From Thermoclostridium sp. (lineage in GTDB: Bacteria; Bacillota; Clostridia; DSM-8532), in contig JAGOJH010000012.1 of assembly GCA_017995215.1 (NCBI GenBank), positions 1-48,171 of the forward strand: a DNA stretch of 48,171 bases, written 5' to 3'. A model generated the notes under the pieces. It worked only from the letters and a program-made list of their open reading frames with translations, made no database searches and had not been told where the DNA came from. Below, piece after piece: positions 1 through 48,171 of the stretch (positions are counted from its first letter, which is position 1; each line of letters starts with the position of its first letter). A program made the translations under genes and the position numbers.

Positions 1-122
1 TTTATAGCTTTTGTTTTGGGTAGCTGTACCAAGAGATGAAACAAACAAATAATAAACGGCTGAGCCAAAAATCATTACGAAAGCTGTGAATCAATGATCC
101 TGCGGAAAAAGGAGTAAGCGAA

Positions 123-2018
123 ATGCTGCTAAAGATCACAAACGGTTGTGTGGCTTTTGGAACAACGGTGATATTGTCGGGAATAGAGTTTGAAGTGAAC
201 AAAGGTGAGAAGATTGCTTTGATTGGCAGGAACGGTTCCGGTAAAACAACGCTTCTAAAGCTGATAGTTGGCGAATACGAGCTTACTAAACTCGATAATG
301 GTGAACAATCCTCTATCATCAAACCAGGGAATGTTGACATTGGCTACCTGAAGCAGGTTACGTTCGAAGATGAAACCATCACCCTTGAACAAGAGGTGAA
401 AAAGGCTTATCAAACAATTCTGGATATTGAAAACAGTATGGAAAGGCTTCTGAAAGAAATAGAGAGCAACCCAAATGGGGAAGCATTAACGAAGTATTCT
501 TTGATGCAGGACAGGTTTCGGCTGTTGGATGGCTACAGTTACAAAAAGGAATACGAAACCGCGATCCGGCAGTTTGGTTTTTCCGACGAAGAAAAAACAA
601 AACCGCTTTCGGACTTTTCCGGGGGGCAGCGCACCAAAATTGCCTTTATGCGCCTGCTGCTCAGCAAGCCTGATATTTTACTGCTGGACGAGCCTACCAA
701 CCATCTGGATATCAACGCCATTGAGTGGCTGGAGGAGTACCTGAAGAGCTACAAAAACGCCGTTGTGATCGTATCACATGACAGGGAGTTTCTGGATAAG
801 ATAGTTAACTTTGTTTATGAAATTGAACGTTGCAGGATCACAAAATACACCGGAAATTATTCCGCCTTTGCAGTGAAAAAGCGAATAGATTGGGAAACGC
901 AGCAGAAGGAATACATTGAACAGCAAAAAGAAATTGCTCATTTAAGCGGGCTTGTGGAGCGTTTTCGCTATAAGGCCACAAAAGCTGCAATGGCCCAATC
1001 CAAGCTGAAGCAAATTGATCGGATGGATAAAATAGAAGCACCGGAACTGGCAGATACAAGAACCTTCCACGTGAATTTTGAACCCGAATACCAAAGCGTT
1101 AAGCTGGTGCTCTCCGCGAAGGGTTTGGAGATAGGCTATGATAAGCTGCTCTCAACCATTACACTGGATATCTGGCGTGGAGAAAAAATCGGAATTATCG
1201 GTGGAAACGGTCTTGGGAAATCTACCTTCCTGAAAACCATTGTTCATAAACTGCCTAAGCTCGGCGGTTCCTTCACCATCGGTGAAAAAGTGAATATGGG
1301 CTATTTTGACCAGCAGATGGCACAGTATAAAAGTGATAAAAATGTATTGGACGAGTATTGGGATGAGTTTCCAAAGCTGACGCACACCGAGGTGCGAAGC
1401 GCTCTGGGTGCGTTTCTATTTACCGGGGAGGATGTGTTTAAGCCGGTCAATGCCTTGTCGGGCGGGGAAAAGGTACGCCTTGAGCTATGTAAGATATTCC
1501 AGCGAAAGCCCAATTTCTTAATCCTGGATGAACCAACGAACCACATGGATATCATCGGGAAGGAAACCCTGGAGAAAATGCTGAAGGGTTATACGGGAAC
1601 ACTTCTATTTGTCTCCCACGACCGGTATTTTATCAAGCAGGTGGCCACGTCCGTGCTTGTGTTTGATGAGGATAAGGTCCAGCTTTATCCTCACGGCTAC
1701 GAGTATTACCTTGAGCAGGTCGCGAAGAAAATAACCGAGCAAAAGAACCAGGATGTTAAAGAAGTAAAGGATAAGAAGAGCTATACCACTCCTGCAAAGG
1801 AAAAAGCCAGACGGGAGGCAAAACTAAAAAAGCTTGAAACCAACCTGGCACAATGCGATGAGACAATATCCAGGCTTCAGGCAGAGCTCGCATCGGATGA
1901 GGTGGTTTCAGACTACCTCCGATTGACCGAACTGCAGAAAGAATTATCGGAACAGGAAGAACTGCACCTGAGTTACCTGGAGGAATGGGACAACCTGATG
2001 GACGAAGATTTAGACTAA
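123..2018 (+). CDS. ABC-F family ATPase (YdiF-like)
   Basis: Cytosolic ATPase with two fused ABC domains and no membrane segment. ABC-F proteins act on the ribosome as translation factors or antibiotic-protection factors. First domain: Walker A GRNGSGKT (residues 35-42), signature FSGGQ (about 164-168), Walker B LLLDEPTNHLD (about 187). The two domains are joined by a charged linker. Second domain: GGNGLGKS (about 360), LSGGE (about 446), LILDEPTNHMD (about 468). A Lys/Glu-rich coiled coil fills roughly residues 545-631, the C-terminal extension seen in YdiF/Uup types, so a general translation factor is as likely as a resistance determinant. The start is supported by GGAG ending 9 bases before ATG. 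The gene stands alone and a terminator follows. Family is sure, subfamily is not. Confidence 0.9.
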   Translation: MLLKITNGCVAFGTTVILSGIEFEVNKGEKIALIGRNGSGKTTLLKLIVGEYELTKLDNGEQSSIIKPGNVDIGYLKQVTFEDETITLEQEVKKAYQTILDIENSMERLLKEIESNPNGEALTKYSLMQDRFRLLDGYSYKKEYETAIRQFGFSDEEKTKPLSDFSGGQRTKIAFMRLLLSKPDILLLDEPTNHLDINAIEWLEEYLKSYKNAVVIVSHDREFLDKIVNFVYEIERCRITKYTGNYSAFAVKKRIDWETQQKEYIEQQKEIAHLSGLVERFRYKATKAAMAQSKLKQIDRMDKIEAPELADTRTFHVNFEPEYQSVKLVLSAKGLEIGYDKLLSTITLDIWRGEKIGIIGGNGLGKSTFLKTIVHKLPKLGGSFTIGEKVNMGYFDQQMAQYKSDKNVLDEYWDEFPKLTHTEVRSALGAFLFTGEDVFKPVNALSGGEKVRLELCKIFQRKPNFLILDEPTNHMDIIGKETLEKMLKGYTGTLLFVSHDRYFIKQVATSVLVFDEDKVQLYPHGYEYYLEQVAKKITEQKNQDVKEVKDKKSYTTPAKEKARREAKLKKLETNLAQCDETISRLQAELASDEVVSDYLRLTELQKELSEQEELHLSYLEEWDNLMDEDLD

Positions 2019-2170
2019 GTCAGCGAACGGCAAATACCACTATATGCATTAAACAAAGGTATCGAGTTGTTAATCAGATTATTGGCAACCAAGTGTTTTT
2101 GGATGATATACAAAATCCTCGGCAAGATGACGAAAAGAACAGCATTTAACAAATCATGACGAAAGATGTT

Positions 2171-2208
2171 GAGAGGCGCTTCCCTTATGAGATAACGCCT
2201 CTCTTTTG
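2171..2208 (+). terminator. Rho-independent terminator after the ABC-F gene
   Basis: Perfect 8-bp stem GAGAGGCG (2171-2178) with CGCCTCTC (2196-2203), followed by TTTT. It lies between convergent genes and ends the ABC-F transcript. The rest of 2019-2293 shows no gene. Confidence 0.75.
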
Positions 2209-2293
2209 TATTTTCGTACATGCTTATGGCATGGTTAAACCAGCTTCCACCTTTTACAGGCATTTTCCTTAAATCGTTGTTGGATGGTTGGAA

Positions 2294-3010
2294 TCATTCC
2301 AAATCCAACGGGGTTATCACAATCAGGTTTTTATGCAGCTGCAGGATGGAAGCCGGTACAGCTGGCGTTACCGGGCCGAAAAGTGCCTTCTTCATAATCG
2401 CTATCTTGTCATCTCCGCTGGCAATCAGCAGAACCTTTTTAGCCTGCATAATCGCTCTAATGCCCATGGTCAAGGCCTTCTTCGGAACTTCGTCACGGTC
2501 TGCAAAAAACCTTGCGTTCGCATTGATGGTGCTTTCACCCAAAGTGACACAATGAGTATCAAGCACAAACTCATCAGCGGGTTCATTAAAGCCGATATGA
2601 CCGTTATGGCCAATGCCCAGAAGCTGCAGATCAATGCCGCCGGCCTGCTCAATCAAGCTGTCGTAACGCTTGCATTCAGCATCGATATTGGCTGCCTTGC
2701 CGTTTGGAACACTTGTATTGGTTATATTTATATTTACCTTTGAGAAAAGGTGCTCATTCATAAAATAGCGATAGCTTTGATCATGACTGGAATCAAGACC
2801 GTAGTATTCGTCCAGGTTAATGCTTGAAACCCTTGAGAAATCGACATCGCCGTTTTTACACATTTCAATCAACCTGTCATAGGTGCCAATGGGCGTAGAA
2901 CCAGTGGCCAGCCCTAGCACGGCCTCAGGCTTCAGAACGATCTGCGCAGCAATTACATTTGCTGCTTGCCTGCTCATCTGTTCATAGTTTTTTACTTTAA
3001 CAATTCTCAT
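2294..3010 (-). CDS. nagB: Glucosamine-6-phosphate deaminase
   Basis: Converts glucosamine 6-phosphate to fructose 6-phosphate and ammonia in amino-sugar catabolism and cell-wall turnover. Family hallmarks are present: the phosphate-binding GLATGSTP near residue 34, the active-site NLDEYYGLD near 66-74, and GIGHNGHIGFNEP near 132-144, which carries the catalytic His/Glu. At 238 residues it has the normal length of bacterial NagB. An in-frame GTG lies 9 bases upstream (3019), but AAAGGTG is better spaced for the ATG at 3010. No nagA or sugar transporter is adjacent, so it is a single-gene unit. A perfect palindrome about 50 bases upstream is a likely operator. Confidence 0.93.
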   Translation of the reverse strand: MRIVKVKNYEQMSRQAANVIAAQIVLKPEAVLGLATGSTPIGTYDRLIEMCKNGDVDFSRVSSINLDEYYGLDSSHDQSYRYFMNEHLFSKVNINITNTSVPNGKAANIDAECKRYDSLIEQAGGIDLQLLGIGHNGHIGFNEPADEFVLDTHCVTLGESTINANARFFADRDEVPKKALTMGIRAIMQAKKVLLIASGDDKIAIMKKALFGPVTPAVPASILQLHKNLIVITPLDLE

Positions 3011-3061
3011 TAACTTCACACCTTTCTATATATCCTGTCTGGTAAACTGCATTTGTCAAGG

Positions 3062-3079
3062 TTGGCAATATTTTGCCAA
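3062..3079. promoter_or_regulatory. Perfect palindrome upstream of nagB
   Basis: TTGGCAA and TTGCCAA form 7-bp arms around a 4-base centre, about 52 bases before the nagB start. The size and symmetry fit an operator for a dimeric repressor. It differs from the known NagR and Mlc boxes I recall, so the regulator is unknown. Confidence 0.45.
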
Positions 3080-3358
3080 AAAATTCTTGAATAAGAAATA
3101 AAGGTTAAACATCCTGCTTATTATACCACGCTCTTTTATGAAAAAAAAGCCCAATATTCAAAAAAATTTAAATCCTGCGTGATGCGGGTATAATCGGTCA
3201 GAGGCACAAAACAGGCTTGTTACAAGATGCTTCTGAATATAGCGAAATGTGTAAAATTCATTCTGCCAGGAGTGGGTAAAGTGGCACAATGAAAATATAT
3301 TGCCCGAAAGAAAACAGTATTGTAGAATGAGGACAAGTAATGCTATAACGAGGTCTTT

Positions 3359-3696
3359 ATGAACATTCAAATCTTCGGGACCACAAAATGCTTTGATACC
3401 AAAAAAACCGAGAGGTTTTTCAAGGAGCGGAACATACAATATCAATACGTTGATTTGCCCCGGTATGGGTTGAGCAAGGGCGAATTCGAAAGCGTAAAAA
3501 ACGCAGTCGGGTTAAAGGCGCTAATCAATACAAACTCAAAGGCCTACAAAACGCTCAACATGCAGCAGCTTGCACAGGAAGCGTAGCAGCAGAGGTTCTT
3601 TTCAAAAACCCTGCTTTGTATAAAACCCCTGTTGTACGCAACGGAAAGAAGGCAACAGTGGGGTATCAGCCAGAGGTTTGGAAAGAATGGGATTAA
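3359..3696 (+). pseudogene. ArsC/Spx-family reductase-like gene with a one-base frameshift
   Basis: The first 75 codons read MNIQIFGTTKCFDTKKTERF and onward, the N-terminus of the short ArsC/Spx thioredoxin-fold family. The frame has a single Cys (C11) and a following KTERFF helix. It hits TAG at 3584-3586, but reading shifted by one base from about 3583 restores the family C-terminus: LYKTPVVRNGKKATVGYQPE, then VWKEWD and TAA at 3694-3696. Total length (338) is one base short of 113 codons, so a single-base loss near 3580 explains it. The intact product would be about 112 residues. It may be a true pseudogene or a sequencing error; the C-terminal part looks undegraded, which favours a recent event or an error. 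Confidence 0.8.
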
Positions 3697-3714
3697 TGGG
3701 TAAAACTACAAAAC

Positions 3715-4377
3715 TTATGATAGAATTTTTTCCAGGTCGGCCAGATCCTTTTCAAGCTTTGGGTCGGTGAACTTACTTTTTGCCTGATCCAGCATTTGTT
3801 TCGCCTGTTCCTTTTCACCGGTGGCGATAAGATAATAAATATTGTTTACCGCAATGCTTCCACCCAGACCTGGATGATTTTCGAATTTCCTGAACAATTC
3901 ACGATTGGCATTAAAAACAGCAATACCCGAAGTATTTTCTCCCAGAAGGAAGTGGAAGTAACATAAATTGTGGTTATAAATCACCTTGTTAATTCCCTTC
4001 ATTTGATTCTCGGGGATTTGAAGAAGTATTTCCTTTGCCAGCCGATAATCACCTTTTTCAGCGTGCCCGACACAGATATTCATGGATATCAGGTTCCGGT
4101 TCAATGGGGCCCTGACGGTTTGAAGCAGTTTTTCATTTTCGGCAATAAACCTGTCAGGATCCTTTTCTTTATGAAGGATATGCGTTAACCCAGCTAATTT
4201 TTTGAAAAAAAGCAACTGCCAGATAAAGTTCACTACAAAAATAGCTAGGAAGCTGATTAAAATAAAGGTTAGGTAAAAAGAAATAAACCTTTCATCCGGA
4301 ATGTGCAGTAACCTTCGCAGGATGAGGGCAAAAATTCCAAGCCCGGCTCCCAAAAAAATTGGCCAATACTTTTTCAT
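3715..4377 (-). CDS. Membrane-anchored TPR-like protein of unknown function
   Basis: 220 residues. Two hydrophobic segments (about 5-22 and 32-56) make an N-terminal membrane hairpin. The rest is a soluble helical region with TPR-like helix pairs (ENEKLLQTV, AEKGDYRLAKEILLQIP, ATGEKEQAKQMLDQAKSKF), typical of bacterial anchored TPR proteins that scaffold other proteins. No catalytic motif was seen. It is a single gene convergent with the broken ArsC-like gene. Unrecognised beyond this architecture. Confidence 0.7.
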   Translation of the reverse strand: MKKYWPIFLGAGLGIFALILRRLLHIPDERFISFYLTFILISFLAIFVVNFIWQLLFFKKLAGLTHILHKEKDPDRFIAENEKLLQTVRAPLNRNLISMNICVGHAEKGDYRLAKEILLQIPENQMKGINKVIYNHNLCYFHFLLGENTSGIAVFNANRELFRKFENHPGLGGSIAVNNIYYLIATGEKEQAKQMLDQAKSKFTDPKLEKDLADLEKILS

Positions 4378-4518
4378 CAGTACACCTCTTAAAAATGTTT
4401 ATTAAGGATTATTGCTCACCAGTTATTTGTTTTTATTATGCTTATCATATCATGTATCAGGAAACATGAAAACAAGTATCTCGAAAAAATTGGGCATAAC
4501 AGGAAGTTAATTGCATAT

Positions 4519-4728
4519 CTCCCGCCCCGACATAGCGAAGCTAAAGCTCTGTTGTTGCGGCTTGTCGCAAGCCTTGCTTGCTGCTCGCCCATGCATCCTG
4601 GGCTGGTCGTTCCGCTTCGCTGCACTGCTCGCCCATGCATCCTGGGCTGGTCGTTCCGCTTCGCTGCACTGCTCGCCCATGCATCCTGGTTGTGTCGCGA
4701 TTGCAAGCATTCACTTCCATTGTTATAA
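4519..4728. repeat. Mosaic dispersed repeat, copy 1, with 44-bp tandem units
   Basis: The element begins CTCCCGCCCCGACATA and ends TTGTTATAA; the same boundary words enclose a second copy at 35494-35659. Inside are two identical 44-bp units (4582-4625 and 4626-4669) beginning TGCTCGCCCATGCATCCTGG, and a third partial unit from 4670. The end module TGCGATTGCAAGCA-like (about 4696-4709) is shared with copy 2. Open frames on both strands here are by-products of the repetition. The remaining bases of 4378-4804 hold no gene. Confidence 0.8.
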
Positions 4729-4804
4729 TGAAAGAAAGTGTTGTACAGGATCAACTTTATCTTTCATTGCCACAATTCGTGATTTATAACCAGGAGGAGG
4801 CAAA

Positions 4805-5812
4805 ATGCAGGAAAACAAAGAATTTAAAACCAGTACAATCGAAGCTCCCAAGCTGGCAGAAGCGGGGTTACTCTATTCGATTGTTGCTTTTTTACTGCTG
4901 ACGGCAGGTGCATACTTTCAAGGAAGGAACTTCATTTCAGGAATTCTTATCACAGAATTTATTATTATTCTTTTACCCCCTTTAATATTGCTAAAGCTCA
5001 AGAAGTATGACATTCCCGGTGTCTTAAGGTTGAAGCGTGTCAGTTTGATGAACCTTTTCATCATATTTTTTATGATGCTTTTTTCCTTGTGGATTGTCAC
5101 AATTCTGAACCTGTTCAATCTCTGGCTCATTAGAGCAATCTTTGGCAGGGTGAGCATGTCACCTCTGCCGCTTACCGAAACTTCCATGCTGGTGAATATT
5201 CTGTTGATTGGAGGTTCAGCCGGGATCTGCGAAGAGGTCATGTTCAGAGGCTTTATCCAAAGAAGCCTTGAAAGGGTGGGTGTTTTCTGGTCCATCCTGA
5301 TCACAGGCTTCATTTTTGGTCTTTTCCATATGGATTTCCAAAAGCTTTTAGGGACCTTTCTGCTCGGGGTGCTGATAGGTTTCATTGTATACCGTACAAA
5401 TTCATTGTTTGCGGGAATGTTCGCCCATTTTACGAACAACTCGCTGGCGGTTATCATCAGCTCATTGGCCGGCAAAATACCGCAGGCTAACCAGGTTCAG
5501 ACCGGTGAAACGCTGAACGATATGTTCACAATGCTCGAGAGCATGCCGCCTGCTACGCTGATCAGTGTGATTGTGGTATATGTGGGAAGTGCATTGTTCT
5601 GTGCAGCAGCCCTTGCTGGACTGATATGGGCATTTGTAACGAATACCGCGTCCACCCGCGAAGCTGCTCCACGTTCGAAGACAGAGAAAAAAGCGATACC
5701 TGTGCTGGCATTCCTGCCAGGTCTGGCAGCGATAGCTTTTATTTATGTTATAACAGCCCTGGGGCTTAGCGGAGTGAGGTTTGATTTTCTCAGAACACTA
5801 TTCGGGGGCTAG
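4805..5812 (+). CDS. CPBP family intramembrane glutamic protease
   Basis: Polytopic membrane protein of the CPBP/Abi (Rce1-like) family, which cleave membrane-embedded or prenylated substrates; in Firmicutes often linked to bacteriocin immunity or regulated proteolysis. The three family motifs are visible: EEVMFRG with the catalytic Glu pair (about 143-149), FGLFHM (about 172-177) and HFTNNS (about 208-213). About eight hydrophobic segments are present, and residues 280-295 form a charged loop. A GGAGGAGG box precedes the ATG. No bacteriocin gene is adjacent, so the substrate is unknown. Confidence 0.88.
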   Translation: MQENKEFKTSTIEAPKLAEAGLLYSIVAFLLLTAGAYFQGRNFISGILITEFIIILLPPLILLKLKKYDIPGVLRLKRVSLMNLFIIFFMMLFSLWIVTILNLFNLWLIRAIFGRVSMSPLPLTETSMLVNILLIGGSAGICEEVMFRGFIQRSLERVGVFWSILITGFIFGLFHMDFQKLLGTFLLGVLIGFIVYRTNSLFAGMFAHFTNNSLAVIISSLAGKIPQANQVQTGETLNDMFTMLESMPPATLISVIVVYVGSALFCAAALAGLIWAFVTNTASTREAAPRSKTEKKAIPVLAFLPGLAAIAFIYVITALGLSGVRFDFLRTLFGG

Positions 5813-5915
5813 GCGGGCGGCAGGTGTAGCATGGGAAAATACCCCATGTTGCCTGCGACTGTCTATCGGCAGATGCATCTATGTTTCAGCGATGGAAAGG
5901 GTGAAAGGGTAGTTT

Positions 5916-7466
5916 ATGAAAACCATGAAGAGCAAGCAATTATTCATTATTAGCATCATTGTTGTCGCTATCTTCTTAGTTGGTGGTTTAGGGGTTGTGA
6001 TACGTCTGTTCACTCAAAGAACAAAACCCACGCAGGCAACTGTGCAAAACAGTCCAACGCCTTCAAAGGCCTTGAATGCGGCAACAACTCAGGCTCCAGG
6101 TGAACCGATTCAGAGCCCGGTTCATGATGGACAGGAACAGGGGCAGCAGGAACCTATGCAGACGCAGCCCTCCGAAAGTCCAATACCAACCAATCTGCCA
6201 GAGGCAACCCCTGAGGCTTCACCCTTAGCACAGCCGGATCAGGGCATTATCAGCCCGGAACAGGAGGCGGCAGGGTTAGAGCAAGGGGTAGCAGGGCTGG
6301 AACAGGGGGTGGAAAACCCGGACCAGCAGGCAACCGAACCAACACCTGCTGCAGCTGCCTCTATTCAATTGATATCTCGTGAGGAAGCAGGCCTGGATAC
6401 CATTCCAAAGCTTAATTTTGAAAGCTTTGCTTTGAACAAGCGAATTCGTGAACTTTTGCTTGAAGGTGTCTCCTACACGAATGAGGACATGAAAAGTGGA
6501 ATTGAATCTCCATATCTGATTACTGACAGGTTTCAGGAACCGATTATTGAAGATATAACCATAGGGACAAGCATTGAAGAGGTTATTCGGGTTCTGGGGG
6601 AACCAAGCTTTCAGGAAAGAAATATGACGGTTTATAAAACAGAGGATTATTACATTGGTTTTTATGGTGCTGAAACCGTTGAACTGGCGAATTTCCTGCC
6701 TGTCCCACAGCCTTGTGGTGAAGATATTCTGAAAACCATTCTTACGGCACTAAGTATTGATGCAACTCCGCTGACAGAATTGCTTGACAACAAAGATATC
6801 GCTGGTTTTTTTGAAGAAAATGGTTCTATTCATGGCGGCGGGTTTTATGTTTCATCTTCCCGTGGCGTAAAGGCCGAATCCTTTGATTATGAAACGATTG
6901 AAATCTATAACAACTTTGAGGGTTTACTGTATCAGGTCTCTGATGGTGCAGCGTTCATCCCGGCATACACCAATATCGATTCAAATCTGGACAGCTTATA
7001 TGCGGGCTTTTTAAGCTATACCACCAATGATGACTTTATGAAAGAAGGAAAATTATCTCCTTCAGGAAAGTATATTGCAAAATATGAGTGGATCACAAGC
7101 ATGCATCATTATTTCACGATACGAACCACAGATCATTCTGCTCCGGATTACCAAATAGGAGCGGTTGCCAATCATTATGAATGGCTGAACGATGACTATA
7201 TTGTTTATACAGCCATGTTTACCTCACTTCCGGCGATTATCCGGGTGACGGAAGATATGGAAGGCAGCGAAAACATCCTTCTGATGGACGGTATTGACCA
7301 GATGGATTATTTTTATCACTATGGCGACTATGATTTTACGATTGATGAAATAACCACAGAAACCATCCGTTTTAAAGACAACAAGAAAGCTGAAACAGAT
7401 GAAGGAACCTATTGGGAAGTCCGGTACATCATTGATGATACTGGAAGGTTTCAGGTTGTGAAGTAA
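5916..7466 (+). CDS. Membrane-anchored protein with a P/Q/E-rich linker, unknown function
   Basis: 516 residues. One N-terminal transmembrane helix (about 8-30) is followed by a low-complexity Pro/Gln/Glu/Thr linker to about residue 148, which includes near-duplicates (GLEQGVAGLEQGVENP). From about 150 a folded extracellular domain begins. The stretch near 205-255 (ITIGTSIEEVIRVLGEPSF then YYIGFYG) resembles the helix-strand layout of SmpA/OmlA-like or DUF4309-like folds; this is a weak resemblance. The later part has repeated aromatic beta strands. It lies about 100 bases after the CPBP gene on the same strand and may share its transcript. Confidence 0.65.
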   Translation: MKTMKSKQLFIISIIVVAIFLVGGLGVVIRLFTQRTKPTQATVQNSPTPSKALNAATTQAPGEPIQSPVHDGQEQGQQEPMQTQPSESPIPTNLPEATPEASPLAQPDQGIISPEQEAAGLEQGVAGLEQGVENPDQQATEPTPAAAASIQLISREEAGLDTIPKLNFESFALNKRIRELLLEGVSYTNEDMKSGIESPYLITDRFQEPIIEDITIGTSIEEVIRVLGEPSFQERNMTVYKTEDYYIGFYGAETVELANFLPVPQPCGEDILKTILTALSIDATPLTELLDNKDIAGFFEENGSIHGGGFYVSSSRGVKAESFDYETIEIYNNFEGLLYQVSDGAAFIPAYTNIDSNLDSLYAGFLSYTTNDDFMKEGKLSPSGKYIAKYEWITSMHHYFTIRTTDHSAPDYQIGAVANHYEWLNDDYIVYTAMFTSLPAIIRVTEDMEGSENILLMDGIDQMDYFYHYGDYDFTIDEITTETIRFKDNKKAETDEGTYWEVRYIIDDTGRFQVVK

Positions 7467-7549
7467 AAATAGCCAAAACCAATATACAAAAAAACACCGA
7501 AATTATCTTCACAGAAATACAGGCAGAAGAAGGAAGGTTTTGTTAACCA

Positions 7550-7624
7550 GTACAAAAGTCACTTGTCCGGTGCAAAAATCACTCACGCAATGCAAAAATC
7601 ACGATAACTGCGTGCAAAAATCAC
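7550..7624. repeat. Four-unit array of GTGCAAAAATCAC-type repeats
   Basis: Four degenerate 13-base units start at 7550, 7570, 7590 and 7612 (spacing 20, 20, 22) and are followed by AACATA. The same arrangement in the same orientation occurs at 13117-13171. Multiple spaced short repeats of this kind resemble the transposase-binding ends of IS21-type elements, but no transposase is present. Confidence 0.7.
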
Positions 7625-7680
7625 AACATATTCCTCAAATAATAGATATAACAAAACAAGTATTAATATGCCAGAAAATG

Positions 7681-7700
7681 TGATAAGATATTACTTATCA
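7681..7700. promoter_or_regulatory. Perfect inverted repeat upstream of the surface-protein gene
   Basis: TGATAAG and CTTATCA (7-bp arms, 6-base spacer) lie 26 bases before the ATG of the SLH protein. The position, within the likely promoter or leader, fits a repressor site. The protein that binds it is unknown. Confidence 0.4.
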
Positions 7701-7726
7701 TTTCTTCAGATTGGAGAACCATAAAT

Positions 7727-10700
7727 ATGAACAAGAGGGTTTTCAGGCTTATTAGTTCTTTGTGCATTTGTATGATGGTGCTTGCATATTTACCAATTAA
7801 AGGCTTTGCCGATGCTTCGCCGTCTGCCCCTGAGAATTTACGTTTAACCCAGGTCAGTGGTGCTCAGGCTGATATAGCCTGGGACGCCCCAGCCAACCCT
7901 GTCAGTGGTTATCATGTGTATCGTGATGGCACACGAATCGGCACGACAAATAAAACGGCATATAGTGACTCTGCTGCCGAACCGGCAACAACCTACACTT
8001 ATACAGTGACAGCATATGGTACAGTGCCTGTTGAGAGTGCGCATTCCAGTGGGTTGGAGGTTATTACCGGTCAGGAATATTATGTTTCTCCATCAGGAAA
8101 TGATACGAGTGGCAATGGCTCATTCGAAAACCCCTGGAAAACAATCAATTTTGGGTTCAACATACTGGAGCCTGGTGATAAGCTGATATTACGAAGCGGT
8201 GTATATGGTCCGGAAACTTATCCCGGGTACGGTGATGTAGGTGATGGAAATGGCAACAAATGCATGGGAATACCATTGCAGAAAAAAGGTACTGCCACGA
8301 AACCTTATGTCATAGAAAACCATACGGGTGAAAGGCCTGTCCTAGATCAGGGCTATCAGGGGACCGGGTTTAACACTGCATGGGGAACTGCCTATGTAAC
8401 CATACGGGGCTTGGAAATACGCAACTGCATGTGGTGGGGGGTAGGGCAGCAAGGCAATAAAACTGCCGAAGGGGTCATTGTAGAGAATTGTTATATCCAT
8501 CATATCCGGGTTCACCGTGGAAATAATGGTGGAAGTGTGCGGCCTGATAAATGGGAGGGAGGAATCATCCGGAACAATTATTTTGCCTTTTCGCGCATGC
8601 TAAACAATGAAGGCGTTGAAGTAATGAATAACAATGCTTGTAACATTATCCTATATGATGCGGATAATTTAACCATTGCATATAATTACTTTAGTGATGC
8701 ATACAATGCGGTATACTTTAAAAGACCCAGTTCAAAAGAATCTCCTGTGGGAACGTTTTTTCATCATAATATCATCGACGGCATTGAGTGCTTTTACGGT
8801 GTTGCAGGTGCTGGAAGCCGTCCGCAGGTGAATCAGTATAATTACTGTAACCTTTATCTCAATACCGGTATCGAGTTTAAATCATATGAGACAATACCGC
8901 AAAGCGGCCCTCTGTTTGTATATAATAATATTTTCCATAATGGCTATATCCGTTTTAATCAACCAAAAGATATCTCGTTTTATAACAATATATTCTATAA
9001 ACAAACATCGAACAGGTTCTGTCCTGCAATTATGGAATATAACAATATGTCCGGTTATAGTTACAAGGTTGGTTTAACTTTATGGGATTATAATAATTAT
9101 TATCAACAAAATTATTTCTCCTTCAATTTTGATAGCAGCACTGAGCAGAGATTTAACACTTTGGATGACTGGAAATCAGCGATGCAGACTAAGTATAACT
9201 CCACGATGGAATCACATAGCAAGGCAGAGGATCCACTATTTATTGATGCTGAAAATCCGGATGTTCTAAAAAGAAGCTATGCTTTATCAGAGCAGTCCTG
9301 CGCAGCAGGCAGCGGCAAAGATGGACAGAACATGGGTGTTTATCCATCCGGGAACACAACCGGTAATGATCGCCTTGGGCCCGACTGGTCATTGCCAGAC
9401 ATTGATTTACCTGCTGCTCCGGTGGTATCAGGCATAACAAACGGCCAAACATATACCACAGACGTAAGCCCAACCTGGGCTGATGTCAAAGGAACGACCA
9501 GCAGTGCAGCCTTATCAAAAAACGGGGAAAGCGCTGTATCATATACCAAAGGCACTGCAATAACAGAAAACGGCAGCTATACATTGGTTGTAACAGCAAC
9601 AAAAACCGTAAATGAATTAACCGCTTCAACAACAGTTCACTTTATTATCAGTAAGCCACAGACACCTGTCATCAATGAACCAAACTGGCCGCTGAAAGTA
9701 TTAAGCTGGGACATTAATAAAGCATATCCCGGGGTCAATTATGAATATCGGTTAGGTATTCAGGGGGGAAAATACCCATACAGTTTCAAGCTGGTAACAG
9801 CTCCCGCGGGGATGAAAATTCACCAAAACACAGGGCTCATTACCTGGAACCCTGAAGCTGAATCGGAAAACAATTCGGTAAGCATAGAAATAACGGACCA
9901 GAATGGCAATAAAATCACACATACATATACGCTTGATGTTACCAAAAGCGATTTTTGCTTTGTAGCGCCGAATGGCAATGACAGCAACCCTGGAACGGAA
10001 GGATCGCCATGGGCAACGCTGGAACATGCCATCAAATCAGCAACCAACAGTAAGTACATATATGTAAAAGAGGGAACCTACCCAGTAAATATGGCTATAG
10101 GAAATAATGATTGCGGAAAACTTCTGGCATATCCGGAGCATGAGGCCACTCTTGTTGGAAGGTTTTCTTTAAGAGGAACCGGTGATTATATATTTCAGGG
10201 TTTCAATCTGGACACAAACAGTAACAGGTGGTTTTTCAGTGTTGATTGCGGATACCTTGCGAACCTGATTGTCCGTAAAAATGATATGTTCAATATTGAT
10301 GATGAAAGCATGGAGAATCCAGCGTTCCTGTTTTTTTGGGATAGCAGTAAAAAACCTATTCAGGGGGAAGAACATTATAAAAACATTATTGTCCAGGAAA
10401 ACATGTTTCATGATCTGCGCAACCCCAATTTCCATGGAGCAAGTGCCACACTCTATGATGTGCAGGATATGATTTATGAAGATAATATTGCTTATGATAT
10501 TGATGGCTGTGGAGTAAATGACAAGGACGACGGCTTCAGAAATACATTCCGCAACAACCGGTTTTATGCTTGCAAATATGCAATTTCATTAGCAAATCAA
10601 TATTCTCAGGGTTCTATCGATGTAAGCCATAACCTTGTATATGATTGTGATTGCGCTATACGAATCGGATCACAGCCTGGATATTTGAAAGATGTATATG

Positions 10701-12502
10701 TGCATCATAATACGTTTATAGGCAGTATATTTTTTGGAAGTGTGCTGTCTAAAAACCCCGATTGCAGCAATATCAATATTTATAATAACATTGTCGGCAA
10801 TGGTGTTGCTTATCCCTATCAGTTCTCTCCCATGAAAGTAATGGATGGTGAAACTGCCTATCATTATGAATACCCTACATACGTTCAGGAGCCATCTGAT
10901 GAAACAGTTCGTTTTGACAGAAACCTGATATGGGCCAAAAGTGAAAATGATGTATCAGGCTATAGCTGGGGGATACCAAAGATGAGCTTGACCGACTGGC
11001 ACCATGCACTGTATGACTTAAGTGGTATACTGGCAAATCCCGGGCTTGATGCTCAGTATTCTCTTGCCGGAACCAGTGAGTTTTTTGGGAGTTATGGCAG
11101 AGATAATGAATTTGTTGAGCTGCTGAATGCTCAATCGCCACAAGTGCCCGGTATACCGACAGGGATGACTGCAAATGCAATATCAGACACTGCAATATCT
11201 CTTGGCTGGAGTGCTTCCAGCGGTGCAACGGGATACAAAATATACCGTGATAATATACTGATTGCATCACAAGCAGGATTAAGCTACAGTGATACAGATT
11301 TATCTCCGGCAACTCCATACAGTTACTCGGTTGCAGCATATAACAAAGCAGGCACAAGTGAAACATGTGCTTCAGTCAGTGCAACCACAAAACCAGGTTC
11401 TACTCCAACCACAAGCCCGAGCCCAACCCCGACACTAAGCCCAGGCCCAACCCCGACCACAAATCCGGAACCAACGCCCACAACTAAACCGGAAGCTATA
11501 CCAATAACAACCCCCAGCCAGACCCTGCCAACGACACAAGCTCCGACCCCGACCAGGGCACCGTCTCCAACGCCAACTGTAACACCCATTACTGATTCAA
11601 CGGGTGAAAGCATTAATTCCATTCCACCGGCAGAGGATCTGATTACAACAGATTACCCCGAAATGGTCAGGCTCTTAGAGCATTTATATAAAAACGCCGA
11701 TATTCGCGATAACCGTCTGAATCCTACATACGGCGCAATGATGAAAAGAGAACAGATTATAAACCTTACAACCGGTTATCAGGAGAACCTGCGAGGATTG
11801 GCTAAGCTTGCGTTCTATGATATCCGGGGAGATGAATGGTATGCTTCCCACATTCCATTATCGGTGTATCGCAAGTTTATAAAGGGTTTCCCGGACAGAA
11901 CATTTAAAGGGAGTAACCTGGTCACCCGCGCCGAAGTGCTGACCATGCTGGCCCGGTTTAACAGCTCGGAGGGCTTGATCAGGCAAAAAGCCGAGCAGGA
12001 TGTACAAACCTGGATCAGGTTTGCAGAGCAAATCGGGAATGACTGGTATACCCATTATGTGGTTGCAGCCAAAGACGGATTGGTTTATCCAGATTTATAT
12101 ACAAAACAGACCATCCTCCAGCCCATGACCCGCGGAGAGGTGATCTACGCACTGGCAAATTTCCTTTGGGGTGAAGATATCCGGGAAGGCGGAAAATACC
12201 ATAACATAGCTGTAGCCAATGAAACCCCGGCATTCAACGACACTATGAAAACCATTACGATTTCAAATCCCGATGCTGGAAATATTGGCCCCAAAAGCTA
12301 CAGCTGGTACAAACAACTGGTACTCGCTGCTGAGAATCCTAAAGCCGGTGTGCCCATGGATTTCTACCCGGCCATCATATGCCTGAAAAACAAAGGGATA
12401 CTACTTGGCAATAACGGAGACAGCAAGTGGCAAGACCCAATCACCCGGGCCGAGGTACTGGCACTGTTTGAGCGTTTGGCAAAAGTATGGGGTGAGGAAT
12501 GA
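7727..12502 (+). CDS. Large SLH-anchored surface protein with two beta-helix regions and FN3 domains
   Basis: 1591 residues, exported and cell-wall bound. Order: signal peptide (1-29); fibronectin type III (about 35-112); a DUF1565 motif YYVSPSGNDTSGNG (about 118) opening a right-handed parallel beta-helix rich in Asn ladders (to about 500); Ig/cadherin-like segments (about 555-735); a second DUF1565 motif APNGNDSNPGT (about 745) and second beta-helix (to about 1120); FN3 (about 1138-1222); a Pro/Thr/Ser linker (about 1223-1295); and SLH-like repeats to the end with TRAEVLTML, TRGEVIYAL and TRAEVLALF. Beta-helix proteins of this type usually bind or cleave polysaccharides (pectate lyase-like fold). 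No specific lyase active site is assignable by eye. TTGGAG precedes the ATG. It is monocistronic. Confidence 0.88.
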   Translation: MNKRVFRLISSLCICMMVLAYLPIKGFADASPSAPENLRLTQVSGAQADIAWDAPANPVSGYHVYRDGTRIGTTNKTAYSDSAAEPATTYTYTVTAYGTVPVESAHSSGLEVITGQEYYVSPSGNDTSGNGSFENPWKTINFGFNILEPGDKLILRSGVYGPETYPGYGDVGDGNGNKCMGIPLQKKGTATKPYVIENHTGERPVLDQGYQGTGFNTAWGTAYVTIRGLEIRNCMWWGVGQQGNKTAEGVIVENCYIHHIRVHRGNNGGSVRPDKWEGGIIRNNYFAFSRMLNNEGVEVMNNNACNIILYDADNLTIAYNYFSDAYNAVYFKRPSSKESPVGTFFHHNIIDGIECFYGVAGAGSRPQVNQYNYCNLYLNTGIEFKSYETIPQSGPLFVYNNIFHNGYIRFNQPKDISFYNNIFYKQTSNRFCPAIMEYNNMSGYSYKVGLTLWDYNNYYQQNYFSFNFDSSTEQRFNTLDDWKSAMQTKYNSTMESHSKAEDPLFIDAENPDVLKRSYALSEQSCAAGSGKDGQNMGVYPSGNTTGNDRLGPDWSLPDIDLPAAPVVSGITNGQTYTTDVSPTWADVKGTTSSAALSKNGESAVSYTKGTAITENGSYTLVVTATKTVNELTASTTVHFIISKPQTPVINEPNWPLKVLSWDINKAYPGVNYEYRLGIQGGKYPYSFKLVTAPAGMKIHQNTGLITWNPEAESENNSVSIEITDQNGNKITHTYTLDVTKSDFCFVAPNGNDSNPGTEGSPWATLEHAIKSATNSKYIYVKEGTYPVNMAIGNNDCGKLLAYPEHEATLVGRFSLRGTGDYIFQGFNLDTNSNRWFFSVDCGYLANLIVRKNDMFNIDDESMENPAFLFFWDSSKKPIQGEEHYKNIIVQENMFHDLRNPNFHGASATLYDVQDMIYEDNIAYDIDGCGVNDKDDGFRNTFRNNRFYACKYAISLANQYSQGSIDVSHNLVYDCDCAIRIGSQPGYLKDVYVHHNTFIGSIFFGSVLSKNPDCSNINIYNNIVGNGVAYPYQFSPMKVMDGETAYHYEYPTYVQEPSDETVRFDRNLIWAKSENDVSGYSWGIPKMSLTDWHHALYDLSGILANPGLDAQYSLAGTSEFFGSYGRDNEFVELLNAQSPQVPGIPTGMTANAISDTAISLGWSASSGATGYKIYRDNILIASQAGLSYSDTDLSPATPYSYSVAAYNKAGTSETCASVSATTKPGSTPTTSPSPTPTLSPGPTPTTNPEPTPTTKPEAIPITTPSQTLPTTQAPTPTRAPSPTPTVTPITDSTGESINSIPPAEDLITTDYPEMVRLLEHLYKNADIRDNRLNPTYGAMMKREQIINLTTGYQENLRGLAKLAFYDIRGDEWYASHIPLSVYRKFIKGFPDRTFKGSNLVTRAEVLTMLARFNSSEGLIRQKAEQDVQTWIRFAEQIGNDWYTHYVVAAKDGLVYPDLYTKQTILQPMTRGEVIYALANFLWGEDIREGGKYHNIAVANETPAFNDTMKTITISNPDAGNIGPKSYSWYKQLVLAAENPKAGVPMDFYPAIICLKNKGILLGNNGDSKWQDPITRAEVLALFERLAKVWGEE

Positions 12503-12646
12503 AACCGGGTGACTTTTCTCTTGTTTCACTGATATAACCTGAGAAGACCGTGAAAACATTTTCATAAACCATCATGTTAGGTCGCAAGTATCAGTGGTAA
12601 ATAATTTAATAGAGGTTAAGTATTCTATCCGTTACGGGGTGATTCA

Positions 12647-13000
12647 TTGAAAACAGTTCTTATTACTGATGATGCGCAGTTTATGAGGCTACACCTACGA
12701 CAGATATTGGAAAGAAGAGGTTTTCAGGTCGTTGCGGAAGCAGCGAACGGGCTTGAAGCCATTGTTAAGTACAGACTGGTTAAACCTGATATCGTTACAA
12801 TGGACATTACGATGCCCGATATGGATGGCATTGAAGCGATTAAGCAGTTGAAGAAGATCGACCCGCAAGTCAAAATCATTGTCATTTCTGCCATGGGCAA
12901 CACGGCCTACATCTTTGATGCCATTACAGCAGGTGCCTGCGGTTTTATTGTAAAACCCTTCAAAGAAGAAGATGTGATAAAAAACCTGAGCAAGATATAA
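12647..13000 (+). CDS. Stand-alone CheY-like response regulator
   Basis: 117 residues consisting only of a receiver domain. The acidic pair D8-D9, the phosphoacceptor D53 in MDITMPDMDG, a Ser in VISAMG (about 82) and the conserved Lys in VKPF (about 103) are present. There is no output domain, so it should act by protein-protein contact, as CheY or Spo0F do. The start is TTG at 12647 with GGGGTG upstream. No kinase gene is adjacent; the only histidine kinase in the window is 33 kb away, so a partnership with it is only a guess. A perfect hairpin overlaps the stop codon. Confidence 0.9.
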   Translation: MKTVLITDDAQFMRLHLRQILERRGFQVVAEAANGLEAIVKYRLVKPDIVTMDITMPDMDGIEAIKQLKKIDPQVKIIVISAMGNTAYIFDAITAGACGFIVKPFKEEDVIKNLSKI

Positions 13001-13020
13001 CGAAGCGAAAGCTTCGTTAT
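12997..13020 (+). terminator. Perfect hairpin overlapping the response-regulator stop codon
   Basis: ATAACGAAGC, loop GAAA, GCTTCGTTAT: a 10-bp stem that includes the TAA stop. It is followed by ATTATTG rather than a T run, so termination may be weak. A GNRA tetraloop stem could also act as an mRNA 3'-end stabiliser. Confidence 0.55.
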
Positions 13021-13116
13021 ATTATTGTGGTGTGTTCTGAACGTTATTCTGATCAAATACAACAATTCAACTCCACACGAAAGAGATACGAGTCTTTTTA
13101 TTTTCTAAGCACGAGA

Positions 13117-13171
13117 GTGCAAAAATCACTTGTCATGTGCATAAGTCACCATCATTGTGTGCAGAAGTCAC
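13117..13171. repeat. Three-unit array matching the one at 7550-7624
   Basis: Units start at 13117, 13137 and 13159 (spacing 20 and 22), ending CACAACATA exactly as the upstream array does. It lacks the first of the four units. Together the two arrays bracket the SLH protein and CheY-like genes as direct repeats. The rest of 13021-13500 contains a weak hairpin with a short T run (13276-13297) and no supported gene. Confidence 0.65.
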
Positions 13172-13500
13172 AACATAAAGAAAGTGCAGATAAGCTAAAT
13201 AATATTATTTCAAGTGTCAGAAAAGGCGGTTATCACCTGCGTGTCACAGAAAGGACGCAAAGGGAAAACGCACAGATCGGTACTAATCTGTTTTTCCAGC
13301 CGGGCGGATCCTCCAATATTCTATGGGGAAATACAAATTACAACCCGTTCAAAAGTGTCCGGCATGTATTGCATTAATTAACGAGTAGATCGTGTGAACT
13401 GTTTTATCTACCCCATCCCAGCGTTAGAAATACTCTGAATAAAATCAAAGTTGCGCAAAGCTTTTCTTTGTATTAAAATGGCAAAAGGGAGGCTGAAGCA

Positions 13501-15116
13501 ATGAAAAAATGGCTGAAGACATTACTGATCATCTTTGCAGTGCTGGGTATTCTAGCGGGTGGTCTTTACATATTGTATTGGAACCCGAAGGTTGATATCG
13601 CAATTTCAGACGAGGTTCAAACATTTCCCCTCACGACCGAACAGAAGTTGGAGGATTTTAACTACCTTTATGATACATTGAAATCGGGTTTTCCCTATTT
13701 TGAAGTGAAAAAAAGGCAGTTTGGTACAGACTGGCTTGCGCTGCATGACCAGTTTGAGGCTCAAATCAGGAAAACGGCTGACGACCTTGAATACTACAGA
13801 ACATTGGGCAATATTCTGAATCAGCTTCAAAATGGTCATACCAATATCATAGAACCAGGTTCCCATTATGAGGATTATGTTGAATTATACCATGGCTCCG
13901 GTCCATGGGAACAGGTTTTCAGCAATGCTGAAGTAATGGAGCGTTATCAATATTGGAAGGATGTTGTAACCGAAAGTACCGTTCATTTCATCCCCATCCT
14001 GTTCCGGTATGTTGAAGGAGTATACGTAGCGGATGACGGGTATGCAGGGGCAGAACTGCAGCAAACCGGAATACCGAAAGGTTCTGTTCTGGAATCCGTC
14101 GACGGTGTGGAGATCGACGAGTATATCCAAAGTTTGAAATCACAGCGTGTGCTGGCAATAGACAGAATCCGGAACAAGCCCATGCTGAAATGGTTTGCCA
14201 TCCGTGCAGAACAGGATGTCCAGCTTGACATCATCCTACCGGACAAAACGAAAACCAATATCAGGGTTTCTCCTGGTGAATATCAGCCCCTGACAAGCAA
14301 TGGTGAAAAACCGGAGCACCTTTATACCACCGAGTTTTTTGATGAACTGAACACAGCTTACCTGAAAATTCCGTCTTTTAGTTCTCCTTATGTGGAAAAA
14401 GACCAAAAGGGCATTCTGGACTTTCTACAACAATCAGCCCAATGTGATGCATCATCATTGATATCCGGGGGAATGGGGGAGGAAGCACCAACTATTGGAT
14501 GAACAACCTTGTACCACCTTTAACCTCTAAAAAACTGAAAACAGAAGAGTATTTACTATTTCGCAATTCGGAATACCTGAAGCCCTTCATGAAGCGCAAG
14601 ATGTTTGTTGGCATTCATGCATTAAAGCCCCTTGAACAGTTCCCTCATGTTCAGGAGCAGCCTGTGTACTTTGAAAACAACGAAGGTGTTTTTAAGAGTA
14701 TTACTAGCGAGGTGTCCCCTGCCAATACAGTGCCTTTCTCAGGAAAGATTTATCTGTTGGTGGATAAATACGTTTTTTCATCTGCAGAAGCCTTTGCAGT
14801 CTTTGCTAAATCTACGGGTTGGGCAACACTTGTGGGGACAGACACGGGTGGAGACGGTATCGGATTTGATCCCGTTGTTGCAGTGCTTCCCCATAGCGGT
14901 CTTGTGATGCGATTTCCCAGTGAAATGGGTGTGACAGCAGACGGTAAGCCCAATGAGGAATCCGCGACAACACCGGATATTTATGTGGAGCAAACCTATG
15001 CAGACTATTTGATTAAGGTGGAGCAGCTGAACAACGGAGAAGATATCAATATACTCGAAAACAGGCTGAAACATGACACCATCCTGCGCACGGTTCTGGA
15101 GCAGATTTCTCAATGA
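13501..15116 (+). pseudogene. S41 family peptidase gene split by a one-base frameshift
   Basis: The N-terminal part (13501 to about 14450) has a membrane anchor (residues 5-27) and a PDZ-like region. Its frame ends at 14500-14502. The correct downstream frame is visible: from about 14451 one reads IIIDIRGNGGGSTNYW, the conserved S41 core, continuing in frame through KYVFSSAEAF (catalytic Ser) and GTDTGGDGIGF to the stop at 15116. Total length of 1616 bases is one short of 539 codons, so a single-base loss near GATGCATCATC (about 14447) explains the break. An intact product would be about 538 residues, a membrane-bound extracellular serine peptidase of the C-terminal-processing type. Both halves look otherwise intact, so a sequencing error or a recent mutation are both possible. 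Confidence 0.85.
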
Positions 15117-15283
15117 ACACAGCAAATTGACAGGCCGTTCCCAATGGGATTGAATCTCTTTTTCATTACAAAAATATGAACGGAGTGTAAAAAATAAAGA
15201 TTTGCTGGAAATCGAATTAATTTGTGTATATAATGTACATATTGCGTTTTATGCAGAAAACCATACGATGGAGGATGGAGACC

Positions 15284-16285
15284 TTGGAAAATAAAACAAA
15301 GAAAAAGATGCCGACAGATATTAAAGTTTTTATCATTGTCTGTTCGGTGATAGCCATCATTTTAGTTGCTGCGGTGGTGTACCTGATCAAGCCGAAGGAT
15401 ATAGCACATGTTCAAAACGGTAAGGTATCAGCCGACGAATTCAAGTATTATTACTCTCAAAACCTTCAGACATTTGCGCAGTATATGCAATCTTCCGAAG
15501 ATCAGGAGTCTGTTCTGAACTATGTAAAGCAGCTGGCACTTTCTCAGGCCATTGAAGTGGAATATCTGCTGCAGGAAGCTCAAAAGGCCGGTTTTAAGGC
15601 AGACCAGAAGGAAATGGAAGACAGTTGGGCAACCATGCAGCAAAACGTCACCAATGCTGCTACATCCTATGAGATGGATGTCGAAGCTTTTTGTGAGCAA
15701 TCCTTTGGGATGGGCTTGAACAAAATGAAACCCATCTATATGGATTCATTTAAAGCCCAGAAATACAGAGAGGCGAAAATTACCGAAGTAGCTGTTGATG
15801 AGACCAAGCTGGCTGCATTTTACGAGGAAAATAAAGATTCCTTTGATTTTAACTCTGTCAGGCATATTCTTATCACTTGCGCTGAGGATGCCGAGGAAGC
15901 AGTTCTTCAGGAAAAGCAAAAGGCAGCTCAGGACATTCTGGACAGGGTGAACAATGGGGAAGACTTTGCCGCGCTTGCACTGGAATTCAGCGAGGATGAT
16001 GGTTCAAAGGAAAACGGCGGAGCGTATGATGTGTTTCAGTCCACCAACTTTGTTCCTGAGTTCAAGGAATGGACTTTTGCCAGCGAGCCCGGGGATACAG
16101 GCATCGTAAAATCTACTTATGGGTTCCATGTCATGAAGCTTGATGCTGTCAATAACACCCTGGAATCCAACAAGGAAAAAATCACCCAGGCCTGGAAGGC
16201 CAATGAATACCAAAGTAAAATGGATGCGGCCTTAAACGATGGATCCATTAAGGTCGAAATTCTGGAAGGCTTCAGTGATTTCTAA
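15284..16285 (+). CDS. PrsA-like peptidyl-prolyl isomerase / foldase
   Basis: Extracytoplasmic foldase that helps secreted proteins fold. An N-terminal transmembrane segment (about 14-37) replaces the lipobox Cys of classical PrsA. A SurA-like helical region follows (about 45-180), then a parvulin rotamase domain (about 190-290) with HILITCAED, GEDFAALALEFSED, GGAYDVF and YGFHVMKL. The chosen start is TTG at 15284, because GGAGG lies 9 bases before it. An ATG at 15275 abuts that box. A TATAAT at 15229-15234 argues against any start near 15224. A strong terminator follows. Its natural clients would include exported proteins such as the SLH protein, which is an inference. Confidence 0.85.
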   Translation: MENKTKKKMPTDIKVFIIVCSVIAIILVAAVVYLIKPKDIAHVQNGKVSADEFKYYYSQNLQTFAQYMQSSEDQESVLNYVKQLALSQAIEVEYLLQEAQKAGFKADQKEMEDSWATMQQNVTNAATSYEMDVEAFCEQSFGMGLNKMKPIYMDSFKAQKYREAKITEVAVDETKLAAFYEENKDSFDFNSVRHILITCAEDAEEAVLQEKQKAAQDILDRVNNGEDFAALALEFSEDDGSKENGGAYDVFQSTNFVPEFKEWTFASEPGDTGIVKSTYGFHVMKLDAVNNTLESNKEKITQAWKANEYQSKMDAALNDGSIKVEILEGFSDF

Positions 16286-16298
16286 GAAACATCAATAT

Positions 16299-16328
16299 GA
16301 AAGAGTCGGGGTTTCCCGGCTCTTTTTG
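16299..16328 (+). terminator. Rho-independent terminator after the foldase gene
   Basis: AAAGAGTCGGG, loop GTTT, CCCGGCTCTTT with a T run: about ten pairs, 13 bases after the stop codon. Confidence 0.85.
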
Positions 16329-16381
16329 TATGTAGATATTCGTTTTCTTCATGAACCATGAGCATAGCTATATTCCTAATC

Positions 16382-16397
16382 TGACATACTGTTGTCA
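16382..16397. promoter_or_regulatory. Palindromic operator candidate (TGACA-N6-TGTCA), copy A
   Basis: TGACATACTGTTGTCA lies upstream of the DUF3788 gene, with TATAGT 11 bases after it (16409-16414). The near-identical TGACATACTACTGTCA at 32571-32586 sits at the same distance from its own -10-like box. The 22-23 base gap between the left arm and the -10 is too long for a normal -35, which suggests an activator site. Confidence 0.55.
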
Positions 16398-16544
16398 CAG
16401 ATTTGCAATATAGTATACATGGTATCACTGCGTTCACTCAATCGATACTCATCGAAATCAGTTTTGCAGTGAAAACATTATCATGATATCCTGTAAATAT
16501 GTTCTATGGACCTGACAAAATGATAACGAAAGGTGTGTTTCAGT

Positions 16545-16991
16545 ATGGAATGGCATGAACTGTTCCCCCAAGAACGTCAACCAACCATGGAGAATATCGC
16601 AGCGTATATCGGTGGGGAATCAAGCCTGCTTTGGCAATCCCTGATCGACTATATGCAGAAGGCGTACCAGTTAAAGCCCAAGATGACCTACAGTGTCTGT
16701 TCAGGAAAGCCGGGCTGGAACATCAAGCTTCAAAAAAGCGGGCAGTCCTTAGGGACCTTATATCCTGAAAAAAATGCTTTTTCGGTTCTGGTGGTGTTCA
16801 GCTATAAGCTCGACCCCATCATGGAAGCGATTCTTCCGATGCTTAGCCCTGAAATGGCCGACTTGTACCGCAACGCCGGAGATTACATGAAGATTGGAAA
16901 GTGGCTTATGTTCCAGATCAATAATGCAACCACCGTGGAAGATTATAAGAAGATGATGGCAGTAAAACTGCCACCAAAATCTGCTTCATAA
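16545..16991 (+). CDS. DUF3788 family protein
   Basis: 148-residue cytosolic protein with the layout of the DUF3788 family: WHELFPQERQPT near the start, then YSVCSGKPGWNIKLQKSGQS and LGTLYPEKNAFSVLVVF. Function is unknown; members often sit near WYL-type regulators. The ATG at 16545 is chosen over a GTG at 16533 because the only purine-rich box (GAAAGG) ends about 11 bases before the ATG. It is a single-gene unit with an operator-like palindrome upstream, convergent with the tRNA synthetase gene. Confidence 0.75.
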   Translation: MEWHELFPQERQPTMENIAAYIGGESSLLWQSLIDYMQKAYQLKPKMTYSVCSGKPGWNIKLQKSGQSLGTLYPEKNAFSVLVVFSYKLDPIMEAILPMLSPEMADLYRNAGDYMKIGKWLMFQINNATTVEDYKKMMAVKLPPKSAS

Positions 16992-17002
16992 CCCAGGTGA
17001 AT

Positions 17003-18634
17003 TTAAAGTTTTTGCTTTAAGCGCTCTTCCTCCTGTTGCACCACCTTTTTGTCAATCCGCTCAAAGAGGATTTCGACAGGCTTTATTTCAAGTCCGGCTT
17101 CAACCTTTACAACCTCCCAGGATGGTTTACCCATGCTCAGGAAGCTCCTTACCCTGGCCGATGAAAAAGGCAGGAAAGGCTCCAGCAGATTGGAGAGGTT
17201 TGCAATGATCTGAACACAGGTATTCATCGTTTCGTTGCACCTGTCCGGGCTGCTTTTCACTGTAATCCAGGGCTGCTCATCATCAAAAAATTTGTTTGCC
17301 GATCGAATATACGCAAAAATTTCCTCCAGAGCCTCCTTGAAGTTCCCAAGCTCAATAGCGCTGCCTGCGTTGGCATATAACGTGTTTAAACTATTCAGAA
17401 CAGTCGGGGTGTTTTTTGCCTGGGGAACCTGGTTGTTCTGGTATTTCTGGATGAACACCAGGCTGCGGTTCACAAAGTTTCCGTACGCCCCCAGTAACTC
17501 GCCATTATGGGTGTTGATGAATTCACGCCAGGTAAAATCCGTGTCCCGTTTTTCGGGCCCGTTGCCAATCATAAAATAGCGGATTGAATCAGGATGGTAG
17601 CGTTCCAGAATATCCTTCACCCAGATGGCCCAGTTTGCGCTGGTGGAAATTTTTCTTCCTTCCAGGGTCATATATTCGCTTGAAATAATGTCATCAGGAA
17701 GCCTGAAAGGGGTGTCAGTCCGACCAAGCAACAAAGAGGGCAGAATGATTGTGTGAAAAGGGATATTGTCCTTTCCGTGCACATAGTACTGTCGGGAGCT
17801 GTTCCAAAAGCTTGAAAAGTCCTGTTTGTTTTCAGCACACAGCATATCGCAGCAGGACAGATACCCCAGCACATTTTCAGCCCAGATATATATCTTTTTA
17901 CCTTCATAACCCTCCGCCGGTACATCGATTCCCCATTCCAGATCACGTGTCAGGCTTCTGTCTCGCAAGCCTTCGCGGATATATCGTGCGGACATTTCAC
18001 AGGCATTCTTTCTCCAACCTGCATGGCTTGAGACATATGCTTCAAGGTCATCTTTCATGCGTGTAACAGCCAGATAAAGGTGTTTGGTCGGACGCAACTG
18101 CGGGGAGTTGCCGCAGATGCTGCAATGGGCCTGAAGCAGGGCTTCAGGCTCCAGTACGCTGCCGCAGGCTTCGCACTGGTCTCCGCGCGCTTTTTCACCG
18201 CAATGGGGGCAAATACCGTTCACAAACCTGTCCGGAAGAAATTTCTCACAGATTCCGCAGTAAGTCTGCAAGGTTTCCTTTTCATACACATACCCGCCCT
18301 TGTAGAGCTTGCGGTGAAAATCCATCACAAAGCTTTTATGCTCTTCACTCGAGGTTTTTCCGTAGAGATCATAGGTAAAACCAAGCCTGGTGAAGCAATC
18401 CATAAACTCATCATGATAAAGGTCGCTAATCTGTGCTGCAGTTTTATTTTCCTGGCTTGCGCGAATGGCGACCGGGGTGCCATGACAGTCGCTGCCTGAA
18501 ACATAGCAGACTGTATCACCCTTTGCCCTGAAATATCTGGCCAGAACATCTCCTGGCAATAATGCGGCAATATGGCCGATATGCAAAGAACCGTTTGCAT
18601 AAGGCCAGGCCCCTCCAATAATTATATTCATCAT
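17003..18634 (-). CDS. metG: Methionyl-tRNA synthetase (short form)
   Basis: Charges tRNA-Met with methionine in the cytosol. The HIGH motif is intact (residues 18-21, LHIGHIA). Four CxxC pairs of the zinc knuckles occur at about 126-175. The KMSKS loop reads KISTS (near 327). The C-terminal anticodon-binding helical domain is present (to about 535). It ends at 543 residues, lacking the C-terminal tRNA-binding (Trbp111-like) domain found in the roughly 650-residue enzyme of many Firmicutes. It may be the sole or a second MetRS; this cannot be told here. Expression should be controlled by the Met T-box immediately upstream. Confidence 0.93.
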   Translation of the reverse strand: MMNIIIGGAWPYANGSLHIGHIAALLPGDVLARYFRAKGDTVCYVSGSDCHGTPVAIRASQENKTAAQISDLYHDEFMDCFTRLGFTYDLYGKTSSEEHKSFVMDFHRKLYKGGYVYEKETLQTYCGICEKFLPDRFVNGICPHCGEKARGDQCEACGSVLEPEALLQAHCSICGNSPQLRPTKHLYLAVTRMKDDLEAYVSSHAGWRKNACEMSARYIREGLRDRSLTRDLEWGIDVPAEGYEGKKIYIWAENVLGYLSCCDMLCAENKQDFSSFWNSSRQYYVHGKDNIPFHTIILPSLLLGRTDTPFRLPDDIISSEYMTLEGRKISTSANWAIWVKDILERYHPDSIRYFMIGNGPEKRDTDFTWREFINTHNGELLGAYGNFVNRSLVFIQKYQNNQVPQAKNTPTVLNSLNTLYANAGSAIELGNFKEALEEIFAYIRSANKFFDDEQPWITVKSSPDRCNETMNTCVQIIANLSNLLEPFLPFSSARVRSFLSMGKPSWEVVKVEAGLEIKPVEILFERIDKKVVQQEEERLKQKL

Positions 18635-18671
18635 TCACACCTCATTTCCTATAATCAAAATGATTTATCGA

Positions 18672-18987
18672 CATCAAAAAAGCTCTCACCTCCAGGAATA
18701 TCCTGGGGACGAGAGCCACAGCTTCGTGTTACCACCCCGGTTTGCAGGTGCTTCACAGCACCAGCCTCAGCAAGAACGAATGCAGGGAAAAACCGGCATT
18801 TTATTCTCCGGCACAATATCGGGTGCACCCGTCACAGCCTGAACCACAATGGGCCTCGGTGTGAAAGCTCCAGGACCATGTTCGGCTATCTGTTCCCTGC
18901 TCCTTTTCAGCAACCGGAGCTCTCTGTAAGGGGGCATAACAGCGTACTCTTCCCTTCATCACTTTAATATGATGTTTCAAAAAACTT
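18672..18987 (-). promoter_or_regulatory. T-box leader with Met (AUG) specifier
   Basis: On the minus strand an AGAGA-type motif occurs in stem I. A GAACATGG loop carries AUG (18877-18879 on the plus strand) as the specifier. The T-box core GGGTGGTAAC lies at about 18727-18737, and a terminator stem GCTCTC/GAGAGC with a T run at about 18675-18716. The design is a classic uncharged-tRNA-Met sensor: binding of uncharged tRNA stabilises the antiterminator and turns on the synthetase gene. Confidence 0.92.
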
Positions 18988-18993
18988 AAATTT

Positions 18994-19022
18994 ATCATAA
19001 TATAGATTTTATCAACAGTCAA
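18994..19022 (-). promoter_or_regulatory. Sigma-A promoter of the T-box/metG unit
   Basis: Reading the minus strand, TTGACT (19022-19017), a 17-base spacer and TATGAT (18999-18994) give a near-consensus promoter, placing the transcript start near 18987. Confidence 0.8.
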
Positions 19023-19060
19023 GAGGCTGTATCGCGGGTTTATACAGAACAAATTAGCTC

Positions 19061-19089
19061 TTTCCATCGCGCTGGATCTACGGTATAAT
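19061..19089 (+). promoter_or_regulatory. Possible promoter for the 19.3-20.1 kb transcript
   Basis: TTTCCA, 17 bases, then TATAAT (19084-19089). The -35 is weak and the -10 perfect. It is the only promoter-like pair seen upstream of the structured leader. Between here and 19341 no gene is visible. Confidence 0.35.
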
Positions 19090-19341
19090 TTGTTTAAATG
19101 AAATAAAGTGAGGAAACCCAATGCCGGTATACGCTTAACTGAGTGAAACTGAATAAACGCTTACACATGAATGAAAACCCAGGAATTCAAAATTCCTTTA
19201 TTAATGCTTCCCTTAAAATGGATTAGCCGCTTGGAGCCAGAGCTTATGGTCTGATATTCGTACAGGTTCATCCGTGAGTTGGGGGGGTGTTTGTGTTAAG
19301 CGACTCAAGTTAAGAATAGCGGTATTTTTCCTTGCTCCATG

Positions 19342-19490
19342 ACGAATGTCTGAAAGGTTTTGCCGTATCTTCGATACGGCTTACTTTATTTTGCTTCAGG
19401 ATTTTACCCCGGACTCAGTTCCAGGGGTTCCCGTTGCATTCGTATATATAAGGCTGCAGGTAAAATTGCTTTTCACTGCGGCCTTTTTAT
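19342..19490 (+). ncRNA. Multi-helix leader RNA with terminator-like hairpin, unassigned family
   Basis: Closing helix ACGAATGT (19342-19349) with GCATTCGT (19436-19443). Inside are CTGAA/TTCAG (19350-19354/19395-19399) enclosing the perfect hairpin GCCGTATC-TTC-GATACGGC (19362-19380), and a third hairpin ACCCC/GGGGT (19406-19428). Six bases after the closing helix a second hairpin AAGGCTGCAG/CTGCGGCCTT (19450-19485) runs into a T tract. A branched domain followed by a terminator is the layout of a riboswitch or attenuator. It does not match the riboswitch consensus sequences I can recall. It could also be a free-standing small RNA. Confidence 0.55.
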
Positions 19491-19517
19491 ATGTTCAAGA
19501 TGAAAGGAGGCTTCCAT

Positions 19518-19553
19518 ATGCCAGCAACAAATCTGTCCACCTTAAACACATAA
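19518..19553 (+). CDS. Short upstream ORF (11 codons)
   Basis: ATG at 19518 with an excellent AAAGGAGG box 7 bases before it, encoding MPATNLSTLNT then TAA. It lies between the structured leader and the zinc-finger/S4 gene. A hairpin GGGAGGA/TCCTCCC follows directly (19555-19575) and contains possible ribosome-binding bases. It could be a leader peptide controlling the next gene by translation; there is no direct proof that it is translated. Confidence 0.4.
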   Translation: MPATNLSTLNT

Positions 19554-19596
19554 CGGGAGGACAACTGTTCCTCCCAGAATACAGGAGGGCAGAGAA

Positions 19597-20112
19597 ATGC
19601 AAAAACAGACCTACCAATGGAGGCTGTTCAATATGACAAGCGAACCTGTTGAAAGGTACTGCAGCCACTGTGGCAGTAAAGTAACCTTCACAGATTCGGG
19701 CAAAAGAAGGGTAAACGCGAATGGCAAAAACCTTTATGAATATGCCATTTACAAATGTGAAAGAGATCACACGTGGAACAAAATACTAAAAACGAATGAG
19801 GCAGTAGCCGAGGTTCCTCAATACCAGGATAGTTTGCTCGGATGCCGCAATGAGGACATCGAATTGTCGCGCCTTATCAAAGAGGGGACGCATGAAATTG
19901 AAATCATCCTTGAAGAGGTGATCGGCAAATGGAGGCTCGATAAGCTGCTGGGAGATAAGATTCCCGATACCAGCAGAAGCGTCATTTGTAAAATGATCGA
20001 TAACGGTGCAATTCGGGTGGATAGAAGAATTGTTAAACAAAACCTGCGCCTGAAAAAGCATCAGGTCATCACCATTTTTGTGGAAGCTTTCAAGTCTGAA
20101 CCTGTGGTTTGA
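19597..20112 (+). CDS. Zinc-finger plus S4-like RNA-binding protein, unknown function
   Basis: 171 residues. The N-terminal part has a CSHCGSK knuckle (about 22-25) and a further Cys with His in YKCERDHTW, a probable zinc-binding fold. The C-terminal part (about 112-165) follows the S4 RNA-binding pattern: WRLDKLLGDKIP, SRSVICKMIDNGAIRVDRR, then NLRLKKHQVITI. S4 domains bind structured RNA in rRNA-modifying enzymes, RqcP and tyrosyl-tRNA synthetase. I do not recognise this pairing as a named family. AGGAGG precedes the ATG. Its structured leader makes autoregulation plausible, but that is inference. A long hairpin (20138-20169) follows. Confidence 0.7.
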   Translation: MQKQTYQWRLFNMTSEPVERYCSHCGSKVTFTDSGKRRVNANGKNLYEYAIYKCERDHTWNKILKTNEAVAEVPQYQDSLLGCRNEDIELSRLIKEGTHEIEIILEEVIGKWRLDKLLGDKIPDTSRSVICKMIDNGAIRVDRRIVKQNLRLKKHQVITIFVEAFKSEPVV

Positions 20113-20137
20113 AATGAAACGACAGACCAGTAAAATT

Positions 20138-20169
20138 GAAGCTGGGGGAGGGAGCCCTCTTCCAGCTTC
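20138..20169 (+). terminator. Long hairpin after the zinc-finger/S4 gene
   Basis: GAAGCTGG and CCAGCTTC form the base and GGGAGGG/CCCTCTT the upper stem: about 15 pairs with a two-base tip. No T run follows, so it may be an mRNA-end stabiliser or a weak terminator. Confidence 0.45.
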
Positions 20170-20327
20170 CCGGAAGATATGGACACCGGGTCTGAGAAGA
20201 ACTATGATGGAAATGGGTTCCCGGTAACACATGATGGCATAACCTTAAACCTTTGATTCAACAGGACAGGTTACCCGTTATGTATATCAGAGGAATCCAG
20301 GATGCTAAACAGATAGGAGATAGAACA

Positions 20328-21206
20328 ATGGAATTTAAAATGATTCATGATTACAAACATAATGCTTTATATCGGGAAAGCTTCAATGCTTTAGCGAAAA
20401 AAATATTTTGGATTAGTTTTGAAAGGTGGTACGAGTTGGACTTTTGGAATGACCGATACATTTGCTTTTCCTTTATAGACAAAGATCAAATAATTGCGAA
20501 TGTATCTGCAAACCTGCTAAGCTGGGTGGTTCAGGGAAAACAACTGAATGTTATTCAAATAGGTACGGTGATGACACATCCTGACTACCGGAAAAAGGGT
20601 TTGGCTTCACAATTGATGCAACACATACTGAAGACCTATGAAGAACAGTGCGACTTGTTTTATTTATTTGGAGAACCCACCGTGAAGGGCTTTTATGAAA
20701 GCTTTGGGTTCATACCCATTCAAGAAACCTGTTATCATACCGAACTCGTGGTGAATGGTAAAAGCCCTTCTTTTGTCAGGAAGCTTAATCTGTCAGAGCC
20801 GGGGGACATGGATATCATACGCAGATTAACAGCTGAAAGAGCTCCTCTGTCTGATCAGTTTTGGGTAGGGAACACTTCATCCCTTTTGGCCTGGCATTTG
20901 CTGAATGTTTATCCCGATGAGATTTATTATATTGAACAGCTAGATGCGATCGTACTGTTCAAGGTAGAAGGAGAGGTTATTAATCTATATGATATAGTTT
21001 GCCGGAATCACGTTCCTTTAGAAGAAGTTATTGAGTACCTGGTTCCTGACGGAAAGTACAAAGTTAAATTCCATTATACGCCGGCAAAACCATCATCCTA
21101 CAGCCGTGAACCCTTCGTGACAGATGATTATATATTCTTTGTGAAGGCAAAAGATGAAAAGATGCTACCTGCAGAATTCTTTCATCCTGTAACTGCTCAT
21201 GCATAG
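20328..21206 (+). CDS. GNAT family N-acetyltransferase with C-terminal extension
   Basis: 292 residues. The GNAT fold covers roughly the first 150 residues: IQIGTVMTHPDYRKKGLASQ gives the acetyl-CoA pyrophosphate loop (R-K-K-G-L-A), followed by a helix and FGEPTVKGFYESFGF. The C-terminal half (about 160-292) resembles the second domain of Eis-like two-part acetyltransferases. Substrate unknown. Start at 20328 is favoured by AGGAGATAG 6-13 bases upstream; a frame extends to 20253 without a binding site. A strong bidirectional terminator follows. Confidence 0.8.
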   Translation: MEFKMIHDYKHNALYRESFNALAKKIFWISFERWYELDFWNDRYICFSFIDKDQIIANVSANLLSWVVQGKQLNVIQIGTVMTHPDYRKKGLASQLMQHILKTYEEQCDLFYLFGEPTVKGFYESFGFIPIQETCYHTELVVNGKSPSFVRKLNLSEPGDMDIIRRLTAERAPLSDQFWVGNTSSLLAWHLLNVYPDEIYYIEQLDAIVLFKVEGEVINLYDIVCRNHVPLEEVIEYLVPDGKYKVKFHYTPAKPSSYSREPFVTDDYIFFVKAKDEKMLPAEFFHPVTAHA

Positions 21207-21269
21207 AATAGCATGACATTCCTGGAAAGCGATTTACAGATAAATTCAAAGGAATATGATCTGGAAAAC

Positions 21270-21301
21270 AAAGACGGCGGCCAACAGGCCGTCGTCTTTT
21301 A
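21270..21301. terminator. Bidirectional terminator between the GNAT and rhomboid-like genes
   Basis: A 13-bp stem, AAAGACGGCGGCC with GGCCGTCGTCTTT, around an AACA loop, with one central G-T mismatch. It has A and T flanks so it can serve both convergent genes. Confidence 0.88.
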
Positions 21302-21342
21302 CTATGGGTCGCTCAACGCCAGATCTTGCTTCACAAAATCCT

Positions 21343-22026
21343 TTACTTGTGTAAATTCCGTTCATTGGCCTTGCGGCCTTCCTCTATCTGCTTGAAGTAA
21401 TTCTTTCGGTTATAATAGGAGGATCTGCGTGTTTTCATGCGCTTGAACATATCGTCACCAAAGAAGAGAAGATAATTCGCCAAAGAAACAATAGCAGCAA
21501 TTTTATCCTGCCAGGTTCCAAATAGAATCGTAATCCCGATTAATGCAAGGTTAAACCACGCCAGATACTTCATTTTAACAGGTAAAAAGAAAAACAGCAG
21601 GATCTCGTGGTTGGGGTATAGGTATGCAAAGGCCAGAAACAGTGAAAGATTCAAGTGAATGTTATTGGTTCCACCAGTAATAAACGCCGCAATCGTCGTT
21701 GCAAGCATCCCAATAAAATAATAAACATTCAGATGGAAGCTTCCCCATTCTCGTTCCAGTGTGCTACCGATCATGTAATAAAAATAAACTGTTAACAAAA
21801 TAAAGAGAATACTAAAGGTCGGGGGGATGAATATATATGTGATAAGCCGCCAAACCTGGCCCTGCATAACAAGAGACGGGACAAGGGTGAGATACCCCGG
21901 GATAGAAGGCATCACAAAGCTAAATAAAAAAACTGCCAGGTTTCCTGCAGCAATATAGATCGCCAGGTTTCGGATTGCGAATTTTCCATACTTCCTGTCA
22001 AGTTTGTCAAGAAATTTCAGAAACAT
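21343..22026 (-). CDS. Rhomboid-like membrane protein, probably not a protease
   Basis: 227 residues with about five or six membrane helices. The segment GQVWRLITYIFIPP then YFYYMIGSTLEREWGSF matches the first helices and L1 loop of the rhomboid fold (the typical WR motif is present). The catalytic GxSG serine is missing: the equivalent helix reads NNIHLNLSLFLAFAYLYP. The catalytic His is also not recognisable. It is therefore probably a pseudo-rhomboid, of the kind that chaperone or retain membrane proteins. The C-terminal tail (about 190-227) is basic and cytosolic. Single gene. Confidence 0.75.
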   Translation of the reverse strand: MFLKFLDKLDRKYGKFAIRNLAIYIAAGNLAVFLFSFVMPSIPGYLTLVPSLVMQGQVWRLITYIFIPPTFSILFILLTVYFYYMIGSTLEREWGSFHLNVYYFIGMLATTIAAFITGGTNNIHLNLSLFLAFAYLYPNHEILLFFFLPVKMKYLAWFNLALIGITILFGTWQDKIAAIVSLANYLLFFGDDMFKRMKTRRSSYYNRKNYFKQIEEGRKANERNLHK

Positions 22027-22245
22027 TGAAACTCTCCTTTCACAGGTTTTTCTTTGGTGGAAGAGGTGTGAAGAATAATGGACAATGCCTTATATGAAAA
22101 TAATTATCATTAACAGCAACAGAGGAGATTTCGCCAGAGGCTGTTTTACCTTTACTCTAAATTCTATTCGATTTGATGGATTTTATCAAGCCTTGGTTCA
22201 AATTTTATGGAATGCCTGCATGAGAGCAACACATAAAAAGGAACA

Positions 22246-22280
22246 AACCTGATGGCTTGTTCCTTTTTATAAATAAGAAA
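22246..22280. terminator. Bidirectional terminator
   Basis: AAAAAGGAACAA (22246-22257) with TTGTTCCTTTTT (22268-22279): 12 perfect pairs with a T tail. It sits upstream of the rhomboid-like gene and may end a minus-strand transcript from the purine-rich stretch or a plus-strand one. Confidence 0.75.
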
Positions 22281-22770
22281 ACTCCAGCGAACCTTTATCG
22301 ATTCAATACCATGCTTTCACTTTAAACTGAGGACCTTTTCGTCTCCTGAACCAAACCTTTCCGAACCATCCGCTTTCAACCTGATTCTTTCTGTTTTCTT
22401 TACCATTTGCTTTGTCTTCCAGTAGAAACCTTTCAGTTTCTGCTTTTCAACTTTGCTTTGGTTTCGAACCCTTCCACAACCTTGTTTATATGCTTCCTTT
22501 TCGAACCCGATCTCATTCACTTGATATAGCGGAGGTTCTTTCGTTCTCACGATTAAACTTTTCCACTGTCCTCCCATATAAGATTTCCTATACGGAAGCT
22601 TCTGCTATTTGGTATTGTTTCTTAGGTATTCCCTGGAGTCTGTCTTTATTCTACATGAACCTTGTTGAAAGATCAAATTCAAAAATAACCGTATACGGTT
22701 GTTTGTGCAAAATACATAAAATTATCTCTGTTTACCTCTCTGAATCTAGTTAATTTAACTTTTTTCAAAC
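22281..22770. other. Purine/pyrimidine-skewed stretch without a convincing gene
   Basis: About 490 bases. From 22310 to about 22680 the minus strand is strongly purine-rich, with GGTTCGAAA/GGTTCGGAAA-type words recurring. Reading frames of 86 codons (minus) and 113 codons (plus) exist but have no good ribosome binding site and low-complexity products. It may be a non-coding RNA or a decayed gene; I cannot tell which. Confidence 0.4.
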
Positions 22771-22799
22771 TTGAGAAATATTCTAAACACCCATATAAA
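22771..22799 (+). promoter_or_regulatory. Sigma-A promoter for the kinase-nuclease/HPRT pair
   Basis: TTGAGA (22771-22776), 17-base spacer, TATAAA (22794-22799), about 33 bases before the start codon of the first gene. Confidence 0.65.
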
Positions 22800-22831
22800 T
22801 ATGTGGTATAGTATTTCTGAGGAAGGTGGTT

Positions 22832-23785
22832 GTGTTGCCCATTATAACAATATCAAGGCAGGATGGAAGCCTTGGGGATGAAATAGCGGAATTATTATCC
22901 GCTAAACTGAACATGGAGCTTGTTGGAAGAAAAACAGTTATATCCGGTTGGTTGTCAGAGGTGGCAAGCAAATATCAGCTGCACATGCTGGAGGAAAGCC
23001 CAAAGTTTTATCTGACAGAGTTTATGGATGGGTTAACCTTTAAGGAATACATTGAGATGCGGCTTCTGGAGGCGGCCGAAAGCTCCTCCATGATAGTTGT
23101 GGGTATGGGAGCACAGTTAATATTCCAGGAGCATCTTCAATCACTTAAGGTCAGGATTGTGGCCTCTGATCAAAACAGAATCCAGCGTCTGGCGAGCAAA
23201 TATGGCATACCCGAAAACGAAGCACAAAGGCTGATAACGCAAAGCGATAAAAAACATAGAAAATACCTGTTCACGCTGTACCAGGCTGAATGGGAAGATA
23301 CCCTTGCCTTCGATTTGGTGCTCAACACCGATCATCTGTCAGTCGAGCAATGCGCAGAGATGATCGCCGGATATGTTCAATCAAGCCAATTCATGTCCTC
23401 CTATATAAAAGCGAATCTGGAAAGTAAAACGAATACAGAGGTGTGTTTCAAGCACCCGGCCGAGGCTGAATTCGCCAGGATCCTGGATATGTATGGCATT
23501 GAATGGCAGTATGAGCCGCGAACTTTTCCTGTAAAATGGGATGCTGAGGGAAATGTGACAATGGCTTTCAGCCCGGATTTTTATCTGACCAAATTCGATA
23601 CATATATCGAGATCACCACGATGGATCAGAAATATGTCACAACAAAGAATAAAAAGGTTAAACGGCTGCGGGCGCTGTATCCGTATATCAATATCAACAT
23701 CGTCTACAAAAAGGATTTCCACACATTGCTCAAGCGGTTCGGCTTCAGCGGAGAGGATGAAATCAATGAATTTAACAGGAGTTAA
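22832..23785 (+). CDS. Cytidylate-kinase-like domain fused to a PD-(D/E)XK nuclease-like domain
   Basis: About 317 residues. Residues 1-195 match the cytidylate-kinase-like (AAK) family: PIITISRQDGSLGDEIAELL is the P-loop region (without the usual Lys), then VVGMGAQLIF, VRIVASDQNRIQRL and SDKKHRKYLFTLY. Residues about 200-317 form a second domain with an AEAEFARIL helix, SPDFYLTKFD (D249), YIEITTM (E260) and then TKNKKVKRL. This is the order of a PD-(D/E)XK nuclease core, with Thr in place of the usual Lys. GTG 22832 and TTG 22835 are both usable with GGAAGG upstream. The 3' end overlaps the HPRT gene by 20 bases, so the two are translationally coupled. Biochemical role unknown. Confidence 0.7.
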   Translation: MLPIITISRQDGSLGDEIAELLSAKLNMELVGRKTVISGWLSEVASKYQLHMLEESPKFYLTEFMDGLTFKEYIEMRLLEAAESSSMIVVGMGAQLIFQEHLQSLKVRIVASDQNRIQRLASKYGIPENEAQRLITQSDKKHRKYLFTLYQAEWEDTLAFDLVLNTDHLSVEQCAEMIAGYVQSSQFMSSYIKANLESKTNTEVCFKHPAEAEFARILDMYGIEWQYEPRTFPVKWDAEGNVTMAFSPDFYLTKFDTYIEITTMDQKYVTTKNKKVKRLRALYPYININIVYKKDFHTLLKRFGFSGEDEINEFNRS

Positions 23786-24317
23786 GAACATTATTTTCAC
23801 TGAAGAGGTGATCCGAAACAGGATACAGCATATGGGCCGGCAGATCAGCAATGACTACAGGGATAAAAACCCCGTTTTAATCAGTGTTCTGAAAGGAACC
23901 ATGTATTTTACCGCTGATCTGACAAGGCAGATGGATATTCAGATGAACATCGATTTTATGTCTATCGGCGTATATCCGGGGATCACTAAAAATACAGGCA
24001 TCGTTCGAATTAACAAGGATTTGGACATTAATATCACCGGAAGGCATATTCTGATGATCGAGGATATCATTAATACGGGCTTGACGATGAGCTATCTCGT
24101 GCAAAACATGGAGGCCAGGAAACCTGCCAGTATCAAAGTTTGCACGCTGCTAAACAACCCCCACAAACGGCTGATGAATATTCCGCTGGAGTATGTGGGC
24201 TTTCAGGTTCCCGATATCCTTCTGGTGGGATACGGCATCGATTACAAACAAGAATTCCGACATCTTCCATATATTGCAGAGTTTGATGAGAATCTTTACG
24301 AGAACCGGCAAACCTGA
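23766..24317 (+). CDS. Hypoxanthine phosphoribosyltransferase-like protein (atypical active site)
   Basis: 183 residues, usual HPRT length. Normal HPRTs join hypoxanthine or guanine to PRPP for purine salvage. Visible motifs: VLISVLKGTMYF (PPi-binding loop), the PRPP loop ILMIEDIINTGLT (about 95-107), CTLLNNPHKR (about 130-139) and VGYGIDYKQEFRHLPYI. In canonical enzymes the PRPP loop reads EDIID[TS]G and the Asp is the general base; here it is Asn (N103). That may reduce or alter catalysis, so a specialised role with the overlapping kinase-nuclease gene is possible. ATG 23766 is favoured by GGAGAGG 9 bases upstream. Confidence 0.82.
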   Translation: MNLTGVKNIIFTEEVIRNRIQHMGRQISNDYRDKNPVLISVLKGTMYFTADLTRQMDIQMNIDFMSIGVYPGITKNTGIVRINKDLDINITGRHILMIEDIINTGLTMSYLVQNMEARKPASIKVCTLLNNPHKRLMNIPLEYVGFQVPDILLVGYGIDYKQEFRHLPYIAEFDENLYENRQT

Positions 24318-24428
24318 ATAAAGTATTTCAGACAAGGCAGCTGGTATACAGCTTATGGTACGCACCTTTGATACGCTTCTGTGGTCCACTCCGTCGCTTT
24401 TACCATACTGTTAAAATTTGAGGTTATC

Positions 24429-25343
24429 ATGAAAATAGATCGTTTGCTGGCCATAATGACCATATTGCTGCAGCAGGAAAGGGTGACCGCACCAGTTCTT
24501 GCTCAAAGGCTTGAAGTATCAAGAAGAACGATTCACCGGGATATTGAAGATATTTGTAAAGCGGGAATTCCCATTGTTACAATCCAGGGGGCAAACGGTG
24601 GAATATCCATCGCTGAAGGTTTCAAACTGGACAAAAATGTATTTACCATCGACGAGCTTCAAGACATTATAACCGGGCTAAACAGCCTCAGAAGCGTATC
24701 AGACACTGTAAAAATTCAATCGTTGATTTCAAAGCTGAATCCCGGAAATAATACCGACTACTCCATGGACGGAAAAATACACATCGACCTTGCCTCCCAT
24801 TACAAAACAAGTATTACCGAGAAAATTAATCTGATCAAAAAAGCAATTCTTGAAAACAAGCTGATATCTTTTGATTATTATTCAGAAAAAGGACAATTCA
24901 AACGGAAAATTGAGCCTTACTCCATATCCTTCAAGTGGTCTGCCTGGTATGTGCTGGGTTACTGTGTAAACCGAAATGATTTCCGTTTTTTTAAACTGAA
25001 CCGGGTCTGGAACCATGAGATCCTGGATGAAGGTTTTGTCCCCAGGGAAATTCCTGACCAAAAGCTCGACTTCGATCATTTTTTTGTTGATGAAAATCGA
25101 ATCACTGTTTTGTTTGATCCTTCCGTGAAGTACCGTGTTGTTGAAGAATATGGCCCTAACTGCTTTAAAACTGAAGAAGATGGCAGGTTAAAATTCTCAA
25201 CCGGCTATACCAACCGCGAGTTCATCATCACCTGGGTGATGAGCTTCGCAGATAAGGCCTGCGTGCTCGAACCGGCCGATATTGCAAGGGAGGTTAAAGA
25301 ACGTGCGATGAATATTGTCCAGCTTTATGAACATGTCATATAG
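24429..25343 (+). CDS. WYL-domain transcriptional regulator (YafY-like)
   Basis: 304 residues. An N-terminal HTH_11 domain (about 1-60, ERVTAPVLAQRLEVSRRTIHRDI) binds DNA. A WYL domain follows from about 135 (SFDYYSEKGQFKRKIEPYSI, KWSAWYVLGYCVNRNDFRFFKLNRV), then a C-terminal WCX extension. WYL domains sense ligands, often nucleic-acid fragments or nucleotides. ATG 24429 follows GAGGTTATC; a longer frame to 24381 has no binding site. It is followed by the AlkZ-related gene on the same strand. About 33 percent of its residues look shared with the regulator at 30970; this is an estimate by eye. Confidence 0.88.
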   Translation: MKIDRLLAIMTILLQQERVTAPVLAQRLEVSRRTIHRDIEDICKAGIPIVTIQGANGGISIAEGFKLDKNVFTIDELQDIITGLNSLRSVSDTVKIQSLISKLNPGNNTDYSMDGKIHIDLASHYKTSITEKINLIKKAILENKLISFDYYSEKGQFKRKIEPYSISFKWSAWYVLGYCVNRNDFRFFKLNRVWNHEILDEGFVPREIPDQKLDFDHFFVDENRITVLFDPSVKYRVVEEYGPNCFKTEEDGRLKFSTGYTNREFIITWVMSFADKACVLEPADIAREVKERAMNIVQLYEHVI

Positions 25344-25444
25344 TTGTCATGTTTCATAAGTTATTCTGTATAGGAGGGTATTTCAAAACGATCCCTCTAG
25401 GTTCATCAAACAGGGTTACCTGATATATCGGAGGGCATATGGCA

Positions 25445-26116
25445 ATGCTTACAAATTATGATAATTTTATTGAACGAGTGAATGAACTGGGTTTTATGGC
25501 ATTTTCAAATACGCTGCCGGGTTTCCCGTCATTGACAGCGGAAACACCCGAAGGGATCTGGCATACCGGTAATCCGGAAACCGACCCGTGGCGCTGGAAG
25601 GACAGGGCAGCGGAAGAGAAAAAGCTGGCCTTTGGATGTGTTCTCGGAGGAAACAAAGGGTTTATTGCACCCCATATGTATGTCTGCTTTTACGCGGCCT
25701 GTCAGCCGGAAGAGCATATGGAAGAGCTTCAGACATTTGGTTTGCTCAGCCCCGAGGTCTGGCAGCTTTGGCAGCTCTTTGAAACCAAAAGCCCCTTGAG
25801 TACCGGTGAGATCCGCCAGGAGATGGGGGTTACGAAAAAGACCGGCGGCAGCAGGGTGGACAAGGCTATTTCAGAGCTGGAGCGGATATTCTATATTACC
25901 GTGGCAGGAAGTCGTAGAAAAACGGATAAGTTTGGGCAACCTTTCGGTTGGGCAGCCAATGTGTATGATAAAGTGGAGAATTGGGCACCGGAGGAATGGA
26001 TGGCTGAGAGCCAAAGCATCCGCAGAGAAGAGGCCAGAAACAGGATTCTTGATCGGGGGCTGGCCATTTCACAGAACACCAGCAGGGAGCAGCTGGCCGC
26101 AATGTTGAAGTTTTAG
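25445..26116 (+). CDS. AlkZ-related winged-helix protein
   Basis: 223 residues. The sequence carries the hallmark WHTGNPETDPWRWKDR (about 39-54) and a following GGNKGFIAPHMY, seen in proteins annotated as AlkZ-related. A winged-helix segment follows (LSTGEIRQEMGV, then SRVDKAISELERIFYITVAG). AlkZ-type proteins unhook DNA crosslinks, but the QxQ/QxE catalytic motif of true AlkZ is not evident, so glycosylase activity is unproven. GGAGGG is 8 bases before ATG 25445; an ATG at 25439 is too close to it. It lies about 100 bases after the WYL regulator gene and may be its target. Confidence 0.6.
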   Translation: MLTNYDNFIERVNELGFMAFSNTLPGFPSLTAETPEGIWHTGNPETDPWRWKDRAAEEKKLAFGCVLGGNKGFIAPHMYVCFYAACQPEEHMEELQTFGLLSPEVWQLWQLFETKSPLSTGEIRQEMGVTKKTGGSRVDKAISELERIFYITVAGSRRKTDKFGQPFGWAANVYDKVENWAPEEWMAESQSIRREEARNRILDRGLAISQNTSREQLAAMLKF

Positions 26117-26182
26117 GTCAAGGCTTGAATGCTACCGGAAGCAGGTAGGGAAGGCAACATTAAGAAAAGAGGTGGATGAATA

Positions 26183-26395
26183 TTGGAAAAGTGGGAGTAT
26201 ACTACCATTCAATTAGCAAGAGGATTTATGGGCAGTAGTATGGATACAGATGATATTAACGGTGAGCTGAATCAATATGGGGAACAGGGTTGGGAGTTGG
26301 TGAATTGTTTTTCAGCCAGCCCGGTTTCAGGGATACAAAGAGAAGTGTTTGCAGTTTTTAGACGAAGAAAATGGGAAGAGGAAGATTTGGACTAG
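26183..26395 (+). CDS. DUF4177 family small protein
   Basis: 70 residues: MEKWEYTTIQ, then INGELNQYGEQGWELVNCF and EVFAVFRRRKW, the compact DUF4177 pattern. These are small alpha/beta proteins of unknown function. The start is TTG at 26183 with AGAGGTGGA well spaced upstream. It is the last gene before a long repeat-rich gap. Confidence 0.8.
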   Translation: MEKWEYTTIQLARGFMGSSMDTDDINGELNQYGEQGWELVNCFSASPVSGIQREVFAVFRRRKWEEEDLD

Positions 26396-26422
26396 GTTTT
26401 ATTAAGTTGATTGACCGTTTAG

Positions 26423-26545
26423 GTACTTTACTCAAAATTCACACATGTGGTTAAGTAACCTTGTACTTTACTTAAGTTTTTGCACAGCCGATTGGCCGTT
26501 TTCGTACTTTACTCGAGTTTTTGCACAGTATTCCGGCAATTGACA
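26423..26545. repeat. 41-bp-period array, first block (three units)
   Basis: Units beginning GTACTTTACT start at 26423, 26463 and 26504, most continuing with an AAGTTTTTGCACA-like tail. Unit 2 with its spacer GCCGATTGGCCGTTTTC reappears in the second block, so the blocks are direct copies. The block ends at a sigma-A-type promoter (26540). Confidence 0.8.
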
Positions 26546-26568
26546 ATAATTCGGGATCGGCTTATAAT
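26540..26568 (+). promoter_or_regulatory. Consensus sigma-A promoter, copy 1
   Basis: TTGACA (26540-26545), 17-base spacer, TATAAT (26563-26568), a perfect consensus. No gene starts within about 500 bases downstream. A diverged copy of the same promoter block occurs at 26965. Confidence 0.7.
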
Positions 26569-26646
26569 GCACTGAGCAAAAATCGCAGTATAGTATGACA
26601 TAAATGGATAAACCAAGCAATAAACGGAATTATGTTAAGTAAAATC

Positions 26647-26760
26647 GTACTTTACTTAAGTTTTTGCACAGCCGATTGGCCGTTTTCGTACTTTACTCAA
26701 GTTTTTGCACATGTTACTAGATGGTTTTGTACTTTACTCTAAATTTTGCTCAGTATTGTT
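26647..26760. repeat. 41-bp-period array, second block (three units)
   Basis: Units begin at 26647, 26688 and 26729, an exact 41-base period. The first unit plus spacer duplicates unit 2 of the first block. The last unit is diverged (TAAATTTTGCTCAG). From 26761 to 26964 there is one hairpin, GGGAAGAG/CTCTTCCC (26812-26832), and no gene. Confidence 0.8.
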
Positions 26761-26964
26761 AGTGTGCAAGACAAGAAAGGCGTAAAATGTATAATAATGA
26801 AAAACAATATAGGGAAGAGATAAACTCTTCCCCAATCCATCTAGGTCATCTACAATGGAATATGTGGCTTCAGACTTATTCATTTTTATTTTCAGCAACT
26901 AACTTTCAAACTCCCGTCCGTAAGAAATAGTTCGTGTACATTTTTGCAATCAGGTTTCCTGTAG

Positions 26965-26993
26965 TTGACAATAATTCAGGATCGACCTATAAT
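26965..26993 (+). promoter_or_regulatory. Consensus sigma-A promoter, copy 2
   Basis: TTGACA (26965-26970), 17 bases, TATAAT (26988-26993). Spacer and upstream flank are diverged copies of the promoter at 26540 (both preceded by TTTTTGCA and TTCC words). It is placed to transcribe the small ORF at 27099. Confidence 0.75.
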
Positions 26994-27098
26994 GAATTTA
27001 GATCATATTAAATACTCAACTACCTTTCATTATAGGGTGGGGTAAGCGAGAAGATAAAACTATATAAGCATTGATTGAATTGTAAGGAGGTGAGAGGA

Positions 27099-27296
27099 AT
27101 GAATCAGCCCTTTGAAAATACCGTGCATGATACCGTTATTTTGGTTACCAGGAGAGGGAAGGCCGTTCATATTGAGAACGATTTTGAGGTTGTATGGGGG
27201 AAGTCTGCCCATTTTACAGCCTGTTTTGCGAATTTGCACTACAGATCTGCTCATTCGGCCATGTTCAATGCCTCTCACTCAGGAGTAACCGTTTAG
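27099..27296 (+). CDS. Small protein of unknown function (65 aa)
   Basis: ATG 27099 has a strong AAGGAGG box and a consensus promoter about 105 bases upstream. A terminator follows the stop by 27 bases, so this is a complete small transcription unit. The product starts MNQPFENTVHDTVILVTRRG and has a C-terminal region rich in His, Ala and Ser. I see no known motif. It could be a real small protein or a relic of the element that brought the repeat arrays. Confidence 0.5.
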   Translation: MNQPFENTVHDTVILVTRRGKAVHIENDFEVVWGKSAHFTACFANLHYRSAHSAMFNASHSGVTV

Positions 27297-27322
27297 GCTT
27301 CTTCCATGAAGAAAAACAAAAT

Positions 27323-27356
27323 CCTGACGGGCTTGACGGCCTATCAGGGTTTTTTT
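27323..27356 (+). terminator. Rho-independent terminator after the 65-aa ORF
   Basis: CCTGA/TCAGG outer stem, a 2x2 internal loop, GGC/GCC inner stem, then a run of seven T. It separates the small ORF from the ABC transporter genes. Confidence 0.75.
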
Positions 27357-27649
27357 ATGTCCTTTTTCAGATCCGTCATTGCATGCATCAGTGAACTTGT
27401 TCAGTTGAGGCTGAACATCCAATTTTTTACGAAGTAAAATGTGCAATGGGCTTTGGAGAGGGACTTAAACGCACCAAAACAGTACTGGAAACCATCACTC
27501 TCAGAAGAGGGGACCTCAGGAATCTCATGATGATCAGGCCTGGGAAACACGAACCGTTTGGTGAGGTCATAAGGTTGGTTTCTACAATTGATTACAGAAA
27601 GAAGGGAAATAACATCGTGGTTTGCTCTAAATATATAAAAACAGCGCGT

Positions 27650-28390
27650 ATGAGCGCTCAGAACCTGACAAACGGAGGCGTGATTTATCTGCTTCCCAAT
27701 TATCTTTTAAAGGTCTTATACCTTTTGCCGCTGTTATATTTGTGGCGTTCACTGATGCAAAGCGGGGTGGATGCCGGAATGACCCTTGCACAGATGCTTA
27801 CATACACTTTTCTGGGCGCAGTTTTCTCCGATCTTCTGGTGGTTCACACACAAGCATCCAGCTGGTTGTATGAGGGGATGTTTATCAGCTTGTATCAGCG
27901 CCCAATGGGGGTCATTCTTCATCTGGTGTCTCAGACGATGGGAAAGTGGACGCCGCAGCTTCTGCTTTTTACAGTGCCGATGCTGCTGGCTGCGCCGCTG
28001 TTTGGGGTGAACCTGACCCCGTATTCACTTTGGGCGATTCCAAGCCTTTTGTTGTGTATATCTCTGGGCTTTGCGGTAGACATCTTGTTTGCATGTGTCA
28101 CGATACGCCTGCAGAACGCCAGCTGGCTGGTTTATGTGATTCGAAACGCCATACAGGCGCTGTTTTCAGGCAGCGTCATCCCATTTGCAATACTGCCCTG
28201 GGGTATTGGAACAGTTTTTCAGTATATTCCCTTTGGCAGCCTGGCGGCTGCACCATTATCCATTTACACCGGGCTTGAACAGGCAGCGCCGATCATTGCG
28301 CTGCAAATATTCTGGAATCTGCTGCTGTGGCCATGTGCCGTACTGGCGTTTTCCAAATCCAGAGAAAGGATGGTCTCTTATGGCGGGTAA
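27650..28390 (+). CDS. ABC-2-type permease subunit (COG4587-like)
   Basis: 246 residues and about six membrane helices, with VIYLLPNYLLKVLYLLPL first and SLGFAVDILFACVTIRLQNASWLVYVIRNA characteristic of the permease that partners a COG4586-type ATPase. The reading frame is open back to 27446, but those residues are polar and unlike the family. ATG 27650 fits the family N-terminus, although no good ribosome box precedes it. It overlaps the next permease gene by 11 bases. Transport substrate unknown. Confidence 0.75.
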   Translation: MSAQNLTNGGVIYLLPNYLLKVLYLLPLLYLWRSLMQSGVDAGMTLAQMLTYTFLGAVFSDLLVVHTQASSWLYEGMFISLYQRPMGVILHLVSQTMGKWTPQLLLFTVPMLLAAPLFGVNLTPYSLWAIPSLLLCISLGFAVDILFACVTIRLQNASWLVYVIRNAIQALFSGSVIPFAILPWGIGTVFQYIPFGSLAAAPLSIYTGLEQAAPIIALQIFWNLLLWPCAVLAFSKSRERMVSYGG

Positions 28391-29228
28391 AAGATTAAAA
28401 CAACTGTTACGATTATATGGCTTATATGCGAAGATGGACCTGGCGTGGCTGATGCGGGATACAAAGTTTTTCCTGCTGGCTGTAATAGCGGACTTTCTGT
28501 CCAATATTGCCGCGGTGACGGGTGTTTTCCTGCTGGCCTGGCGTTTCAACGGCGTGGGTGGCATGGATAAGTATGAGGTGCTGTTTATGCTCGGGTATGT
28601 GACAACCTGCACCGGTATCTTCCAGACATTTTTTGCAAATTCAAATACCGGGCATATCAGCAGAAGGATAGGAAGAGGGCAGATGGAGCATATGCTGATT
28701 CAACCACTACCCCTGCCGATTCAGTTAATTACCGAAGGATTTATCCCGGTTTCAGGATCAAGCAACCTGATTTCGGGAGCGATCATCATTGGGGTAGCTG
28801 TGAAAAATCTGGGCTTTCAACCAAGCCTGGGTTGGGTCAGTTTATTGCTGCTGCATTTAATCACAACCATCCTGATTCTGCTTTTTCTGTCCTATCTTTT
28901 TTCATCGGCGGCATTTTATGCACCAGTTCAAGCAGAGGAAATATCCAGTCATGTGCTTGATTCAACAGGAATATTAAGCACCTACCCTTTGTCCGGAATG
29001 GCTTTGGTAATACAAATACCGCTTATCACCATCATCCCGGCAGGGCTTTTGGGGTGGTTCCCCACACTGGCGCTTTTAGGAAAGCCGCCGCTGGGATTCC
29101 CCTCTTTTTACCCCATGCTGATGGCAGCATTCTTGTATATTTTAGCTTATATAGCATTTACGAAAGGATTGAAGCATTATGTCAAAACAGGAACAAACCG
29201 TTATTCGGCAGTCGGACACCGTCGTTAG
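28380..29228 (+). CDS. ABC-2-type permease subunit (COG3694-like)
   Basis: 282 residues and about six membrane helices. The N-terminus MAGKRLKQLLRLYGLYAKMD and SNTGHISRRIGRGQMEHML are characteristic of the second permease of this exporter family. The start ATG lies inside the end of the upstream gene, and the stop lies 50 bases inside the ATPase gene, so the three cistrons are tightly coupled. Together they should make a heteromeric exporter with the ATPase at 29179. Confidence 0.85.
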   Translation: MAGKRLKQLLRLYGLYAKMDLAWLMRDTKFFLLAVIADFLSNIAAVTGVFLLAWRFNGVGGMDKYEVLFMLGYVTTCTGIFQTFFANSNTGHISRRIGRGQMEHMLIQPLPLPIQLITEGFIPVSGSSNLISGAIIIGVAVKNLGFQPSLGWVSLLLLHLITTILILLFLSYLFSSAAFYAPVQAEEISSHVLDSTGILSTYPLSGMALVIQIPLITIIPAGLLGWFPTLALLGKPPLGFPSFYPMLMAAFLYILAYIAFTKGLKHYVKTGTNRYSAVGHRR

Positions 29229-30204
29229 GATAAACACTGTTACAAAGCATTTCGAACAATGGCAGCGCAGCGGACAGGGGAAAAACATCCTGAAGAACCT
29301 GTTCAAACCCGAGAAGAAGGTTATCTGCGCGCTTGATGATATATCTTTTTGTGTGAAAAAAGGAGAGTTTCTGGCATATGCCGGGCCCAACGGCGCAGGG
29401 AAAAGCACAACGATGAAGCTGCTTTGCGGTATGCTGCTGCCCACGTCAGGAGATATCGAGGTGCTGAGCCTGTCGCCGAAAAAAGACAGAATCGCTTTGA
29501 TGAAAAGATTGGGTGTTTTGTTTGGAAACCGTACCGAGCTTTGGTGGGATCATCCGGTGATCTCCAGCTTTGAATGGAAACGCGTGGTGTGGGACATTCC
29601 AAAGGAGCAATTTATAAAGCAAAGGGACATGGTAGTGGAGATGCTGGATATCGGCGATCTCCTTCATACCTTTGCCCGGGAGCTGAGTCTGGGACAAAGA
29701 ATGCGGGCGGATGTAGCGATGATGCTGCTGCACCAGCCAGAGCTGATTTTACTGGATGAGCCGACACTGGGTCTGGATGTTCTGGCAAAACGGCGTATGA
29801 TAGGTTTCCTGAAGGAACTTAACAGGGAGCAGGGAACCACGGTGATCGTAACCAGTCATGACATGGACGACCTGGAGGAGATGGCCAGAAGGATTCTGCT
29901 GATCACCCACGGCAAAATTGCCTTCGACGGCAGCTTTGAAAACCTTCGCAGGACGGTGGGAGGGCTGTGTCGGGTCACCATCACCATGAAAAACGGTACA
30001 GTCCCGCAGTTAACCTGCGGAAACCTGATTTCCGCCAACAACGGTATTTATGAATTTGAGGTGGATACAACAAAAATGCCGGTAAAAAAAGTGCTGGCAG
30101 AGATATCCGCCGCAGAAGGTGTTGAGGACATAGAGTTCAGAAAAGCACCCATCGAACAGGTCATCGCAGAGCTGTACACCAGCTGGAAAGAGCAGGGGAT
30201 GTAG
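29179..30204 (+). CDS. ABC transporter ATPase (COG4586-like)
   Basis: 341 residues, the cytosolic engine for the two permeases just upstream. Walker A GPNGAGKS (about 69-76), signature LSLGQRMR (about 169) in place of LSGGQ, as is typical in this family, Walker B LILLDEPTLGLD (about 188-199) and a switch His in VTSHDMDD. An extra C-terminal domain (about 255-341) may be regulatory. The ATG overlaps the upstream permease gene by 50 bases. Substrate unknown. Confidence 0.92.
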   Translation: MSKQEQTVIRQSDTVVRINTVTKHFEQWQRSGQGKNILKNLFKPEKKVICALDDISFCVKKGEFLAYAGPNGAGKSTTMKLLCGMLLPTSGDIEVLSLSPKKDRIALMKRLGVLFGNRTELWWDHPVISSFEWKRVVWDIPKEQFIKQRDMVVEMLDIGDLLHTFARELSLGQRMRADVAMMLLHQPELILLDEPTLGLDVLAKRRMIGFLKELNREQGTTVIVTSHDMDDLEEMARRILLITHGKIAFDGSFENLRRTVGGLCRVTITMKNGTVPQLTCGNLISANNGIYEFEVDTTKMPVKKVLAEISAAEGVEDIEFRKAPIEQVIAELYTSWKEQGM

Positions 30205-30310
30205 GGACACTCGCAGCATTGTGTTTTTAAGCACATAGATGTTTGGGAGTGTGCAAGATGACTGTCCGTGCTGACTATGTCACTGCCCTCTGTCAGGTTC
30301 TGGACGCATG

Positions 30311-30336
30311 AAAAAAGCCGGTAAGAATACCGGCTT
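30311..30336 (-). terminator. Rho-independent terminator of the zinc-ribbon mini-gene
   Basis: Read on the minus strand: AGCCGGTA, loop TTCT, TACCGGCT and a T run, 23 bases after the stop. Confidence 0.85.
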
Positions 30337-30358
30337 TAATGCTTTAATAAATGTACTT

Positions 30359-30535
30359 TTACTTCGATGCAACCTTCTTGGCGTGGCATCTCTTGCAAAC
30401 CTTGATTCTTTTGCCGTCACCGGAATCAACCTCGTATAAAAGCTTAATACCGGTAGCGCTGCAGATGGGGCAGGTTCCTCTGCCATGAGCGGGCAGATTT
30501 AATAAAGTTTTTCCGCGATGTGCTTTTGAAGCCAT
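30359..30535 (-). CDS. Small basic four-Cys zinc-ribbon protein
   Basis: 58 residues starting MASKAHRGKTLLNLPAHGRG, with CPIC (about 22-25) and CKRC (about 47-50) forming a likely zinc site, and a basic tail HAKKVASK. Size, charge and paired knuckles resemble ribosome-associated or nucleic-acid-binding mini-proteins such as the L32/L33 type, but it is neither. A GAGGT box lies about 5 bases before the ATG, and a clean terminator follows, so it is a well-formed monocistronic unit. Function unknown. Confidence 0.75.
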   Translation of the reverse strand: MASKAHRGKTLLNLPAHGRGTCPICSATGIKLLYEVDSGDGKRIKVCKRCHAKKVASK

Positions 30536-30969
30536 TTTACATACCTCACTTTACATTTTCATCAATAGAATATTTATTTCTCTTCTGCCAGATAAGTCGA
30601 TCAGAAGCACATTATTATCTCAGGCGGAAGAAAATTTTCTTGATTAAAAATAGAATAACATAGTTTTTAAAGAAATAAAACAGCAAAAACCATTATATTT
30701 ATTTTTTCCGTCGTTGCTACTCAGAGGTATATAACTTATCCTGAGCGCAGCGGTGTTATCCTGAACGGTGGTGTCATCCTGAGCACGGCGAAGGGTCTAT
30801 TCAGGAGTAATGCGAGATCCTTTACTTCGTTCAGGATGGCATGCTGTGACTTATTACCTCTGATGAGCAACAACAGGTAAAGAAAAACTGAAATGCTTGA
30901 AACAAAAAGATACATTCAATGAGCTTCAAATGTTATAATGGAGCTATTGAATTGTGACAGGTGATATAA
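30536..30969. other. Intergenic stretch with a dispersed inverted repeat
   Basis: No gene seen. It holds the inverted repeat at 30776-30838 and, before the WYL regulator gene, A/T-rich sequence in which I see no clear promoter. Confidence 0.5.
30776..30838. repeat. Dispersed inverted repeat (ATCCTGA...TCAGGAT type)
   Basis: Arms begin ATCCTGAGCACGGCGAAGG (30776) and mirror AGATCCTTTACTTCGTTCAGGAT (30816-30838) with some mismatches. ATCCTGA words also recur at 30739 and 30759. Elements built on ATCCTGAGC...GAAGGATCT are widely scattered in bacterial genomes as non-coding repeats. Confidence 0.6.
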
Positions 30970-31881
30970 ATGAAAATAAACAGGCTGCTGGAAATCACAA
31001 TCATTCTTCTGAACAGAAAAACGATTACGGCGAGGGAGCTGGCCAATCGTTTCGAGGTTTCCACCAGAACCATATACCGCGATCTGGATGCTTTGTCCAC
31101 CGCCGGCGTTCCGGTATACACCAACAAGGGAAATGGAGGTGGAATTTCCCTTTTGGAGGATTACTCACTGAACAGGACGCTTCTGTCCGAGCAGGAGAGT
31201 GAAAGCCTTGTTTTAGCCCTGAAAACCCTTCAGGCCACAAAGTACCCTGAAATTGACATGGTTCTGGATAAGGTCGGAGGGCTGTTTAAAAGGGCTGACA
31301 CCTCAGACTGGGTGGATATTGATTTGTCACCCTGGGGCAGCCAGCCGAATGAGTACAACAAGTTTGCCAACATTAAGAAAGCAATTTTAAAGCGTCAGGT
31401 CATCTCTTTTTGCTATATCAACTCCAACGGGGACAGAAGCATGCGAAGCATGGAGCCCATGCGTCTGATTTATAAGGGACAAGCCTGGTACTTATGGGGT
31501 TACTGCCGGGCTAAGAAGGATTTCAGGGTCTTCCGGATTTCCCGGATGAAAGAGCTTACAGTCTGTCCGGAAACCTTTCAACGCCGTAAGCAGGATCAGC
31601 CGCAAATCGATGACAACACAAAAACTCCGGCTATATCCATGAACCTGAGGTTAAAATTTGCTCCAGAGGTATTATACCGGGTGTATGATGACTTTGATGA
31701 TGCGATCATTCAAAAAAACGAAGATGGTTCCTGCGAGCTGTCGGTGGAATTCCCCGTAGGCGAGTGGGTTTACGGGTTTATCCTGTCCTTTGGCGAGCAT
31801 GTCGAGGTGCTTGAGCCCGAACACATCCGCCTGACCATTCAAAACATGCTGCAAAAAGCTTTGGCCCATTATCAGAAATGA
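30970..31881 (+). CDS. WYL-domain transcriptional regulator (YafY-like)
   Basis: 303 residues with the same layout as the regulator at 24429: HTH_11 (about 1-60, ITARELANRFEVSTRTIYRDL), a WYL domain from about 135 (SFCYINSNGDRSMRSMEPMRL, GQAWYLWGYCRAKKDFRVFRISRM) and a WCX tail. The ATG follows GACAGGTGATATAA. It is followed after 75 bases by folA. Targets are unknown; the shared palindromes at 16382 and 32571 are candidate sites for one of the two regulators. Confidence 0.9.
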   Translation: MKINRLLEITIILLNRKTITARELANRFEVSTRTIYRDLDALSTAGVPVYTNKGNGGGISLLEDYSLNRTLLSEQESESLVLALKTLQATKYPEIDMVLDKVGGLFKRADTSDWVDIDLSPWGSQPNEYNKFANIKKAILKRQVISFCYINSNGDRSMRSMEPMRLIYKGQAWYLWGYCRAKKDFRVFRISRMKELTVCPETFQRRKQDQPQIDDNTKTPAISMNLRLKFAPEVLYRVYDDFDDAIIQKNEDGSCELSVEFPVGEWVYGFILSFGEHVEVLEPEHIRLTIQNMLQKALAHYQK

Positions 31882-31956
31882 TTCACGGCATAGCGCAATT
31901 ACGATAGGGGTAAAGACAATCATAAAGAGGGATTGTTATCCTGTGAGGAGAGATTT

Positions 31957-32466
31957 ATGAAGGCAATACTATCAGCCGATCTGAACTGGGGAATTGGCTG
32001 CGACGGAAAGCTGCTGCAGAGGGTTCCGGAGGATATGAAACGCTTTATGCATATGACAACCGGCAAGATTGTTGTCATGGGCAGGGAAACCTTTGAATCC
32101 CTTCCCGGAAAGCAGCCATTAAAGGACAGGGTGAATATTGTATTAAGCCGCAAAAAAGAGTTTGGTGATGAACGGTTTCTTGTGTGCCGATCCTTGAAAG
32201 AGCTGTTCAAATTATTGTCGGCTTATGATATGGAAGATGTGTTTGTTATTGGTGGTGAGGCCATATATACTCAATTACTGCCATACTGCAGCATTGTGTA
32301 TCTGACAAGGTTTGAAAAGGTGTTTGAAGCAGACCGGCATTTCCCCAACCTTGACAAAATGGATAACTGGGAACTTGTTTCACAAGGTGAACAAAAGGGT
32401 TATCAGGATATGGGGTTCAGGTACCTGGACTACAGGAACAATGACGTGAAGCCTTTCCCGTGTTGA
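31957..32466 (+). CDS. folA: Dihydrofolate reductase
   Basis: 169 residues. Reduces dihydrofolate to tetrahydrofolate with NADPH, supplying one-carbon units for thymidylate and purines; the target of trimethoprim. Visible signatures: AILSADLNWGIGCDGKLL with the Met20-loop equivalent, PEDMKRFMHMTTGKIVVMGRETFESLP (the region binding NADPH and substrate), VFVIGGEAIYTQLLP and a C-terminal strand. ATG 31957 has GAGGAGAG upstream. No thyA is adjacent. Confidence 0.93.
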   Translation: MKAILSADLNWGIGCDGKLLQRVPEDMKRFMHMTTGKIVVMGRETFESLPGKQPLKDRVNIVLSRKKEFGDERFLVCRSLKELFKLLSAYDMEDVFVIGGEAIYTQLLPYCSIVYLTRFEKVFEADRHFPNLDKMDNWELVSQGEQKGYQDMGFRYLDYRNNDVKPFPC

Positions 32467-32570
32467 GAGTTACTCAAGAAAGGGCACCACGCTCTGAATA
32501 GTTTATGTTTTTAATGCATCCGGAGGGGTCGGCGAAAGTAGCTTGAAGACATAAATAATGATTTCTAATA

Positions 32571-32586
32571 TGACATACTACTGTCA
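32571..32586. promoter_or_regulatory. Palindromic operator candidate (TGACA-N6-TGTCA), copy B
   Basis: TGACATACTACTGTCA is almost identical to the site at 16382 and is followed by TATACT at 32599-32604. It lies about 50 bases before the zinc-ribbon gene. Confidence 0.55.
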
Positions 32587-32634
32587 CGTTACAAAAGATA
32601 TACTGATGCCATCAAATCAAAAGGAGATGAAATG

Positions 32635-32907
32635 ATGGCAACAACCGAAATGAAATACTGCCAAAGCTGTGCGATGCCGATGGAAAACAGCGATATGTAC
32701 GGAACTGACACGGACGGTAGCAAAAATGAAGACTACTGCCAGTACTGCTATGCGAATGGCGCATTTACGAGCGATCAAACCATGGAGCAAATGATTGAAA
32801 CCTGCGTTCCTTTTGTGTCCAAGGGAGATCCTTACCCAGATGAAGAATCCGCAAGAAAAGCCATGCAGGAATACTTCCCGCAGCTAAAGAGGTGGAAGAA
32901 ACAATAG
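32635..32907 (+). CDS. Putative zinc-ribbon domain protein
   Basis: 90 residues matching the small zinc-ribbon family with CQSCAMPM near the start (about 9-16) and a second CQYCYANGAF (about 35-44). The remainder, with PYPDEESARKAMQEYFPQLKRWKK, is typical of the family. Role unknown. AAGGAG is well spaced for ATG 32635; a second ATG is at 32632. The upstream palindrome suggests regulation together with the DUF3788 gene. Confidence 0.82.
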   Translation: MATTEMKYCQSCAMPMENSDMYGTDTDGSKNEDYCQYCYANGAFTSDQTMEQMIETCVPFVSKGDPYPDEESARKAMQEYFPQLKRWKKQ

Positions 32908-33075
32908 CAGGGCAGGGGGCGGTTATATGCCCGGGCAAGGGCATAGAGTCGTTCCCTGTGAATTGTCTGGTTCACCTGTATTGATGACCTGACGCGCCTT
33001 GCTCTGAGATAGGTGGTTCTGCCCATTCCGCAACAGTGAATAAGGGCTATTAATTTAAACGAGGAGGCATTTGCG

Positions 33076-33207
33076 ATGATTGAACTACCAGAAGCTGCAG
33101 TAATAACTGAACAATTGAATGAGACATCTACTATTGCACCGGCTGTCAAAAGCAATAACGGGGTTGTGGATAGATGTAACGAAGATGTGGTGTTCTCAGC
33201 GTTTTAA
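33076..33207 (+). pseudogene. N-terminal remnant of an Fpg/Nei-type DNA glycosylase
   Basis: 43 codons after a good GAGGAGG box. The first part, MIELPEAAVITEQLNET, is like the N-terminus of clostridial formamidopyrimidine-glycosylase-like proteins (compare MPELPE in Fpg). After about residue 17 the sequence no longer resembles the family and stops at 33205-33207; no further glycosylase domain follows. It is therefore best read as a truncated relic, possibly left by a deletion. A functional small peptide is unlikely but not excluded. Confidence 0.6.
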
Positions 33208-33355
33208 CCAAAATCTAATTTGTCTATAACTGTTTTGTGCATTGACATTCAATCAGTTTGCCCATATAATGGGACAGGAGATTGCGATTGGCAGTCTTAT
33301 GTCAGGAAAGCCTTAATAATACGGAAGGAGTGTTGTAAGTGCTCATGAGGTTAAA

Positions 33356-33550
33356 AAAAGTGGTTTTCAACAAATGAATATTTGGTACTGGAATATTCAA
33401 GCCTGTTATCGGGGCCGTCGCAAGGCAAAGCCCTAAACCGGAACATTTGATATTCCGGTGCGCGGCGAAGCAACCAGGCTGGAGAAACCATTTTTGCACT
33501 GCAACACAAAATAGGGTCGAAACAACAGCACGCGGGTAGCGTGCTTTTTT
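33356..33550 (+). ncRNA. Structured RNA candidate with terminator, unassigned family
   Basis: Outer 12-bp helix, 33356-33367 with 33484-33495. Inside: GAATATT/AATATTC (33376-33398); AGCCTG/CAGGCT (33400-33405/33475-33480) enclosing GCCG/CGGC (33414-33417/33463-33466); a GGC-AAA-GCC hairpin (33424-33432); and ACCGGAA/TTCCGGT (33437-33459). A strong terminator, AGCACGC/GCGTGCT plus six T (33527-33550), follows. The GGCAAAGCC word recalls c-di-GMP-I riboswitches, but the rest of that consensus is missing. Downstream is a gene for a basic mini-protein. Confidence 0.6.
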
Positions 33551-33551
33551 G
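33527..33551 (+). terminator. Rho-independent terminator of the structured RNA
   Basis: AGCACGC, loop GGGTA, GCGTGCT then TTTTTT. It ends either a free small RNA or an attenuated leader of the 33620 gene. Confidence 0.85.
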
Positions 33552-33619
33552 ATGTGAAAAACCCCAGGGATTGACGGCAGGAAGGTTTTGTGGTCGCTGA
33601 AAGGATAGGAGTGAGAAAG

Positions 33620-33769
33620 ATGAAGAAGAAAAAGAAAAAAACCACTCTTGATCTGATGAAAACCATTCGGAATGAATGGAATATCAACCCCAGAACAAGA
33701 GTGCAGGAAAATGAACTGAAAAACAAGAAGAAAAGAAGACAGGATGAGAAAAGAATGGAATATGAATGA
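33620..33769 (+). CDS. Small, highly basic protein (49 aa)
   Basis: Starts MKKKKKKTTLDLMKTIRNEW and ends in a Lys/Arg/Glu-rich tail (KNKKKRRQDEKRMEYE). AGGAGTGAG is well spaced before the ATG. Lys-rich ends around a short helix suggest binding to RNA, DNA or ribosomes. I do not recognise the family. It overlaps the start of the next frame, so the two may be co-translated. It lies 70 bases after the terminator of the structured RNA. Confidence 0.6.
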   Translation: MKKKKKKTTLDLMKTIRNEWNINPRTRVQENELKNKKKRRQDEKRMEYE

Positions 33770-34193
33770 CAAAGGAGTTCATCCCCTTCGAAACTGGATC
33801 ATTCAAGGATTAAAAAGAAGTTTGTATGAGGAGATGTTGAATATGGGAATTCAATTCGAGAGCGAAAAGCTCTGCGATTATAGTGCCATGACAAGTATAA
33901 GCCAGGAGGCTTTTCACGAATGGCATCCGGATAATTGGCATGTTTCTGACCTTGCTATGACAGAGCTGCCCAAGCAGGACGAGGACTTTGCCCGGGATTT
34001 ATCGCTGATAGCGGAAATTGCCGGCGAGGATTCCGGACATGTGCTATTTTCCATTTATCAGTTTATCGTGGCCGATACAGCGCAAAAAAGTGCCGTAGCG
34101 GCCACTGCTTTTTTATGTTACCCTTACTGTAAAAAACACCATCATGTTTCCTTAAGTGAACAGCATGGAGCGGCTATAGCAAGAGCAGCATAA
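33744..34193 (+). CDS. Hypothetical protein (up to 149 aa)
   Basis: No known domain recognised. The core from about residue 34 is acidic and aromatic (MGIQFESEKLCDYSAMTSIS, FHEWHPDNWHVSDLAM). It ends with a hydrophobic Ala-rich stretch and a His/Cys cluster (CYPYCKKHHHV). Three starts are possible: 33744, 33762, and 33843, which has the best-placed box (GAGGAG 9 bases upstream) and would give 116 residues. Overlap with the basic mini-protein gene favours the last. A GNAT gene follows after 27 bases. Confidence 0.5.
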   Translation: MRKEWNMNDKGVHPLRNWIIQGLKRSLYEEMLNMGIQFESEKLCDYSAMTSISQEAFHEWHPDNWHVSDLAMTELPKQDEDFARDLSLIAEIAGEDSGHVLFSIYQFIVADTAQKSAVAATAFLCYPYCKKHHHVSLSEQHGAAIARAA

Positions 34194-34220
34194 TGGAAAT
34201 TTCAAAGGGAGGAAAAAGAA

Positions 34221-34790
34221 ATGAAGGCACAGCTGGAAACAGAACGGCTTTTTGTCAGGAGCTTTAAGCCTGAAGATTGGAGGGATCTTCAGGAATACAT
34301 ATCCAGGGAGGAGGTCATGAGGTTCGAATCCCCCTGGGATCGTTCGGATGAAGGCATGCACAAGGCTGCAGAAGACTTTTCAAAGGGGGATGACTTCTGG
34401 GCGGTGGAATTGAAAAGCACCGGAAAAATGATTGGGCATCTCTATTTTGGAAGAACAGGCCCGGAAAGTTTTCGTACCCGAATGATTGGTTATATCTTCA
34501 ACAACTGTTTTCATGGAAACGGCTACGCCACGGAAGCTTGCAGAGCTTTACTAAGCTATGCATTTAACAACTCTGGTGTTCATCGCGTTGTCGGTTTGTG
34601 CAGCCCGGAAAACAAGCCGTCATGGAAGGTGATGGAGCGGCTGAATATGCGCAGAGAAGGACATTCTCTCAAGGCTGTCACATTCAGAACGAACGAAGCA
34701 GGCCAACCCATCTGGTGGGATGAATACCGGTATGCCATATTGGCTGAGGAGTGGGCTGACACAACATATAACAGTCATCGTTTATACTAA
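34221..34790 (+). CDS. GNAT family N-acetyltransferase (RimJ/RimL-like)
   Basis: 189 residues with the RimJ/RimL pattern: LETERLFVRSFKPEDW at the start, RMIGYIFNNCFHGNGYATEACRALLSYAF (acetyl-CoA loop HGNGYA) and VVGLCSPENKPSWKVMERLNMRREGH. Such enzymes acetylate ribosomal-protein N-termini or small amines; the substrate is not defined. GGGAGG precedes the ATG. It is followed after 24 bases by the Nudix gene, probably in one transcript. Confidence 0.88.
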   Translation: MKAQLETERLFVRSFKPEDWRDLQEYISREEVMRFESPWDRSDEGMHKAAEDFSKGDDFWAVELKSTGKMIGHLYFGRTGPESFRTRMIGYIFNNCFHGNGYATEACRALLSYAFNNSGVHRVVGLCSPENKPSWKVMERLNMRREGHSLKAVTFRTNEAGQPIWWDEYRYAILAEEWADTTYNSHRLY

Positions 34791-34814
34791 GGAAACTCTT
34801 TTCGGAGGAATGTA

Positions 34815-35261
34815 ATGGAAGTTATGTTTTATCCATTTGGGGAGATAGAGAATGATCTGCTTGATTTCGCAGTAATATCAAGTTCCTATCAGGGAAAATG
34901 GCTTTATGTGAGGAACAGGGAACGTGATACCTGGGAAATCCCCGGAGGACACCGGGAGCCGGGAGAAGAGATCTCAGTTACCGCTCTGCGGGAATTATAT
35001 GAAGAAACGGGTGCGGTTTGCGATGCAGTTGAGCCGGTTTGTCATTACTCGGTAACGATAGGAGACAGCATCAGGTTTGGTGCCTTGTTTCTTGCCGATA
35101 TAGAGCAATTAGGCCCACAGCCTGAAAGTGAGATCGGTGAAGTAATGCTGTCAATGGAACTGCCGGAAAAGCTGACTTACCCTGAAATACAGCCGCTTTT
35201 ACATCAGAAAGCTTTGCAGTTCTTATACCAGAAGACTGAGGGGATGCAATGCAAAGATTAA
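34815..35261 (+). CDS. Nudix hydrolase
   Basis: 148 residues. A complete Nudix box (about 40-62) reads GGHREPGEEISVTALRELYE followed by ETGA, with all Glu residues needed for metal binding. These enzymes hydrolyse nucleoside diphosphates linked to another moiety; the substrate cannot be assigned. GGAGG precedes the ATG. It is the last gene of the GNAT-Nudix pair, followed by a terminator-like hairpin. Confidence 0.9.
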   Translation: MEVMFYPFGEIENDLLDFAVISSSYQGKWLYVRNRERDTWEIPGGHREPGEEISVTALRELYEETGAVCDAVEPVCHYSVTIGDSIRFGALFLADIEQLGPQPESEIGEVMLSMELPEKLTYPEIQPLLHQKALQFLYQKTEGMQCKD

Positions 35262-35265
35262 AGAT

Positions 35266-35292
35266 AAGGGTATGCAAAACACATACCCTTTC
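35266..35292 (+). terminator. Hairpin after the Nudix gene
   Basis: AAGGGTATG (35266-35274) pairs with CATACCCTT (35282-35290), followed by a short T stretch. Confidence 0.65.
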
Positions 35293-35331
35293 ACCAACTG
35301 AATTGTAGAGATTATAACGAGGCTCAGAAGT

Positions 35332-35488
35332 CCCCCACCTCTTAACGTATTTTCAGTTAAGGGCTGAAAAACGTGTGGTGGCGGGTACCGATTACCTTAA
35401 TCAGGCGGCGAGCATTGAATCACGGGTCGCTCTTATGGAGTGTTCCAGTGGGTACACTCCCGGGGTGCTGGATTTTGTAAACAAAATC
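35332..35488 (+). ncRNA. Structured non-coding stretch, possible RNA or transposon end
   Basis: Consecutive hairpins: a long one (35332-35385; CCCCCACC with GGTGGcGGG, inner ACGT, and TTTTCAG/CTGAAAA); GATTA/TAATC (35389-35401); GGAGTGT/ACACTCC (35437-35460); and GATTTTGT-AA-ACAAAATC (35471-35488). There is no ribosome-bound gene. CCCCCACC...GGTGG hairpins occur at the right ends of IS200/IS605 elements, so a tnpB-less remnant is possible; an omega-type or other RNA is another option. It directly adjoins the second mosaic repeat. Confidence 0.45.
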
Positions 35489-35493
35489 ATCTT

Positions 35494-35659
35494 CTCCCGC
35501 CTCGATATAACGGCTTGTCGCAGGCTAAAGCCTGGCTGGTCGCAGGCTAAAGCCTGGCTGGTCACAAGCTAAAGCTTGTTGCTCGCCCAAGCGTCCTGGT
35601 TGCTCGCCTATGCAACCAGGGTGTGTTGCGATTGCAAGCAATCGCTTCCGTTGTTATAA
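35494..35659. repeat. Mosaic dispersed repeat, copy 2, with 22-bp tandem units
   Basis: Same outer words as copy 1 (CTCCCGCC-CGA-ATA to TTGTTATAA). Here the variable middle is a 22-bp unit, CGCAGGCTAAAGCCTGGCTG-GT, twice exactly (35519-35540 and 35541-35562) and once degenerate. Then follow GCTCGCCCA-like and GCGATTGCAAGCA modules shared with copy 1. Confidence 0.8.
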
Positions 35660-35663
35660 AGTA

Positions 35664-35972
35664 CTACCTGCCCATCCTTCGCGATTTTGGCGGGGCAAGG
35701 AGTTCCGAGTAAATCAGGCCCTTCAGTAAATCCTCCCTGTTCAACTGGATTTGCAGGCTTTCTCGGCCGATTTCAGAGTTCTCAATCATTGATTCAATGC
35801 TTGAACCCAAAGAGAGTTCTCCCTCCCCGGGGCTTTCGATGGTTTCTGCAGCAGGCTTCTGGTTTGCATCAGGCCTGGCTGAAGGAGGTTTATTTGTTGC
35901 CCGGGGCATCGGGGCAGTGGGGGATTGTTTTGCTTTCCAGGGCGGGGGCTGATAATATGGGTAACTTGCCAT
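35664..35972 (-). CDS. Small Pro-rich protein of the nfeD-floA operon
   Basis: 102 residues. The N-terminal half is Pro/Ala/Gln-rich (MASYPYYQPPPW, then PTAPMPRATNKPPSARPD); the C-terminal half forms two amphipathic helices with ENSEIGRESLQIQLNREDLLKG. It occupies the slot of YqfB in the Bacillus yqeZ-floA-yqfB operon, but I cannot claim homology. Start at 35972 is preferred over 35984 because GGTGG is spaced for it. It ends close to the mosaic repeat. Confidence 0.6.
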   Translation of the reverse strand: MASYPYYQPPPWKAKQSPTAPMPRATNKPPSARPDANQKPAAETIESPGEGELSLGSSIESMIENSEIGRESLQIQLNREDLLKGLIYSELLAPPKSRRMGR

Positions 35973-35999
35973 GATAACCACCATCCTTCTCTGCCTGGT

Positions 36000-36998
36000 T
36001 TATTTTTTCTCACCCGGGGCTGTGGTATCAGGCTTTCCCATGCCGGAAATGGCATTTCGCATTTGAGTGTCGGAAATGACATTTTGCATATTGTAGTAAT
36101 CCAGAACGCCCAGTTTACCTTCCCTCAGTGCAGTAGCCATGGCCTTGGGCACTTCAGCCTCGGACTCGACAACCTTTGCCCGCATTTCCTGCACTGCTGC
36201 CTTCATTTCCTGCTCGCGGGCAACAGCCATCGCTCTTCTTTCTTCCGCTTTTGCCTGGGCGATCCGCTTGTCGGCCTCGGCCTGGTCGGTCTGAAGCTGC
36301 GCACCAATATTTCTGCCCACGTCGATGTCGGCAATATCAATGGATAAGATTTCAAACGCTGTTCCGGCGTCCAGACCCTTGTCCAGAACGGTCCGGGAGA
36401 TTTTATCCGGGTTCTCAAGAACATCCTTGTGAGATTCAGCAGAGCCAACAGTTGTGACAACACCCTCGCCCACGCGGGCGATGATGGTCTGCTCACCGGC
36501 GCCGCCAACGAGGCGATCGATGTTCGCCCTTACCGTAACCCGTGCCTTGGCCTTTAATTCAATGCCATCCTTGGCTATGGAGGCAATAATTGGTGTTTCA
36601 ATGACCTTCGGGTTAACGCTCATCTGAACTGCTTCCAGAACATCACGGCCTGCAAGATCAATGGCTGCAGCCCGCTCAAACTCCAGCGGGATGTTGGCAC
36701 GCTGCGCCGCGATCAGTGCGTTTACCACTTTATCCACGTTTCCTCCAGCCAGGTAGTGGGCTTCAAGCTTGTTGATGGATACTACCAGGCCGGCCTTAAT
36801 GGCCTTGATCATGGGGTTGACAACCCTTGATGGAACAACCCGGCGCAGTTTCATCCCCAGCAGGGTAAAAAGGCTTACCTTAACACCAGCGGCTGCGGCG
36901 GATATCCACAAACCCACCGGTATAAAGCTGAAAAACAGTGAAAGAAAAATAATGATCAGAACAATAATTCCAAAGACTGCAAAAAATCCTCCTGGCAT
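36000..36998 (-). CDS. floA: Flotillin-like protein FloA
   Basis: 332 residues. A bacterial flotillin that organises functional membrane microdomains. An N-terminal membrane hairpin (about 1-45) is followed by the PHB/SPFH domain with [51 protein letters not shown] and [19 protein letters not shown] coiled-coil with Glu-Ala repeats (about 230-295) ends in a Pro-rich tail. Length equals the family norm of about 330. It lies just after the NfeD-type gene, the standard pairing for flotillins. Confidence 0.95.
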
Positions 36999-37068
36999 AA
37001 TTAAAAACCCCTTTCATGCATTATCCAAATAAAAAACTTATTAAATATACCTCAAAGTCGTGCGGCAG

Positions 37069-37578
37069 TTATACAGCTTTATCAACCATTTTAACCGCGA
37101 TACGGGGCCCGGAAACCTCGACAATTTTCACCCTGGATCCCTTCGGAATAAACTCACCATCGCTGACAACATCCATCTTCAATCCGTCAAATGTTGCAGT
37201 TCCGGAAGGCCGCAGGACAGTGGTTGCAATGCCTTCCCTTCCAACATAGTATTCCAGATTCTCTGTGCTGATAAAACCAGCTTCCTTGCTCAGGGAATCA
37301 TTCAGGATTAAGGTTTTTGAAAGGCGTCCCTTCCTGGCCGAACGCAGTATGACAGATAAGACCACCGCCACGATCGCCAGCAGCATGATAAACAAAATAA
37401 CCGCCTCTAGCGGCGTTTTTGCAGTGATCAGGATACCCACCACCAGAAGCACAAGCCCAATACCGCCGATCACTCCAAAATTGGGTATAAACATTTCAAT
37501 GACCAGGCAAATGAGCCCCACCAGAAAAATAATGATCTGATATACCTGAATATCGCTTAGAAAACCAGCAGTCTCCAA
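37069..37578 (-). CDS. NfeD family protein
   Basis: 169 residues: three or four membrane helices (about 10-80) followed by a soluble OB-fold (about 105-165) with GREGIATTVLRPSGTATFDGLKMDV and SDGEFIPKGSRVKIVEVSG. It is the short NfeD type, lacking the N-terminal ClpP-like protease. NfeD partners flotillin and is needed for its organisation. The start is TTG at 37578 with GAGGGGGTG upstream. It is the first gene of the operon. Confidence 0.9.
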   Translation of the reverse strand: METAGFLSDIQVYQIIIFLVGLICLVIEMFIPNFGVIGGIGLVLLVVGILITAKTPLEAVILFIMLLAIVAVVLSVILRSARKGRLSKTLILNDSLSKEAGFISTENLEYYVGREGIATTVLRPSGTATFDGLKMDVVSDGEFIPKGSRVKIVEVSGPRIAVKMVDKAV

Positions 37579-37851
37579 AACATCACCCCCTCGTGTATTG
37601 CCGGAGAACCAATACTACGGTTCCACAGTCTGTGTATACAGCAATCCTGGTGGATATCATTTCATATCCCAAATCATCAAGGTTGCATCTTCCTATAAAT
37701 AAATCATATCACAAATCAATAAAACATATCACTCTTTTTGAAAAGGATTGATCTGGAATCATTTCAATCGAGGTTAAAAGATATGCTGTTTTTCCAGTGT
37801 GATTCATGGTAAACTTATAAATACTCATCAGTGATACAGGGAGCTGCACGC

Positions 37852-38283
37852 ATGAATAAATATCTGTCCGCCTTTACCGGAGCGCTGATCGCGGTGATGA
37901 TCCTATTCAATGGTGTTTTGGCCGACGCCTTCGGAAACTATTTTTCCAGTGTGATCGTGCATATTATCGGTCTGATCACCATTTCTGCTGTTTTGGTTAT
38001 CTCACGCGGAAAAACAAAAACCCAAAACCAGGCCGGGAAGATACCGCTTTACCTTTACTCTGCCGGTGCAATCGGTGTTTTAACCGTAGTATTTACCAAT
38101 ATCGGTTTTTCTGCCCTGGGTGTATCGGCTACCATAGCCCTTGGCCTGTTGGGGCAGACCCTTGTATCGGTTATCGTGGATCATTTTGGACTGTTTGGGA
38201 TGAAGGTGATCCGCTTTGAAAAGAAAAAAATCATCGGGCTTGCAGTGATCCTCCTGGGTGTGGTCACGATGCTTGTTTTTTAG
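37852..38283 (+). CDS. DMT-superfamily small membrane protein, half 1 (YdcZ/DUF606-like)
   Basis: 143 residues with about five hydrophobic segments. NKYLSAFTGALIAVMILFNG, LGVSATIALGLLGQTLVSVI and FGLFGMKVIRFEKKKIIGL are typical of YdcZ-like proteins. Such halves work as an antiparallel heterodimer with a second gene, here the next one. GGGAG is 8 bases before ATG 37852. Substrate unknown. Confidence 0.82.
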   Translation: MNKYLSAFTGALIAVMILFNGVLADAFGNYFSSVIVHIIGLITISAVLVISRGKTKTQNQAGKIPLYLYSAGAIGVLTVVFTNIGFSALGVSATIALGLLGQTLVSVIVDHFGLFGMKVIRFEKKKIIGLAVILLGVVTMLVF

Positions 38284-38298
38284 CGAAAGGAATAAATC

Positions 38299-38772
38299 AT
38301 GATTGCTGCTGTTGCTGTAACCACCTTAACAGGCTTTACCATTGTGATGAACAGAATTATCAATTCAAGGCTTGCTGAAAGAATTGGGTTATTTCAAAGC
38401 ACCCTGTATAACTATATTACGGGCTTATTGGTTTCAGTTTTGTTTGCAGCCTTCAGCCGTGAAACCATCTCACTAACAGGGCCGAAACTTGGCAATGTGC
38501 CCTTCTGGGCTTATCTGGGGGGGTTTATCGGTGTTATAGCTATAGTTCTTTCCAGTTACCTTACCCCCAGAATATCGGCACTGTACCTGACACTTCTGCT
38601 TTTCATCGGCCAGCTTTTTACTGGAATTATCATTGATTTTTTCAATACTGGTGATTTTTCCTTGTCAAAGCTTATTGGAGGGATTTTCGTTCTTGCAGGC
38701 TTATCCTATAATATATTTCTGGATTATAAAAAGGAACAAGAGACAGCCAAGGTAAAAAACCAGGCAGTTTGA
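38299..38772 (+). CDS. DMT-superfamily small membrane protein, half 2 (YdcZ/DUF606-like)
   Basis: 157 residues, five membrane helices: TTLTGFTIVMNRIINSRLAE, IGLFQSTLYNYITGLLVSVL, PFWAYLGGFIGVIAIVLSSY and LYLTLLLFIGQLFTG. It begins 15 bases after half 1 and carries the other half-motif, so the two form a complete transporter. The C-terminus is charged. GAAAGG precedes the ATG. Confidence 0.85.
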   Translation: MIAAVAVTTLTGFTIVMNRIINSRLAERIGLFQSTLYNYITGLLVSVLFAAFSRETISLTGPKLGNVPFWAYLGGFIGVIAIVLSSYLTPRISALYLTLLLFIGQLFTGIIIDFFNTGDFSLSKLIGGIFVLAGLSYNIFLDYKKEQETAKVKNQAV

Positions 38773-38936
38773 GTGGGGCAGAAGGGTTCCTTAAAAACCA
38801 TTCTATCCACTATGTTTCCTTCAATATTGATTTAACTGAAGGATTCCTTTTGAAACAGAACCCCCGCACAATGTGAGCGGGGGTATGGTGATTCAATTCA
38901 GAAGCAGTAGCAGCAAGGTATTCAATCAATGCATTA

Positions 38937-40265
38937 TCATTTCATTTGCCAAACCACATTTCCGTCTTTATTGATATACACATAATGTAAACCTGCTTCA
39001 TCTTCAATAATGACCCTGGCAAGGTCATCTATAAATCCCCAAATCCACTCCATCGCAAAGGTGTAACCTCCGCCATATTCATAATACAGGTTCGTTGCAG
39101 TAATGAATTCACCTTTTGTATCAATCAAGCCAAAACCGCTGTATTCGGCAAAAAGGTCTGCCTCATCTGCTTGTACACCGGGCAGCTTGGCAAAGGCATA
39201 GCCGTTTGAAAAGGACGAGGCAAACTGATATTGGGGTTCAATGGCATAGTCTCCGCTTTCATTGATATACCCCCAGAGCCCGTCCACCAGCACCAGGGCC
39301 AGGCCATCATGGAACCTTTCAGCGTAATCAAATCTTGCCGGTATCTTGTAATCTCCGCGGATATCAATAAACCCGATTTTTCCGTCCTTGCTTACAGCGG
39401 CCAAACCATTGCTGAAGCCCTGATAACGGTAGGATTCTTCACAATAATGATCAAAGACCATGGGGATCACAAGCTCGTTTTTGGTATTAATAAAACCGCA
39501 TCTGTCCATATCATCGGAAACCATCGCCAAGCCTTCGGAAAAGTCATATGCAAACTGATACACGGGCTCGATGACGATATCGCCGCTTGTGTTGACATAA
39601 CCAAACAGATTATCCTGTTCAAAACAAGCCAGTCCGTCATGGAAGCTTCCTGTGTTATTGTTGAGATAGTCCTTGAAAAAGGATCCTCCGCTTAAATCTG
39701 CAAAACCATGTTTCGTCCTGCCATTTTCTTCGATGGCAACATGAGCCAAGCCTTCACTGATATTGCCGCAGGAATCATAGACAGGCTCAATCAGGAATGC
39801 GCCCCCAGGACCTATCAAGCCTTCCTTGCCATCGATTCTGACTGATGCCGCCCCATCACTGAAAACACCGGCGTACTCAAAGACATAATCGATCTGCAGG
39901 TCTCCCTTATCATCAATATAGCCCCATTTATCATCCTTCATCACCGGATACAGCTCGGGTATATCCAACTCGGGGGGCTCCTCTTCCTGAACAGGTGGTT
40001 CTGTGGGCTCGCCCTCCGGGTGGCTGGTTTTTTGTGCAGCAGGGGTTAACAGGTCGGTAGCTTCCTTTAAAACCCTGTTTTGCGTGCTCTCGCTGCCTTC
40101 AGGCTTTGTGGTCGGTTTGTTGTCATCCTGTGTGGTATTGTTATCATTAGCCTGTACCGTGATGTTATCAACCTTACCTTCAGTTTTGCCGGTGGGGTTG
40201 TTCCCACAGCCGTTGCTGCAAATTAGAACAACAATCAAAAGTAAGCCTGCAATCCATTTTTTCAA
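38937..40265 (-). CDS. WG-repeat lipoprotein
   Basis: 442 residues. An exported lipoprotein: a hydrophobic N-terminus ends at ...SNGCGNN (Cys about 20). This is followed by a Thr/Asn/Pro-rich linker to about residue 115, then WG repeats with the recurring Y-x-D-x-x-G-x-x-x-I pattern (KWGYIDDKGD, LFGYVNTSGD, KIGFIDIRGD, LWGYINESGD). WG repeats form beta-propeller-like binding scaffolds. The start is TTG at 40265 because GGGAGTGAG is spaced for it; a frame extends to 40316 without a binding site. Single gene. A GC-rich hairpin (38861-38883) lies beyond the stop. Confidence 0.85.
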   Translation of the reverse strand: MKKWIAGLLLIVVLICSNGCGNNPTGKTEGKVDNITVQANDNNTTQDDNKPTTKPEGSESTQNRVLKEATDLLTPAAQKTSHPEGEPTEPPVQEEEPPELDIPELYPVMKDDKWGYIDDKGDLQIDYVFEYAGVFSDGAASVRIDGKEGLIGPGGAFLIEPVYDSCGNISEGLAHVAIEENGRTKHGFADLSGGSFFKDYLNNNTGSFHDGLACFEQDNLFGYVNTSGDIVIEPVYQFAYDFSEGLAMVSDDMDRCGFINTKNELVIPMVFDHYCEESYRYQGFSNGLAAVSKDGKIGFIDIRGDYKIPARFDYAERFHDGLALVLVDGLWGYINESGDYAIEPQYQFASSFSNGYAFAKLPGVQADEADLFAEYSGFGLIDTKGEFITATNLYYEYGGGYTFAMEWIWGFIDDLARVIIEDEAGLHYVYINKDGNVVWQMK

Positions 40266-40673
40266 AAAACTCACTCCCGTCAATCGATAAATTTTATGTT
40301 CAAAGCCTGGATACATTAATAGAACCGCTCAAGTGCAAAACAGCTGTTCACAATAAGCCCAAGGTGAACCATAGGATCATTTTCCTAAAATCAGAGTAGC
40401 ATACAAAAAAAACCATGTCAATGAATGCAGCTTTAAACGACGTGGGACACAAACAGCCGTAACTGTTCACACCCCTGGCCCTCTGACATTCCTCCATCAG
40501 GTCCGCTTCATAAAGGATATAAATCATAAATATTAATCAAATTCTAATCAATATCTAGCAGACCATTGATAGAATCCAATCGTAATCTCAGTGAATGTAA
40601 CTGAATGGAACAATATACCACATGTGGGGAAACACCGAAATAAGAAGGTTTGGAAGTGTAGGAGGAAACACCA
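40266..40673. other. Intergenic region between divergent units
   Basis: About 400 bases, A/T-rich. It should contain the promoters of the WG-repeat gene (leftward) and the FtsX operon (rightward). I see no clear -35/-10 pair, RNA gene or repeat. Confidence 0.5.
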
Positions 40674-43160
40674 TTGAGAATCATCATCAAGTATATCCTG
40701 AAAAATTTATGGGAGAAAAAGCTCCGGACACTGCTGATCCTATTTTCCGTCATGTCTGCCTGCGGCCTGTTCTTTTCATCAAGTGCTATTGGTGATACTT
40801 TTGCACAGCTGTATATCAACAGGATTCAAGTGTACTATGGCCGAACAGATATTATCATACAACCCGATGAGCGTTCTCCATCCCAATGGGTAAAGCCCGA
40901 TCCCATTAAAAACATGGAGAATATTGAACTTGCTGCCGGCCGATTTGAAAGCGGAGCTACATATCGTATCGGAGCTTATGAAAAGGCAAGTTTAATATTG
41001 ATGGGCTCAGACTGGGAAGTTAATCAGCAGATAAACCCTGTTCAGGTACTTTCAGAAAGTGGTCTGATACCTTTCTCCGGCATGAAAATCGTTCTCCCAA
41101 AAGAGTTCTGCAAAAAATATGGTTTTCACGCCGGTGATTCCATTAACCTGACGATTAATGGCGAGCTTCGCAAATTGGTTATTGCTGCAGTTGCAACAGG
41201 TGGCATTTTTACCGAAGATGGTTCAACAGTCTTTGGGATGCTTCCGGCGGATACATTGTCCGCACTCCACAATGCCCGGGGAGCTTTTACCAGCATTCAG
41301 GTCTGCCTTGAGGATGAAAACAGGGTTGCAGAGACAATGGCACAGCTTCAGGAGCTCTATAAAGGATATCAGGTGCAGCAGCCCTTCAATGATGAGGATA
41401 TTAAACGGGAGATGGAAAGCATCACCATGCCCTTTATGCTGATGACCTTCATCGTGGCCTTTATGAGTATGTTCATTATTTTTACCTCCTTCAGGGTGAT
41501 CACCATGGAAAGGCTTCCGGTGATTGGCACCTTCAGGAGTATCGGGGCAACCCGTAAAACAACCGATATCATCATGCTGGTTGAGAGCCTTTTATACGGA
41601 ATATTCGGCAGTGGACTGGGCCTTGGACTCGGGTTGATCATCCTGAAGGAGATGGCCGAAACCTTGAAAGATCCATGGATTAAGGATATTGAGACCCGGG
41701 CGGTGTTTACTCCGCTACAAATGGGTATGAGCTTTGCCTTCGGGGTGTTTCTGTGTTTTGCGAGCTCGTTGATCCCCATTTTGAAGGTTTCCCGAATCTC
41801 TCTGAAGGATATCATTTTAAACACTATGGATAAGACAGTGAAGAAGAACAGCCTCAGGCTTGTACTTGGAATTCTGTTTATCGCGGTTTCAATCTATCTT
41901 CCTTCCCGATTACCCAAAGCTATAGCGATACCGGGAAATATCATCTGCATGCTGTTGTCGATCTGTTCGATCGTTTTACTGGTGCCCTACATCACCGCGC
42001 TTTTCGTCGCCATTCTGGAAAAGCTGTATGTGATTCTGTTTGGCAATGTAGGCGTACTTGCTGCGAAGAACCTTCGTGAAAACCGGAGTATTTTAAACAA
42101 TATCTCCCTGTTAAGTATCGGTATTGCGTCGCTGATGATGATAAACCTCATTAGCTACAGCGTCGGTGTGGAGGTGGTTGGGTTTTACAATAAGGCTCGC
42201 TTTGACATCTTCTATTCTTCCTCTGCATGCAATACACATATGGAAAGACTTCTTCAAAAAATTGACGGTGTGAGTGAGGTTTATGGTTTATATGAACTGT
42301 CCGATGTGGAGGTCCCAGGGCAGAAAACCCCGATCTCAACCTTCATGGGCGTCGATTATAGAAAATTCTTTGAGTATTGGGACTTTGCAGTTCAGCAAGA
42401 TAGCAAGGATAAATTATCTGAGATGGAACAAGGCCGGGCGGTATTTTTAACCCAGGTGCTAAAAGACCGTTATGAGCTTGAGGCGGGTGATCAGATTACA
42501 TTCCGCATCAATAACCGGGATTGTGTATATAAGGTTGCAGGATTCTTCAATTCTCTCTACAATAACGGAAGCATGGCGCTGATATCGGATAAATACTTTA
42601 AGCTTGATACCAGACAGCAGGACTTCAGTACAATTTATATCAAAACAAACGAAGCTGCCGATGTGGTGGCAGAACGCATTAAGAAAGAAATGTCCTATTA
42701 TTACCCCTGGCTTGAGACCATGGATGAAATGAAAGAAACCAACCAGAAAAGTAATGAACAGATGTTTACCCTTCTCAAGGGCTTCTCTCTTCTGGCGATG
42801 GTGATCGGAATCGTTGGGGTGGTGAACAATCTGTTGATATCGTTTATTCAAAGAAGAAGGCAGCTTGCCATTTTCCGTTCAATAGGCATGGAAAAGGGGC
42901 AATCCGTGCGGATGATTTTGATCGAAGCATTCACCGGAGGGCTGATTGGCGGAACAAGCGGCATCCTGGCGGGTCTGCTGCTGATGTACATTGTACAATA
43001 TTTTATTGTATCGATTGAACTTCCAATAACTATGCACTATCCTCTTGACGTAATAGCAGCCTGCGGGATTTCAGGATTAGTAATCATGATAGCCGCCTCT
43101 GTAGGACCTTCGGTAAAGTCCTCAAGGCTAAATATTATTGAAGCCATCAAATATGAATAG
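40674..43160 (+). CDS. FtsX/MacB-type ABC transporter permease
   Basis: 828 residues. Membrane protein with two FtsX core domains: an N-terminal helix and extracellular domain (about 15-250), three helices (about 255-365) with FRVITMERLPVIGTFRSIGA, a pair near 400-450, a second extracellular domain, and C-terminal helices (about 700-825) with QRRRQLAIFRSIGMEKGQ. It is the permease of an exporter with the next ATPase and adaptor genes. The start is TTG at 40674, with AGGAGG 8 bases upstream. Confidence 0.9.
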   Translation: MRIIIKYILKNLWEKKLRTLLILFSVMSACGLFFSSSAIGDTFAQLYINRIQVYYGRTDIIIQPDERSPSQWVKPDPIKNMENIELAAGRFESGATYRIGAYEKASLILMGSDWEVNQQINPVQVLSESGLIPFSGMKIVLPKEFCKKYGFHAGDSINLTINGELRKLVIAAVATGGIFTEDGSTVFGMLPADTLSALHNARGAFTSIQVCLEDENRVAETMAQLQELYKGYQVQQPFNDEDIKREMESITMPFMLMTFIVAFMSMFIIFTSFRVITMERLPVIGTFRSIGATRKTTDIIMLVESLLYGIFGSGLGLGLGLIILKEMAETLKDPWIKDIETRAVFTPLQMGMSFAFGVFLCFASSLIPILKVSRISLKDIILNTMDKTVKKNSLRLVLGILFIAVSIYLPSRLPKAIAIPGNIICMLLSICSIVLLVPYITALFVAILEKLYVILFGNVGVLAAKNLRENRSILNNISLLSIGIASLMMINLISYSVGVEVVGFYNKARFDIFYSSSACNTHMERLLQKIDGVSEVYGLYELSDVEVPGQKTPISTFMGVDYRKFFEYWDFAVQQDSKDKLSEMEQGRAVFLTQVLKDRYELEAGDQITFRINNRDCVYKVAGFFNSLYNNGSMALISDKYFKLDTRQQDFSTIYIKTNEAADVVAERIKKEMSYYYPWLETMDEMKETNQKSNEQMFTLLKGFSLLAMVIGIVGVVNNLLISFIQRRRQLAIFRSIGMEKGQSVRMILIEAFTGGLIGGTSGILAGLLLMYIVQYFIVSIELPITMHYPLDVIAACGISGLVIMIAASVGPSVKSSRLNIIEAIKYE

Positions 43161-43292
43161 CCTATTGATGAGAGGCTGATTCACATTACAAACAACCTAA
43201 AACTGTTGTGACAGAAGCAGTTTACGCTGCATATCAGGATGAACAACAAGACCTCGGATGACAGCCAAAGGGTTTTGAAAAAGGAGTAAAAA

Positions 43293-43967
43293 ATGGAAAC
43301 AGTCATTGAAGCAAGGGATCTGGTAAAGTCCTATCAAATGGGGAATACCACCACGGATGTACTGAAGCATGTGAATGTCAACATCCAAAAAGGAGAATTC
43401 GTGTCCATCATGGGACCGTCCGGGTCTGGGAAAAGTACGCTGCTTTACCTGATCGGCGGGCTGGATAAGCCCACGTCGGGAAGCATACGGATCCAGGGCA
43501 AGGAGCTGGCTCATATGAAGGACAAACAGGGAAGCGTCATGCGGCGACGGGATGTCGGGTTCATTTTTCAATTCTACAATTTAATCCCGAACCTGAATGT
43601 GGAGGAAAATATCATGCTTCCCATCCTGCTGGACGGGAAAAAAATGCGGAACTACCGGGAAAGGCTTCAAGGCATCCTTGAGACGGTTGGCCTGTCTGAC
43701 AGGAGAAAGCATACCCCCCGGGAGTTGTCAGGCGGCCAGCAGCAGCGGGTTGCAATTGCCAGGGCATTGATCAACGAACCGGACATTATTCTGGCGGATG
43801 AACCCATTGGGAATCTGGACAGCACAACGGGAACGGAGATCATGCAGCTGCTTAGGCAGATTAACCGGCAAAAAGGCAAGACAGTGGTACAGGTGACCCA
43901 CTCGATGGACGCCGCAGGTTATGGGGACCGTGTGATTCATGTGAAAGATGGAAGGGTGAGTGAATGA
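43293..43967 (+). CDS. ABC transporter ATPase (MacB/LolD-type)
   Basis: 224 residues. Walker A GPSGSGKS (about 40-47), signature ELSGGQQQR (about 144-152), Walker B IILADEP with GNLD, and VTHSMD with the switch His. The length and the motif string are those of ATPases that pair with FtsX-like permeases. AAGGAG precedes the ATG. The stop overlaps the adaptor gene by 4 bases (ATGA), so the two are coupled. Confidence 0.95.
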   Translation: METVIEARDLVKSYQMGNTTTDVLKHVNVNIQKGEFVSIMGPSGSGKSTLLYLIGGLDKPTSGSIRIQGKELAHMKDKQGSVMRRRDVGFIFQFYNLIPNLNVEENIMLPILLDGKKMRNYRERLQGILETVGLSDRRKHTPRELSGGQQQRVAIARALINEPDIILADEPIGNLDSTTGTEIMQLLRQINRQKGKTVVQVTHSMDAAGYGDRVIHVKDGRVSE

Positions 43968-45016
43968 TGAAAAGAATTCAAATGTTGTTGAGTGCACTTT
44001 TATTGATTGTGGTATGTGCCGGATGTACGGCTGTGGCACAAAGTGAGGATGTTCCCCAGAGCATTCCTGAAACCAGGGAACCGATGACAGAGGCCTTTGG
44101 GACTGTTCGCTGCAGGGAAAGCCTGAATGTTCTTGTGGATTTCCCGCTGAAGATAAGTAATGTATTTTTCAGAGAAGGCCAGGTGGTTCAAAAGGGTGAC
44201 GCTTTAGCCGAAGCCCAGAGAGAAAATCCAAAAGAACAAATTGCTTTGAAAAAGCTTCAGCTAACCAGTGAGAAGGAAGCGCTGGCGATCCTTGAAAAGG
44301 AGATTGCTCATAAGAAGGAAGTCCTGGCGGCAGCACAGGATCCCGAAGCCTTAAAGCTGAAGCACGATCTGGCCACCGCACAGGCAAGCCATGAAAAGCT
44401 GCTCGCTGAGCTGCAGGAGAAAAGGAATCTGGCAGCTGCGGGCTTGGTGACACAAAACGAGGCAGACAATTTTGAGAAAAACATTGATCCTTCCCTGAAG
44501 AACATCGAGGATATACAGTTTGCGCTGAAAAACCTTGATTATGGAAGAGCCCTGGAGATCGAGCAGATGGAGAGCCAGCTTCCCGGCAAGAAAAACGGGA
44601 TAGCCCTGTTGGAGCTTGAACTGAAGCAGTTATCCGATCAAAAGAGCAGCCCATACTTTAAAGATGGAAGTATCGTATGCACCCTGGACAAGGCGATCAT
44701 CAGCGGAGTTCACACCGAAACAGGGGATATGCCAGCGCCTGGTACAAAGCTATTCAGCTTGATCAATCTGAACACCAAATATGTGGAAGCCAGAATACCG
44801 GAAGAATTCATCAAGGATGTCAAGGTGGGCATGGAAGCCAATATTATTCCGCTTGCCGATAAAAGTCGCTGTTTTACCGGCACGGTCACTGCTATCGCTC
44901 AAAAAGCGACACAGGGCAATGGTGAAACCAATGTTCTGGTGGAGATCGATGTGAAGGATGATGAAGGATTCCTGATCCCGGACTTTAATGTGAATGTGGA
45001 GATAAAGAGAAAATAA
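43964..45016 (+). CDS. HlyD/MFP-type efflux adaptor, lipoprotein
   Basis: 350 residues. A lipobox ...VVCAGC (Cys about 21) marks a membrane-attached extracellular adaptor. A biotinyl-lipoyl-like hairpin segment is followed by a long coiled coil (about 75-215, with EKEALAILEKEIAHKKEV and related heptads), then a beta-barrel domain (about 225-345) with GVHTETGDMPAPGTKLFSL and VKVGMEANIIPL. It completes a permease-ATPase-adaptor exporter, similar in plan to MacAB-like systems of Gram-positives. Transport substrate unknown. A GC-rich hairpin without T run follows (45050-45077). Confidence 0.85.
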   Translation: MMKRIQMLLSALLLIVVCAGCTAVAQSEDVPQSIPETREPMTEAFGTVRCRESLNVLVDFPLKISNVFFREGQVVQKGDALAEAQRENPKEQIALKKLQLTSEKEALAILEKEIAHKKEVLAAAQDPEALKLKHDLATAQASHEKLLAELQEKRNLAAAGLVTQNEADNFEKNIDPSLKNIEDIQFALKNLDYGRALEIEQMESQLPGKKNGIALLELELKQLSDQKSSPYFKDGSIVCTLDKAIISGVHTETGDMPAPGTKLFSLINLNTKYVEARIPEEFIKDVKVGMEANIIPLADKSRCFTGTVTAIAQKATQGNGETNVLVEIDVKDDEGFLIPDFNVNVEIKRK

Positions 45017-45129
45017 GTTAAGCCTGAGCTGCTCAAATTATGCTGCTTCGGGAGCCATCTTATTTGAGAAGGCTCCCGGAGGGCGGATCATTCAAATATC
45101 TATAGATTTCCAATATTTTAAGACAGGCA

Positions 45130-45801
45130 TCATGCGCCTTTGCCATGACCGTCAGCCATTTCAACAGGCTCCAGCTTGGGAAATTCATACTGGTTGATCG
45201 GCAGCCCGGCCAACAGCTCGATGACTTCTCTGATATGGTTCTTTATCGTCAGCCCTTTTTGGCCTATGGCTTGAAGCAGCTGATTGTTTTCCCACTCGAG
45301 GAAACGGACATAGTTTGCCCTTTCCTGCAGGTATGGTGCGATTTGCTTCTGAAATGCCGGGTTCTCCAGAACCTCACGGCAGACAAAAAAATTGCATACA
45401 TAAGTACGGTAACGCGCAGGGAGGGTACACCCCAGGCCCGGCCGGACAAAAGGGCATGTCCGGAAAAACACGGTGTTGTCCTGAATATATCCGTCATCCG
45501 GGATTGTTCTCTCGTTCTGGGCTTTGGCATGCATCCGTGCGTCATAGGTTCCTCTGACCACGATATGGTCATCCATCAGCTCGGTTCTGGGATGATTCAG
45601 GATTGAATCCAGTACACACAGGCCCTCGAGTGAATGGGACATCCGCTGAAGCTCCACAGGGTGAAATTTTGGGAAATAGGAGCAGCACCCCCTGTTGGCT
45701 GTCTGGCACAGACTGATGCCCATAGTGCTTGAACACCATGCGCAGCCGGTGTACGCCAGCTGAGGAACTCCCTGATCGAAGTGCAAAAACAAAAAAGCCA
45801 T
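45130..45801 (-). CDS. Cys-rich protein of unknown function
   Basis: 223 residues. A cluster of cysteines (CAWCSSTMGISLC, RGCC, then CPFVRPGLGC and YVCNFFVC) suggests binding of zinc or an iron-sulfur cluster; the order recalls YkgJ/FliB-like Cys-cluster proteins but does not match them cleanly. AGGAGG lies 5 bases before ATG 45801; a longer frame to 45879 lacks such a site. Standing between the exporter operon and the kinase gene on the opposite strand, it is a single-gene unit. Confidence 0.6.
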   Translation of the reverse strand: MAFLFLHFDQGVPQLAYTGCAWCSSTMGISLCQTANRGCCSYFPKFHPVELQRMSHSLEGLCVLDSILNHPRTELMDDHIVVRGTYDARMHAKAQNERTIPDDGYIQDNTVFFRTCPFVRPGLGCTLPARYRTYVCNFFVCREVLENPAFQKQIAPYLQERANYVRFLEWENNQLLQAIGQKGLTIKNHIREVIELLAGLPINQYEFPKLEPVEMADGHGKGA

Positions 45802-46239
45802 ATATCCTCCTGTGTGAAGTATGTGCGGTTTGAAGCAATTACCTTTGCTATTATAATCGGAAATGATAAACCCCATCAATGTTCGCTATATTCAGTAGAA
45901 GGTTATTTTCAGAAAGTGTATTCATCGATCAAAATCAAACATTTATTATTGCAGTCGGGCAAAGCGGCCGAATTTTAACGGAGTGGCACAAACTTAAAAA
46001 TTTCGTTTTTACTAGCGGAAGATGCTGCATGAAAAACACCAGATAACCACGAAAACGTTAAAGTCGTGCGCTTTTTTTGTGATTCGAAAAACTTCTTCAG
46101 TAAATCTGCGTAAATACTTTTGACGGGTGGTAAGGATTCTTCAGAGAATAATAAATGGACTTACCTTTTCAGCCTTCTGTTATGAAAACACATTCCAGTT
46201 TGAAGATTACAGGCAGACGAATATGAGTTAGAGGGGAAT
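45802..46239. other. Intergenic region upstream of the sensor kinase gene
   Basis: About 440 bases between divergent genes. The only structure seen is a weak hairpin, CACGA/TCGTG (46048-46068), followed by a run of seven T on the plus strand. No gene recognised. Confidence 0.5.
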
Positions 46240-47979
46240 ATGAGGAATAATCAGAGCCATTTGATGATTAGAAGAACACTTAGTAAAAGAATCCGTAAGA
46301 CGATATCTTTTTGCATACTGGTATCTATTTTGCTGTTTGGTTTGATCACCGGTTATTACATTAGGAATATGTTAAGAGTAGAATTCAGTATGATAGCCAA
46401 TATTTTTGGGAACAGTATTGCAAATGAAATCAACTCAGAAGATTTTCTGGCGCAAATGAATATCGAAGCTCTTGAAGAACTGGATGTGGAGACTGAGCAG
46501 GCCCGGCAATGGCTTTTAGAAATGAAAGAGATGGAAAACAGTGATATGAGCAGCTTCTTTGGCAATGACTTTGCTCTGCATGTTCCCCAAATGACGGTCT
46601 ATAGTTCTGAGGACGTGGAAAAACAGGAATTTGAAACGGTAATGTCCGAGTATCTTAAACTGAGCAATCTGCTGAAAACAACCATAGTTTTCAAGGGAAA
46701 CACCGTATATCCGCTATCAATGGAGGGAACTGCCGAACAGAACCGTGAATTGTGGATAACGACTGAAGAACTGCCTCCAAAGATAAAGAAGCTCCAGGAG
46801 TATTATAATATTCGGTACGAGTATGACTTGTATAGTTCCCAAAAAGATATTGTTGGGAGTGTTATCGTACAGATAAACCCGATGGTGATCGTACCGATCA
46901 CTATGGCAAGTTTCTTTTTGCTCATTTTTATGGGGTTAGTGGCTCTTATTGTTACAAACATTATTGGAAAGCCTCTGGCCAATCGTATCATCAAGCCCAT
47001 TCAACAGATGGAAAAGACATTCCGTCAGGCAGCCGAAGGAGATTACAGCTGCTGCGATGAACAACCTATACAAATTCGACGCCCCCTGCGCGAGATCGAT
47101 TCCATGGTATATTCTACGAATATTATCATCAGCAAATTGAAAAGGTTCAATGACGAACAGGAACAGCAAAAGATATTGCTGCAGCAACAAAACATTGAAT
47201 TAGAAGCTCAAAATCAGGAATTGGCAGATTCCAAGCTGCAGATAGAACAGGCGCAATCCCAGTTGATACAGATGGAAAAAATGGCTCAGGTGGGTCAGTT
47301 GACAGCGGCCATTTCTCACGAGATTAATACGCCACTGGGTGTTGTGAACAGCAATGTTCAATTAAGCAAGATGCTTGCAGAAACATTGGAGCAGCTTACC
47401 GCTGATGCGGAGAACCTCGAAGTTCAGGATATGGCCGCACAGCTATCCGAGGCCGCTAAAACCAGTGCCATAGCCTGCAAACGCATGGATGAGATCATTA
47501 AAAACCTCAGAGTCTTTTCCAAGATCGACCAGTCCGACTTCCAGGAAGCCGATATTAACGCCGGAGTTCGCAGTACAGTTGTTTTAACAACAAACCTTTG
47601 GAAGAAGAATACCCGCATCATCGAGGAATATGGGGAACTCCCGCCTGTAAAATGCTATGCCGGCCTTCTGAACCAGGTGTTTATGAATATTATGGTCAAT
47701 GCCATTCAATCCATCGAGAAAATGGGAGAGATCCACATCAAAACCTGGTACCAGGATGAAAAGGTATGGATCAGCATCCAGGATAACGGGAAAGGAATTC
47801 CACAGGAGGATCTGCATAGGATTTTTGACTTTGGTTTTTCAACCAAAGAGGACAAGGGAATGGGGATTGGTCTTTCCATGTCCCAGGATATAATCCGTAA
47901 GCATAACGGACAGATCCTTGTGTACAGTGAGTTAGGGAAGGGGACCACTTTCACGATTTCTCTGCCGGTTACCCAGTGA
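46240..47979 (+). CDS. Sensor histidine kinase
   Basis: 579 residues. Two membrane segments (about 23-45 and 213-240) enclose an extracellular sensor domain. Then come a HAMP domain, a long Gln-rich coiled coil (about 305-345) and HisKA with MAQVGQLTAAISHEINTPLG (His360). The HATPase_c domain has the N box FMNIMVNAIQS (Asn about 487), G1 DNGKGIP and G2 GFSTKEDKGMGIGL. The catalytic residues are intact. No response-regulator gene follows within the window, because a terminator and a group II intron come next; the partner must lie elsewhere or beyond the window. GAGGGGAAT precedes the ATG. Confidence 0.93.
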   Translation: MRNNQSHLMIRRTLSKRIRKTISFCILVSILLFGLITGYYIRNMLRVEFSMIANIFGNSIANEINSEDFLAQMNIEALEELDVETEQARQWLLEMKEMENSDMSSFFGNDFALHVPQMTVYSSEDVEKQEFETVMSEYLKLSNLLKTTIVFKGNTVYPLSMEGTAEQNRELWITTEELPPKIKKLQEYYNIRYEYDLYSSQKDIVGSVIVQINPMVIVPITMASFFLLIFMGLVALIVTNIIGKPLANRIIKPIQQMEKTFRQAAEGDYSCCDEQPIQIRRPLREIDSMVYSTNIIISKLKRFNDEQEQQKILLQQQNIELEAQNQELADSKLQIEQAQSQLIQMEKMAQVGQLTAAISHEINTPLGVVNSNVQLSKMLAETLEQLTADAENLEVQDMAAQLSEAAKTSAIACKRMDEIIKNLRVFSKIDQSDFQEADINAGVRSTVVLTTNLWKKNTRIIEEYGELPPVKCYAGLLNQVFMNIMVNAIQSIEKMGEIHIKTWYQDEKVWISIQDNGKGIPQEDLHRIFDFGFSTKEDKGMGIGLSMSQDIIRKHNGQILVYSELGKGTTFTISLPVTQ

Positions 47980-48017
47980 TTTTAAACTTATAAAGCCAGC
48001 TATACATGAGTGTCAAT

Positions 48018-48052
48018 AAAAAAGCATGTTTCCTTCCGGAACATGCTTTTTT
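48018..48052. terminator. Strong terminator after the kinase gene; intron target
   Basis: AAAAAAGCATGTT (48018-48030) with AACATGCTTTTTT (48040-48052): 13 perfect pairs and a T run, usable in both directions. The group II intron begins two bases later. Confidence 0.92.
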
Positions 48053-48054
48053 AT

Positions 48055-48171
48055 GTGCGCCCAGCATGGGCGCAATCTAACGGGTGAAAGTCCCGAACAC
48101 ACCCTAGTAGTGGGAAGTGTATAGCCAAAGACAAGGGTGACCACCGTGAGGTGGAATCTGAAGGAAGTCAG
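48055..48171 (+). mobile_element. 5' end of a group IIC intron (cut by the window edge)
   Basis: Begins GTGCGCCCAGCATGGGCGCA, the group II 5' splice motif GUGYG with the domain I base, and continues with GGGTGAAAGTCCCG and GTGAGGTGGAATCTGAAGG, all close to the IIC intron of Oceanobacillus iheyensis as I remember it. Insertion immediately after a terminator stem is the hallmark of class IIC introns. The RT/maturase gene and the 3' end would lie beyond the window. Confidence 0.9.

Follow-up and report, generated by a model that had tools for sequence, protein, structure and literature searches.

A nuclease-like domain co-inherited with a clade of hypoxanthine phosphoribosyltransferases that has lost its catalytic aspartate at least twice

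The window analyzed here is a 48,171-nucleotide stretch of Thermoclostridium sp. (contig JAGOJH010000012.1, assembly GCA_017995215.1). A first-pass annotation, made from the letters of the window, had drawn attention to two forward-strand genes, and both were confirmed where it had placed them. Gene 1 encodes a protein of 316 aa (P0001) and gene 2 a protein of 183 aa (P0002). The features of the locus are as follows.

22784..22812, + strand: weak sigma-70-like promoter match, TAAACA-17-TATAGT, 9/12, with TG before the -10 element
22820..22826, + strand: ribosome-binding-site-like AGGAAGG upstream of gene 1, read directly from the sequence
22835..23785 including the stop (22835-23782 coding), + strand: gene 1, a fusion of a PF13189 cytidylate-kinase-like domain and a T7-endonuclease-I-like nuclease-like domain (ND), 316 aa
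22841..23335, + strand: cytidylate-kinase-like domain PF13189, residues 3-167, with the P-loop-like RQDGSLGDE (profile match)
23453..23761, + strand: ND, a PD-(D/E)XK domain of T7-endonuclease-I type, residues 207-309, ~103 aa
23462..23470, + strand: ND motif I, E210 and E212 (HPAEAEF)
23573..23581, + strand: ND motif II, P247-D248-F249
23609..23617, + strand: ND motif III, E259-I260-T261, with Thr replacing the usual Lys
23645..23656, + strand: ND motif IV helix, K271 and K274
23766..24317 including the stop (23766-24314 coding), + strand: gene 2, a hypoxanthine phosphoribosyltransferase (HPRT) paralogue of the ND-linked clade, 183 aa
24060..24080, + strand: PRPP loop EDIINTG, E99-G105, with the N103 codon (24072-24074) replacing the catalytic Asp

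Gene 1 starts at TTG 22835 or at an upstream GTG (22832 or 22826); the AGGAAGG lies 5 nt from GTG 22832 and 8 nt from TTG 22835. The residues D249 and E260 of the first-pass annotation are D248 and E259 of P0001, as that count began one codon upstream. The 20-base overlap of the genes was borne out by the ATG of gene 2 at 23766 and the end of the gene 1 stop codon at 23785. The one promoter claimed for the pair is a weak candidate, corresponding solely to the 9-of-12 match at 22784-22812, which does not exceed chance for the region (8 such sites found, 6.4 expected). Two genes downstream of the pair, at 25439-26116, an AlkZ-rel protein is encoded (PF24741, E 1e-60), and a WYL regulator gene (24435-25343) sits between it and the pair.

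The N-terminal part of P0001 (residues 3-167) was assigned to PF13189 with E 7e-29 and 101.7 bits, above the cut-off of 28. It shares the fold and the Lys-less P-loop region of Cytidylate_kin2 proteins (3hdt, 3fdi) and differs from them in being fused to ND and in the changes GSGGR to GSLG[D/R/S] and VGR to VGMG found in the gene 1 type. The P-loop Lys reported as missing is indeed absent from gene 1; its absence is family-wide, since plain PF13189 members read REYGSGGR, and was rejected as a special trait. In PADLOC, residues 77-189 of P0001 also weakly resembled the kinase portion of a viperin-kinase fusion (E 1.5e-5).

No Pfam match was obtained for the ND region of gene 1 in a Pfam profile search, and PF05367 scored ND proteins at 17-19 bits, below its cut-off of 29. 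The predicted nuclease-fold match of the C-terminal domain was found by several other routes. A profile of 35 ND sequences searched against the PDB retrieved T7 endonuclease I at E 3.5e-5 and 0.002, and profile-profile comparison by hhalign matched ND to five phage endonuclease I or resolvase proteins at 99%. A single ND query matched a Geobacillus phage endonuclease I by tblastn (E 2e-6; 50,697 phage records), and PHROG endonuclease and resolvase families matched as well. The AF2 model of ND (pLDDT 84) matched viral endonuclease I models in Foldseek at E 6e-7. Against the PDB the best Foldseek match of this model was weak (E 0.03); the top of that list consisted mostly of PD-(D/E)XK enzymes and included T7 endonuclease I, R2 endonuclease, Vsr, Bax1 and TnsA, which is consistent with the nuclease fold of the model rather than proof of it. 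Based on the homology of the core sequence, ND was assigned to the T7-endonuclease-I type of PD-(D/E)XK domains.

With T7 endonuclease I and PF05367, the phage Holliday-junction resolvases, ND shares a core of about 100 residues and the motif order E / PDF / ExX. Unlike them, it is cellular and tied to HPRT, and it carries Thr in place of the catalytic Lys and two invariant Lys residues in the following helix. The PD-(D/E)XK order with Thr for Lys, read earlier from the window, was thus recovered in P0001 as D248, E259 and T261. Among the 35 aligned ND sequences both Glu positions of motif I were invariant, as were K271 and K274 in the helix after motif III; in A2 numbering the invariant residues include E14, D52, E63, K75 and K78. 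The motif III Lys was replaced by Thr in all 35. Other families of the superfamily are known in which Lys has likewise given way to Thr and a Lys stands in the motif IV helix (PMC1913061), and some PD-(D/E)XK enzymes are active although E, Q or N occupies the Lys position (PMC4081073). K271 and K274 are candidates for a migrated catalytic Lys and may substitute for that of motif III; given the first precedent, ND could still be a nuclease. It may also be catalytically dead.

ND-like stretches (E 1e-4 to 1e-7) were also seen inside ORFs of 750-960 aa at loci L096-L101 (genomes G220, G080, G317, G213, G401 and G097). Two of these ORFs were scanned and proved to be UvrD/Rep helicases that carry a C4 zinc ribbon, so that UvrD helicases probably contain a PD-(D/E)XK-like insert.

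Gene 2 scored 183.3 bits with TIGR01203 (HGPRTase), above the cut-off of 150. It shares with HPRTs such as T. tengcongensis 2geb and B. anthracis Hpt-1 the whole fold, the EDxxxTG motif, the KG of the PPi loop, D193 and R199. In contrast to these proteins, it is altered at four positions: D137 to Asn, S103 to Val, K165 to Asn and F186 to Leu. The first of these removes the catalytic Asp of EDxxD[ST]G, and the Asn reported in the PRPP loop was confirmed as N103 of P0002 (codon AAT). The residues for PRPP and Mg/PPi were all present (K68-G69, E133, D134, T138, G139, D193, R199). A flexible loop with Val-Tyr instead of Ser-Tyr and an Asn at K165 were common to 9/9 sequences of the window's group. 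A further difference from the typical HPRT is that the protein is inherited with ND while a normal HPRT is also present; in the window's genome the latter reads EDLIDSG and lies between tilS-like and ftsH-like genes. The literature searched held nothing relevant on an Asp-to-Asn HPRT, and the change alone need not abolish phosphoribosyltransferase (PRTase) activity.

A scan of the genome collection with ND alone gave 35 loci, 34 of which also had HPRT, the exception being L045. Both domains lay in one ORF in 15 of the 34, or 16 with L048, where ND is broken over two frames. At E below 1e-30, ND was present in 17/391 Clostridia and 132/400 Chloroflexota genomes, nearly always as one copy; other phyla were scanned with two peptide patterns, and the domain may be more widespread. 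The observation is far above chance, because homologous pairs occur in two phyla. Calditrichota had been considered as a third and was rejected, since locus L022 (JAJGRE010000001.1, 'Calditrichales bacterium MX18-03') falls in the window's class as G181; it was counted with Clostridia, and the title of the record looks misassigned. A plasmid search returned only the Thermomicrobium roseum megaplasmid and one chance-level dnaE match.

In Clostridia the arrangement is that of the window, a kinase-like-ND gene followed by HPRT. Chloroflexota have mainly a direct ND-HPRT fusion or adjacent ND and HPRT genes, some Anaerolineae-like loci have kinase-like, ND and HPRT genes as three separate units (L029, L031, L168, L173, L178), and genomes that we label Dehalococcoidia-like by inference encode a single GAF-ND-HPRT protein. 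The N-terminal partner of ND is thus swappable, being either the kinase-like domain or GAF. Fused and separate kinase-like domains clustered in a tree with weak support (76), and a kinase-ND-HPRT trio may be the ancestral arrangement. The direct fusions, the GAF variants and the roughly half of ND-linked HPRTs that keep the Asp had been missed by the first-pass annotation. The AF2 model of one fusion (L035) was poor (pLDDT 62) and was not used. At one locus (L168:1-4321, G528) a second, canonical-type HPRT (DDIVDTG) was noted on the opposite strand near the kinase-like, ND and ND-clade HPRT genes, and at another (L180:1935-3887, G505) the ND gene was partly duplicated in tandem, the second copy ending inside the nuclease-like domain.

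The coupling of ND to HPRT was examined in a tree of 187 HPRT sequences. The ND side held all 116 ND-linked HPRTs and seven from genomes with ND elsewhere, together with two rows that had initially counted as lone, L048 and L123, the latter from a genome where ND is unlinked (L045). On the opposite side were 34 lone HPRTs of ND genomes and eight normal copies of unlinked-ND genomes, and all 20/20 HPRTs from ND-less Chloroflexota genomes fell outside the ND clade. The branch separating the clade had moderate support (SH-aLRT 85). Among genomes with an unlinked ND and an HPRT over the cut-off, 7/8 carried an ND-clade HPRT elsewhere, against 0/18 ND-less genomes (Fisher p 1e-5, the genomes being partly non-independent). 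Pairwise distances of ND and HPRT were correlated with r 0.83, the permutation maximum being 0.08. It was concluded that ND and one HPRT clade are co-inherited, whether fused, adjacent, or unlinked with both present.

The residue at catalytic position D137 was then tabulated for 117 ND-linked HPRTs: Asp in 56, Asn in 45, Arg in 13 and others in 3. The Asp was thus lost in 61, the replacements being Asn, Arg, Thr and Gly, whereas 22 of the 23 HPRTs initially scored as lone had it, the exception being L048. Tree parsimony gave six residue changes at this position, and the Asp was lost at least twice, separately in Clostridia and in Thermomicrobia-like Chloroflexota. Its loss was accompanied by that of the flexible-loop Ser, which was gone in 45/45 Asn-type sequences, and the loop was shortened in many Asn-type Chloroflexota. 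In Clostridia K165 was mostly Asn and F186 was Leu, Tyr or Trp; by lineage the two positions read N/L in Asn-type Clostridia and N/W in the Arg type. Across the clade E133, D134, T138, G139, D193 and R199 were kept near-universally while S103, Y104, K165 and F186 drifted. The co-occurrence of the Asn with the partner was counted: EDxxNTG in the HPRT frame was found in 5/391 Clostridia genomes, ND-linked in 5/5, and no HPRT gathered from beyond the ND clade had Asn at the catalytic position. One ND-less genome encodes an HPRT-like protein with Glu at this position, the branch of which is very long (L351, G447).

A normal HPRT was present in all 16 Asp-less genomes checked, namely that of the window and 15 others. 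The ND-linked protein was the only HPRT over the cut-off in 6/26 Asp-type genomes; since 56 of the 117 keep the Asp and these six genomes have no other HPRT above that score, enzymatic salvage is likely in such lineages.

When the window was compared with a same-genus relative, dN/dS was 0.023 in ND, 0.030 in HPRT and 0.14 in the kinase-like domain. ND was the most conserved part of the pair between relatives, and the kinase-like domain the fastest-evolving and least conserved. Strong purifying selection acts on both ND and HPRT, and with ratios this low the loss of catalytic residues is not decay.

No neighbors of the pair recurred across lineages, and conserved operon partners were rejected, the neighbors being lineage-specific. 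Within the Thermomicrobia-like loci L028-L048, a short protein resembling a (2Fe-2S) ferredoxin, with no Pfam match, stood beside the ND-HPRT fusion at 13 loci, and an Fpg/MutM-like gene at 8 loci as a lineage-specific synteny. A PADLOC family search gave weak partial matches for P0001 and none for P0002.

We tentatively favor, with somewhat less than even confidence, a reading of the pair as one functional unit in which ND would be controlled by a dedicated HPRT paralogue acting as a sensor of PRPP, purine nucleotides or (p)ppGpp. A nucleotide-sensing role had been suggested from the window, and it is plausible and better supported than the sequence alone allowed, since the nuclease-fold match was obtained and the Asn did not prove common among HPRTs lacking the partner. 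The PRPP pocket of known HPRTs is also a binding site for (p)ppGpp (PMC6783271), and in Bacillus PurR a catalytically inactive PRT domain senses PRPP and (p)ppGpp and controls a DNA-binding domain (PMC8789054). The sequence pattern of the HPRT (the pocket kept, catalytic residues lost, a nucleic-acid domain attached) would fit a PurR-type regulator, and by analogy the pair is best read as a PurR-like conversion that started from HPRT and acts on a nuclease-like domain. Both would join a PRT pocket without catalysis to a nucleic-acid domain. They differ in that Firmicute PurR combines a winged helix (wHTH) with its PRT-fold sensor, whereas here the nuclease-like domain takes the place of the winged helix and the sensor derives from HPRT; as two-domain proteins they are not homologous, and the wHTH (PuR_N, PF09182) was absent from P0001 and P0002. 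That the two work in the same way is a proposal.

We proposed that the window HPRT has given up salvage and would bind PRPP, a purine nucleotide or (p)ppGpp instead. Ligand binding would then activate or shut off ND, in the way that the PRT domain of PurR controls its DNA-binding domain. ND would bind, and probably nick or cut, branched DNA or RNA by means of a Lys displaced to its motif IV helix, and the kinase-like domain, or GAF in the Dehalococcoidia-like genomes, would add a second input. The loss in Clostridia of K165, the purine-oxygen contact, would weaken guanine recognition, so that PRPP is probably a likelier ligand there than (p)ppGpp. Where the Asp is retained, the HPRT may have two functions, as salvage enzyme and as sensor. 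A stronger version, which we give little confidence, is a nucleotide-gated endonuclease conserved in Chloroflexota (Dehalococcoides probably among them) and present in Clostridia as well, in which an HPRT-derived pseudoenzyme would sense PRPP or (p)ppGpp and thereby allow a T7-endonuclease-I-like enzyme to process branched DNA or structured RNA.

It is unlikely that ND is a dead nuclease which solely binds DNA or RNA, making the pair a PurR/PyrR-like regulator of nucleotide metabolism. The uniform Thr at the motif III Lys position would agree with this, PurR itself is built in just this manner, its PRT-fold sensor being joined to a DNA-binding domain (PMC8789054), and varied genomic contexts would suit a trans-acting regulator. 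However, the invariance of E14, D52, E63, K75 and K78 goes beyond the usual need of DNA binding, and active enzymes with other residues for Lys are known (PMC4081073).

We considered it distinctly unlikely that the HPRT-like protein is still a PRTase, with a different base as substrate, such as a modified purine set free by or displayed on ND-bound nucleic acid. In its favor, K165 and F186 change by lineage while the PRPP shell is kept, and selection is strong. The shortened loop of many Asn-type Chloroflexota and the uniform loss of the Ser in the Asn type speak against catalysis of any kind, and no modifying-enzyme neighbor recurred.

A defense-like role, also suggested by the first-pass annotation, was left unsupported. 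As an anti-phage or abortive-infection system, the HPRT-like and kinase-like domains would sense nucleotide depletion and ND would kill, which appears very unlikely in spite of the patchy distribution in Clostridia (17/391) and the relation of ND to phage nucleases. Retron type III and DprA-PRTase systems do employ other PRTase domains in an effector or partner role (PMC12548924, PMC9122126), and there a PRTase-fold protein is likewise paired with a nucleic-acid-related one. Their partners are a winged helix and DprA, neither of which was seen with ND-HPRT. Moreover, no PADLOC family fitted and no defense genes recurred nearby, a third of Chloroflexota genomes carry the pair, almost always in single copy, and in some genomes the Asp-type member is the only HPRT.

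Ordinary purine salvage, in which the Asp-to-Asn change of a second HPRT would be harmless and its partner domain accessory, is the least probable reading: although gene 2 passes TIGR01203 and Asp-type members of the clade look fully catalytic, all the Asp-less genomes checked have a normal HPRT, the window protein bears three further active-site changes (S103, K165, F186), and the ND partner is constant.

The sensor reading remains the preferred one. In the literature searched, no paper described an HPRT linked to a PD-(D/E)XK domain, whether GAF was part of the arrangement or not. HPRT is among the best-known housekeeping enzymes, and here a whole clade of it is tied to a nuclease-like domain, with catalytic residues lost at least twice. 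ND-HPRT would at the least add a further variant to the PRT-fold regulators, and it may even represent a type of nucleotide-gated nuclease not seen before. If the sensor reading is true, salvage annotations in Chloroflexota would be partly wrong (the ND-clade protein of Thermomicrobium roseum is annotated simply as hypoxanthine phosphoribosyltransferase), and a link of purines or alarmones to nucleic-acid processing would become testable with two small proteins. If the nucleotide-gated endonuclease is true, purine status or the stringent response would be coupled to DNA recombination or RNA decay.
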